Assembly: GCA_905612275.1 (NCBI GenBank)
Contig: CAJQRM010000034.1
Span: forward strand, 1 to 33,440
Source: an uncultured Candidatus Nitrosopumilus sp.
Lineage (GTDB): Archaea; Thermoproteota; Nitrososphaeria; Nitrososphaerales; Nitrosopumilaceae
Direction of reading: 5' to 3'
Length of the DNA: 33,440 nt
Positions 1 through 33,440 of this stretch are shown here, in pieces. A program made the translations under genes and the position numbers. The notes beneath the pieces were generated by a model. That model was not told the DNA's origin, ran no database searches, and saw nothing but the letters and a program-made list of their open reading frames with translations. Every line of letters begins with the position of its first letter. Positions within the stretch are counted from its first letter, which is position 1.

Positions 1-1
1 C

Positions 2-928
2 ATTGCCAAGGATATTCCTTATGCTGCATGGAAATTAGGCTTGTTAGATGATCCGTTTTACTATCAAAAATATGATGCCACTCAACCTAATTCTAAAACT
101 CTCTGGCAAACTAGTTTGAATGATGAGAATACTACTGCTCAAAATTTTACTGCTCAGAAAGTTGTCACAGTAATTGATTCACGTCAAGAAAGATTACAAA
201 AAATTATTACCGTACTAATGGAAAAATTCAATTCAATTCCTGATAGTTATGTTCATCTTGGATATGAATCTGTAACATTAAGTTCTGATACTGCAAAAAC
301 TCTGGGATTGGAAACTGATGGAAAACAAGCTCAGATGTCTGGTAGAAAAGGATTGTATGTTAGTGCTGATTCTGTATGTGAACTTTTAAAACAAAAAATT
401 ATTGAAGAAACTAAAAAACGACATCCTGAAATGAGTGATTCAGAAACTGAAAAAATTGCTCAATCTATTTCAATTGGAACTTTACGTTATGAGATGATTA
501 AACAAGATTTGGATAAAATAATTACATTTGATTTGGCAAAATCTCTTAGTTTAGAAGGTGACACTGCCCCATACATTCAATATGCATATGCTAGAGCATC
601 AAGAATTTTAGAGAAATCTGGAATTAAACCCACTACTGATGTTGATTTTTCATTACTTCAAGAAAAATCTGAACTTGATTTAGTTAAAACAATTGGTCTT
701 TTTAATTTACAAGTTCGTGATGCTGCAAATAATTTTGCACCTAAAGTAATCGCTAGATACTGTCATGATTTGGCAGTAGCCTTTAATTCATTTTATGAAC
801 ATGTAAAAGTTTTAGATTCTGACAATGATGCTTTGAAATCCTCTCGTGTATGTTTGGTGAATTCTTTTAATTTAACTTTGGAGAAAGCCCTTGATCTGCT
901 TGGAATTGATTCTCCTACTAGGATGTAG
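2..928 (+). CDS. argS: Arginyl-tRNA synthetase, C-terminal part (5' end outside the window)
   Basis: This is the C-terminal roughly 308 residues of arginyl-tRNA synthetase, which charges tRNA-Arg with arginine in the cytoplasm. The open frame runs in from the window edge, so the HIGH-motif half of the Rossmann domain is missing. Visible family features are the late catalytic-domain signature MSGRKG followed by YVSADSV, the ALSLEG-like segment SLSLEGDTAPYIQYAYAR, and the C-terminal anticodon-binding helices with ARYCHDLAVAFNSFYEHVKVL-like sequence (ending in VKVL). These match class Ia ArgRS. The gene ends in TAG and is followed by a 7-bp palindrome (932-946) and then a structured, relatively GC-rich intergenic region. 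No feature suggests a broken gene; truncation is by the window only. Confidence 0.93.
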   Translation: MAKDIPYAAWKLGLLDDPFYYQKYDATQPNSKTLWQTSLNDENTTAQNFTAQKVVTVIDSRQERLQKIITVLMEKFNSIPDSYVHLGYESVTLSSDTAKTLGLETDGKQAQMSGRKGLYVSADSVCELLKQKIIEETKKRHPEMSDSETEKIAQSISIGTLRYEMIKQDLDKIITFDLAKSLSLEGDTAPYIQYAYARASRILEKSGIKPTTDVDFSLLQEKSELDLVKTIGLFNLQVRDAANNFAPKVIARYCHDLAVAFNSFYEHVKVLDSDNDALKSSRVCLVNSFNLTLEKALDLLGIDSPTRM

Positions 929-963
929 GTTTTTAGAAATTCTAAATTAAATTATTATTAAAA

Positions 964-1046
964 GAATGTCACTGGCAACCGAAGTTGCCAGCGGAGAATT
1001 TCTTGTTTAACAACCAAAGTCATTAAACATACAATACCAATTCTCG
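964..1046 (+). ncRNA. Candidate structured RNA (nested stem-loops) downstream of argS
   Basis: The 256-nt gap between argS and the next gene holds three stems that can form together. Stem A is an 8-bp perfect hairpin CTGGCAAC (972-979)/GTTGCCAG (984-991) with a CGAA loop. Stem B is GAGAATT (994-1000) with AATTCTC (1039-1045). Stem C, GTTTAA (1005-1010)/TTAAAC (1023-1028), nests inside B. The stretch is richer in G and C than its surroundings, a classic sign of structured RNA in AT-rich archaea. I recognise no Rfam family. It could be a separate ncRNA, the argS 3' UTR, or a 5' leader of the exported protein gene at 1185. The strand is assumed from the flanking genes. Confidence 0.35.
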
Positions 1047-1184
1047 CGGCGTGCAAATTGTAATTTTATGAATTTACAAGTTTTACAAAAAGGTTAGTAT
1101 TTCATGGATTGTATGATTTTGTGCCTGAATTTTGGTCATATTTTTGAAAATTTTACATATTACTGGAATCTTGGATAAGATCTT

Positions 1185-3416
1185 ATGCGAATAACATTTT
1201 TAGTAATTTTTGTGTTATCCATAATTATTCCAATTGGAGTGAATGATGCTTTTGGTGCATTTGTCAATGATGATATCTGTAATTCACTCAAACACATACC
1301 AAATAATTCTTGGAAATTATTTTTGTGTTCAACTGTGGAGATTAATGGGGATGCACCTGGTATTACATTAACAAATGATGATCGTTTTGGTGACTCTGTT
1401 GCAAACATTGGTGATTTGGACGGCGATGGAGTCAATGACTTGGCAGTAGGTGCAATGAGGGATGATACTGGTGGTACAGATCGTGGTGCAGTGTACATTT
1501 TGTTTATGAACACAGATGGCTCTGTCAAGTCAACTGAGAAAATTGATCATACAACTCCAAACGGTCCTGCATTAGGAAATGTAGATCGTTTTGGTGACTC
1601 TGTTGTAAACATAGGTGACCTTAACGGTGACGGTATCAATGACTTGGCAGTAGGTGCAGTAAATGATGATACTGGTGGTGCAAATCGTGGTGCAGTATAC
1701 ATTTTGTTTATGAACACAGATGGCTCTGTCAAGTCAACTGAGAAAATTGATCATACAACTCCAAACGGTCCTGCATTAGGAAATGGAGATAATTTTGGAC
1801 ATGGAGTTGCAAATATTGGTGACCTTGACGGCAATGGTTATGATGATTTAGCAGTAGGTGCAATGCTGGATGGCACTGGTGATAGTGGTGCAGTACATAT
1901 TTTGTTCATGGATGAAAATGGTGGTCTTGCAAAAGCAACTGAGAAAATTGAAGATGATAATATAACTCCAAACGGTCCTGCATTAGGAAATGGCTATTGG
2001 TTTGGTGGTTCCGTTGCAAACATAGGTGACTTTGACGGTAATGGTGTCAATGATTTAGCAGTAGGTGCAAACCTTAGCCCTGGTGGCGGTTCAGTAGCAA
2101 CAGGAGCAGTATACATTTTGTTCATGGATGAAGACCCTGGAAATGGTCTTGCAAAAGCAACTGTGGTGATTGACGATACAACTACAAACGGTCCTACATT
2201 ATCAGATGATGATCGTTTTGGCTCTTCTGTTGTAAATATGGGTGACATAGATGGTGACGGTGTTAATGACATAGCAGTAGGTGCTCGTGGTGATGATGAA
2301 GGTGGATTATGGACTGGTGCAGTACACCTTTTGTTTATGAATGTAGATGGTTCTGTTGATTCAACTGTGGAGATTAACAGTTCTACTGATAAGGGCCCTA
2401 CATTATCAGCTGGAGATGCTTTTGGTACTAGTCTTGCAAACATAGGTGACCTGAATGGTAATGGCGTCAATGATTTGGTGGTGGGTACTAGTTTAGATAA
2501 TGGAGGTGGTTCAGATCGTGGTGCAGTACATATTTTATTTCTGACGGATGAAATTGAAAAAAATGGTTCAGAATGCTATGATTGTGAGGCTCCAAAATTA
2601 ACCCGAGTTGAAGTACACATAACGTCTCCAAATTCCGACACTCAACGTATATCTACATCTAGTGAAATTTGGAATTTTGATCAAGATACTCCACTACCAA
2701 TGTTTGGAGATTCTATCACTCCAATTGTAGCAGACACTGGGGATGAGGTTGAAATTATTTTAGAATTAACAGACAATAGAACTTTGAAAACGATTACAGA
2801 TAGTGGAACGTATACAAATTTCTTAAACAAACCTGATGACATGAATCTATTTTATGCTAATAATTTTGATAAATATGGAAAGGTCAGTACAACATTTTAT
2901 GAATGGTATCAAACAGGTGATGATTTGTTTTATGATTATGCAAACACTGTAGAGTGGAGTGAAGCTGATGTTACAATACAAGAATCTGGAGAATTTGTTA
3001 AAGATGGACCTGTTGAAAATCTCGATGAATTAGTTGGAACTTTTACCATTTCATTTAAGATGAAATTCTTGCAACCAATGCAAACAACTGATGTGTGGAT
3101 TCAAGTAGCAGATCTTAATGGAAATTTTTTCAAAGTTGCATTACCGTTAACTTTGGAAATATCTGGTTCTGAACCTCTTGTGTTTGATTCTCCATTACGT
3201 CAAAAAGTAGTTAGTTTCTTTGATGAAGAGATGCTTACACAATTAGTTTCTAATTGGGATGGGTCTTCACAAGATGTTGCTGAATTGGAATTATTAATTG
3301 GCATTCCTGCTGAATCTGTGCCTACATGGGTCGTAAATCTTGCAACATGGGTATCTGAGGATAAAATTACTACTGGTGATATGATCATTGCAATTGAACA
3401 TTTGATTAATAATTAA
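1185..3416 (+). CDS. Exported FG-GAP/integrin-alpha-like repeat protein
   Basis: This is a 743-residue secreted or cell-surface protein. A signal peptide (hydrophobic residues about 4-24, ending near NDAFGA) is followed by six FG-GAP beta-propeller repeats between about residues 60 and 460. Each has an FG-S-V-NIGD start and a calcium-binding loop of the D-x-(D/N)-G-(D/N)-G type (for example DLDGDGVND, DLNGDGIND, DFDGNGVND). A C-terminal beta-rich region (about 475-670) is related to part of the next protein. The last 60 residues (VPTWVVNLATWVSEDKIT) resemble the short W-rich C-terminal module common in exported thaumarchaeal proteins. FG-GAP propellers are known for adhesion and ligand binding; the ligand here is unknown. 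ATG 1185 is chosen because it begins the signal peptide directly. Confidence 0.85.
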   Translation: MRITFLVIFVLSIIIPIGVNDAFGAFVNDDICNSLKHIPNNSWKLFLCSTVEINGDAPGITLTNDDRFGDSVANIGDLDGDGVNDLAVGAMRDDTGGTDRGAVYILFMNTDGSVKSTEKIDHTTPNGPALGNVDRFGDSVVNIGDLNGDGINDLAVGAVNDDTGGANRGAVYILFMNTDGSVKSTEKIDHTTPNGPALGNGDNFGHGVANIGDLDGNGYDDLAVGAMLDGTGDSGAVHILFMDENGGLAKATEKIEDDNITPNGPALGNGYWFGGSVANIGDFDGNGVNDLAVGANLSPGGGSVATGAVYILFMDEDPGNGLAKATVVIDDTTTNGPTLSDDDRFGSSVVNMGDIDGDGVNDIAVGARGDDEGGLWTGAVHLLFMNVDGSVDSTVEINSSTDKGPTLSAGDAFGTSLANIGDLNGNGVNDLVVGTSLDNGGGSDRGAVHILFLTDEIEKNGSECYDCEAPKLTRVEVHITSPNSDTQRISTSSEIWNFDQDTPLPMFGDSITPIVADTGDEVEIILELTDNRTLKTITDSGTYTNFLNKPDDMNLFYANNFDKYGKVSTTFYEWYQTGDDLFYDYANTVEWSEADVTIQESGEFVKDGPVENLDELVGTFTISFKMKFLQPMQTTDVWIQVADLNGNFFKVALPLTLEISGSEPLVFDSPLRQKVVSFFDEEMLTQLVSNWDGSSQDVAELELLIGIPAESVPTWVVNLATWVSEDKITTGDMIIAIEHLINN
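1495..1785 (+). repeat. Perfect 87-bp direct repeat inside the FG-GAP gene (copies 1495-1581 and 1699-1785)
   Basis: Two 87-base segments are identical, 204 bp apart. They cover the end of FG-GAP repeats 1 and 2 and the linker encoding STEKIDHTTPNGPALGN. The other repeats of the propeller have diverged, so these copies point to recent duplication or gene conversion within the gene. Confidence 0.85.
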
Positions 3417-3468
3417 TTTTTAATTTCAATATCAGAATGTTTAAAGTTCTTTGTTAGCTATATTTTTC

Positions 3469-6057
3469 ATGATGTTATCTTCTAAATTCACATTTTCACT
3501 TATTGTAATAGCAGCTTTACTAGTATCTGGATCAGGTCTTGTGATTCAAGACTCATTTGCTGCAATTGATGCACCAGAATTTACTGCTATTCACCTTAAC
3601 ACGACAGCAACTCTAGTTACGTTTGACAAATCAGTTAACGGAACTTTAGCCATTTTAGATTGGACTATAATGGTATCATCAACTGGAACTGATGGTGATA
3701 TTCTAACTGATGTTGCAATTACTAATGTTGCCAATGCAACTAGTACAGGAGTTGGACAAACTGTACCAGGTGATGGTGATAAAAAAACTGGAGTCAGTAG
3801 TGGCACAGGAGTTGTTGGACTAGGATACATCAATGGTACAGATATTGTTCTCATACATTCTGCTATTCCCTCTGATGCAAGATATTTCGTAAATTATACT
3901 AACAATGCTGCTTCATTAGCTGATGCAATTAGACAGTTTGGTCAAATACACGCCAACGAAGCTGGTTCAGTTGAAGGTTCACTAGGTGGTGGTCATGGAG
4001 GTGCAACCGGTGCTGCTGTAGTAGAGAATGCATCTATCAAATATTTGAAAATTGGATCCAATGCAACAGCTGTTGATTATATGTCTCCAACTGTAGTTTC
4101 TGCTGAGAAAACTGGTCCAAAAAAAATTGCAGTTTTAATGTCTGAAACTGTAGTAAATATTAATTCAACTGGTTCTGCTTTTGTTCTTTCTGGATTACAT
4201 GATTCTGTTGTAGCTAGTCTGATTGCCACTAATAGCACTAACACTATCTATCTTACAACTCGAAACTTGATTGATCCAATTAATGACACTCCTGCAATTA
4301 CTTTGAGTTATAATTCAGATCCTGATGGTGATAACGTAGGTATCGATAGTTGGATTACTGATGGTGTAAACACTGGTAATTATACTACTCTCGGCACTGA
4401 TGGCAAATACACGTTAAAGCATCAACAATCAGGGGCTGGACACGGTAATAGATTATACAATTTCACTGGTTTGGTTGTCACCTATCCTACTGATTTTAGT
4501 CCTGACGCTCAACGTTATCCTCCACATATTCATGATGAGGTTTCTGTCTCTATCAATTCTGATGAATTATATGATTTAAAAATACACGATAACATCACTT
4601 CAAATATTTTAGCATCTGTTGGTGACACAATTTCTGTAACTGTGAGTATTGGTGATGATTATTTTTTGTCTGGTATTTCTAGAGCCACTCTAATTACAAA
4701 TTATGCTCATGAACCTTCAGGCATGAATAATTATTTTAGAACAAATCATGATGAACTTGGTCAAACAGGTTTATCTATTTATGAATGGAATCAAAATACT
4801 TTTGATCAAAAATATGATTATGCTGGAGTCATCTCTTGGGATGAATCTATTATAAAAATTGATAAAAGAATTGAAACTTATCATGAATTTGTTGGACCTC
4901 TGTTATATGATGAAAATGAATTGTTTGTTACATATTTGATGACATTTGATGATGCTATGCCAACAAGTCAAGTTGGTATAAAAATTAGTGATACAAATTA
5001 TAATAATTTTAAATCTTTTCTACCATTTACTTTGGAAGTACTGCCAAATGATACAATAGTAATTACAGAACCCGCTGAAGAACCCGCTGAAGAACCCGCT
5101 GAAGAACCCGCTGAAGAATCCACTTCTCTTGAATCTGAACTTGTAGAGATAACTCTAGTTACCAATAGTAATTCATATGAAAATGGCGATAAAGTGATTG
5201 TAACTGGTCAAATTCAAAATTATGATTTCACTTCCATGAAAGGTAAAGATATTTTGTATGATGTTATTTCTCCTGAAAATATAGTTTTATCTTCAGGTCA
5301 TATTGCACCTAATTCTGATGGATCTTTTTATTTTACAACTTTTGCAATGGATACAATGTGGAAAACAGATGGAAATTATGTTTTTAGTGTTGATCTGAGA
5401 TCTCTTAAACAAACCATAGACATTTCTTATGATAATACTCAATTTGAAACTCCTATACCTGAATCTGAAATAACATCTGTCCCAATAATTACTGAAGCAA
5501 CACCTGAAGCAACACCTGAAGCAATACCTGAAGCAATACCTGAAGCAATACCTGAAGCAATACCTGAAGCAATACCTGAAGCAATACCTGAAGCATCTAA
5601 TTCTAATATCATATGTGGAACTGGAACTGAGGATGTAAACGGTATTTGTCAAGTTGTAAAAACTGAAGATAAATCATCCAAAGGTGGCGGTTGTCTAATT
5701 GCAACAGCAGCTTATGGTTCTGAGATGGCACCACAAGTTCAATTACTTAGAGAAATTCGTGATAACCAATTAATGAATACAGAATCTGGTTCAGCATTTA
5801 TGACAGGATTTAATGAATTGTATTATTCATTCTCACCAATTATAGCTGATTATGAGCGTGAAAATCCATACTTCAAAGAAGCTGTCAAGTTAGCTATTAC
5901 TCCCATGATTTCCACTCTATCACTAATGGAGAATGCAGAAACTGAGTCAGAAGTTTTGAGTATTGGATTATCCGTAATTGCACTCAATTTGGGAATGTAT
6001 CTTGGAGTTCCAGCTATAGTTATAATTGGAATTAAAAAACGATCGACAATCTATTGA
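3469..6057 (+). CDS. Large exported protein with Pro/Glu repeats and a CFI-box C-terminal domain
   Basis: This is an 862-residue surface protein. The start is taken at ATG 3469 (or 3472), just before a signal peptide (SLIVIAALLVSGSGLVI, then DSFAA). The N-terminal 380 residues look like beta-sandwich domains with many Asn/Thr sites and a GGGHGGATG-type glycine segment. Residues about 410-535 match the C-terminal beta domain of the preceding FG-GAP protein. Two low-complexity linkers follow, (EEPA)4 and eight units of the EA(T/I)P type. The C-terminus has GGGCLIATAAYGS, the hallmark of the CFI-box-CTERM family, followed by an amphipathic region and one transmembrane segment (about 835-855) with a basic tail IKKRSTIY. 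Known family feature: this C-terminal module recurs on otherwise unrelated exported proteins. Inferred: membrane-anchored envelope protein. No enzymatic motif is seen. Confidence 0.82.
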   Translation: MMLSSKFTFSLIVIAALLVSGSGLVIQDSFAAIDAPEFTAIHLNTTATLVTFDKSVNGTLAILDWTIMVSSTGTDGDILTDVAITNVANATSTGVGQTVPGDGDKKTGVSSGTGVVGLGYINGTDIVLIHSAIPSDARYFVNYTNNAASLADAIRQFGQIHANEAGSVEGSLGGGHGGATGAAVVENASIKYLKIGSNATAVDYMSPTVVSAEKTGPKKIAVLMSETVVNINSTGSAFVLSGLHDSVVASLIATNSTNTIYLTTRNLIDPINDTPAITLSYNSDPDGDNVGIDSWITDGVNTGNYTTLGTDGKYTLKHQQSGAGHGNRLYNFTGLVVTYPTDFSPDAQRYPPHIHDEVSVSINSDELYDLKIHDNITSNILASVGDTISVTVSIGDDYFLSGISRATLITNYAHEPSGMNNYFRTNHDELGQTGLSIYEWNQNTFDQKYDYAGVISWDESIIKIDKRIETYHEFVGPLLYDENELFVTYLMTFDDAMPTSQVGIKISDTNYNNFKSFLPFTLEVLPNDTIVITEPAEEPAEEPAEEPAEESTSLESELVEITLVTNSNSYENGDKVIVTGQIQNYDFTSMKGKDILYDVISPENIVLSSGHIAPNSDGSFYFTTFAMDTMWKTDGNYVFSVDLRSLKQTIDISYDNTQFETPIPESEITSVPIITEATPEATPEAIPEAIPEAIPEAIPEAIPEAIPEASNSNIICGTGTEDVNGICQVVKTEDKSSKGGGCLIATAAYGSEMAPQVQLLREIRDNQLMNTESGSAFMTGFNELYYSFSPIIADYERENPYFKEAVKLAITPMISTLSLMENAETESEVLSIGLSVIALNLGMYLGVPAIVIIGIKKRSTIY
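5071..5118 (+). repeat. 12-bp tandem repeat x4 encoding PAEE
   Basis: Four exact copies of cccgctgaagaa lie in frame in the exported protein gene. They encode a Pro/Ala/Glu linker. The unit length keeps the frame whatever the copy number. Confidence 0.95.
5494..5589 (+). repeat. 12-bp tandem repeat x8 encoding EATP/EAIP
   Basis: Two copies of gaagcaacacct are followed by six of gaagcaatacct, in frame, forming an acidic Pro-rich spacer before the CFI-box module. The single base change that separates the two unit types is itself amplified, so the array grew after that mutation. Confidence 0.95.
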
Positions 6058-6140
6058 TGAAATTGTTCCTATGTGATCCTTTTTTGTTATATGGGTAATA
6101 CTTCTTTAGTAAGCAAAATTTATTTCAAAATGAAGTAATA

Positions 6141-6416
6141 ATGCGTGATAAAAGAAGTAAATTACAAATTTATTTTGATGTATTTTCTGCAATTTTATTA
6201 GAAAAACAAGATAATGAAGTGATATCTAAAACTAGACTTCAACACAAAAGCAATACCTCATATGATAAACTATTGAAATATCTTAATGAGATGACTGAGA
6301 AAGGACTAATTAAAATGGAAAATGAAATAGATACTACTGAATTAGGAACTAAATTTTATCAAGACTATTCTAGTGTTAATGATTTAATTAATAAAATTAC
6401 TCAAAGATTAACTTAG
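6141..6416 (+). CDS. Small winged-helix DNA-binding protein (ArnR1-like HTH)
   Basis: This 91-residue protein looks like a single winged helix-turn-helix domain. Helix 1 is IYFDVFSAILL, the HTH is SKTRLQHKSNTSYDKLLKYLNEM, and the wing is GLIKMENEIDTTELGTKFYQDY. The family (ArnR1-like/HTH_45) is abundant in thaumarchaea and is a DNA-binding regulator family; the target here is unknown. Its stop overlaps the stop of the convergent MEDS gene in a TTAG tetranucleotide, so the two are packed tail to tail. It lies at the edge of the putative light-response cluster, so it is a candidate regulator of it, but nothing in the sequence proves this. Confidence 0.75.
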   Translation: MRDKRSKLQIYFDVFSAILLEKQDNEVISKTRLQHKSNTSYDKLLKYLNEMTEKGLIKMENEIDTTELGTKFYQDYSSVNDLINKITQRLT

Positions 6417-6973
6417 ACAAAATTAAATTTTTCTATTTTGTTTTCTTTTGTAAGAAATAAGATTTCGTGATGTGAATCAAGTAAATTTTTCATAAATTGT
6501 GGTGCCAATTCTTTATCAACACTTGGTACATGAAATGAACAAATAAAATTTCCTGGAATTTTATGAAAATTATCATCCACACATTGCTCTATTTCTTGCA
6601 TTGATTCTGTTTTTTTATCTGTATTAAAATCAAAATAATGTGTTGATACCACTCTGATTTTTCCATCTTGTGGTAATGATTCCACTTTTGCTGAAATCAT
6701 TTTTTCATAATCCTCAAATTTTTTTGGAATTGGAATTATGTTTAGTAATCCCTTTTCAATATTATTTTGAACATCAATCCCAAATTCCTTCATATTTTCT
6801 TTTAATTTTTCAGTATCATTAGTTGTATAGAAACAACGTTGCCCCATTTCCAAACCTTTTTTAATAAAATTAAATTCTATTTCTTCAGCCTTTTTTTGTT
6901 CTTCATGAAATAATAGTATGTGTGCATTGTCAAGTGATTCTAAATGATCATTACTAATCTCTGTATAACTCAT
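6413..6973 (-). CDS. MEDS-domain sensor protein
   Basis: This 186-residue protein looks like a stand-alone MEDS domain (methanogen/methylotroph DcmR sensory domain), a RecA-like fold without an obvious Walker A. Matching segments are NAHILLFHEE, QRCFYTTND, then the region with RVVSTHYFDFNTD and the C-terminal NFICSFHVPSV strand. MEDS domains are known as ligand or signal sensors fused to regulators or kinases; here no output domain is present, so it may act through a partner. The frame is open to 7039, but I prefer the internal ATG at 6973 (MSYTEI). The longer form would run into the region upstream of the divergent gene at 7179 and adds a low-complexity, non-homologous start. Confidence 0.72.
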   Translation of the reverse strand: MSYTEISNDHLESLDNAHILLFHEEQKKAEEIEFNFIKKGLEMGQRCFYTTNDTEKLKENMKEFGIDVQNNIEKGLLNIIPIPKKFEDYEKMISAKVESLPQDGKIRVVSTHYFDFNTDKKTESMQEIEQCVDDNFHKIPGNFICSFHVPSVDKELAPQFMKNLLDSHHEILFLTKENKIEKFNFV

Positions 6974-7178
6974 TTTAATATTATTTTTTGAATAATTTCT
7001 AGTATTTAGAGCTTTGAACATTCTACCAGCTGGTGCCACAGAAGTAAATGGGTTGATACATGTATCTGCTTTAACATCTAGATTTTCTTATTTTTTTAAA
7101 AAATTAATGGATCTAAAAATATCTAGATACTCATCATGGTGCGTAATCGGATTAAATACTAAATCAATATTCTATTCA

Positions 7179-8042
7179 ATGGCATATTTGAGAGTAAAAT
7201 CCATCCGTGACCAAAAATACCTCTATCTAGTAAAAAGTCACTGGGATTCTAAAAAAAAGACGTCAAAACAGAGTATTATCAAATATTTGGGAATAGAATC
7301 TGATGTATCTCTTTCTGATATTCCTGAAAATTTTAGAGATTCTGAAAAAATAATTGATTATTTTATGAATCAAAAATATTTTCAACCTACAGTTCAAAAT
7401 GAAATAACTAAAAAACTTCAAAAAGATTTACTTTCATCTTTCAAAAATAGTGATTATATTGAAGCAAATTCTTTACTTGAATCATACAAAAAAATATATG
7501 GATTTGAGTCATTTCTTACTAATGTTCTGATTCCACTAATTGAAGAAATAGAATCATTGGGATATTCCAAAAAAATTGATTTAGGTACGCAAACAACTTG
7601 TTATAATGCAGTACAAGATTTAATGAATTTAATTTTAGAAAATAATACTATTCCATTAAAAAAGAAAAAAATCTTGATTTGTGTACCTTATGGTGAACAG
7701 CATACATTCGGTACAAAAGTACTTGAATCCCAACTTTTATCTAACGGAAATGTTGTTTACAATCTTTCTCCTTTTACCCCTGTTTCAACTATAATAGAAT
7801 CTATTGAATACAATAATCCTGATTTTATTTTTATTTCCATCACCCTTGATGAAAATACTTTATCTGCTAAAAGAATGATTCAAAAAATTAATGATCAATA
7901 TACAATTCCAATTATTGTTGGAGGTCAAGCTGTAAAAAATGATTCAGAAAACTGGAATTCTTCTATTGGACAAAATCTTTCAATTACAAAATTTTTAAAA
8001 CTTATTCAATCCAAGAAATCTGAAATCATCCAAACAGTATAG
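7179..8042 (+). CDS. B12-binding-domain protein, CarH/LitR-like C-terminal half
   Basis: The 287-residue protein has an N-terminal basic beta motif (AYLRVKSIRDQKYLYLVKS, then KQSIIKYLG) like that seen at the start of some transposases and thaumarchaeal proteins. A helical segment (about 88-155) and a Rossmann-like domain (about 163-280) follow, the arrangement of cobalamin-binding regulators. GEQHTFG at 172-178 fits the E-x-H-x-x-G lower-ligand motif (His175) of CarH/LitR. The Trp and Glu-His expected in the upper four-helix part are not evident (Tyr129 and TQTT there). There is no MerR HTH. ATG 7179 is preferred over an upstream TTG that would overlap the divergent gene's promoter. It lies next to the photolyase cluster, so a light- or cobalamin-sensing role is inferred. 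Confidence 0.68.
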   Translation: MAYLRVKSIRDQKYLYLVKSHWDSKKKTSKQSIIKYLGIESDVSLSDIPENFRDSEKIIDYFMNQKYFQPTVQNEITKKLQKDLLSSFKNSDYIEANSLLESYKKIYGFESFLTNVLIPLIEEIESLGYSKKIDLGTQTTCYNAVQDLMNLILENNTIPLKKKKILICVPYGEQHTFGTKVLESQLLSNGNVVYNLSPFTPVSTIIESIEYNNPDFIFISITLDENTLSAKRMIQKINDQYTIPIIVGGQAVKNDSENWNSSIGQNLSITKFLKLIQSKKSEIIQTV

Positions 8043-8128
8043 TTATTTTTATTTGTCTTTTTTGTAGTTCTTTTGATTGATTTTTTGTTTTGAACTTCTT
8101 TTCAATATTTTGACTTTTTTATTCTATT

Positions 8129-8680
8129 TTATATTGTAATTTTAATTTTTAATTGTTCATTGATGTCCTCAATTACCTTTGTAAGTATATCTGAATTTGA
8201 TGTAAAGAATCCTCTATACTCGTGATCTCCTATGTCTTCTGCTACTAGTCCAAATGGTCCATTATCGTCTTTTGTCACCACAATCCACATTGGAGAAATA
8301 TTTGTTCCATCACAACTTACTACTTCTGCAGATGGTGGGGGGTGTGGGGCTAAATCTGGATTATTAAAATTACCAATTATCCATGCTTTTGAAATTTTAT
8401 CTAAAATTTCCCTGTAACGCTCTTCAACGTACTTGTATCTGGCTTCCGTTTCAAAAGTAGCTAATAATGGTGTGTTATGTTTTACTGCATAATTTTCTAA
8501 TAAAATACTTAGCCTGTATAGTTCCTTTTTACCTGTTCTAAAATTAACATAATTTGCTTTACGATATTCCTCTAGTGTCCATAGTATGTTATGGTTTGTA
8601 AGATCTGTATTTTTTATTTCTACAAATGTTGGAAATTTATTCCATATGTCATCAATAAAACTTACAAAATGTTCATTCAT
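8129..8680 (-). CDS. DICT sensory-domain protein, copy 1
   Basis: This 183-residue protein matches the DICT domain. Its core is LYRLSILLENYA, PLLATFE, YVEERY and KAWIIGNF, with a C-terminal part GPFGLVAED and RGFFTSNSD. It is clearly paralogous to the protein at 10113-10667. DICT domains are known as sensory modules in diguanylate cyclases and two-component systems, and have been predicted to act in light response; here the domain stands alone with a short N-terminal helical extension. The gene lies 64 nt downstream of photolyase on the same strand, but it has its own promoter-like element: TTGGCACTA 49 nt upstream of the ATG and TATA-like TATATTATATA between them. It may therefore be both read through and separately transcribed. 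Confidence 0.75.
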   Translation of the reverse strand: MNEHFVSFIDDIWNKFPTFVEIKNTDLTNHNILWTLEEYRKANYVNFRTGKKELYRLSILLENYAVKHNTPLLATFETEARYKYVEERYREILDKISKAWIIGNFNNPDLAPHPPPSAEVVSCDGTNISPMWIVVTKDDNGPFGLVAEDIGDHEYRGFFTSNSDILTKVIEDINEQLKIKITI

Positions 8681-8729
8681 AATTCTTTATTTTTTTTCCC
8701 GTATATAATATACTAATAATTTTTTAAAA

Positions 8730-8738
8730 TAGTGCCAA
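8730..8738 (-). promoter_or_regulatory. TTGGCACTA element upstream of DICT copy 1
   Basis: The minus strand reads TTGGCACTA, then 49 nt to the ATG at 8680. A TATA-like run (around 8703-8714) sits between. The position fits an upstream activator or operator site next to BRE/TATA of a leaderless promoter. Two identical copies occur upstream of 10667 and 11264. Confidence 0.6.
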
Positions 8739-8744
8739 ATTATT

Positions 8745-10091
8745 TTATTTTTGTGATTTAAAAATTTGTTTTGTTTTTTCTGCTTCAATTTTATGAATCA
8801 ATATTGGTTTTGGATATTTTAATTTTTTTGGAAATTCTTTCCACAAATTATGAATGATTTTTGATTCTATTTTTTCTAATTCAGGAATCCACTTTTTAAT
8901 ATAATCACAATTAACATCGAATCTTTCTTGCTGTCTCCATGGATTAAAAATTCGAAAATATGGCACTGAATCACATCCTGTTGATGCTGCCCATTGCCAA
9001 TTACCTGAATTTACAGCTGGATCATAATCAATTAATTTTTCTGCAAAATATTTTTCCCCCCACCTCCAATTGATATGTAGATCTTTAGTCAGAAATGATG
9101 CTACAATCATTCTAACTCTATTGTGCATAAATCCTGTCTGATTTAATTGTCTCATTCCTGCATCAACAATTGGAAATCCTGTTTTTCCTTCACTCCATTT
9201 TTTAAAAGATTCTTTAGATTTTGACCATGGTATTTTTTGGAATTTTTGTCTAAATGATGTTTTTTGAGCGTGTGGAAAATGAAATAATATGTAGCTAAAA
9301 AATTCTCGCCAGTATATTTCGCCCATTATTGTATGATCTGAGCCTAAAATCTCTTTAATCTGGCTATGAATTTCTCTAATTGAAATTGTCCCAAATTTGT
9401 TATGCGCTGAAAGCATTGTTGTTTGGTTTAATCCTGGAAAATCTCTTATTTTGTCATAATTTCTAAATTTATCTAAGTTTCTCAAAATCTTTAATGCTTC
9501 TCTACGTCCTCCTATAATTTCATTGTTTTTTATTTTAGAATTTTTAATCTTATCTTCTGAAATAATTTCTTTTGAATAATTTTTTTTAATATTTTTAATG
9601 ATCTTTCTGATTGGTATTTGTTTTGCTTTTTTATAAAAAAATGAATAAATTGTGTACGGTGAACCTTTATTGGTTTTTATTTCATTTGGATTATGAAGTA
9701 AAAAATCTAATGTACTATGAAATGATATTTTATTTTTTTTACAATTTTGATATATTTTTTCATCTCGATTTTGTGAATAATTGGTAAAATCTGTATTTAG
9801 AAACACTGCATCTATTTTATATTTTTTAATTATCTTGTCTAATATTTTTTCTGGCTTTCCTTCTAGTATTTGTAATCTGACTCCTTTTTTGTTTAATTCT
9901 CTGTCTAAATCTACTAATGATTCATTAAGAAAATCCCATCTAAATTTTGAATCTTTAAAATTTTTAATCAAATTTTTATCATAGATAAAACAAGGAATTA
10001 CTTCTGTAGAGTTTTGAAGTGACTCCATTAATCCTACATTGTCTTCTAATCTTAAATCTCTACGGAAAATGAATAATGATTTTTTATACAT
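8745..10091 (-). CDS. phrB: Deoxyribodipyrimidine (DNA) photolyase
   Basis: This 448-residue FAD-dependent photolyase repairs UV-induced pyrimidine dimers with blue light. The N-terminal alpha/beta antenna domain begins KSLFIFRRDLRLEDN. The C-terminal helical FAD domain has the family signature MGEIYWREFF, EGKTGFPIVDAGMRQL, FMHNRVRM and NWQWAASTGCDSVPYFRIFNP (given in parts). By hand alignment with E. coli PhrB the electron-transfer tryptophans correspond to Trp365, Trp342 and Trp289, and the FAD-contacting Asn to Asn361, so it looks active as a class I CPD photolyase. It starts 21 nt after the stop of DICT copy 2 on the same strand, so the two are probably one operon under the TTGGCACTA promoter at 10718. 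Photolyase fits an organism exposed to sunlight. Confidence 0.95.
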   Translation of the reverse strand: MYKKSLFIFRRDLRLEDNVGLMESLQNSTEVIPCFIYDKNLIKNFKDSKFRWDFLNESLVDLDRELNKKGVRLQILEGKPEKILDKIIKKYKIDAVFLNTDFTNYSQNRDEKIYQNCKKNKISFHSTLDFLLHNPNEIKTNKGSPYTIYSFFYKKAKQIPIRKIIKNIKKNYSKEIISEDKIKNSKIKNNEIIGGRREALKILRNLDKFRNYDKIRDFPGLNQTTMLSAHNKFGTISIREIHSQIKEILGSDHTIMGEIYWREFFSYILFHFPHAQKTSFRQKFQKIPWSKSKESFKKWSEGKTGFPIVDAGMRQLNQTGFMHNRVRMIVASFLTKDLHINWRWGEKYFAEKLIDYDPAVNSGNWQWAASTGCDSVPYFRIFNPWRQQERFDVNCDYIKKWIPELEKIESKIIHNLWKEFPKKLKYPKPILIHKIEAEKTKQIFKSQK

Positions 10092-10112
10092 TGGATATTT
10101 TTATTTTTAAAA

Positions 10113-10667
10113 TTATTGAATATCAAATTTACTTCCTAATGTTTTACCCATTACATTTAGGGCATGTCTGCATACATTGGAATTAAGTGTGAAAAAGCCT
10201 CTGAATTTCCCATCCTCATATTCTTCAGCTATTAATCCAAATGGCCCATATGGCCCTCTGGTAAACACCGACCATACATTTGCTAAGTTTGTATTACTGC
10301 AACTTAGAAATTCTGAATTTGGTAATACTACATCTGTTGGAATCACTTCATCATCAAAATCTGCAATAATCCATACTTTAGGCATATCTTTGACCATTTT
10401 TTGATATCTTTCCTTAACATATGAGAATTTTGCAATTTTTTCAAATGTTGCTAGTAATGGTTCTTTATTTTCTTGAGCATACTTTTCAATTATTTTACTC
10501 AGATGGTATAGTGGTTTTCTACCTGCATCAAAATTATGATAACCTGCTTCAATGAATTGTTCTAGTTTCCATATTGGTAAAATTTCGTTATCTAAATTAT
10601 GCCATTCCGACAATTGTGGAAATTCTTCCCATACTTCATGTACAAAATTACCATAAGGATTTTTCAT
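10113..10667 (-). CDS. DICT sensory-domain protein, copy 2 (first gene of the photolyase operon)
   Basis: This 184-residue paralogue of the protein at 8129-8680 shares LYHLSKIIEKYA, PLLATFE, YVKERY, KVWIIADF, GPFGLIAEE and RGFFTLNS. It differs mainly in the loop before the final sheet: copy 1 has a proline-rich stretch with PHPPPS, copy 2 has EVIPTDVVLPN. It is a stand-alone DICT domain. It precedes phrB by 21 nt, the closest link in the cluster, which suggests its product is made with photolyase and has a light-linked role. Its promoter region (10668-10778) is shared with the divergent gene at 10779 and contains TTGGCACTA 50 nt from this ATG plus a TTTATAA TATA-like element. Confidence 0.75.
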   Translation of the reverse strand: MKNPYGNFVHEVWEEFPQLSEWHNLDNEILPIWKLEQFIEAGYHNFDAGRKPLYHLSKIIEKYAQENKEPLLATFEKIAKFSYVKERYQKMVKDMPKVWIIADFDDEVIPTDVVLPNSEFLSCSNTNLANVWSVFTRGPYGPFGLIAEEYEDGKFRGFFTLNSNVCRHALNVMGKTLGSKFDIQ

Positions 10668-10717
10668 ATTATTTGTGATGATAAATTCAGTTATAAATTA
10701 ATTATATTTTGTAATAC

Positions 10718-10726
10718 TAGTGCCAA
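10718..10726 (-). promoter_or_regulatory. TTGGCACTA element between DICT copy 2 and the divergent DUF6659-like gene
   Basis: The minus strand reads TTGGCACTA exactly 50 nt before the ATG at 10667. A TATA-like TTTATAA lies about 20 nt after it. The site is also 52 nt from the divergent start at 10779 (reverse orientation), so one site could serve both directions. A TATA-like TTCTATAAAT precedes the rightward gene. Confidence 0.6.
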
Positions 10727-10778
10727 TTATTTTTTAATTTCGTAATTGTTTTTATTCTATAAATCTTTAATCACCGTA

Positions 10779-11186
10779 ATGTCAAGATATGAAAAACTTT
10801 TGCATATGCTGATGGATTATGATTCAGGAATAATGTTTACTGCCATTAGTGATACTTCTGGAAATATTTTGTGGAATACTATTAGGGATGATTCTAAAGT
10901 CCAAGTTCCTTTGCCTGAAATAAAAAAGACTCTTGTACATGAAGCTGTAGACTGGATTACTCGTTGTAAAATTGAAGACTCTGATGATCTTGGTAGAGCA
11001 ATGTATCACATTGCATCATTTGAAAAACTTAAACAAATTACCGTTCCCCTAGATGCATTTCATTTATTGATGGTATATGTTGATAATAGTCCTCTCAATA
11101 AAACAAAAACAAAAAGTTATGGTCGTTATGTTGAAATGGGGAAAATCATGTCTATTGTTGACTTTGTTAATACTTTTGAGGAGTAG
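10779..11186 (+). CDS. DUF6659-like small thaumarchaeal protein, copy A
   Basis: The 135-residue cytosolic protein has no signal or membrane segment. It looks like a compact alpha/beta fold: RYEKLLHMLMDYDSGIMFTA, then the strand ISDTSGNILWN, a helical middle, FEKLKQITVPLD, LLMVYVD and a final helix EMGKIMSIVDFV. It is paralogous to the next gene. The layout (N-terminal helix, strand with SD-G-LW, a regular TIPL strand) resembles DUF6659, a family of unknown function common in ammonia-oxidising archaea, and loosely recalls roadblock/profilin-like sensor folds. ATG 10779 is preferred to TTG 10746 because a TATA-like element lies about 20 nt upstream and the paralogue starts at the same place. 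It is divergent from the photolyase operon. Confidence 0.65.
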   Translation: MSRYEKLLHMLMDYDSGIMFTAISDTSGNILWNTIRDDSKVQVPLPEIKKTLVHEAVDWITRCKIEDSDDLGRAMYHIASFEKLKQITVPLDAFHLLMVYVDNSPLNKTKTKSYGRYVEMGKIMSIVDFVNTFEE

Positions 11187-11204
11187 TTTTATTTTAAAAA
11201 TAGT

Positions 11205-11213
11205 TTGGCACTA
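11205..11213 (+). promoter_or_regulatory. TTGGCACTA element upstream of DUF6659-like copy B
   Basis: TTGGCACTA ends exactly 50 nt before the ATG at 11264, with a TATA-like ATATTATATTA between. The spacing and order match those upstream of both DICT genes. Because the element lies in the 77-nt gap after copy A, copy B probably has its own promoter. Confidence 0.6.
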
Positions 11214-11263
11214 GACTTTAAAATTTAGAATATTATATTAAGTAAAATGTTGATAAAAAAATA

Positions 11264-11665
11264 ATGGAAAAATATAAACAACTTTTGAATATGGTTATGG
11301 ATTTTAATGAATCAGTACGTTTTGCAGCTGTATCTGATTCACATGGTCAATTACTTTGGAACAGTCAACGTAATGGTGTAAGCAATATTGTTCCTATTGA
11401 AAAAACAAAATCAACTATGTCTCGATCTAGGAGTGAATGGGACAATTATGCCTCTGCCTCTGAACATGTTGGAAATGGATTGTACTCTATTACCTCTTAT
11501 TCAAAAATTAAAAGAATTACTATTCCTCTTTCTGATGGTAAAATGCTTTTCATTAGCGTAAATAACAAACCTATGAAAAATGCTAAAAACACTAGTTATG
11601 GTCATCTTGTGGAAATGGGTGAAATCCTTTCTATTGTTGAGTTTGTTGAATCTCAAAATTTTTAA
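11264..11665 (+). CDS. DUF6659-like small thaumarchaeal protein, copy B
   Basis: This 133-residue paralogue of copy A aligns along its whole length (YKQLLNMVMDF, AAVSDSHGQLLWNSQR, KIKRITIPLSDGKMLFISV, SYGHLVEMGEILSIVEFVE). Conserved points are the SD-x-x-G-x-(I/L)-LWN strand, the K-(I/L)-K-x-IT-(V/I)-PL strand and the SYG-x-x-VEMG-x-I-x-SIV C-terminus. It carries the TTGGCACTA element found before the DICT genes, tying it to the photolyase cluster by a probable shared regulator. The family has no known biochemical function; the small sensor-like fold is only an impression. Confidence 0.68.
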   Translation: MEKYKQLLNMVMDFNESVRFAAVSDSHGQLLWNSQRNGVSNIVPIEKTKSTMSRSRSEWDNYASASEHVGNGLYSITSYSKIKRITIPLSDGKMLFISVNNKPMKNAKNTSYGHLVEMGEILSIVEFVESQNF

Positions 11666-11710
11666 TTATATTCAATTCAAATCGTTTGATTTTTTAATTC
11701 TATGTTTTGA

Positions 11711-11875
11711 TTGATATTGTTGGATGGTTTTATTGCTAAATGTAGGAAATGCACCTCTAAAATTAATATTCCTGACCAGGGTCCTTGCACTGATTTAGAA
11801 TACTTGGATTACATTAATGCATATGGGAAACAATGCAAATGTGGCAAAAATGATTGGGAGTTACTTTCAGTTTAA
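11711..11875 (+). CDS. Small zinc-ribbon protein
   Basis: A short frame of about 50-54 residues has a clear two-knuckle cysteine pattern: AKCRKCTSK, a lone Cys in QGPCTDLEYLDY, and KQCKCGKNDW. No ATG is available; TTG codons at 11711, 11717 and 11720 are possible starts, so the exact N-terminus is open. It follows the DUF6659-like pair on the same strand 45 nt downstream and could be co-transcribed. Zn binding is inferred from the cysteines; function is unknown. Confidence 0.55.
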   Translation: MILLDGFIAKCRKCTSKINIPDQGPCTDLEYLDYINAYGKQCKCGKNDWELLSV

Positions 11876-11896
11876 ATTTTTTCAATTATTTTGAAA

Positions 11897-12211
11897 TTAA
11901 TTCTTTTTTCTAGGTCTTCGGCGTGGATTTAATTCATAAAACCTTTCAATATTATCCACCCATTGCTTAGTTTCAGGTAAGCGTGAACGTGCATGAGGTC
12001 TTTTTCCATTAGTTGATAACATTTCACTATGATCTTTGTAAAACTCATCTATCTCCTTTACTAAAACATCAAGGAATTCTGATGCTTCCTTGGCTTCAGT
12101 ACCTTTAGGTTCTCTATGACTCATAATGGATTTGGCCAATGTGTCTACTTTTGCTATTTTTAATTTAAATTCACTTAGTATTCTATGCTCAAACGAAATC
12201 ATTTCTTTCAT
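11897..12211 (-). CDS. Conserved-looking hypothetical basic helical protein
   Basis: The 104-residue protein is predicted almost entirely helical with many Lys/Glu, and has a basic tail NPRRRPRKKN that could bind nucleic acid. I do not recognise a family. A TATA-like AATATACATA (around 12226-12238) lies about 20 nt upstream of the ATG, supporting 12211 as a leaderless start. An internal ATG at 12202 is an alternative. It converges with the small zinc-ribbon gene. Confidence 0.55.
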   Translation of the reverse strand: MKEMISFEHRILSEFKLKIAKVDTLAKSIMSHREPKGTEAKEASEFLDVLVKEIDEFYKDHSEMLSTNGKRPHARSRLPETKQWVDNIERFYELNPRRRPRKKN

Positions 12212-12328
12212 TCATCTTTTAACTAGTGTATGTATATTTTGTTAATAGAATAAATCATAGTATGGATTAGTATTATTTCCATTAATTCGTACCTATACAA
12301 AGTGGTTTTAGTTAATGTGGTTTATTTT

Positions 12329-12472
12329 TTACCTATTCAAAATAATTTGATGACAATCAACTTTCAATATAGAGCCACACCATGTATACACCCATACAAA
12401 AATCAAAATTACTGAAACAATCCAAATTAGAAATTTCCATTTAAAACTCAATTTTTTTAATTTATTCCACAT
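12329..12472 (-). CDS. Small single-pass membrane protein
   Basis: A 47-residue ORF begins with a basic stretch MWNKLKKLSFKWK, then a strong transmembrane helix FLIWIVSVILIFVWVYTW, then a short tail with two cysteines (WCGSILKVDCHQ). The positive-inside pattern and hydrophobic core are better than expected from a random AT-rich frame. No family is recognised. It fills most of an otherwise gene-free 393-nt gap; the remaining flanks (12212-12328 and 12473-12604) show only promoter-like AT runs. Confidence 0.5.
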   Translation of the reverse strand: MWNKLKKLSFKWKFLIWIVSVILIFVWVYTWCGSILKVDCHQIILNR

Positions 12473-12604
12473 TGTTGATTGGATAATTTTTCTAATAGAT
12501 TAATAATTCCTCTAGGTATTTTCTTCAAAGTTATGACTAAATCATTTAGGTAATTTTTCTTAGCTCAAAATGTATATTTTGTCATATTTTCTAAATTCAA
12601 TTTT

Positions 12605-13117
12605 TTATCCATACATGGATTTATCTAGAGTTTCTTCTCCTAAATTATTTTTTGAAGAGAAATTACTAAAATTTGAACGTAGGATTTTTTGAGTATGTCC
12701 TGATACTCTTGCTACATTGTCCCAAACATTGTGAAATGAAATTCTATCTAAATTCTGCTCATCTATATGTGAGAATATTGCTAAACCTACAATGCTTTCT
12801 CCATCTTTAACCCACTGATGACCTATATTGCATATTGTACAAATTTCACTAATTTCCATAACTGCTTTTGAAAATGATGGATTTGTCTTAATTAGTAATT
12901 TTGAATCATCTGGAGCGAATCTCATATTTACATTAACATGTACTCTATCTTCTCGGTTTGAATTTTTACTAACAATTACATTTGTTCCTACATGGAATTG
13001 CCAATCTACTAAATCACTTTTTTCTTTAATTTTTTCAGTTTGATCTTCATATTTGACATTAGTTATTCTGATAAATTCTTCAACTAATTTTTTCATTTCT
13101 AGTGATGTTTTTGTCAT
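12605..13117 (-). CDS. Hypothetical protein with a beta-rich core
   Basis: The 170-residue soluble protein has an N-terminal helix (KKLVEEFIRITNVKYEDQ), then strands DWQFHVGTNVIVSKN, DRVHVNVNMRFAP and SIVGLAIFSHI, and a C-terminal helical part. A Cys pair (ICTICN) and a nearby His (GHQW) might bind metal. The helix-strand-strand layout recalls small archaeal DUF families such as DUF2299, but I cannot assign it confidently. It is followed (minus strand) by nothing for 130 nt. Confidence 0.6.
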   Translation of the reverse strand: MTKTSLEMKKLVEEFIRITNVKYEDQTEKIKEKSDLVDWQFHVGTNVIVSKNSNREDRVHVNVNMRFAPDDSKLLIKTNPSFSKAVMEISEICTICNIGHQWVKDGESIVGLAIFSHIDEQNLDRISFHNVWDNVARVSGHTQKILRSNFSNFSSKNNLGEETLDKSMYG

Positions 13118-13165
13118 AATTTTTCTTTTTTTTGTTAGTTATATTTTTGATTGAAGAAAAAAGAG

Positions 13166-13303
13166 TTAATGGCTGTGTCCACAACCACAGGAATCATGTC
13201 CCTCACTACCTTGAGATTCACTACCTGCACATTTGGAACATTTCTCTGATCCCATTGGAGAAAAGAAACTAATTCCACATGATACGCATTTCATATTTGC
13301 CAT
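13166..13303 (-). CDS. Very small zinc-ribbon protein with CGCGHSH tail
   Basis: This 45-residue protein has CVSCG at the N-terminus and CSKCAG in the middle, an FmdB-like zinc-ribbon arrangement. A Ser/Gly linker leads to a metal-binding-looking C-terminus SCGCGHSH. ATG 13303 gives MANMKC. It lies just upstream of the 170-residue hypothetical on the same strand (48 nt), so the two may be co-transcribed. Metal binding is inferred; role unknown. Confidence 0.62.
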   Translation of the reverse strand: MANMKCVSCGISFFSPMGSEKCSKCAGSESQGSEGHDSCGCGHSH

Positions 13304-13371
13304 AATATTGCTAAAAAATTGCGCTATTTATTGAATACGCTTTGATTTAAGAAAAATGTGGCTATTTGTAA

Positions 13372-13692
13372 TTATTCACTTTTTTGAAAAACACGGTATT
13401 CTCCAATTATTGAATTACATTGATGACAAGTATATTGACCTCTTTCTATCAATGTTAACCCATCTGCAACTGCTTCGTTTGGTTTTTCTTCAATTTGTAT
13501 TTGAGTTGGACCGTCAAATTCAGAATTACATTGTTTACAAAAATGTTTTATCATTTTTGCTGTATCTAGTTTTTCAAGTGAGGCCAAAAAATGTTTATCC
13601 ATATTTGGAACTAATTTTGATTTTGTAACTTGTTCATCTGTTAGATCTGCATTTACCCATCCACCTGAACCTGCTAATTGAATTTCTGTCAA
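13372..13692 (-). CDS. Zinc-binding hypothetical protein
   Basis: This 106-residue protein has two CxxC knuckles, FCKQC (about residues 51-55) and YTCHQC (about 87-92), which together would coordinate one zinc, and a Gly/Trp-containing start (AGSGGWVNADL). It is probably a small zinc-ribbon adaptor typical of these genomes; function is not known. It is divergent from the Mrr-like nuclease gene with 37 nt between starts, so promoters overlap. Confidence 0.6.
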   Translation of the reverse strand: MTEIQLAGSGGWVNADLTDEQVTKSKLVPNMDKHFLASLEKLDTAKMIKHFCKQCNSEFDGPTQIQIEEKPNEAVADGLTLIERGQYTCHQCNSIIGEYRVFQKSE

Positions 13693-13729
13693 TTTGTATT
13701 GCTACTTTCTTTGGTATTAATAAGTCAAA

Positions 13730-14509
13730 ATGAAATTAATAGGTAGTATTCAAATTCAAAATATGGTTGAAATTTCACATGATTTAGCTTTACTTGATAA
13801 TACCATTGGACGTGAATTTGAAATATTTTTGGTTAAATTATTTGAAAAATTGGGTTATGATACAACTGTAACTAATCGTTCAAAAGATTATGGTTGTGAT
13901 ATGATGTTGCAGCAAGGCAAGTATAGAATTGCAGTTCAGGCTAAACGTTCTGAATCTGAATTAAATTTTACATCTGTTCAAAGGGCATTAGGTTCATTGA
14001 AAAAATATGATGCACAATTAGCTATTGTTGTTACTAATAACAAATTCATATCTTCTGCAAAAAAATTGGCAAAAATTAAGGATGTTGTATTAATTGATAG
14101 AAAAAAATTATTAGATTTAATTGAATTATCAAATTTACCTGTAAGCGAGAACAAAGATTTTATTTTATTTTCTAATAAAATTAGTAAAGAACTCACTAAA
14201 CAAGGACTTGACAAAGAATCTTTCAAGTTTCTTGGTTTAGATGTTCCTAAAGTTGATTATAGTCTTTTAACAAAAGATGCCTATGGACGGCCTTATCCAC
14301 TTAATAATAAAAAAGAGAAATTAATTGATATTTTTAAAGAAATCAGAGGTGACGATGAAATATCTGTTCCACAAGATGTTTTACTGAGTTATATGGAAAA
14401 ATATCCATTGATGTTTGGAACTCGGAATGAATCTGAAATATTTTTACTTGATATGATTAAAGAATTTATAATTTTTAAACCTAAAGTTGATAATTATAAT
14501 TTAGTTTAG
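13730..14509 (+). CDS. Mrr-like restriction endonuclease-fold protein
   Basis: In this 259-residue protein, the first 150 residues form a PD-(D/E)xK nuclease domain of the Mrr_cat type. Glu29 sits in the helix GREFEIFLVKLFEKLGY, Asp57 in DYGCDMM, and Gln70-x-Lys72 in AVQAKR. These are the catalytic positions of the family, which cleaves (often methylated) DNA. The C-terminal 100 residues, with YGRPYPLNN and helices, are not recognised. No methyltransferase or specificity gene is adjacent, so it is an orphan: it may act in defence or in DNA repair. Its stop overlaps a small minus-strand ORF's stop in TTAG. An internal ATG at 13763 is a possible start. Confidence 0.8.
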   Translation: MKLIGSIQIQNMVEISHDLALLDNTIGREFEIFLVKLFEKLGYDTTVTNRSKDYGCDMMLQQGKYRIAVQAKRSESELNFTSVQRALGSLKKYDAQLAIVVTNNKFISSAKKLAKIKDVVLIDRKKLLDLIELSNLPVSENKDFILFSNKISKELTKQGLDKESFKFLGLDVPKVDYSLLTKDAYGRPYPLNNKKEKLIDIFKEIRGDDEISVPQDVLLSYMEKYPLMFGTRNESEIFLLDMIKEFIIFKPKVDNYNLV

Positions 14510-14607
14510 ATATTTTCATCCTCTCCGTCTCTGTTAATATTTTCACATTCTGGCATTGACTGTGATACCTGATCATCTTGTTTTATGAGATAATCCAATG
14601 TATTCAT
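14506..14607 (-). CDS. Possible 33-residue acidic micro-protein
   Basis: A short minus-strand ORF encodes MNTLDYLIKQDD, then an acidic tail ending DGEDENI. Its composition is less AT-monotonous than its surroundings, and its stop overlaps the nuclease stop in the same TTAG geometry as two clear gene pairs in this window. It has no family or promoter that I can identify, so it may be chance. Confidence 0.28.
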   Translation of the reverse strand: MNTLDYLIKQDDQVSQSMPECENINRDGEDENI

Positions 14608-14709
14608 ATTGTAATTCTTTTTTCATGCCTTTTATTTTTATTCTCAATATTTGTGACTGATAATTTTTGTTTTGGTATTTAATAAAAAAGTTAATCAATC
14701 CATGAATCT

Positions 14710-14958
14710 ATGGATACTATAATGAGTGCAGGAGGTAATTTGATATTTTTTGGATCTGTAATTCTTATTTTAGATGTTTTAATATTTTCGGGATTTTTTC
14801 CATCTCAATCATTAAGTGATCCCACTCTTCATGAACCCTGGATACTTCTCCCAATTATTGGGGCTTTATCCTTTATTGGATCACTCACATTATCTTTAAC
14901 AATTTTTGGTTCACTAATGCTTCTTAGTGGCATAATTTCACTTAAACGAAATAAATAA
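14710..14958 (+). CDS. Small membrane protein with two or three helices
   Basis: The 82-residue protein has hydrophobic segments at about 10-30 (LIFFGSVILILDVLIFSGFF) and about 45-75 (the latter may be one long or two short helices), ending in a basic tail SLKRNK. No family is recognised. It could start at ATG 14710 or 14722. It is followed 57 nt later by another small membrane protein, so the two may be one transcript. Confidence 0.6.
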   Translation: MDTIMSAGGNLIFFGSVILILDVLIFSGFFPSQSLSDPTLHEPWILLPIIGALSFIGSLTLSLTIFGSLMLLSGIISLKRNK

Positions 14959-15015
14959 TTTTTTAGACTCTATTATTGACGATGTCTAGTCAACTATACT
15001 ATTATTTTACTGGCA

Positions 15016-15177
15016 ATGTATACTCCAATTATGGGTAAAATATCTCTGATTATGGGAATAATCATTGGAATTGTATTTTCAGTTGCATTTCCAGAAGTTG
15101 CTCAAACTATCAATGATACTATAATGCCTACAATTCAATCCATAAGTGAGAATCTAATTAATTGGATAACTACATAA
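15016..15177 (+). CDS. Small single-pass membrane protein
   Basis: The 53-residue ORF starts MYTPIMGKISLIMGII, with one transmembrane helix (about 8-26) followed by an amphipathic, mostly polar helix (QTINDTIMPTIQSISENL). It is in series with the upstream membrane protein gene and the downstream trmI. Function is unknown; the clean hydrophobic/amphipathic pattern supports a real gene. Confidence 0.5.
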   Translation: MYTPIMGKISLIMGIIIGIVFSVAFPEVAQTINDTIMPTIQSISENLINWITT

Positions 15178-15232
15178 CCAATTGGTTTACTTATGGACAA
15201 AGATTCTTATCTTAAATTTTTAGAAAAATAAT

Positions 15233-16123
15233 ATGGCAATAATAAAAAACAAATCTCCTGTACTATTCTTTTATAATGATTCTAAAAAATGGTTGATGAA
15301 TATTTCAAAAAAAGAATCACTTCATACTCACATTGGTGTGCTTAAACATGCAGATGCAATTGGAAAAGAATATGGTTCTAGATTAATGACAAACAAAGAC
15401 AAGTACGTCTACTTACTTGAGCCAACAATGTATGATTACATAATGAAAATACAACACGGCACTCAAATTGTTTATCCAAAAGATCTTGGCTATATTGCTG
15501 CACGTGCAGGAATTCAAGATGGTCAAAAAATTCTTGAAATTGGAACTGGAAGTGGATCTATGACTTCATTTGTTGCAAGTATTGTAAAACCTAGAGGACA
15601 TGTTTACACATTTGATGTTGACGAGAAATTTATGAAGATTGCTGAAAAAAATATTCGTAGAACTGGTCTTTCTAAATATATCACTCAAACTAATTTAGAT
15701 CTAAAAACTTCTAAAGAAATTCCAGTTACTGAAATGGATGTTGCATTAATTGATTTAGGTGATCCTTGGGTTGTTCTTCCTAAAGTAAGACAGATGCTAA
15801 AAGGAAGTGGTTGTATATTTGCAATCTGTCCAACTATGAATCAATTAGAAAAATTAACTATTGCCTTAATTGAAAATGAATTTACTGATATTGAATCAAC
15901 TGAGCACATTATAAGAACAATTGCAGCTAGAGAAGGAAAAACTAGACATTCATTCCAGGGAATTGGACATACCACTTACCTATGTTTTGCAAGAAAAGCA
16001 TTCTTTGGAAGGACAGCAAAAACCACAGCAAAAACCACAGCAAAAACCACAGCAAAAACCACAGCAAAAACCACCGCAAAAACCATTAAAGCAAAAACCA
16101 TTAAGAAAAGTACAAAAAACTAG
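15233..16123 (+). CDS. trmI: tRNA (adenine-N1)-methyltransferase, TrmI family
   Basis: The 296-residue SAM-dependent enzyme methylates N1 of adenine 57/58 in the tRNA T-loop. An N-terminal small beta domain (about 1-75) precedes a Rossmann methyltransferase domain with motif I at about 100-110 (ILEIGTGSGS), motif II VYTFDVDEKF, and VALIDLGDPWVVL, where Asp-x-x-x-Pro-Trp is typical of TrmI. Length to about residue 265 is normal. The last 30 residues are an odd Thr/Ala/Lys tail, six TTAK-type units plus KAKTIKKS, made by a 12-bp DNA repeat. It is very basic, so it may add RNA affinity, and is not part of the fold. It is followed by nnrD 61 nt downstream. Confidence 0.88.
   Translation: MAIIKNKSPVLFFYNDSKKWLMNISKKESLHTHIGVLKHADAIGKEYGSRLMTNKDKYVYLLEPTMYDYIMKIQHGTQIVYPKDLGYIAARAGIQDGQKILEIGTGSGSMTSFVASIVKPRGHVYTFDVDEKFMKIAEKNIRRTGLSKYITQTNLDLKTSKEIPVTEMDVALIDLGDPWVVLPKVRQMLKGSGCIFAICPTMNQLEKLTIALIENEFTDIESTEHIIRTIAAREGKTRHSFQGIGHTTYLCFARKAFFGRTAKTTAKTTAKTTAKTTAKTTAKTIKAKTIKKSTKN
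16013..16084 (+). repeat. 12-bp tandem repeat x6 in the trmI tail
   Basis: Five exact acagcaaaaacc units and one accgcaaaaacc unit encode a Thr/Ala/Lys tail. This is the third in-frame 12-bp array in the window. It ends 39 nt before the trmI stop codon. Confidence 0.95.
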
Positions 16124-16184
16124 ATTAATTCAAAATTTCTCCTGAAAACAATATTTATTCATCCAATATCTAGACTGTTGTATC

Positions 16185-17048
16185 ATGGAACCCCAAATCC
16201 TTTCATCCTCAATTGTTCAAAATTTTATACCTACAAGAAAATCTACCTCTAGAAAAGGTGATAATGGAATTGTAATTGTTATTGGCGGAAGTTACATTTA
16301 TCATGGGGCCCCAGTATTATCCTCACTTGCTGCACTTAGATGTGGTACTGATTTAGTTTATACTTCTGTTCCAAAAATCAATGTAACTCCAACTCGTGCA
16401 ATTTCTCCAAATCTTATTGTAATTCCTTTAGTTGATCAAAAACTAACTCTTGGTGCTGTAAAGAAACTTGTTGGGGCATTACCTCGTAACTTACATTCTG
16501 CAACAATTGGAATGGGACTTGCAATACAAGAAAAAAATTCTCTATTACATCTTGTAAAGTCTCTTTTGGATCGAGATGTTCGACTATCTTTAGATGCCAG
16601 TGCATTAATTCCTGAAGTTTTACCTCTTTTAGCCCACAAAAATGTTGTAGTTACACCTCATTCTGGAGAATTCAAACGATTGTTTGGTGATGTCCCATCT
16701 GATTCTAATGTTGAACGAATAAAATTAGTTGAACAAAATGCTTTGAAATATGGAATAACTATTCTACTAAAAGGTCCTACTGACATTATATCTGATGGCA
16801 AAATTACGTATCTTTGTGAAAAAAATACTCCTGCAATGACTGTTGGAGGTACTGGTGATGTACTGTCTGGATTAGTTGCTGGTTTATTATCTAAGAATAG
16901 AAATTGTTTGGAATCTGCTGCAGCAGCTAGCTACATCTGTGGTTTAGCTGGAAAAGAGGTTCAAGACAAATTGGGACTACATATGACTCCTATGGATTTA
17001 ATTGATGCAATTCCTAATGTGATGAAACCTTTTGATAAAATTGTATGA
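16185..17048 (+). CDS. nnrD: ADP/ATP-dependent NAD(P)H-hydrate dehydratase
   Basis: The 287-residue ribokinase-fold enzyme repairs NADHX/NADPHX hydrates to NAD(P)H. Typical segments are GDNGIVIVIGGS near the N-terminus, NVVVTPHSGEFKRLF, ILLKGPTDII and the nucleotide-binding GGTGDVLSGLVAGLL with the catalytic Asp. It stands alone here; in many organisms the epimerase nnrE is fused, so the epimerase domain must be elsewhere or absent. The stop overlaps the next gene's ATG in GTATGATTAG, giving a tight translationally coupled pair. Confidence 0.87.
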   Translation: MEPQILSSSIVQNFIPTRKSTSRKGDNGIVIVIGGSYIYHGAPVLSSLAALRCGTDLVYTSVPKINVTPTRAISPNLIVIPLVDQKLTLGAVKKLVGALPRNLHSATIGMGLAIQEKNSLLHLVKSLLDRDVRLSLDASALIPEVLPLLAHKNVVVTPHSGEFKRLFGDVPSDSNVERIKLVEQNALKYGITILLKGPTDIISDGKITYLCEKNTPAMTVGGTGDVLSGLVAGLLSKNRNCLESAAAASYICGLAGKEVQDKLGLHMTPMDLIDAIPNVMKPFDKIV

Positions 17049-18406
17049 TTAGAATGAATGCATTAAAACATGTAGATTCTCACATGAGTGAACTTATTTC
17101 TGATCTTCAAAAATTAATTCAACAACCTAGTGTATCTGCAAAAAATGAAGGTATTGAAGAATGTGCAAAATTAGTTAAAACAATATTGAAATCCTCTGGT
17201 CTTAAATCTGAAATTTTACGATTAAAAAAAGGTGTGGCACCAATAGTATTTGCTGAGATAAAATCAAAAAAAAATCCTGACAAAACATTGATGTTTTATA
17301 ATCACTATGATGTTCAACCTGCAGAACCATTTGACTTATGGGATGATCCTCCTTTTAGTGGAGTAAGAAAAGGAAATAAAATTTTTGGAAGAGGTTCAAC
17401 TGATGATAAGGGTGAATTAATTACTAGAATTAAAGCCGTTGAGGCTTGTTTGGCAACAACTGGTGATGTCCCTTGCAACATAAAATTTGTAATTGAGGGC
17501 GAAGAAGAAACTGGTAGTGCTCATATTGAAGAATATTTGAAAAAATACAAAAAGAAATTTTCTAATGATGGTGTGATTTGGGAATTTGGATATGTTGATG
17601 CAAAAAATAGACCTATCATTGGTCTTGGAATGAAAGGATTGTTGTTTGTTGAACTATCTGTAAAAGAATCTGTTCGAGACGCTCATTCTAGTTTAGCTGT
17701 ATTGATTAAAAATCCTGCATGGAGATTAATTGATGCTATTCAAACATTGAGAGATTCTGATGGACATATTTTGATTAAAGATTGGTACAAAGAAGTTGTT
17801 CCATTTTCAAAAAAAGATTTAGAATTAATTGAGAAAGAACCTTTTGATCAAAATGTATTCAAAAAAGAATTTGGAATCCATTCTTTTGTAGGTAATAAAA
17901 AAAATCTTGATGCAAAAAAGGCTTTAGTTGGTGATGCTACATGTAATATTGCAGGATTTGTTTCAGGTTACACTGGAGATGGAGCTAAAACTGTTCTTCC
18001 TGGTAAGGCTTTGGTAAAAATTGATTTTAGATTAATTCCTAAGATGGATCCAAAGAAACAGGTCATTCGATTAAAAAAACATCTAAAATCATATGGTTTT
18101 CATGATGTAAAAATTAAAATCTTTCATGGGGAAGCTGCAGCTAGAACTGATTCTTCCCATCCTTTTGTATCTCAAGTAAAAAATGCAGCCGACAAGGCTT
18201 TTGGAAAATCAATACTAAATGTTTCAAATGCTGGAACAGGTCCTATGTATTCTTTTGTTGATATTTTAAAATCTCCTTGTATCTCCATAGGAAGTACCTT
18301 CATGTTTTCAAGAATTCATTCTCCAAATGAATTTGCTAGAGTTGATTTGTTAAAGAAAACTACCAAGTGTATTTGTTTGATCATGGAAAATTTTGGAAAA
18401 AATTAG
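17045..18406 (+). CDS. M20-family zinc peptidase
   Basis: The 453-residue metallopeptidase of the M20 clan is probably a cytosolic dipeptidase or carboxypeptidase. Metal-site motifs are FYNHYDVQP (His87, Asp89), GRGSTDDKG (Asp120 region, bridging) and EGEEETGS (the catalytic and metal-binding Glu pair around 153-155). A late His is in FSRIHSPNE. A lid/dimerisation domain lies about 190-320. Substrate cannot be read from the sequence. The ATG overlaps the nnrD stop by 4 nt, indicating an operon; the biochemical link is not obvious. The stop overlaps the convergent DoxX gene's stop in TTAG. Confidence 0.88.
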   Translation: MIRMNALKHVDSHMSELISDLQKLIQQPSVSAKNEGIEECAKLVKTILKSSGLKSEILRLKKGVAPIVFAEIKSKKNPDKTLMFYNHYDVQPAEPFDLWDDPPFSGVRKGNKIFGRGSTDDKGELITRIKAVEACLATTGDVPCNIKFVIEGEEETGSAHIEEYLKKYKKKFSNDGVIWEFGYVDAKNRPIIGLGMKGLLFVELSVKESVRDAHSSLAVLIKNPAWRLIDAIQTLRDSDGHILIKDWYKEVVPFSKKDLELIEKEPFDQNVFKKEFGIHSFVGNKKNLDAKKALVGDATCNIAGFVSGYTGDGAKTVLPGKALVKIDFRLIPKMDPKKQVIRLKKHLKSYGFHDVKIKIFHGEAAARTDSSHPFVSQVKNAADKAFGKSILNVSNAGTGPMYSFVDILKSPCISIGSTFMFSRIHSPNEFARVDLLKKTTKCICLIMENFGKN

Positions 18407-18831
18407 TGAAGACATCTGGGAATTTTTTTAATAATTTGTGATAATGATATCTTTCCTGGACCTGCAACAATAATTACTAGTGCTACTGCAAGTAAGATTA
18501 AATCTAATTCAATCCCTTTTTCACCTGTGATACTTTGGGCACCCTTAACGTGAAATATTGCGCCCACCATAATTATTGAAATCACTGACGCTGAAATTCT
18601 ATTCAAAACTCCTATGATTAGTAGTATGCCTGGAATTACTTCAGCTAATGCAATAATTATTGCTAATTCTCCTGGAATGCCCATTGATGAGATCCAACCA
18701 ACAAACCCATCATTACCAAATTTACTATATCCGTGAATAATGAAAATCGTCCCCATTACTAATCTTAATCCAAGAAATACTACATCGTTCAAGATTTTTT
18801 CTTTAATTTCACTAGTCGCCAATTTGTTCAA
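18403..18831 (-). CDS. DoxX-family membrane protein
   Basis: The 142-residue membrane protein has four helices, with the DoxX signature: LGLRLVMGTIFIIHGYSKFG in helix 1, the loop with GELAIIIALAEVIPGILLIIG, helix 3 SASVISIIMVGAIFHVKG, and DLILLAVALVIIVAGPG. The DoxX fold is known from the thiosulfate:quinone oxidoreductase small subunit and from many uncharacterised proteins; the specific activity is unknown here. The gene is divergent from psmB with a 165-nt intergenic region containing a 30-bp inverted repeat 50 nt from its start. Confidence 0.82.
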   Translation of the reverse strand: MNKLATSEIKEKILNDVVFLGLRLVMGTIFIIHGYSKFGNDGFVGWISSMGIPGELAIIIALAEVIPGILLIIGVLNRISASVISIIMVGAIFHVKGAQSITGEKGIELDLILLAVALVIIVAGPGKISLSQIIKKIPRCLH

Positions 18832-18880
18832 TCTTTTTTTCCATTATTCTCATAAAAAAGATATGGTTCATTCTATCTTT

Positions 18881-18910
18881 GTACTACATAATTCTATTAT
18901 TTTGTAGTAC
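18881..18910. promoter_or_regulatory. Inverted repeat between DoxX and psmB
   Basis: GTACTACA (18881-18888) and its exact complement TGTAGTAC (18903-18910) flank a 14-nt AT-rich spacer. The outer bases extend the symmetry after one mismatch. The start of doxX is 50 nt away and of psmB 87 nt. The size and symmetry suit a dimeric wHTH regulator; it could instead be a transcript hairpin. Confidence 0.45.
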
Positions 18911-18996
18911 CAATGATCTATTGTTTTTAAATTTTAGCCATAAATTTGATCTGTATTGTAGAAAGCCCTTTATTATGTGATAAAATTATTTGAAAT

Positions 18997-19593
18997 ATGT
19001 CAATGTATATGCCAGGAGCAACTGCTGTTGGAATTACTTTTGATGGTGGTGTAGTTTTTGCCAGTGAAAAAAGGATCGCATTTGGGAATTTCCTTGTAAG
19101 TAAAACAACAAAGAAAACTTTCTCTATTACTGATAAAGTTGGTGCAACTTGTGCTGGCCTTGTTGCTGATATGCAAATTTTAACTTTACAAATTTCAGCT
19201 CTTGCAAAGATTAGAAAAATGGATCTAAAGAGAGATGTTCCTCCTAACACTGTTGCTAAAATGATGTCAAATATGATGTATGAGCGAAGATACTTCCCAT
19301 TACTTACACAAGTAATTGTTGGTGGTGTAGTTGATAAACCAATTATGTATACTCTTGATCCTTTAGGTTCAGTACTTCCTGATGAATATGCCGCAGTTGG
19401 TACTGGTGCTGAAATGGCATTAGGTGTTTTAGATCCTCAATTCAAACCAAACATGACTAAGGATGAAGCTGTCACTTTGGCAAAACATGCAGTTCGTTCA
19501 GCCGCCTTGAGAGATTCTGCAAGTGGTGATGGATTGGATGTACTTGTAATTACTAAAGACGGTACAGAAGAATTTACTGAAAGTATTAAATAA
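18997..19593 (+). CDS. psmB: Proteasome beta subunit, Thr1 replaced by Ala
   Basis: This 198-residue Ntn-fold protein is a beta subunit of the 20S proteasome. Aligned by eye with Thermoplasma beta, the short propeptide MSMYMPG is followed by ATAVGIT, so the catalytic Thr1 position is Ala8. Glu17 (Glu24 here), Lys33 (Lys40, in TTKKTF) and the RDSASGDG loop near the C-terminus are kept. This should make it a non-cleaving subunit. TACK archaea are known to carry several beta genes, of which some are inactive or not self-processed, so the active partner should be elsewhere. A TATA-like element and an ATG in a MSMYM run mark the start; 19003 or 19009 are alternative ATGs. Confidence 0.9.
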   Translation: MSMYMPGATAVGITFDGGVVFASEKRIAFGNFLVSKTTKKTFSITDKVGATCAGLVADMQILTLQISALAKIRKMDLKRDVPPNTVAKMMSNMMYERRYFPLLTQVIVGGVVDKPIMYTLDPLGSVLPDEYAAVGTGAEMALGVLDPQFKPNMTKDEAVTLAKHAVRSAALRDSASGDGLDVLVITKDGTEEFTESIK

Positions 19594-19601
19594 TTTTTTA
19601 G

Positions 19602-20078
19602 TTAATTGTAAATCGTTTTACCAGTTTCCCAGAATTTATCTGAAATATAATGTATGTTTTGTATCACTTCTCCCTTTTCCATCTTTTCTAATTCTGAACT
19701 TGACACCATTGCTTTTCCAACTGCTAAAAATTTATGATGTGTTTCTTCAACAATACAGACAAGTTTCTCTTTTTCAAACTCTGTAAATTTTTTAATACCT
19801 GGTCTCATTAAATTTGCACCTTTACACATGAATTTGACTGCACCCATATCTACTTCTACATTAGGAAATTTTTTTAAAATTTCTGTTTCTGATAAAAATG
19901 GCAAGTAATCTTCATTTATTTTTAATATTTTCAACCCATCCCCTGTAATTATTTGAGCATCATTCAAAATTTGATGTACTCTAACGTTTTTCATTTTAGG
20001 AAATTCTATCCCCCACTCTTCTGATACTTTTTTTAGTAATGCTGATGTTTCACTTTTTGAAATTAAGTTAGATTTCAA
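19602..20078 (-). CDS. PUA-domain RNA-binding protein (MCT-1/Tma20-like)
   Basis: The 158-residue protein has two parts: an N-terminal pre-PUA domain (about 1-75, of the DUF1947 type, with LLKKVSEEWGIEFPK and KILKINEDYLPFL) and a C-terminal PUA domain (about 78-155, PNVEVDMGAVKFMCKGANLMRPGI, then LAVGKAMVSSSELEK, in pieces). The MCT-1/DENR-related family is known to bind RNA and work with the ribosome. Its ATG overlaps the stop of homoserine dehydrogenase upstream by 4 nt, so the two are co-transcribed and probably coupled. Why a translation-linked protein sits with a threonine-pathway enzyme is not clear. Confidence 0.82.
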   Translation of the reverse strand: MKSNLISKSETSALLKKVSEEWGIEFPKMKNVRVHQILNDAQIITGDGLKILKINEDYLPFLSETEILKKFPNVEVDMGAVKFMCKGANLMRPGIKKFTEFEKEKLVCIVEETHHKFLAVGKAMVSSSELEKMEKGEVIQNIHYISDKFWETGKTIYN

Positions 20079-21085
20079 TTCTTTGCAATCTCTTGTCTAA
20101 TATCTAAAAGATCTCTTAAGATTGAACTTGCTGTTTCAGTTCCTCCTGCACCTTTTCCAATTATTGTTTGAGTTCCAGAATGTTCTGATGTAAATGCAAT
20201 TGCATTTAATGTTCCGTTTACTCCTAATGGGTCATCTTTTGGTATTTCTTTTGGACTTACCACTAGTTCATTATCACATGATGCAATTAATTTTAGCACT
20301 GAATTATTTTTCTCTGCTTTTTTAATGTCATCAATTGTTACTTTTCTTATTCCGATACATTTTATGTCTGGCATTGTAACTTTCATTCCCATAACCCAAT
20401 TGGCAAGAATGACTAATTTTGCAGCAGCATCTAATCCGTCTAGGTCTAATGCTTCATCAGCTTCAACATATCCTTTGTCTTTTGCATCTTTTAATGCTTC
20501 ATCGAATGATAAACCTGTGGTCATATTTGATAAAATATAATTTGTTGTACCGTTTAGTATTCCTGCAAATGATGTAATTTTTTCTCCACTTAAACTATTT
20601 TTAGCATAATCTAGTATTGGAGTTCCTCCTCCTACTGTACCACTAAATTTGAACATCACTTGGTTGTATGTTGCTAATTCCATTAATGATGGGAATGCTA
20701 ATGCTAATGGACCTTTATTTACTGAAATAACATGCATACCTTTTTTCATTGCAGTTGTTATGTGTGTCATTCCAGGTTCTGCATCTTTGTAATTACTTGC
20801 TGTAGTTTCAATTAGCACATCTGCTTCTATATTTTTTAAGATTTCATCACCTGTCATGCTATTATTTTTCTCTGAATAATTTTTTACTGTCCCATGTTTT
20901 TCCTTTATTTTTATTAATTCATTTAATTTTAATCCTGATTGATCTACTGCACTTCCTTTACTGTCAAAAACTGCTACTAATCTTGGTTTCAACCCGTATT
21001 TTGCATACAGTTCCTCGTCTCTTGATTCAAATAATTTTACTAAACTTTGAGCAACAACCCCAAAACCACATAGTATGATTTTCAT
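20075..21085 (-). CDS. hom: Homoserine dehydrogenase
   Basis: The 336-residue NAD(P)-dependent enzyme reduces aspartate semialdehyde to homoserine, feeding threonine and methionine synthesis. The N-terminal Rossmann motif is ILCGFGVVAQSL. VISVNKGPLA holds the catalytic Lys. GTVGGGTPIL and GILNGTTNYILSNM are the family signature, with the helix around EADEALDLDGLDAAAKL. It lacks the ACT domain of the long bacterial form. The ATG at 21085 sits inside a short leader: a 13-codon ORF (21082-21123) ends on it, but this is likely chance. It may have its own promoter in the 139-nt gap after msrB. Confidence 0.93.
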   Translation of the reverse strand: MKIILCGFGVVAQSLVKLFESRDEELYAKYGLKPRLVAVFDSKGSAVDQSGLKLNELIKIKEKHGTVKNYSEKNNSMTGDEILKNIEADVLIETTASNYKDAEPGMTHITTAMKKGMHVISVNKGPLALAFPSLMELATYNQVMFKFSGTVGGGTPILDYAKNSLSGEKITSFAGILNGTTNYILSNMTTGLSFDEALKDAKDKGYVEADEALDLDGLDAAAKLVILANWVMGMKVTMPDIKCIGIRKVTIDDIKKAEKNNSVLKLIASCDNELVVSPKEIPKDDPLGVNGTLNAIAFTSEHSGTQTIIGKGAGGTETASSILRDLLDIRQEIAKN

Positions 21086-21224
21086 GTCATTTCATCCTTT
21101 TTTGTTATGTAATTATGTTTCATTTTACTTCTCTTTGATTCCTTATCCTTAATTGTGTTTTATTAATAATTTTTCAATATGGATTGTTGAATTGAATCCT
21201 TGATTTTTACAGCCATGCTTGTAA

Positions 21225-21623
21225 TTATTCGTCTTTTTCATGTTTTAATGAAACTGAATTAATACAATATCTTTGATTTGTTGGCTTTGGTCCGTCATCA
21301 AACATATGTCCTAAATGTGAACCACATTTTTTACAATTAACTTCTGTACGCACCATCCCGTAATCTGTATCTGAAACATATTCTATGTTGTCTTCTGATA
21401 CTGGCTCCCAAAAACTTGGCCAACCAGAACCTGAATCAAATTTTGAATTTGATGAAAAAAGATTCTCTCCACAACATACACATTTGAAAGAACCTTCTAA
21501 TTTACTATCGTTATACTTGCCTGAAAATGGTGGTTCTGTCCCATGATTAATACAAATTTCATATTGTTCTGGTGTTAACTGTTCTTTCCATTCTTTAGGA
21601 TCTTTTACAATTCTATCTGTCAT
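21225..21623 (-). CDS. msrB: Peptide-methionine (R)-S-oxide reductase
   Basis: The 132-residue MsrB reduces methionine-R-sulfoxide in proteins, repairing oxidative damage. Structural zinc is held by CVCC (Cys48, Cys51) and CKKC (Cys97, Cys100). Catalytic Cys120 lies in RYCINSVSL. The usual resolving-Cys position in SG-C-GWPSF is Ser66 here (FDSGSGWPSF), so the enzyme must be recycled another way, for example directly by thioredoxin. Other conserved parts are GWPSFWEP and EVNCKKCGSHLGHMFDDGP. It may be transcribed alone; no msrA is adjacent. Confidence 0.95.
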   Translation of the reverse strand: MTDRIVKDPKEWKEQLTPEQYEICINHGTEPPFSGKYNDSKLEGSFKCVCCGENLFSSNSKFDSGSGWPSFWEPVSEDNIEYVSDTDYGMVRTEVNCKKCGSHLGHMFDDGPKPTNQRYCINSVSLKHEKDE

Positions 21624-21659
21624 ACATCATCTTAGATTTATTGCTATTAGAATATTGTT

Positions 21660-23279
21660 CTATTTTTTTATCTTTTTCCTTTTTTCTTCTGTTCTTTTTT
21701 CAGATTCAAATCTTTCTAAATCATATTCTTTTAAATCCACAAATTTCATAATTTTACTTAAGTTTGGATGAACTTTGTTAATTTGTTTATACATCTCTTG
21801 TGCAACCCGTCTGTAATCAATATGTCCTTGGGGAATTGTCCGTAATTCAATTAAGTGACATGCTTCTCTTAAATTTAATTTCATAAAATATGGATAATTA
21901 TATGCAAAATTTACTACATATTGACTTTGTTCAGGAAACTTTTTTCTAATTTTGTCAAAAGTTATTTTTGTATTATTCATACATTCTTTGAAATCTTTTT
22001 CTAATCCTACTGTTTTAATTTCCTTTGGTAACATGTATCCATGATCCGTTGTTAAGAGTTGTCTTTCTAATGTGAGTGCTCTATGTCTATGAAAATCTCT
22101 AAACATTCCAAAATTGTTGCATAGATCAAATGTATAATACGTATTTTCAAATGCACGGGATGGTCTATGTCTTCTGTTGGTTCTTATTTTTGTAAATTCA
22201 TTAATGATCTTAATTTTTTTCTCTATGGGTATTTTTTTAACTTGCTGCATTATGTTTTGATATGATGTACTTGGTGATTGTTCATACATTATGGCTGTAA
22301 TGATTGTGTTAAGTGCTTGTTTTTCTGACTCATAATCTGCTAATTTTGTAATTGTTCCTGTGGTTGGGTTTGATTTGATTTCTTTAATTGTAATTGATTT
22401 TGATTTGTTTTTTATATTTCTTAGATATTTTTGAAATGCTTTTCCATATTTGTCATCTGCTCTTCTAACAAATGACTTGATTGTTGTATCTAATTCATTT
22501 TTAATTTTTGAGGCTAATTTTTGTTCTTCATCAAGTTCAGATGAGCCTAATATCGTTAAAAGATATTCAAATGCTCTTCCGTTTCCTGTAATTCCTACAT
22601 TTGTTAAAGTTGAGGCTGGTAATAATCCTCGTAGAATATCTAGTGCTTTTGCTTTAGTTGAACCTCTGTAAATCATATTTGCCGATTTAATGTCTGCTTC
22701 ATTTTTTAATTTATCAAATAATTTTTCTTTTCCATCCGTTGAATCTTTGAAACTATATTTTTTAATTGGATATTTTTCTCTAATGTAATTTATCATTGGT
22801 TCAATATTTTTAGAATAAACATCAAAAGAAAAATTACAACTATCTTCATACATATTTGCAAATTTTGAACTCATAATTTTTTCATCTCTATGAAATCTAT
22901 ACTTTCCATTTTCTTTTTTATTCCATGTAACGTATCTTGAAGATTTTTCTAAATATGATAATCCAATTCTTCTATCCTCAATTTTTTTTACTGCAATGTT
23001 TGACAACCCTTCTATTGCAATTTGTGCTTCTCCTAATTCTGCAACAGAATCATCTCCGTACTCTAGTAACACTCTATCATAGAATTCTTCACCTCTATTC
23101 TTATTTTTTAAAAATTCATCCAAAAAAATTCTTCTCATGCTTTTATTTGTTCTACTATATCTTGACATCAGTGCTCCACGATCAACTTGACGTGGTGTAA
23201 TAATTGCAAATACGTTATCATCTGTATTTGAAAAATGATCTGATAAAGTTGTTTTTTCTTTACTTGAGAATTCTGACAA
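21660..23279 (-). CDS. Tandem ThyX-like (flavin-dependent thymidylate synthase family) protein
   Basis: The 539-residue protein holds two ThyX-like halves. Half 1 (about 35-290) has [10 protein letters not shown] and, at 103-116, [14 protein letters not shown], which lines up with the ThyX signature RHRx7S-x-R-Y but lost the His and second Arg. [23 protein letters not shown] follows. Half 2 (about 370-510) has [16 protein letters not shown] (RHR at 398-400) without the Ser, and [18 protein letters not shown]. True ThyX makes dTMP with FAD; this protein keeps partial motifs in each half, so an active site made across the two halves, or a different activity, is possible. The C-terminus is a Lys/Glu-rich tail. 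A normal single-domain ThyX is not seen in this window. Confidence 0.75.
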
Positions 23280-23310
23280 TATGAATAAATAATTTCACAA
23301 TTATAATACT

Positions 23311-23604
23311 CTATTTCTTTTTTCCAATTTGAATTAGATCGGGACCTTTGTCTTTATTTTTATCATTACCTTTAGTTTGCCATCTTAACAAAACTTCTTT
23401 AAATCCTGCTGCATCTGCTTCATTTTCTGTATACATAATTGTTGTAACCCAAAAACCTCCCTTTGCAGTTTTTCCTCCAATTGAATTCATCCAAAAATCA
23501 TTTGGTAATACTTCCATTGCTTTGTTGTTTGGTTCTTGAACTGTTGCATTCCATCTACTTGCTACAAAATTCAGAATTTTATCAAGTTCTTCTTTTTGAA
23601 TCAT
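23311..23604 (-). CDS. Small hypothetical protein
   Basis: This is a 97-residue soluble protein from ATG 23604 (a longer start at 23622 adds six residues). It looks like an alpha/beta fold, with the helix EELDKILNFVASRW, strands GGFWVTTIMY and a final Lys/Asp tail KGNDKNKDKGPDLI. No family is recognised. It is transcribed away from cdvA with a 133-nt gap to the cdvA ATG. Confidence 0.6.
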   Translation of the reverse strand: MIQKEELDKILNFVASRWNATVQEPNNKAMEVLPNDFWMNSIGGKTAKGGFWVTTIMYTENEADAAGFKEVLLRWQTKGNDKNKDKGPDLIQIGKKK

Positions 23605-23710
23605 GTTTTTAGTGAAAAACATCTAAATTTTAAAATTGCTATTGAGCCCAATATGTGAAATTAGTGAATTTAATCTTACTAAAACTAAAAAAATTTCTTA
23701 CACTTTATCG

Positions 23711-23717
23711 GTTATAC
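23711..23717 (+). promoter_or_regulatory. TATA-like element of cdvA
   Basis: GTTATAC lies about 21-27 nt before the cdvA ATG at 23738, the spacing expected for a leaderless archaeal transcript. It supports the ATG rather than the TTG at 23636. Confidence 0.4.
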
Positions 23718-23737
23718 AAATCTCATTAGTAACTACC

Positions 23738-24616
23738 ATGACAAACGACGATATCGAAATAATCGGTAAACACGTCAAAGACATGTACGGAACATTCATG
23801 GGTAAAGTCGTAGGAACACTCACTGAAATTGACGGTAGTATTCAATCCGTTGGTATTGATTGCGGTTCTCAAGGATTACAGCAAATCCAATATGAGCAAC
23901 TTGTAGTTCAAGGTGAAACTGTAATCTTCATTCCTAAATGGAGACTCGACTCTCAAAGACTCATTCGTGAAAAACAACTCACTCTACGTCGTCTAGGAGC
24001 ATTGATGGATATTGTTTCAGAAAATGATGATATGAAAGCAGACGCTGAAATCATTCATGAAAAATACAAATCCAAACTTGCATCATTAGATGAAATGGAA
24101 TGTGAAATCAAATCTAAACTTGAAGAAAGATTGATTGAGTTAGATACACAAATGAGATCTGCAAAAATGTTATCGTTTGATGCCAAAGTACAATTCAAAA
24201 GTAATGAAATCTCTGAGGCAACATTTGAAACTGTGAAATCATGCACAACTGAGGTACTTAACCATGTGACACATGAACAATCTGAAATTTCAAATGTAAA
24301 GAGTAGAATTACTGACCTTGAATTGGAAGTGCAAAAGATAACAACACTCGCAGAAGTAGATATTCAAGAATCTGCCGTTTCATATCTGGAGACAAATGAA
24401 CCACAACAAGTAGTTCAAACAATACTTCCAGAAGCACCAACACAACCAATCGTAATACCTTCAGAACCAATTGAAGCTCAAGTATCCCCAATACCTGAAC
24501 CTCCAACTGAATCTAAAGTGACTTTTACATTCCCAGACCCACCTCAACAGGTGAAATCAGAAACATCTAAAGACGACAACGATAATGATTGGTTAGCTAG
24601 AATGGAAGCACAATAA
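23738..24616 (+). CDS. cdvA: Cell division protein CdvA
   Basis: This 292-residue protein starts the archaeal ESCRT-III division system by binding DNA/membrane and recruiting CdvB. The N-terminal PRC-barrel domain (about 1-70) includes VVGTLTEIDGSIQSVGID and VIFIPKWRLDSQRL. Long coiled coil covers about 75-225. A Pro-rich linker (PEAPTQPIVIPSEPIEAQVS) leads to a C-terminal conserved peptide, VTFTFPDPPQQ and the acidic end DNDWLARMEAQ, the expected ESCRT-III contact. It is not next to cdvB, as is usual in ammonia oxidisers. Codon choice is richer in C-ending codons than its neighbours, suggesting high expression. The start is ATG 23738, not the upstream TTG, on homology and TATA spacing. Confidence 0.92.
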   Translation: MTNDDIEIIGKHVKDMYGTFMGKVVGTLTEIDGSIQSVGIDCGSQGLQQIQYEQLVVQGETVIFIPKWRLDSQRLIREKQLTLRRLGALMDIVSENDDMKADAEIIHEKYKSKLASLDEMECEIKSKLEERLIELDTQMRSAKMLSFDAKVQFKSNEISEATFETVKSCTTEVLNHVTHEQSEISNVKSRITDLELEVQKITTLAEVDIQESAVSYLETNEPQQVVQTILPEAPTQPIVIPSEPIEAQVSPIPEPPTESKVTFTFPDPPQQVKSETSKDDNDNDWLARMEAQ

Positions 24617-24671
24617 TTTTTTTAATTTATTTTTTTAACACTTAGAAAGATCTAACTTCATACACTTTTTG

Positions 24672-26570
24672 ATGTCGGAAAAATATGCCATTGGACTTGG
24701 TAACAATGATGTAACTTTACGAAAAAAAGCAGATTCTGATTTTGTATCTTTCTGGGATGAACAGGCTCATAATTTAACTTGGTTTTCCCCTTGGAATCAT
24801 ACTCTTGATTGGAAACCTCCTTTTGCCAAATGGTTTGTTGGAGGCACAATTAACGCCTCATACAATGCTCTTGATATTCATCAAAACACAAAATCTGATA
24901 AAGTTGCAATTTTGTGGGAAGGTGAAAATGGTGATTCTAAAACATATACCTATGGTGAATTATCTCTTGAAGTTCAAAAATTTGCCAATGTCTTAAAATC
25001 ACTTGGAGTGAAAAAAGGAGATAGGGTTACTATCTATCTCCCAATGGTTCCTGAATTACCAATTGCAATGCTTTCTTGTGCAAGAATTGGTGCTATCCAT
25101 ACTGTTGTGTTTTCTGGATTTAGTGCTGCATCTATTAAAGATAGGATTGAAGATTCTAAATCTAAAATCATAATAACAGCTGATGGTGGTTATCGGAGAG
25201 GAAAAATTGTCAAACTTAAAGAAGTAATTGATGATGCAATTAAGGATTTTAAATTTGTTGAATACGTCGTTGTTTTAGAAAGAACAAAAAATAAAATTTC
25301 TCTTTCTTCTAAGGACAAACTATGGAAAGATTTGATGGAAACTGTTTCTAATTCTTGTGATGCTGAAAAATTATCCAGTGATCATCCTCTTTACATTTTA
25401 TACACTTCTGGAACTACTGGAAAACCTAAAGGTGTTTTACATGGAACTGGTGGATATCTCACTCATATTTATTCAACTTTTAAATGGGCATTTGACATTA
25501 AAGATTCGGATGTATTTTTTTGTACTGCTGATATTGGTTGGGTAACTGGACATAGCTATGTTGTCTATGCACCTCTTCTTCATGGCGCAACTCAAATAAT
25601 GTATGAAGGTGCACCTGATTTTCCTGATATGTCTAGAATATGGAATCTTTTACAAAAATATCGTGTTTCTATTTTCTATACTACTCCAACTGCCCTTAGA
25701 ATGTTTATGAAATTTGGTGATGATATTCCAAATTCATTTGATCTTTCTTCTTTACGTTTACTTGGAACTGTTGGCGAACCAATTAACCCTGAAGTTTGGA
25801 AATGGTACTACAAAATTATTGGAAAAGAAAAATGTCCTATAATTGATACTTGGTGGCAAACCGAAACTGGTGGTATGATGATCTCTCCTTTGCCAGGACT
25901 AGAAACAATTCCCTTGAAGCCTGGTTCTGCAACTTTACCCATTCCAGGTACTGCTATTTCTGTAGTTGATGAATTTGGAACTGAAGTTTCTCCTAACACT
26001 AAGGGGTATCTAATTATTAAAAATCCTTGGCCCGGTATGCTTTTGACATTATGGGGCGATGATGAGAAATACAAAACTGTCTATTGGTCAAAATATCCTG
26101 ATTGCTACTATTCTGGTGATTATGCTCTAAAGGATGACGATGGATATTTGTGGTTACTTGGACGTGCTGATGATGTTTTAAAAATTGCAGGTCATAGAAT
26201 TGGAACTGCTGAACTTGAAAGTTGTATTGTATCTAATGATGATGTTGCAGAATCTGCTGTATGTGGAATTCCTGATGACATTAAAGGTGAGGTAATTATA
26301 GCATTTGTTGTTTTAAAAGATGGAATCACAACTGACAAAAATATTTTAGAAAAAAATCTTTATGCCCAAATTCGAAACGATATTGGAGCTATTGCTTCTC
26401 CTAAGCAAATTTATTTTGTTTCAAAACTTCCAAAAACACGTAGTGGAAAAATCATGCGACGATTACTGAAATCTATTGGCAATGGTGAAAAAATTGGTGA
26501 TACTAGTACTTTAGATGATGTTTCTGCTGTAACTGAAATTCAAAGTATTGTTCAAGAAAAATCTAAATAA
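24672..26570 (+). CDS. acs: Acetyl-CoA synthetase (AMP-forming)
   Basis: The 632-residue ANL-superfamily ligase makes acetyl-CoA (or a similar short acyl-CoA) from acid, ATP and CoA. The P-loop is [11 protein letters not shown] (244-254). The acyl-pocket region contains [10 protein letters not shown] (392-401), and the hinge is [23 protein letters not shown]. The catalytic, usually regulated Lys593 lies in [14 protein letters not shown] 24672 is used; the TTG just before it is not needed. Acyl preference cannot be fixed from the sequence, so propionate or 3-hydroxypropionate is possible. In ammonia oxidisers acetyl-CoA is the substrate of the 3-HP/4-HB cycle, so this may recover acetate. It converges with the PAS gene, 1 nt between stops. 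Confidence 0.9.
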
Positions 26571-26571
26571 T

Positions 26572-27099
26572 TTATTTTAATTTTTTTAAATTAATTTCAG
26601 ACAACATTTGAAACATTTCTTTTAATCCATTATATTCTGATTTTGAATCTTTGTCTAATTGATCATATTCTTTCTCTTTGATTTCCTCTAATTTTTGATT
26701 TGATTCTTTAAAAAATTCTTCATATTTTTCTATATGTTTGTCACTCATTTCTGTTAAATTAAAAATTACAGTATTACTTCCAATCAAATTTTTATTTTCA
26801 TCATAAAGACTAGTTGCTTGTAATGATCCTAAAAATGTGCTTTTATCTTGTCTGATGAATGTAATTTTTCTATCTGTTACTTTACCTGTTTCAAACCATA
26901 TTTTTAGAGAATTATTCATTGATTCCCATGATTCTTTTGGTACGTGCTCAAAAATTGCTTTGCCTAAAATTTCTGATTTGGCATATCCTAAGTTTGCTGC
27001 ATATGTGGAATTACAGTCTAAAATCATGCCTATGGAATTAATTCTCCTCCACATTATTGGTGCATCTTTTAGTGTTTTTCTTGCTTCAGTTTGAGGCAT
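26572..27099 (-). CDS. PAS-domain protein without an output domain
   Basis: This is a 175-residue soluble protein. The PAS fold spans about 10-125 (strand IMWRRINSIGMILDCNSTY, helix ANLGYAKSEILGKAIFEHVP, then the sheet DRKITFIRQDKSTFLGSL and NTVIFNLTEMS, in parts). A charged helical tail follows (about 125-170, EKYEEFFKESNQKLEEIKEKE), probably coiled coil. No kinase or HTH is present, so it would signal through a partner; no ligand can be named. It follows fen by 40 nt on the same strand and could be read through from it. Confidence 0.82.
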   Translation of the reverse strand: MPQTEARKTLKDAPIMWRRINSIGMILDCNSTYAANLGYAKSEILGKAIFEHVPKESWESMNNSLKIWFETGKVTDRKITFIRQDKSTFLGSLQATSLYDENKNLIGSNTVIFNLTEMSDKHIEKYEEFFKESNQKLEEIKEKEYDQLDKDSKSEYNGLKEMFQMLSEINLKKLK

Positions 27100-27139
27100 T
27101 TCTCAAATTGAACTAACTAGTTATTAAATTGAAATATTA

Positions 27140-28162
27140 TTAAAACCACTGATCTAAATTTTGACTTTTTTTCTCAAGTGCTTTTTTTAATCTGTTTAAA
27201 GTTGATTGTATTCTATCTTCTGAAAAACTTCTCTCTTTTACCAAGTAATTCATAATCCCCTCATAGTCTACTTCATTAAAGATTATTTCATCCACATTTG
27301 CAACATCTGGATTTAGAAAAATATTTCTAATTTGTTCAAACTCTATTTTCCCTAATTGTTCTTGAATCTGTGGAATGTCTTCTAATCTCTTGTGTTGTCT
27401 GATTAACTTCATTGCTGTTTTTGGACCGATTCTTTCAAATCCATTTGGATTGAAATCAGTTCCAATTAAAATTCCTACATCAATTAATTCTTCTATTGTC
27501 ATTTTAATTGAATCAAGTGTTTTCTGTGTTTCAATTATTTCTGGAAGAACATCGATGTATGTATTTCTATTTGGAATTTTTCTTCTTCCGCTACTTGTAA
27601 AATTTCTTACTAATTTTTTTGCACCACATAAAACTGAATCATAATCTTGACTTGCAGATGCATATGCTTGCCCTGTATTTGTTAAATGTGCTGCAGTTGC
27701 TTCTCCTTCTGAAGGTGCTTCAATGTATGGTATTCCAAAATATGTTAAAAATTCTTTTGATTCTTTTACCATTCCATCTTTCATGCTAGTTGTCTGTTGT
27801 GCATATTTTCTAGCATCTTCCATATTTCCTTCCGATATTGCTTTCTCATATTTCACTGTGGCATCTTTTTTAATTTGTTTTCTACGCTCAATTTCTGCTG
27901 TTTTTAGAGATGGTGGCTTTCCATCAAAGACATAAACTGGTTTAATACCTAAAGATAAAAAATTAACATTCCTGTAAAGCAGTCCACTAAGATGACTTGT
28001 AATCCTTCCCTCTGTATCTGTTAATTGCAATCCATCTGGACCTCTTATACTTGCTAGAAATTGATAAATTGCATTGTATGCATCAATTGCAATAACTTTA
28101 TTTGAAAATGCTTCTAGTGTTGTTTTCTCTCTTACAACTAAGTCTTTTAGATTTAATCCCAT
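27140..28162 (-). CDS. fen: Flap endonuclease FEN-1
   Basis: The 340-residue structure-specific nuclease removes 5' flaps at Okazaki fragments and in repair. The N-region has GLNLKDLVV and [14 protein letters not shown] (metal-binding Asp). The I-region has [32 protein letters not shown] and the helix-hairpin-helix with [22 protein letters not shown]. The C-terminus carries a PCNA-interacting peptide, QNLDQWF (residues 334-340). Length is normal for archaeal FEN-1. It is likely monocistronic or transcribed with the PAS gene. Confidence 0.95.
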
Positions 28163-28302
28163 ACTTAATTGATAATTTTATGGTATTTTGTCTTTATCAT
28201 TTAAAGTCGATCTAGTTTTTTTGTTCTTATTTGTCTAATAATTTTTGTTTCCATTAATTCAAGGAAATTAATTTAATATATCTCCACTTTCTAATTATTG
28301 AC

Positions 28303-28572
28303 TTGAAGATTACTAACATTCCTAACAATGTTGAGGAAAAAATATTTGAAATAAAACTTCATTCTGATCAATCTGTTTTTAAAATTATTTCTTATTTCCC
28401 TTTATCTGACTTTGAACGTCAGACTATTACTTCCCTGCTAAATCAACCCAGTTTTTCTGATTTTCATTCTATTTTTGCTGATAATATTACTGATGATGAA
28501 TGGAGTAAAACTAAAAATCAAATAAAAAAGCGATTTCGAAATGAACTTTTTGATATTGATTCCAAATTATAG
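28303..28572 (+). CDS. Hypothetical small protein with TTG start
   Basis: This is an 89-residue soluble protein from TTG 28303; no ATG precedes the conserved-looking sequence. A TATA-like TTTAATATATC (28271-28281) lies at a leaderless distance, which supports the TTG. The sequence looks mixed alpha/beta with a basic C-terminus (KNQIKKRFRNE). No family is recognised. It is divergent from fen, and tRNA-Ser follows 43 nt later. Confidence 0.5.
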   Translation: MKITNIPNNVEEKIFEIKLHSDQSVFKIISYFPLSDFERQTITSLLNQPSFSDFHSIFADNITDDEWSKTKNQIKKRFRNELFDIDSKL

Positions 28573-28615
28573 ATAGAGCCATTAGTATTATTATGAAGTT
28601 TGTTTTAGATCTGAT

Positions 28616-28697
28616 GCCGGGGTAGCCAAGTGGTAAGGCGGCTGTCTCGAAAACAGCTACGTGAAAGCGTGCAGGGGCTCGAATCCCTTTCCCGGCG
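28616..28697 (+). tRNA. tRNA-Ser(CGA)
   Basis: This is a full cloverleaf. The acceptor is GCCGGGG with TCCCGGC (one G-U), the discriminator is G, the D-stem GCC/GGC, and the anticodon stem GCTGT/ACAGC with loop CTCGAAA (anticodon CGA, reads UCG). The long variable arm (ACG/CGT stem) is typical of class II tRNA-Ser. The T-arm is AGGGG/CCCTT with loop CTCGAAT. CCA is not encoded (TCA follows). No intron. No direct repeat of its 3' end, so no sign of an integrated element. Confidence 0.95.
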
Positions 28698-28848
28698 TCA
28701 ATTCAATACTTTGAATCCTGACTAAATTTTTCAATCCAAAAAATGTTTTTTGCTACTTTTGATTTTAGGTTTAGTTTCTGATAAATTTGTGCATGAAAGA
28801 TTTTAAAAAATAAAAAAATAAAGTTAATTTTTAAAATGTAGAATTAAT

Positions 28849-29466
28849 CTATAATCCCATTTCTGATTTAACTTGAGTACACCAATTTTTGACGCGTTCT
28901 TCAGTAAGTTCGCCTTCACTATCCTCATCTACTGGGAGACCACAGAATTTTTCACCATTTTCTGGTTCTGTGATTTCATTGAGATGTGGAATTAAACATC
29001 TTGAAGAAACAAAGTTGTATCCATCAAGTGGTACATATCCAATCATTTTTGCTCCTGCTTTTTCAAAGAATCTATGTAGTTCTTCCATAGCATCGACAAA
29101 ATCTTCGCCATATCCTACAGCATCCCCTAGACCAAATATTGCGACAGGTTTACCCTTGAGGTCTAATTCACCAATTTTTTCTAAGAGTTCATCCCAAATA
29201 GTTCCAGATCTTAGTTCTATAGCTCCAGTATTCCAAGTAGGAATACCACATATTAGACCATTAAGATTTGGAAAATGTTCTAAATCCCCTTCAGCAACAT
29301 CAATAGCATCTGTTATTGAATCCCCGAATTCTTCTTTTATGATTCCACAAACAACTTCTGTTTTACCAGTTTGTGTACCAAAATAAAGCCCGATTCCTGC
29401 TGTTGGTGCGTCAGTTGGTTTTACATCATGTTGACCATTATCGTCATGTGCGTGTGGACCAGCCAT
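28849..29466 (-). CDS. Flavodoxin with His-rich N-terminal extension
   Basis: The 205-residue FMN electron carrier of the long-chain type has the phosphate loop GLYFGTQTGKTE, the FMN-stacking loop GIPTWNTGAIE and FGLGDAVGYGEDFVDAMEEL. It would shuttle low-potential electrons in place of ferredoxin; the redox partner cannot be read. The first 24 residues, with HAHDDNGQH, are not part of the fold and may bind metal. Codon use is richer in G and C than the neighbours, consistent with strong expression. It is divergent from the small gene at 29652 (185-nt gap with TATA-like runs on both strands). Confidence 0.92.
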   Translation of the reverse strand: MAGPHAHDDNGQHDVKPTDAPTAGIGLYFGTQTGKTEVVCGIIKEEFGDSITDAIDVAEGDLEHFPNLNGLICGIPTWNTGAIELRSGTIWDELLEKIGELDLKGKPVAIFGLGDAVGYGEDFVDAMEELHRFFEKAGAKMIGYVPLDGYNFVSSRCLIPHLNEITEPENGEKFCGLPVDEDSEGELTEERVKNWCTQVKSEMGL

Positions 29467-29651
29467 AACGTATGTTAATGGAGATTCTATTTAATTGAAT
29501 TGGTTATTACAAAGATAGATTATACAGACTAATTTCAAATCCCCAGAAGAAAAAACATTAGAAATACGTCAAAGAGGTTATTTCTGAGGACTCCCTTTTA
29601 CTCGGTGTATCAAACATTAAGTTTAAACTTGCTTTATAATCGAAATTAATC

Positions 29652-29837
29652 ATGACTCTAGAAACTCAATCTAAAATTGAACAATCTGATATTACTTCTG
29701 CTGAATTAATTAATTATTTTAGAGAAAAATGTTCTATTTGTGGCCATCATAGAATAATGCATGATAATTTAGGTAAATGTGAAGGAGTAATGAATAAACC
29801 TTGTACTTCTGGTTGTGATAAATTCAATGCAGAATAA
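29652..29837 (+). CDS. Small Cys/His-rich protein
   Basis: This 61-residue protein has a metal-binding pattern CSICGHHRIMH, a further Cys in KCEGVM and PCTSGCDKF at the C-terminus. Six cysteines and three histidines suggest one or two zinc sites. A TATA-like TTTATAATC is about 12-20 nt before the ATG, supporting a leaderless start. I do not recognise the family. Confidence 0.6.
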   Translation: MTLETQSKIEQSDITSAELINYFREKCSICGHHRIMHDNLGKCEGVMNKPCTSGCDKFNAE

Positions 29838-29897
29838 TTTTTTAATAACACTCTTTGTTCTCTAATTCTTTAATAACACTTGAATGTTAATTCACAC

Positions 29898-30548
29898 ATG
29901 CGGGATTTTCACCCTGACGATGATTTGATTTCTCCTGAGGATTATGCTCCTCAAGAAACTCCTGGTGATTTTGATCCTGGTATTCCAAATCAATTACTTG
30001 ATTTTATTTTAAGATCTGGACCTACTGAAGTAGTTGATACTGATCTATTTGCAGTAATGAAAAAGAGACGATCAACTAGAAAATTTTCTGATAAACCTGT
30101 TGAAACTGTAAAAATTGATAAAATTATTGCAGCTGCAGATACTGCACCAACTGCTGGAAACTTTCAAGGATTTGAAATATTTTACATTAAAAGTCCTGAA
30201 AAGAAAAGTTTGTTAGTTAATGCATGTAATCATCAATCTTATGCTGATGCTCCTGTAGTATTGGTTTTCTGCAAAAATCCTTCTAGGGTAAAATTTAATT
30301 TTCCTCCATACATCCTTAGAAAATTTGCAATTCAAGATGCAACTCTTGCAGCAGGATATTCTCAACTTGCAGCACAAGCTTTAGGATTAAGTTCCATTTG
30401 GATTGGAATGTTTGATGAACAAAAAATAATGGATATTCTTCAAACTGATTTAGTTCCGTCGTCTGTATTGTGTATTGGTTATCCCAAACAAACTAAATTC
30501 CCAAAATCTAGACGCAATCTTAAGGATTTAGTTAATGTGGTATGGTAG
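29898..30548 (+). CDS. Nitroreductase-family protein
   Basis: The 216-residue FMN-dependent oxidoreductase has an N-terminal FMN-binding motif KKRRSTRKFSDKPVE, APTAGNFQGFEIFYI, ADAPVVLVFC, the dimer segment DATLAAGYSQLAAQALGLSSIWIG and the final PSSVLCIGYPK. The substrate is not knowable from sequence; nitroreductases reduce quinones, nitro groups, flavins or act in dehalogenation and B12-like ligand synthesis. An upstream TTG at 29880 adds six residues; ATG 29898 is preferred because a TATA-like TTTAATAAC lies 21-29 nt before it. Confidence 0.88.
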   Translation: MRDFHPDDDLISPEDYAPQETPGDFDPGIPNQLLDFILRSGPTEVVDTDLFAVMKKRRSTRKFSDKPVETVKIDKIIAAADTAPTAGNFQGFEIFYIKSPEKKSLLVNACNHQSYADAPVVLVFCKNPSRVKFNFPPYILRKFAIQDATLAAGYSQLAAQALGLSSIWIGMFDEQKIMDILQTDLVPSSVLCIGYPKQTKFPKSRRNLKDLVNVVW

Positions 30549-30599
30549 ACATGCCTAAAATTCTCCATCTTTAAATAATCATTATTATTTCTCTATTCT

Positions 30600-30833
30600 A
30601 TGACTGATGCATACGTGATGTTAAATTGTGAATTGGGTGCTGAAGAGGGGATTATTGAACAATTAAGAGAATTAGAACAGGTTATGGATGTTTTTGAAAC
30701 AATTGGAACTCACGATATGATGGTTAAGCTTCAAGCTGATAATTTTGAAAAAATTAGAGAAATTGTATCTTGGAATATTCAAAAACTTGCCAAAGTTCGT
30801 TCAACTGCAACTTTAATCAAAAAAGATAATTAA
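30600..30833 (+). CDS. Stand-alone Lrp/AsnC ligand-binding (RAM) domain
   Basis: This 77-residue protein is only the C-terminal alpha-beta sensor domain of Lrp/AsnC: AYVMLNCELGAEEGIIEQLR, then DVFETIGTHDMMVKLQAD and ATLIKK. No DNA-binding HTH is present. Such stand-alone domains are known to bind amino acids and to oligomerise, and may modulate full-length Lrp proteins. A TATA-like CTTTAAATAATC lies about 25 nt before the ATG, indicating its own leaderless promoter. Confidence 0.85.
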   Translation: MTDAYVMLNCELGAEEGIIEQLRELEQVMDVFETIGTHDMMVKLQADNFEKIREIVSWNIQKLAKVRSTATLIKKDN

Positions 30834-30883
30834 GTTAATTGTACATTCAATACGCTTAAGTTTAAAATTATTTATGACTGATT

Positions 30884-31096
30884 ATGGATATTTCATCAGC
30901 TAAACTGCCTGCTATTTTGATACTTGTGCTTATCGGGGTTTTGGTCTTGCAGTTTGTTTCTAATGCTGATGATAATTCTCCGATGATTGATTCTGAAACA
31001 TGTGAACTCTATATTCAAGATTCTCAAATCAATACTAAAAAATATCTGAATGAATTTGATCCAAAATGTATAGATTTCAAAAATCTTAACAAATAA
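30884..31096 (+). CDS. Small membrane-anchored protein
   Basis: The 70-residue protein has one N-terminal hydrophobic helix (LPAILILVLIGVLVLQFV, about 7-24), then a polar, two-cysteine extracellular-looking tail (SETCELYIQ, DPKCIDF). It may be a type I or signal-anchored protein; no cleavage site is obvious. The cysteines could form a disulfide outside the membrane. Family unknown. Confidence 0.6.
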   Translation: MDISSAKLPAILILVLIGVLVLQFVSNADDNSPMIDSETCELYIQDSQINTKKYLNEFDPKCIDFKNLNK

Positions 31097-31138
31097 AATT
31101 TTTAATATTTAATTAAGATAAAGTTCTAATCATGTGGT

Positions 31139-31315
31139 ATGAATAGTGATAAAACTGAAATTGATAAACTAATTGATACTATGATTGAAAGTGGAGATGA
31201 ATTAGTTAAGAATTTAAAAACTGTACTGCCTAATTCTCTATCTGAATCAATGGTTATGTTTCATGAATCAAATGTTGAAAATTTAAAAAAAATTAAAGAA
31301 TTTCTTAATGGTTAA
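31139..31315 (+). CDS. Small hypothetical helical protein
   Basis: This is a 58-residue, mostly helical ORF from ATG 31139: DKLIDTMIESGDELVKNLKT, then a helix ending VENLKKIKEFLNG. The heptad-like pattern fits a helical hairpin. No family is recognised. It lies in line with its neighbours on the plus strand and otherwise leaves a 284-nt gap. Confidence 0.5.
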   Translation: MNSDKTEIDKLIDTMIESGDELVKNLKTVLPNSLSESMVMFHESNVENLKKIKEFLNG

Positions 31316-31380
31316 CCTATAATTTTTAATTCATATGATTGCTACTATATCTTTTTTAATGATAATTTGACTTTTTTATT

Positions 31381-31761
31381 GTGATTAGAACTCGAACAAT
31401 TTCTATGACAGTAAATAAAATGGTAGGCGACACATTTGATGCTATTGTTGCACTATTTCCTAAAATTGTACCTGATGCAAAAATCAATTCAGATGGGTGG
31501 TGGTCTTTTATTGGACCGTATGGTAAATCTAAAGTTAAATTTAATCAAAATAAATCTCTGGGAATTCTAGATCATCAATATATTGATGAAGAATCTTCTT
31601 GGAATATCCCGATGCGTATAATCCAAAATGGTAATTTTTCTGAAGTGGTAATTATTTTAACAAAACCTGAACAATTATCTGATTTTCAATTTGATCAACG
31701 TGTATCTAAAATCAACCAAGTTGTAATTTCGATGAAAAAAATTCTTGAATCTAATACATGA
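31381..31761 (+). CDS. SRPBCC-like (START-fold) protein
   Basis: The 126-residue soluble protein resembles short SRPBCC/polyketide-cyclase-like domains: TISMTVNKMVGDTFDAIV, a WWSFIGPYGKSKVKF strand pair, SSWNIPMRIIQNG and a C-terminal helix VSKINQVVISMKKIL. These domains bind hydrophobic ligands; ligand unknown. Start is GTG 31381 or ATG 31405; the shared fold includes the residues before the ATG only in part, so either is possible. A second, unrelated-looking SRPBCC protein lies at 32601-33062. Confidence 0.62.
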   Translation: MIRTRTISMTVNKMVGDTFDAIVALFPKIVPDAKINSDGWWSFIGPYGKSKVKFNQNKSLGILDHQYIDEESSWNIPMRIIQNGNFSEVVIILTKPEQLSDFQFDQRVSKINQVVISMKKILESNT

Positions 31762-31799
31762 TCTCATTAATACTTGTGATTTATTATTATCAGGCATAA

Positions 31800-31982
31800 T
31801 TGATTATTGTGCTTAAATCTAAATTTTGTCATGTTAAATTGAAACAAATGCCATATGATGAGGTCTGTTATCAAAGATTAGAAGATGATAATTCTAACAA
31901 TCAAGAAGAATTGATATCTCTTTCAATGATGTCTGACCCTGATGGTGTATTTGAATCAAATAACAACATAAATTCTACATAA
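31800..31982 (+). CDS. Possible small protein
   Basis: The 60-residue open frame begins TTG 31800 or ATG 31848. The sequence is polar with an acidic, Asn-rich end (NSNNQEELISLSMMSD). No motif or promoter is clear, and start choice is weak. Kept because it fills a gap among same-strand genes. Confidence 0.35.
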   Translation: MIIVLKSKFCHVKLKQMPYDEVCYQRLEDDNSNNQEELISLSMMSDPDGVFESNNNINST

Positions 31983-32002
31983 TCTTAATTTTTTTATCTA
32001 AA

Positions 32003-32227
32003 ATGAAATGCAAGTATTGTGAAAAAATTTTATTAGATGATACTGATCTTGTTTTAAATTATTTTCATCATATTGAAATTAATCACTACGATTCACTTGA
32101 TGATGAGGATAAAATGATGCATGATATTAGAAAAAAATTTTTGAAATCTAAAAAGGACTATGAATTCAAAAAGAAAAATATTGGTGATTCTGATTTAATT
32201 TTTAATACTAAAAATTCTGAAATTTAA
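32003..32227 (+). CDS. Small C2H2-type zinc-finger-like protein
   Basis: This 74-residue protein has MKCKYCEK at the start and HHIEINH after 17 residues, a CxxC-x(n)-HxxxxH pattern that would make one zinc finger. The tail is basic and helical (RKKFLKSKKDYEFKKK). The target (DNA, RNA or protein) is unknown. It converges with the membrane protein gene 5 nt away. Confidence 0.62.
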   Translation: MKCKYCEKILLDDTDLVLNYFHHIEINHYDSLDDEDKMMHDIRKKFLKSKKDYEFKKKNIGDSDLIFNTKNSEI

Positions 32228-32232
32228 TAATC

Positions 32233-32547
32233 TTATTCCTCTTTACCTGGACCTACTGCGTCTTCAGGCTTTATTTTACTGTCCCAGTCTCCTTTGACTC
32301 CTTTGATTAATGAAATTATTCCAGATATGATGAATGCTAAAACTAATCCAAAAAATACTGTTTGATCCATTATTTTGAATGAACAATTGATTTTTGCTGG
32401 CGGCTTGTCGTCAAAATATTCGTAACATGTTCCAAACTCATTTGATTCTAAAGTTGCTGCTTGATATTCATGACCAAATGCACCTAAAATAATAAAACCT
32501 ACAAAAATTAGTGCAATTCCTAAAATTATGAATCGCATATCACTCAT
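32233..32547 (-). CDS. Two-helix membrane protein
   Basis: The 104-residue protein has transmembrane segments at about 4-23 (MRFIILGIALIFVGFIILGA) and 67-85 (FFGLVLAFIISGIISLI), with an extracellular loop between containing two cysteines (TCYEYF, NCSFKI) that could be disulfide-linked, and an acidic tail. No family is recognised; the two cysteines in the loop point to an outward-facing domain. Confidence 0.65.
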   Translation of the reverse strand: MSDMRFIILGIALIFVGFIILGAFGHEYQAATLESNEFGTCYEYFDDKPPAKINCSFKIMDQTVFFGLVLAFIISGIISLIKGVKGDWDSKIKPEDAVGPGKEE

Positions 32548-32600
32548 AATTTTTTTTATGATTTACAGTATTTACATTTTGACCCAAAAAATAACTAATG

Positions 32601-33062
32601 TTATTTTTCTAGTAATATTTTTAAATTTTCTAAGGATGCCTCATAAAATGAACCCATGAACACTAAAAATTCAAGAAATTGTTTTTCAGACATTTTTTGA
32701 CTGTTGAGGTATGATTGCCATGTTAATTCTGTACTATTTTTTGTTTTATTTTTAATTGAAATTGTTGCAACATATGCTCTTAATGGTAGACCTTCTGTGG
32801 CAACATATGTGAAATATTCCCCTTTATTCCATGCAACAATATGCTCTTCTATTTTTGTCCCATCTCCAAATGTGATCAGTCTAATTGCTCCTACACCTTT
32901 TTTGATTTTAGATAGATATTCTGTTTTTTCTACATCCACTAACCATGATGATAATCCTACAATATTGCTAATTTTTCTCCAAACTCTATCTTTTGGTGCA
33001 TTAATTTTGATTGTTTTTTTGACTGTTCCCGTATGAAATGATTTTTTTCCACTTTTTACCAT
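32601..33062 (-). CDS. SRPBCC-family protein
   Basis: The 153-residue protein has the START/Bet v1-like pattern: TIKINAPKDRVWRKISNIVGLSSWLVDVEKTEYL, in segments, then GAIRLITFGDGTKIEEHIVAWN, YVATISIKNK, TELTWQSYL and the long C-terminal helix. Such proteins bind hydrophobic ligands in a cavity; some act as cyclases. No catalytic motif is clear. Start is ATG 33062; the first residues are basic and may be an extension. Confidence 0.8.
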   Translation of the reverse strand: MVKSGKKSFHTGTVKKTIKINAPKDRVWRKISNIVGLSSWLVDVEKTEYLSKIKKGVGAIRLITFGDGTKIEEHIVAWNKGEYFTYVATEGLPLRAYVATISIKNKTKNSTELTWQSYLNSQKMSEKQFLEFLVFMGSFYEASLENLKILLEK

Positions 33063-33139
33063 ATGTTTCTGCCATAATCATTGAATTTTAATTTTTAATT
33101 AAAGAATCATTTTTAATCCCTTTAGGATAATACTATCAA

Positions 33140-33440
33140 ATGGTATTTGGATGGGGTAAAAAAAAATCGTTAGAACCGCCTGTAGAGCGTACTTCTGCTA
33201 ATCAAAATATTTCTTTATCTGATGTTCCTCAAATTATATCTGATTTGAGTAAATTGCGAGAATCTCAAACTCTTTCTGAAATAAAAAATTTGAGAAATAA
33301 TACTGCTCCTCTTATTGATGATCTAATGAAAATTGGGATTGTTCTTGAAAAAGATGATTTGAAAATTGATAATATTGACAAGCATTTGGCAATAATTGTA
33401 GTAAGAGGTAAACAACAAGTAATTGATATTTTGAAAAAAG
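33140..33440 (+). CDS. Hypothetical protein, 3' end outside the window
   Basis: The ORF starts ATG 33140 (MVFGWGKKKS) and stays open to the window edge, so about 100 residues are seen. It is helical, with charged repeats (DLSKLRESQTLSEIKNLRN) and a strand LAIIVVRGKQ. No transmembrane segment. No family is recognised. The T-A-rich gap before it has no clear terminator. Confidence 0.6.
   Translation, partial: MVFGWGKKKSLEPPVERTSANQNISLSDVPQIISDLSKLRESQTLSEIKNLRNNTAPLIDDLMKIGIVLEKDDLKIDNIDKHLAIIVVRGKQQVIDILKK

Follow-up and report, generated by a model that had tools for sequence, protein, structure and literature searches.

Our analysis indicates that positions 957 to 1064 of the window (the whole stretch of 33,440 nucleotides that was analysed) probably represent, on the minus strand, the gene of a small structured RNA with its own promoter, the fixed 5' segment of which would double as an attachment site. 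The element is conserved, its stems covary, its strand is discernible, it is spread over many related genomes, and at two places it carries insertions that can be compared with insert-free relatives. It is predicted to be transcribed from the minus strand into an RNA of approximately 70-110 nt starting near UAAUUGGUUUGCACG, with the promoter and terminator in use and the 5' segment possibly acting as a seed. The locus comprises the following features:

2 to 928, plus strand: 3' part of argS, the 5' end of which lies beyond the window; context, convergent with the RNA
957 to 1064, minus strand: probable gene of the small structured RNA, with predicted ends at about 1064 (5') and about 957 (3'); fold with z -3.51 and 0 of 200 shuffles, homologues and covariation
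957 to 969, minus strand: ACAUU followed by a U-rich tail, putatively terminator-like
970 to 993, minus strand: 3' hairpin S3, 984-993 paired with 970-979, UUCG loop at 980-983; from the fold and the class consensus
994 to 1045, minus strand: middle hairpin S2, outer stem 1039-1045/994-1000, inner stem 1019-1029/1004-1014; from the fold
1048 to 1057, minus strand: invariant 5' segment TTTGCACGCC, also the putative attachment-site core; from columns without variation in alignments A1 and A9 and from the insert junctions
1081 to 1103, minus strand: promoter-like block with an A-rich stretch followed by TTTTTGTAAAA (TATA-like); from the position logo of 86 distinct sites

The preliminary description of this DNA had placed nested stem-loops at 964-1046 on the plus strand. 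Hairpins do exist there: the plus-strand fold of 954-1056 lies above chance (MFE -23.6 kcal/mol, z -2.64, 2 of 200 shuffles as good) and contains an 8-bp hairpin CUGGCAAC/GUUGCCAG with a CGAA loop, a 7-bp stem GAGAAUU/AAUUCUC that encloses a further nested stem, and a 5-bp closing stem. The reverse complement of 945-1064, i.e. the minus strand, folds better than the plus strand (-32.5 kcal/mol, z -3.51, reached by 0 of 200 shuffles). Moreover, the conserved unit exceeds the end at 1046 given initially, with GGCGTGCAAA at 1048-1057 and the promoter-like block extending to about 1100. In line with the description of the region as non-coding, no open reading frame of at least 60 amino acids lies within 961-1065 on either strand, open ends allowed. 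A short reading frame beginning with the ATG of AATGTC can be seen by eye in class B; this coding reading was discarded because, again judged by eye, a stop follows the second or third codon in the argS class and a number of the changes are non-synonymous.

The orientation of the RNA was deduced from homologues. For 20 mobile-type sequences, RNAalifold gave a consensus energy of -35.7 kcal/mol on the minus versus -14.1 kcal/mol on the plus strand, and for 12 argS-type sequences the values were -35.1 versus -21.9 kcal/mol. When mirror structures were applied to the same 20 sequences, 95.9% of 658 cells could pair on the minus strand versus 82.5% on the plus strand, with covariation scores of 0.374 and 0.246, respectively. 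The A.C mismatches kept in the plus-strand stems are G.U pairs on the minus strand, where the CCGAAG loop of the plus strand turns into a cUUCGg tetraloop. Pairs changed on both sides were found on either strand (14 of 33 on the minus, 16 of 33 on the plus strand), and the covariation score of the plus mirror structure was reached by 0 of 500 shuffles, a statistic that, like the other shuffles, ignores kinship among the sequences. Hence, the plus mirror also covaries, and the strand call depends on the paired fraction, the energies and the additional pair types, of which the plus strand has 29 (reached by 387 of 500 shuffles) and the minus strand 38 (1 of 500). On the minus strand, 12 of 31 pairs in the argS class and 7 of 19 in the class of the window are altered on both sides. 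The RNA would thus be read from the minus strand; the same signal of G.U or G.T pairs might also arise if the minus strand folded as DNA. The plus-strand reading was rejected: the covariance models R1 and R2, built from plus-strand sequences before the strand was settled, detect the same DNA but with mirror-image pairs. A closing stem AUGU/GCGU was likewise dropped, since its pairs barely vary and the minus-strand fold works without it.

These findings bear on what had been suggested initially. The suggested unknown non-coding RNA is upheld by homologues with pairs changed on both sides and by the absence of an Rfam match, and the compensatory changes on which a covariance check was to rely are present; the plus-strand orientation fell with the mirror-structure pairing and the consensus energies of the same homologues. 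With its minus-strand orientation, the RNA lies antisense to argS and is hence no element of its 3' UTR, and it diverges from the gene at 1185-3416 for an exported protein, which it therefore cannot attenuate. This gene (plus strand) encodes an exported-looking protein of 743 amino acids with repeated FGxSVxNIGDxDGDGVNDLAVGA units, which we take by eye to be FG-GAP-like. It is followed at 3451-6057 (plus strand) by the gene of an 868-amino-acid protein that contains PEAIPEAIPEAI repeats and, C-terminally, the motif GGGCLIATAAYGSEMAPQVQ, which was also found beside sites in genomes G071 and G082. The name argS for 2-928 was adopted from the preliminary description and is presumed to be correct.

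Relatives of the element are widespread among related genomes. A blastn search of 200 genomes, including that of the window, gave matches in 24, of which 22 carry the element; antisense matches of the palindromic hairpin were not counted, and the matches L024 and L025 were excluded because they look like chance. Among 95 genomes of the genus, R1 (21 sequences) found relatives in 48 at E 0.01, R2 (12 argS-adjacent sequences) in 54 at E 0.001, and R3, a minus-strand model of 20 sequences that includes the upstream block, in 57 at E 0.001; several sites per genome occur in the R3 scan. Together, the three models detected relatives in 75 of the 95 genomes, including G020 and G070, found elsewhere by R2 and R3, while the other 20 gave no match with R1, R2 or R3. 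R3 misses the window's own copy, which is linked to the other homologues via R1 and the shared 5' segment. In the class-wide search of 400 genomes from 82 genera, R3 matched 98 genomes from 8 genera, all of family f1, and R2 matched 77 genomes from 7 genera. When named genomes were scanned for an 18-base core, 64 stretches were obtained, and 59 of them bear archaeal titles such as Nitrosopumilus, Nitrosarchaeum, Thaumarchaeota and similar. Bacterial titles were found for the remaining five, of which three have no match and L203 has a weak R3 match. The fifth, L208, is titled Phycisphaerae, stems from a metagenome bin and matches R1 and R3 strongly; it is probably a misplaced archaeal contig. 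Among 12 IMG/VR contigs with a 16-base core, neither R1 matches nor integrase relatives were found, and a single weak R3 match (E 0.0045) was obtained. Judged by record titles, the RNA gene appears so far confined to one archaeal family, the Nitrosopumilaceae. At the gathering scores of Rfam 15, the window matches only a tRNA elsewhere and 10 homologous loci gave no matches; four sub-threshold matches at the candidate look like chance.

The general order of the minus-strand element from 5' to 3' is promoter block, UUUGCACGCC, an optional middle hairpin, the 3' hairpin and ACAUU, followed at many sites by a U-rich tail. Unselected evidence for conservation of the 5' segment comes from alignments A1 and A9, the columns of which are invariant there; the 86 logo sites were picked because their core is exact, and right arms of elements are among them. 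Relative to the first U of UUUGCACGCC, the A-rich stretch lies at about -44 to -39 and the T-rich, TATA-like box at about -36 to -30, with T at 84% of the 86 distinct sites at -32; the block thus keeps a fixed distance from UUUGCACGCC. Because of the usual archaeal spacing between TATA box and start, transcription would probably begin 6-8 nt before the first U of UUUGCACGCC. The TATA-like TTTTTGTAAAA of the window is weaker than that of most sites. The inner stem of S2 also appears in the consensus structure for the class of the window, and S2 is missing from short homologues; covariation of S3 was seen in classes other than the window's. In the window's class, the 5' stem is unformed according to both the single-sequence fold and the consensus. 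ACA follows S3, which is an unbroken hairpin in a fold model that does not cover kink-turns, and a match to the H/ACA RNA snR34 stays far below cut-off. At the 59 sites that do not overlap argS, T makes up 62% of the first six bases behind GACA, a bin that includes the conserved AUU, 45% of the next and 35-43% of later bases. TTT occurs within the first 14 nt at 42 of these 59 sites as compared with 25 in a later control stretch; this group contains the G045 site, which adjoins argS and was placed here by its differing motif. At argS-overlapping sites, TTT stands just behind the RNA in 8 of 37 cases versus 34 of 37 in the control stretch, hence a U-rich tail is lacking there.

Neighbouring genes were compared at 97 sites, representing 92 distinct sequences and including loci that stop at a contig end as well as a false-looking R1 match (G020:C31). 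At 38 of them (11 plus 27 of 40), it reaches the stop codon of argS; in the window, about 30 nt separate the end of argS from the presumed 3' end of the convergent RNA. The gene behind the RNA is convergent at 77 sites, the window included, and has the same direction at 17; at three, none is present in the stretch. In the genera g4 and g14 the RNA occupies another locus with the same neighbours in five of five loci, and in the genus g19 the promoter-side genes agree in three of three. All eight of these loci have a gene in the same direction behind the RNA, at a distance of 49-237 nt, so that a leader role may hold there.

Inserts that lie exactly at the core were found in two genera, each at a different locus; they measure 3.1 and 15.7 kb, and their flanks match insert-free relatives. 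In G082, with 3.1 kb between the sites, 300 nt of left flank ending at the core of site 1 and 500 nt of right flank beginning directly behind the core of site 2 are each 94% identical to G059; an integrase relative was not found on this contig. In G259, another genus and another locus with sites 15.7 kb apart, identity to G107 amounts to 82% across 937 nt in the left flank and, starting at the first base, to 77% across 395 nt in the right flank; here, a relative of tyrosine integrases begins 24 nt away from where the R3 match of the first site ends. An integrase or its remnant was also detected 45-48 nt from 9 of the 97 sites, while the stretch examined contained none at the other 88. The features by which attachment sites of tyrosine recombinases are recognised were thus found, i.e. 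insert-free relatives and joints at the core in both pairs, G082/G059 and G259/G107, and an integrase of the family accompanying the element at the nine sites and in G259. With PF00589, only the G073 protein scored above cut-off, that of G085 scored below it and that of G087 gave no hit. When 12 genomes were searched at E 1e-5, an integrase relative was found in six and none in G000 (the window's genome), G003, G036, G107, G112 and G331, G000 and G003 being incomplete. Furthermore, two contigs of G085 share the argS site and diverge directly behind the core, and several genomes possess two or three sites in the same direction with other genes between them. Sequence comparison therefore suggests that mobile elements use the UUUGCACGCC segment as their attachment site and would join there by recombination, presumably performed by the neighbouring integrase. 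Since the same integrase family occurs at two unrelated loci, the insertion target is likely the RNA gene and not argS.

The genes between the sites vary. In G003 they code for an ArsP permease, a low-molecular-weight phosphatase (presumably ArsC-like), a methyltransferase, an HxlR regulator and a symporter, and in G073 for a HicA toxin. One such stretch in G073 (L170, 4512-14926) spans 10.4 kb between two sites and contains integrase, HicA and other possibly defence-related genes, with family hits for integrase and HicA only. At other sites, including two more G078 loci, the shared 5' segment is joined to different bodies. A second body type, roughly GCCAARAATTGTTNACTGAAAGTTGGC, was noticed at L265, L266 (G078), L287-L289, L292-L296, L298 and L302 as well as at the far site of G259, and a third one, a long hairpin GTTAACCG...CGGTTAAC, at L290, L291 and L303.

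In the mechanism that we propose, UUUGCACGCC remains constant and the hairpin body behind it varies by class. As the bodies are exchangeable, we infer that the constant segment does the work, most likely as an antisense seed pairing with other RNAs, while the hairpins would stabilise and terminate the transcript. A search of six genomes for seed targets with GGCGTGCAAAC, one mismatch allowed, gave no evident enrichment. Elements, some with an adjacent tyrosine integrase and some without, would enter inside the RNA gene at the constant segment; recombination at this place is suggested by the fact that each joint keeps promoter block, segment and hairpin body. After insertion, the promoter block of the host would face the RNA body of the element and the element-borne block the host body, so that a complete RNA gene would persist.

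It might also be possible that the site acts only as DNA, the minus strand folding as single strand in the manner of integron attC sites and serving recombination without any RNA function. The strand-specific fold, the sites in the same direction with cargo between them and the crossover at the core are all compatible with this, but it would leave unexplained the TATA-like block at fixed distance, the UUCG loop and the covarying hairpins kept in G036, G107, G112 and G331, whose lack of an integrase relative argues for a host function; we regard a purely DNA-based site as improbable. Somewhat less probable still appears an RNA that belongs to the mobile elements themselves, with the copies at argS and elsewhere being remnants of old insertions. 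Differing bodies do share one 5' segment, and the right flanks of G046a, G059 and G079, which have no intact integrase, resemble that of G022, which has one. However, neighbours are conserved across species at integrase-free places, and the argS class shows structure-preserving change without an integrase.

A cis-acting leader, i.e. a riboswitch or attenuator of a minus-strand gene behind the RNA, would fit the 17 of 97 sites with a gene in the same direction, among them those of g4, g14 and g19, but hardly the 77 with a convergent gene, and the genes behind the RNA differ among genera, which makes such a role very unlikely for the family as a whole. A small RNA gene with a 5' segment that is also used for attachment remains our preferred explanation.

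Descriptions of this RNA were not found in the literature searched, which included parts of PMC6563490, PMC8371274 and PMC5069720 and left most subscription journals and bioRxiv outside. The literature listings searched also contained no small RNA described for Nitrosopumilus-type archaea. These archaea are major nitrifiers of the ocean, and a conserved gene for an RNA whose 5' segment is fixed would make post-transcriptional control testable in them. The RNA gene as an insertion hot spot would account for the arsenic-type and toxin-antitoxin genes behind argS in some species, and the site could serve as a marker for detecting such mobile elements.

Trans-acting small regulatory RNAs combine a 5' seed with a terminator hairpin. 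The element resembles them in its promoter, fixed 5' segment, variable hairpin body and, at many sites, U-rich end; unlike them, it is known from sequence alone and its body is exchanged by insertion. In integron cassette arrays, cargo lies between folded, strand-specific sites, the attC core being of the GTTRRRY type. Common to both are the folded strand-specific site and the several sites in the same direction flanking cargo, whereas here an integrase sometimes lies beside the site inside the element and the cargo genes run in both directions; a GTTRRRY-type core was not seen by eye in the invariant segment GGCGTGCAAA, which is mostly preceded by TTGG. In this regard it is tempting, though rather speculative, to assume a family of small RNAs with fixed promoter and 5' half, the body of which is swapped by site-specific recombination, so that elements re-programme or cap the host RNA and build arrays of arsenic-type cargo as an archaeal counterpart of integron platforms. 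Finally, thaumarchaeal elements attach at tRNA genes and at the 3' ends of protein-coding genes according to the parts of PMC6563490 considered, and the protein-gene targets named in its section 8, as far as covered, do not include argS. With the tyrosine-recombinase elements described in these parts, the present ones share the insertion at a conserved gene that is left complete (PMC6563490); they differ in that the target would be an RNA gene absent from Rfam and that the element would replace the body behind the fixed segment.

Follow-up and report, generated by a model that had tools for sequence, protein, structure and literature searches.

A CarH-family protein of Nitrosopumilus without the adenosylcobalamin-contacting motif: a possible CarA-like paralogue of a candidate archaeal B12 photoreceptor

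Introduction

What does a CarH-type B12 protein respond to when the residues that contact adenosylcobalamin (AdoCbl) are missing from it, and through which domain does it act when it has no MerR head? Both questions are raised by a gene at positions 7179–8042 (plus strand) of a 33,440-nucleotide stretch of DNA from an uncultured Candidatus Nitrosopumilus sp., referred to here as the window, whose host is an ammonia-oxidising archaeon of sunlit water. The open reading frame was confirmed, and encodes a protein of 287 residues (here called A) plus a stop codon. The frame is also open further upstream, with a TTG at 7014; in the orthologues, the protein begins with the residue that corresponds to the codon at 7179.

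A sequence-only reading had described A as a B12-binding regulator that might sense another form of cobalamin or act through a different output. What stands of that description is a B12-domain relative of CarH with a conserved lower-ligand histidine, a non-MerR head and a lost adenosyl motif. Rather than a stand-alone B12 sensor, however, we favour, with a probability of about one half, a CarA-like paralogue that would be blind to the adenosyl group and would work with MEDS and winged-helix partners in a response to light or photodamage. This preference is due to the existence of a paralogue with the full motif (here called B), the MEDS and HTH_45 neighbours of A, a palindrome, and a head with transposase kinship.

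Domain Architecture and Fold of Protein A

Protein A (7179–8042, plus strand) comprises an IS1634-type beta head, a four-helix bundle and a Rossmann B12-binding domain. The AlphaFold2 model (pLDDT 80.5, from 39 aligned sequences) places the helical bundle (residues about 70–154; 7386–7640, plus strand), a predicted cap over the upper face of B12, before the Rossmann domain (7665–7928, plus strand), in the order anticipated from the sequence. Foldseek searches with this model returned photocobilin 8j2w and the B12 domains of Thermus CarH as top matches (E 1e-9 to 1e-10), with a TM-score on target of about 0.63–0.76 against the CarH B12-domain chains. The predicted protein thus has the B12 fold, with the helical bundle plus Rossmann B12 domain expected of CarH and class I LitR. 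As for sequence profiles, Pfam B12-binding was recognised above cut-off (residues 164–258, E 4.1e-10), a Pfam profile search gave no match of A to B12-binding_2, and the best NCBIfam match was CarH, at 28.6 of 400 bits and far under its cut-off.

In sequence, the Rossmann part of A also resembles methionine synthase and corrinoid proteins, as might be expected of a corrinoid carrier for methyl transfer, similar to MtaC or MetH. This role is nevertheless very improbable, given that CarH and photocobilin rank first in the fold search, that A shares its N-terminal head with its CarH-like paralogue, and that no corrinoid-type methyltransferase was seen near the gene.

The head (residues 1–54; 7179–7340, plus strand) is a basic beta domain with three predicted strands (residues 2–9, 12–23, and 28–39). 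No match to a MerR winged helix was found in it by profile search, in agreement with the earlier description of a short basic beta N-terminus in place of a MerR helix-turn-helix. Its hhalign alignment with the N-termini of 11 IS1634 transposases (loci L213 and L215–L224) spans 45 columns at a probability of 96% (pairwise E 3.9e-9), and all 18 heads scored higher against the IS1634 profile than all 1800 shuffled heads. Searches of Pfam, PDB profiles, and plasmid proteins gave no match to the head at useful scores, a plant MCAfunc match (E 0.007) was treated as chance, and the head appeared in no other proteins of the genomes searched with it. The DDE catalytic domain of IS1634 is absent from A, the remainder of which is the B12 domain. 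Paralogue B holds a head of the same non-MerR, three-strand beta kind, and the remote kinship with a transposase domain, itself putatively DNA-binding, suggests that this head may contact DNA in both proteins. If so, a transposase N-terminal domain would have been reused as the head of a regulator.

A Retained Lower Face and a Lost AdoCbl-Contacting Motif

The motif GEQHTFG, already recognised as the cobalamin lower-ligand motif of CarH/LitR, occupies residues 172–178 of A, and the alignment of orthologues showed His175 (codon at 7701–7703) to be conserved in 14 out of 14. The classic B12 motif D/ExHx2G/Px41SxT/Vx22-27GG, as defined in PMC9304148, is intact and carried by the Rossmann domain with exact spacings (E173-x-H175-xx-G178-x41-S220-x-T222-x25-G248-G249). 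The retention of this lower-face motif suggests that some cobalamin is still bound, which weighs against the CarA-like reading.

The W-x9-EH motif, on the other hand, is missing from all 14 A orthologues found in 95 genomes of the genus, which bears out the earlier remark that neither the Trp nor the Glu-His could be seen. In the alignment of orthologues, Gly128 (7560–7562, plus strand) stands at the position of the CarH Trp, being Gly in all 14 A proteins and Trp in all B proteins, while Thr139-Thr140 align with the E-H pair in every A orthologue. The segment IDLGTQTTCYN (residues 133–143; 7575–7607, plus strand) does not vary among the 14 orthologues and stands where B has the stretch ATEHVASN. 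In a set of 68 distinct proteins collected purely on similarity, W-x9-EH is present in 54 out of 54 B and in none of the 14 A; this unfiltered count was used instead of a pattern-based scan, which is biased towards E-H. The motif was also present in 89 of the 89 B proteins of a larger set, partly selected for E-H. The loss of the AdoCbl-contacting motif is therefore real and family-wide in A.

In Thermus CarH, Trp131, Glu141, and His142 contact AdoCbl, and the upper ligand in the light is His132 (PMC11796333). The earlier proposal of a missing upper ligand needs correction on this point. The position of His132 is variable in A (Y, S, N, T or I), and the intact paralogue B lacks His there as well.

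A study using SignatureFinder defined light-responsive B12 domains by the elements GxxW, EH, GxxH, and GxxxP (PMC11796333), of which A holds GxxH and lacks GxxW, EH, and GxxxP. The fold and lower ligand that A has in common with such domains, together with its light-linked neighbourhood in several genomes, would be compatible with an AdoCbl photoreceptor in which other residues hold and release the adenosyl group, although the absence of three out of four signature elements of the validated domains makes it improbable. In the favoured reading, A preserves head, fold and a lower-face cobalamin site while an invariant new motif has taken the place of the AdoCbl-contacting cap, and it is expected to have lost its function as an AdoCbl photoswitch.

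Paralogue B and the Origin of A

The relatives of A split into two sets: the A orthologues, with 68–90% identity, and the commoner paralogue B, with about 36%. Among the 95 genomes of the genus, A was found in 14, B in about 59, and both in 12; the two A genomes where B was not found are 56% and 95% complete. Named records of the A/B family come from Nitrosopumilus, Nitrosarchaeum, Nitrosotenuis, and Nitrosopelagicus, and a scan of the phylum showed that proteins joining the whole head to the B12 domain also occur in further families belonging to the same order.

The genome of the window encodes a B copy with the full motif (G000:C31:26034-26873; locus L053, 9023-9874). The model of B has the same fold as A (pLDDT 86.8) and matches dark-state CarH more closely than A does (TM-score on target of about 0.83), and Pfam B12-binding_2 is recognised in B with an E-value of 2.9e-11. 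GxxW, EH, GxxH, and GxxxP are all present in most B proteins of the genus, and the B of Nitrosopelagicus lacks the G of GxxxP. In Nitrosopumilus, B is usually accompanied by an FAD enzyme resembling amine oxidases and phytoene desaturases, a TFB, and an NmrA-type reductase, which also adjoin the B copy of the window's genome. A photolyase gene adjoins B in several lineages, with differing orientations, and in one genome (G031) B lies beside the photolyase island, in a place comparable to that of A in the window.

From its sequence, B is a candidate archaeal B12 photoreceptor; a literature search covering mainly freely accessible papers found no paper on archaeal CarH-type B12 photoreceptors. 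The ancestral form B would combine the IS1634-type beta head, probably its DNA-binding part, with a full AdoCbl photosensor domain. It would probably operate like CarH, as an AdoCbl-bound oligomer in the dark that is released by light, and would control photoprotective genes such as those of the photolyase and the carotenoid-desaturase-like oxidoreductase.

Protein A would be a derived paralogue of this regulator family. It is monophyletic (100/100) and sits on a long stem branch. It may have arisen by duplication or by transfer: a recent duplication of the B of the genus is not supported, as this B forms its own clade excluding A, and the topology test did not reject a grouping of A with the B of Nitrosopelagicus (p-AU 0.13). 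Median dN/dS is 0.17 for A, against 0.12 for B, so A is under purifying selection and is not in decay. The long stem and the loss of canonical residues might be read as signs of a copy decaying without function, but this is hardly credible in view of that dN/dS, of frames that are intact in 14 genomes, and of the invariant new motif and the conserved promoter-proximal palindrome, by which decay is contradicted.

Genetic Neighbourhood of A

Divergent from A lies the gene of a MEDS (DcmR sensory) domain protein (6413–6973, minus strand), followed by the convergent gene of an HTH_45 winged-helix protein (6141–6416, plus strand), which is conserved beside it. A MEDS orthologue with at least 78% identity was found in 12 of the 14 genomes that hold A, whereas the 81 others have none (Fisher p 2e-13, with relatedness ignored), and in the two A genomes without one, A is near a contig end; both the MEDS and the winged-helix genes are found beside A wherever the contig reaches. 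In Nitrosopelagicus, it is the intact B that has MEDS and HTH_45 as neighbours, and B is followed there by a homologue of the DICT-like genes that flank photolyase in the window. Fusions of light-responsive B12 domains to MEDS and DICT are on record (PMC11796333).

On the other side of A, a DNA photolyase is encoded at 8745–10091 (minus strand). Photolyase is present in 11 of the 14 A genomes versus 14 of the 81 others, and in at least 5 A genomes it lies close to A; tight linkage as a general rule was therefore rejected. The photolyase gene is flanked by those of two paralogues, a DICT-like protein with a weak match of E 0.13 (8129–8680, minus strand) and a protein of the same DICT-like family with no Pfam match of its own (10113–10667, minus strand). 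The DICT assignment of these neighbours (E 0.04–0.13) is tentative. Further along come two paired small proteins belonging to no Pfam family (10746–11186 and 11264–11665), which several lineages conserve next to the B12 gene and photolyase. Elsewhere in the window, a large predicted surface protein (3451–6057) holds EPAEEPAEE and PEAIPEAIPEA repeats at 5300–5650, and a methyltransferase-like protein (15233–16123) ends in a Lys-Thr-Thr-Ala repeat tail (16000–16123).

A Palindrome Upstream of the Putative Promoter

Alignment of the regions upstream of A revealed a conserved block holding a 16-bp palindrome, ACTCACC-NN-GGTGAGT (7129–7144, no strand assigned), a candidate operator with two mismatches in the window. 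In whole genomes, it is present at the gap between A and MEDS in 14 out of 14 A genomes, and at most two further matches were found per genome. With up to two mismatches, 17 occurrences were detected in 1.34 Mb of loci, each of them either between A and MEDS or immediately before the Nitrosopelagicus MEDS gene. A genome-wide regulon was rejected, as each genome holds about one convincing site, and most of the inspected matches away from the locus lie within unrelated housekeeping genes or between them. The palindrome also occurs at 4952–4967 of locus L128, and in two genera it accompanies the MEDS/HTH_45 pair. As one Nitrosopelagicus genome holds MEDS, HTH_45, and a perfect palindrome apart from B, the element may serve MEDS/HTH_45 instead of A.

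Seven nucleotides separate the palindrome from a TATA-like TTAAATA (7152–7158, plus strand), conserved in the upstream alignment and probably part of the promoter of A. It lies some 24 nt upstream of the start codon, a spacing that suggests a leaderless transcript.

Comparison with Known Systems

By analogy, the closest precedent for A is CarA from myxobacteria. This paralogue of CarH does not depend on B12: it retains the B12 motif, the Trp of W-x9-EH is gone, and it represses without B12 under the control of a partner, the antirepressor CarS (PMC9304148, PMC8156234). Like CarA, A is a paralogue of an intact CarH-type protein in the same genome, is found near light-response genes, and has lost that Trp while keeping the classic B12 motif. 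The parallel is imperfect because CarA keeps E-H, where A holds Thr139-Thr140. Moreover, CarA holds a MerR winged-helix head and A an IS1634-type head; and the input of CarA is CarS, whereas A is located with MEDS and HTH_45. CarA always co-occurs with CarH; B was found in 12 of the 14 A genomes.

CarA also bears on the main rival to a partner-driven A, namely, a sensor of a non-adenosyl cobalamin (aquo-, methyl- or thiolato-), or of a small ligand or redox signal, at the open upper face, where TQTTCYN, perhaps through Cys141, would form a new upper site. The fully kept lower-face motif, the invariance of residues 133–143 across the 14 orthologues, and the replacement of Trp by Gly, which opens the upper face, are in its favour. 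However, conservation does not tell whether these residues contact a cofactor or have a structural or partner-binding role, and CarA acts without needing B12 despite its kept B12 motif, so that we consider such a sensor rather unlikely.

Other members of the family have features in common with A. CarH and class I LitR from Thermus, Myxococcus, and Bacillus also hold the helical bundle, the Rossmann B12 domain, and E-x-H-xx-G, and B additionally resembles them in W-x9-EH and in the nearby photolyase or carotenoid-type genes; unlike them, A is archaeal and lacks the MerR head and W-x9-EH. The class II LitR PmlR2 is the effector of a short LOV protein encoded by the adjacent gene (PMC9758184), and is, like A, a CarH-family regulator not expected to use B12. 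The partner proposed for A is likewise encoded next door, although it is a MEDS protein instead of a light-sensing LOV protein, and class II LitR kept only the B12-binding_2 bundle, whereas A kept the Rossmann B12 motif and has an altered bundle. Finally, photocobilins and the light-responsive B12 domains of the CtMerR type hold the same B12 domain as A (PMC10979010, PMC11796333), but keep GxxW and EH.

Proposed Function and Significance

In the CarA-like reading, A would regulate DNA independently of AdoCbl, as CarA does beside CarH in myxobacteria, and would receive its input from partners, most plausibly the adjacent MEDS protein and the HTH_45 winged helix, which would have the palindrome upstream of the A promoter in common with A. 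Its motifs, their conservation, the gene order and the palindrome were observed and its fold was predicted, and from these we infer DNA binding, cobalamin binding, input from partners, relevance to light, and blindness to AdoCbl for this protein. A bolder proposal, with odds well short of even, is that ammonia-oxidising archaea hold B12 photoreceptors with a domesticated transposase head, and that one lineage evolved an adenosyl-blind derivative with a new invariant cobalamin-facing motif, which would sense a signal other than AdoCbl photolysis and be wired to MEDS and the winged helix through a dedicated palindrome.

The A/B pair looks like a so far unreported archaeal light-response system in which one copy has been rewired. 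Light is well known to inhibit ammonia oxidation (PMC9239080), and the A/B family supplies direct sensor candidates for ammonia-oxidising archaea, with B as the AdoCbl light sensor and A as a natural loss-of-motif comparison to B within the same cell. If this is true, A would represent a second, independent transition from a CarH-like to a CarA-like regulator.
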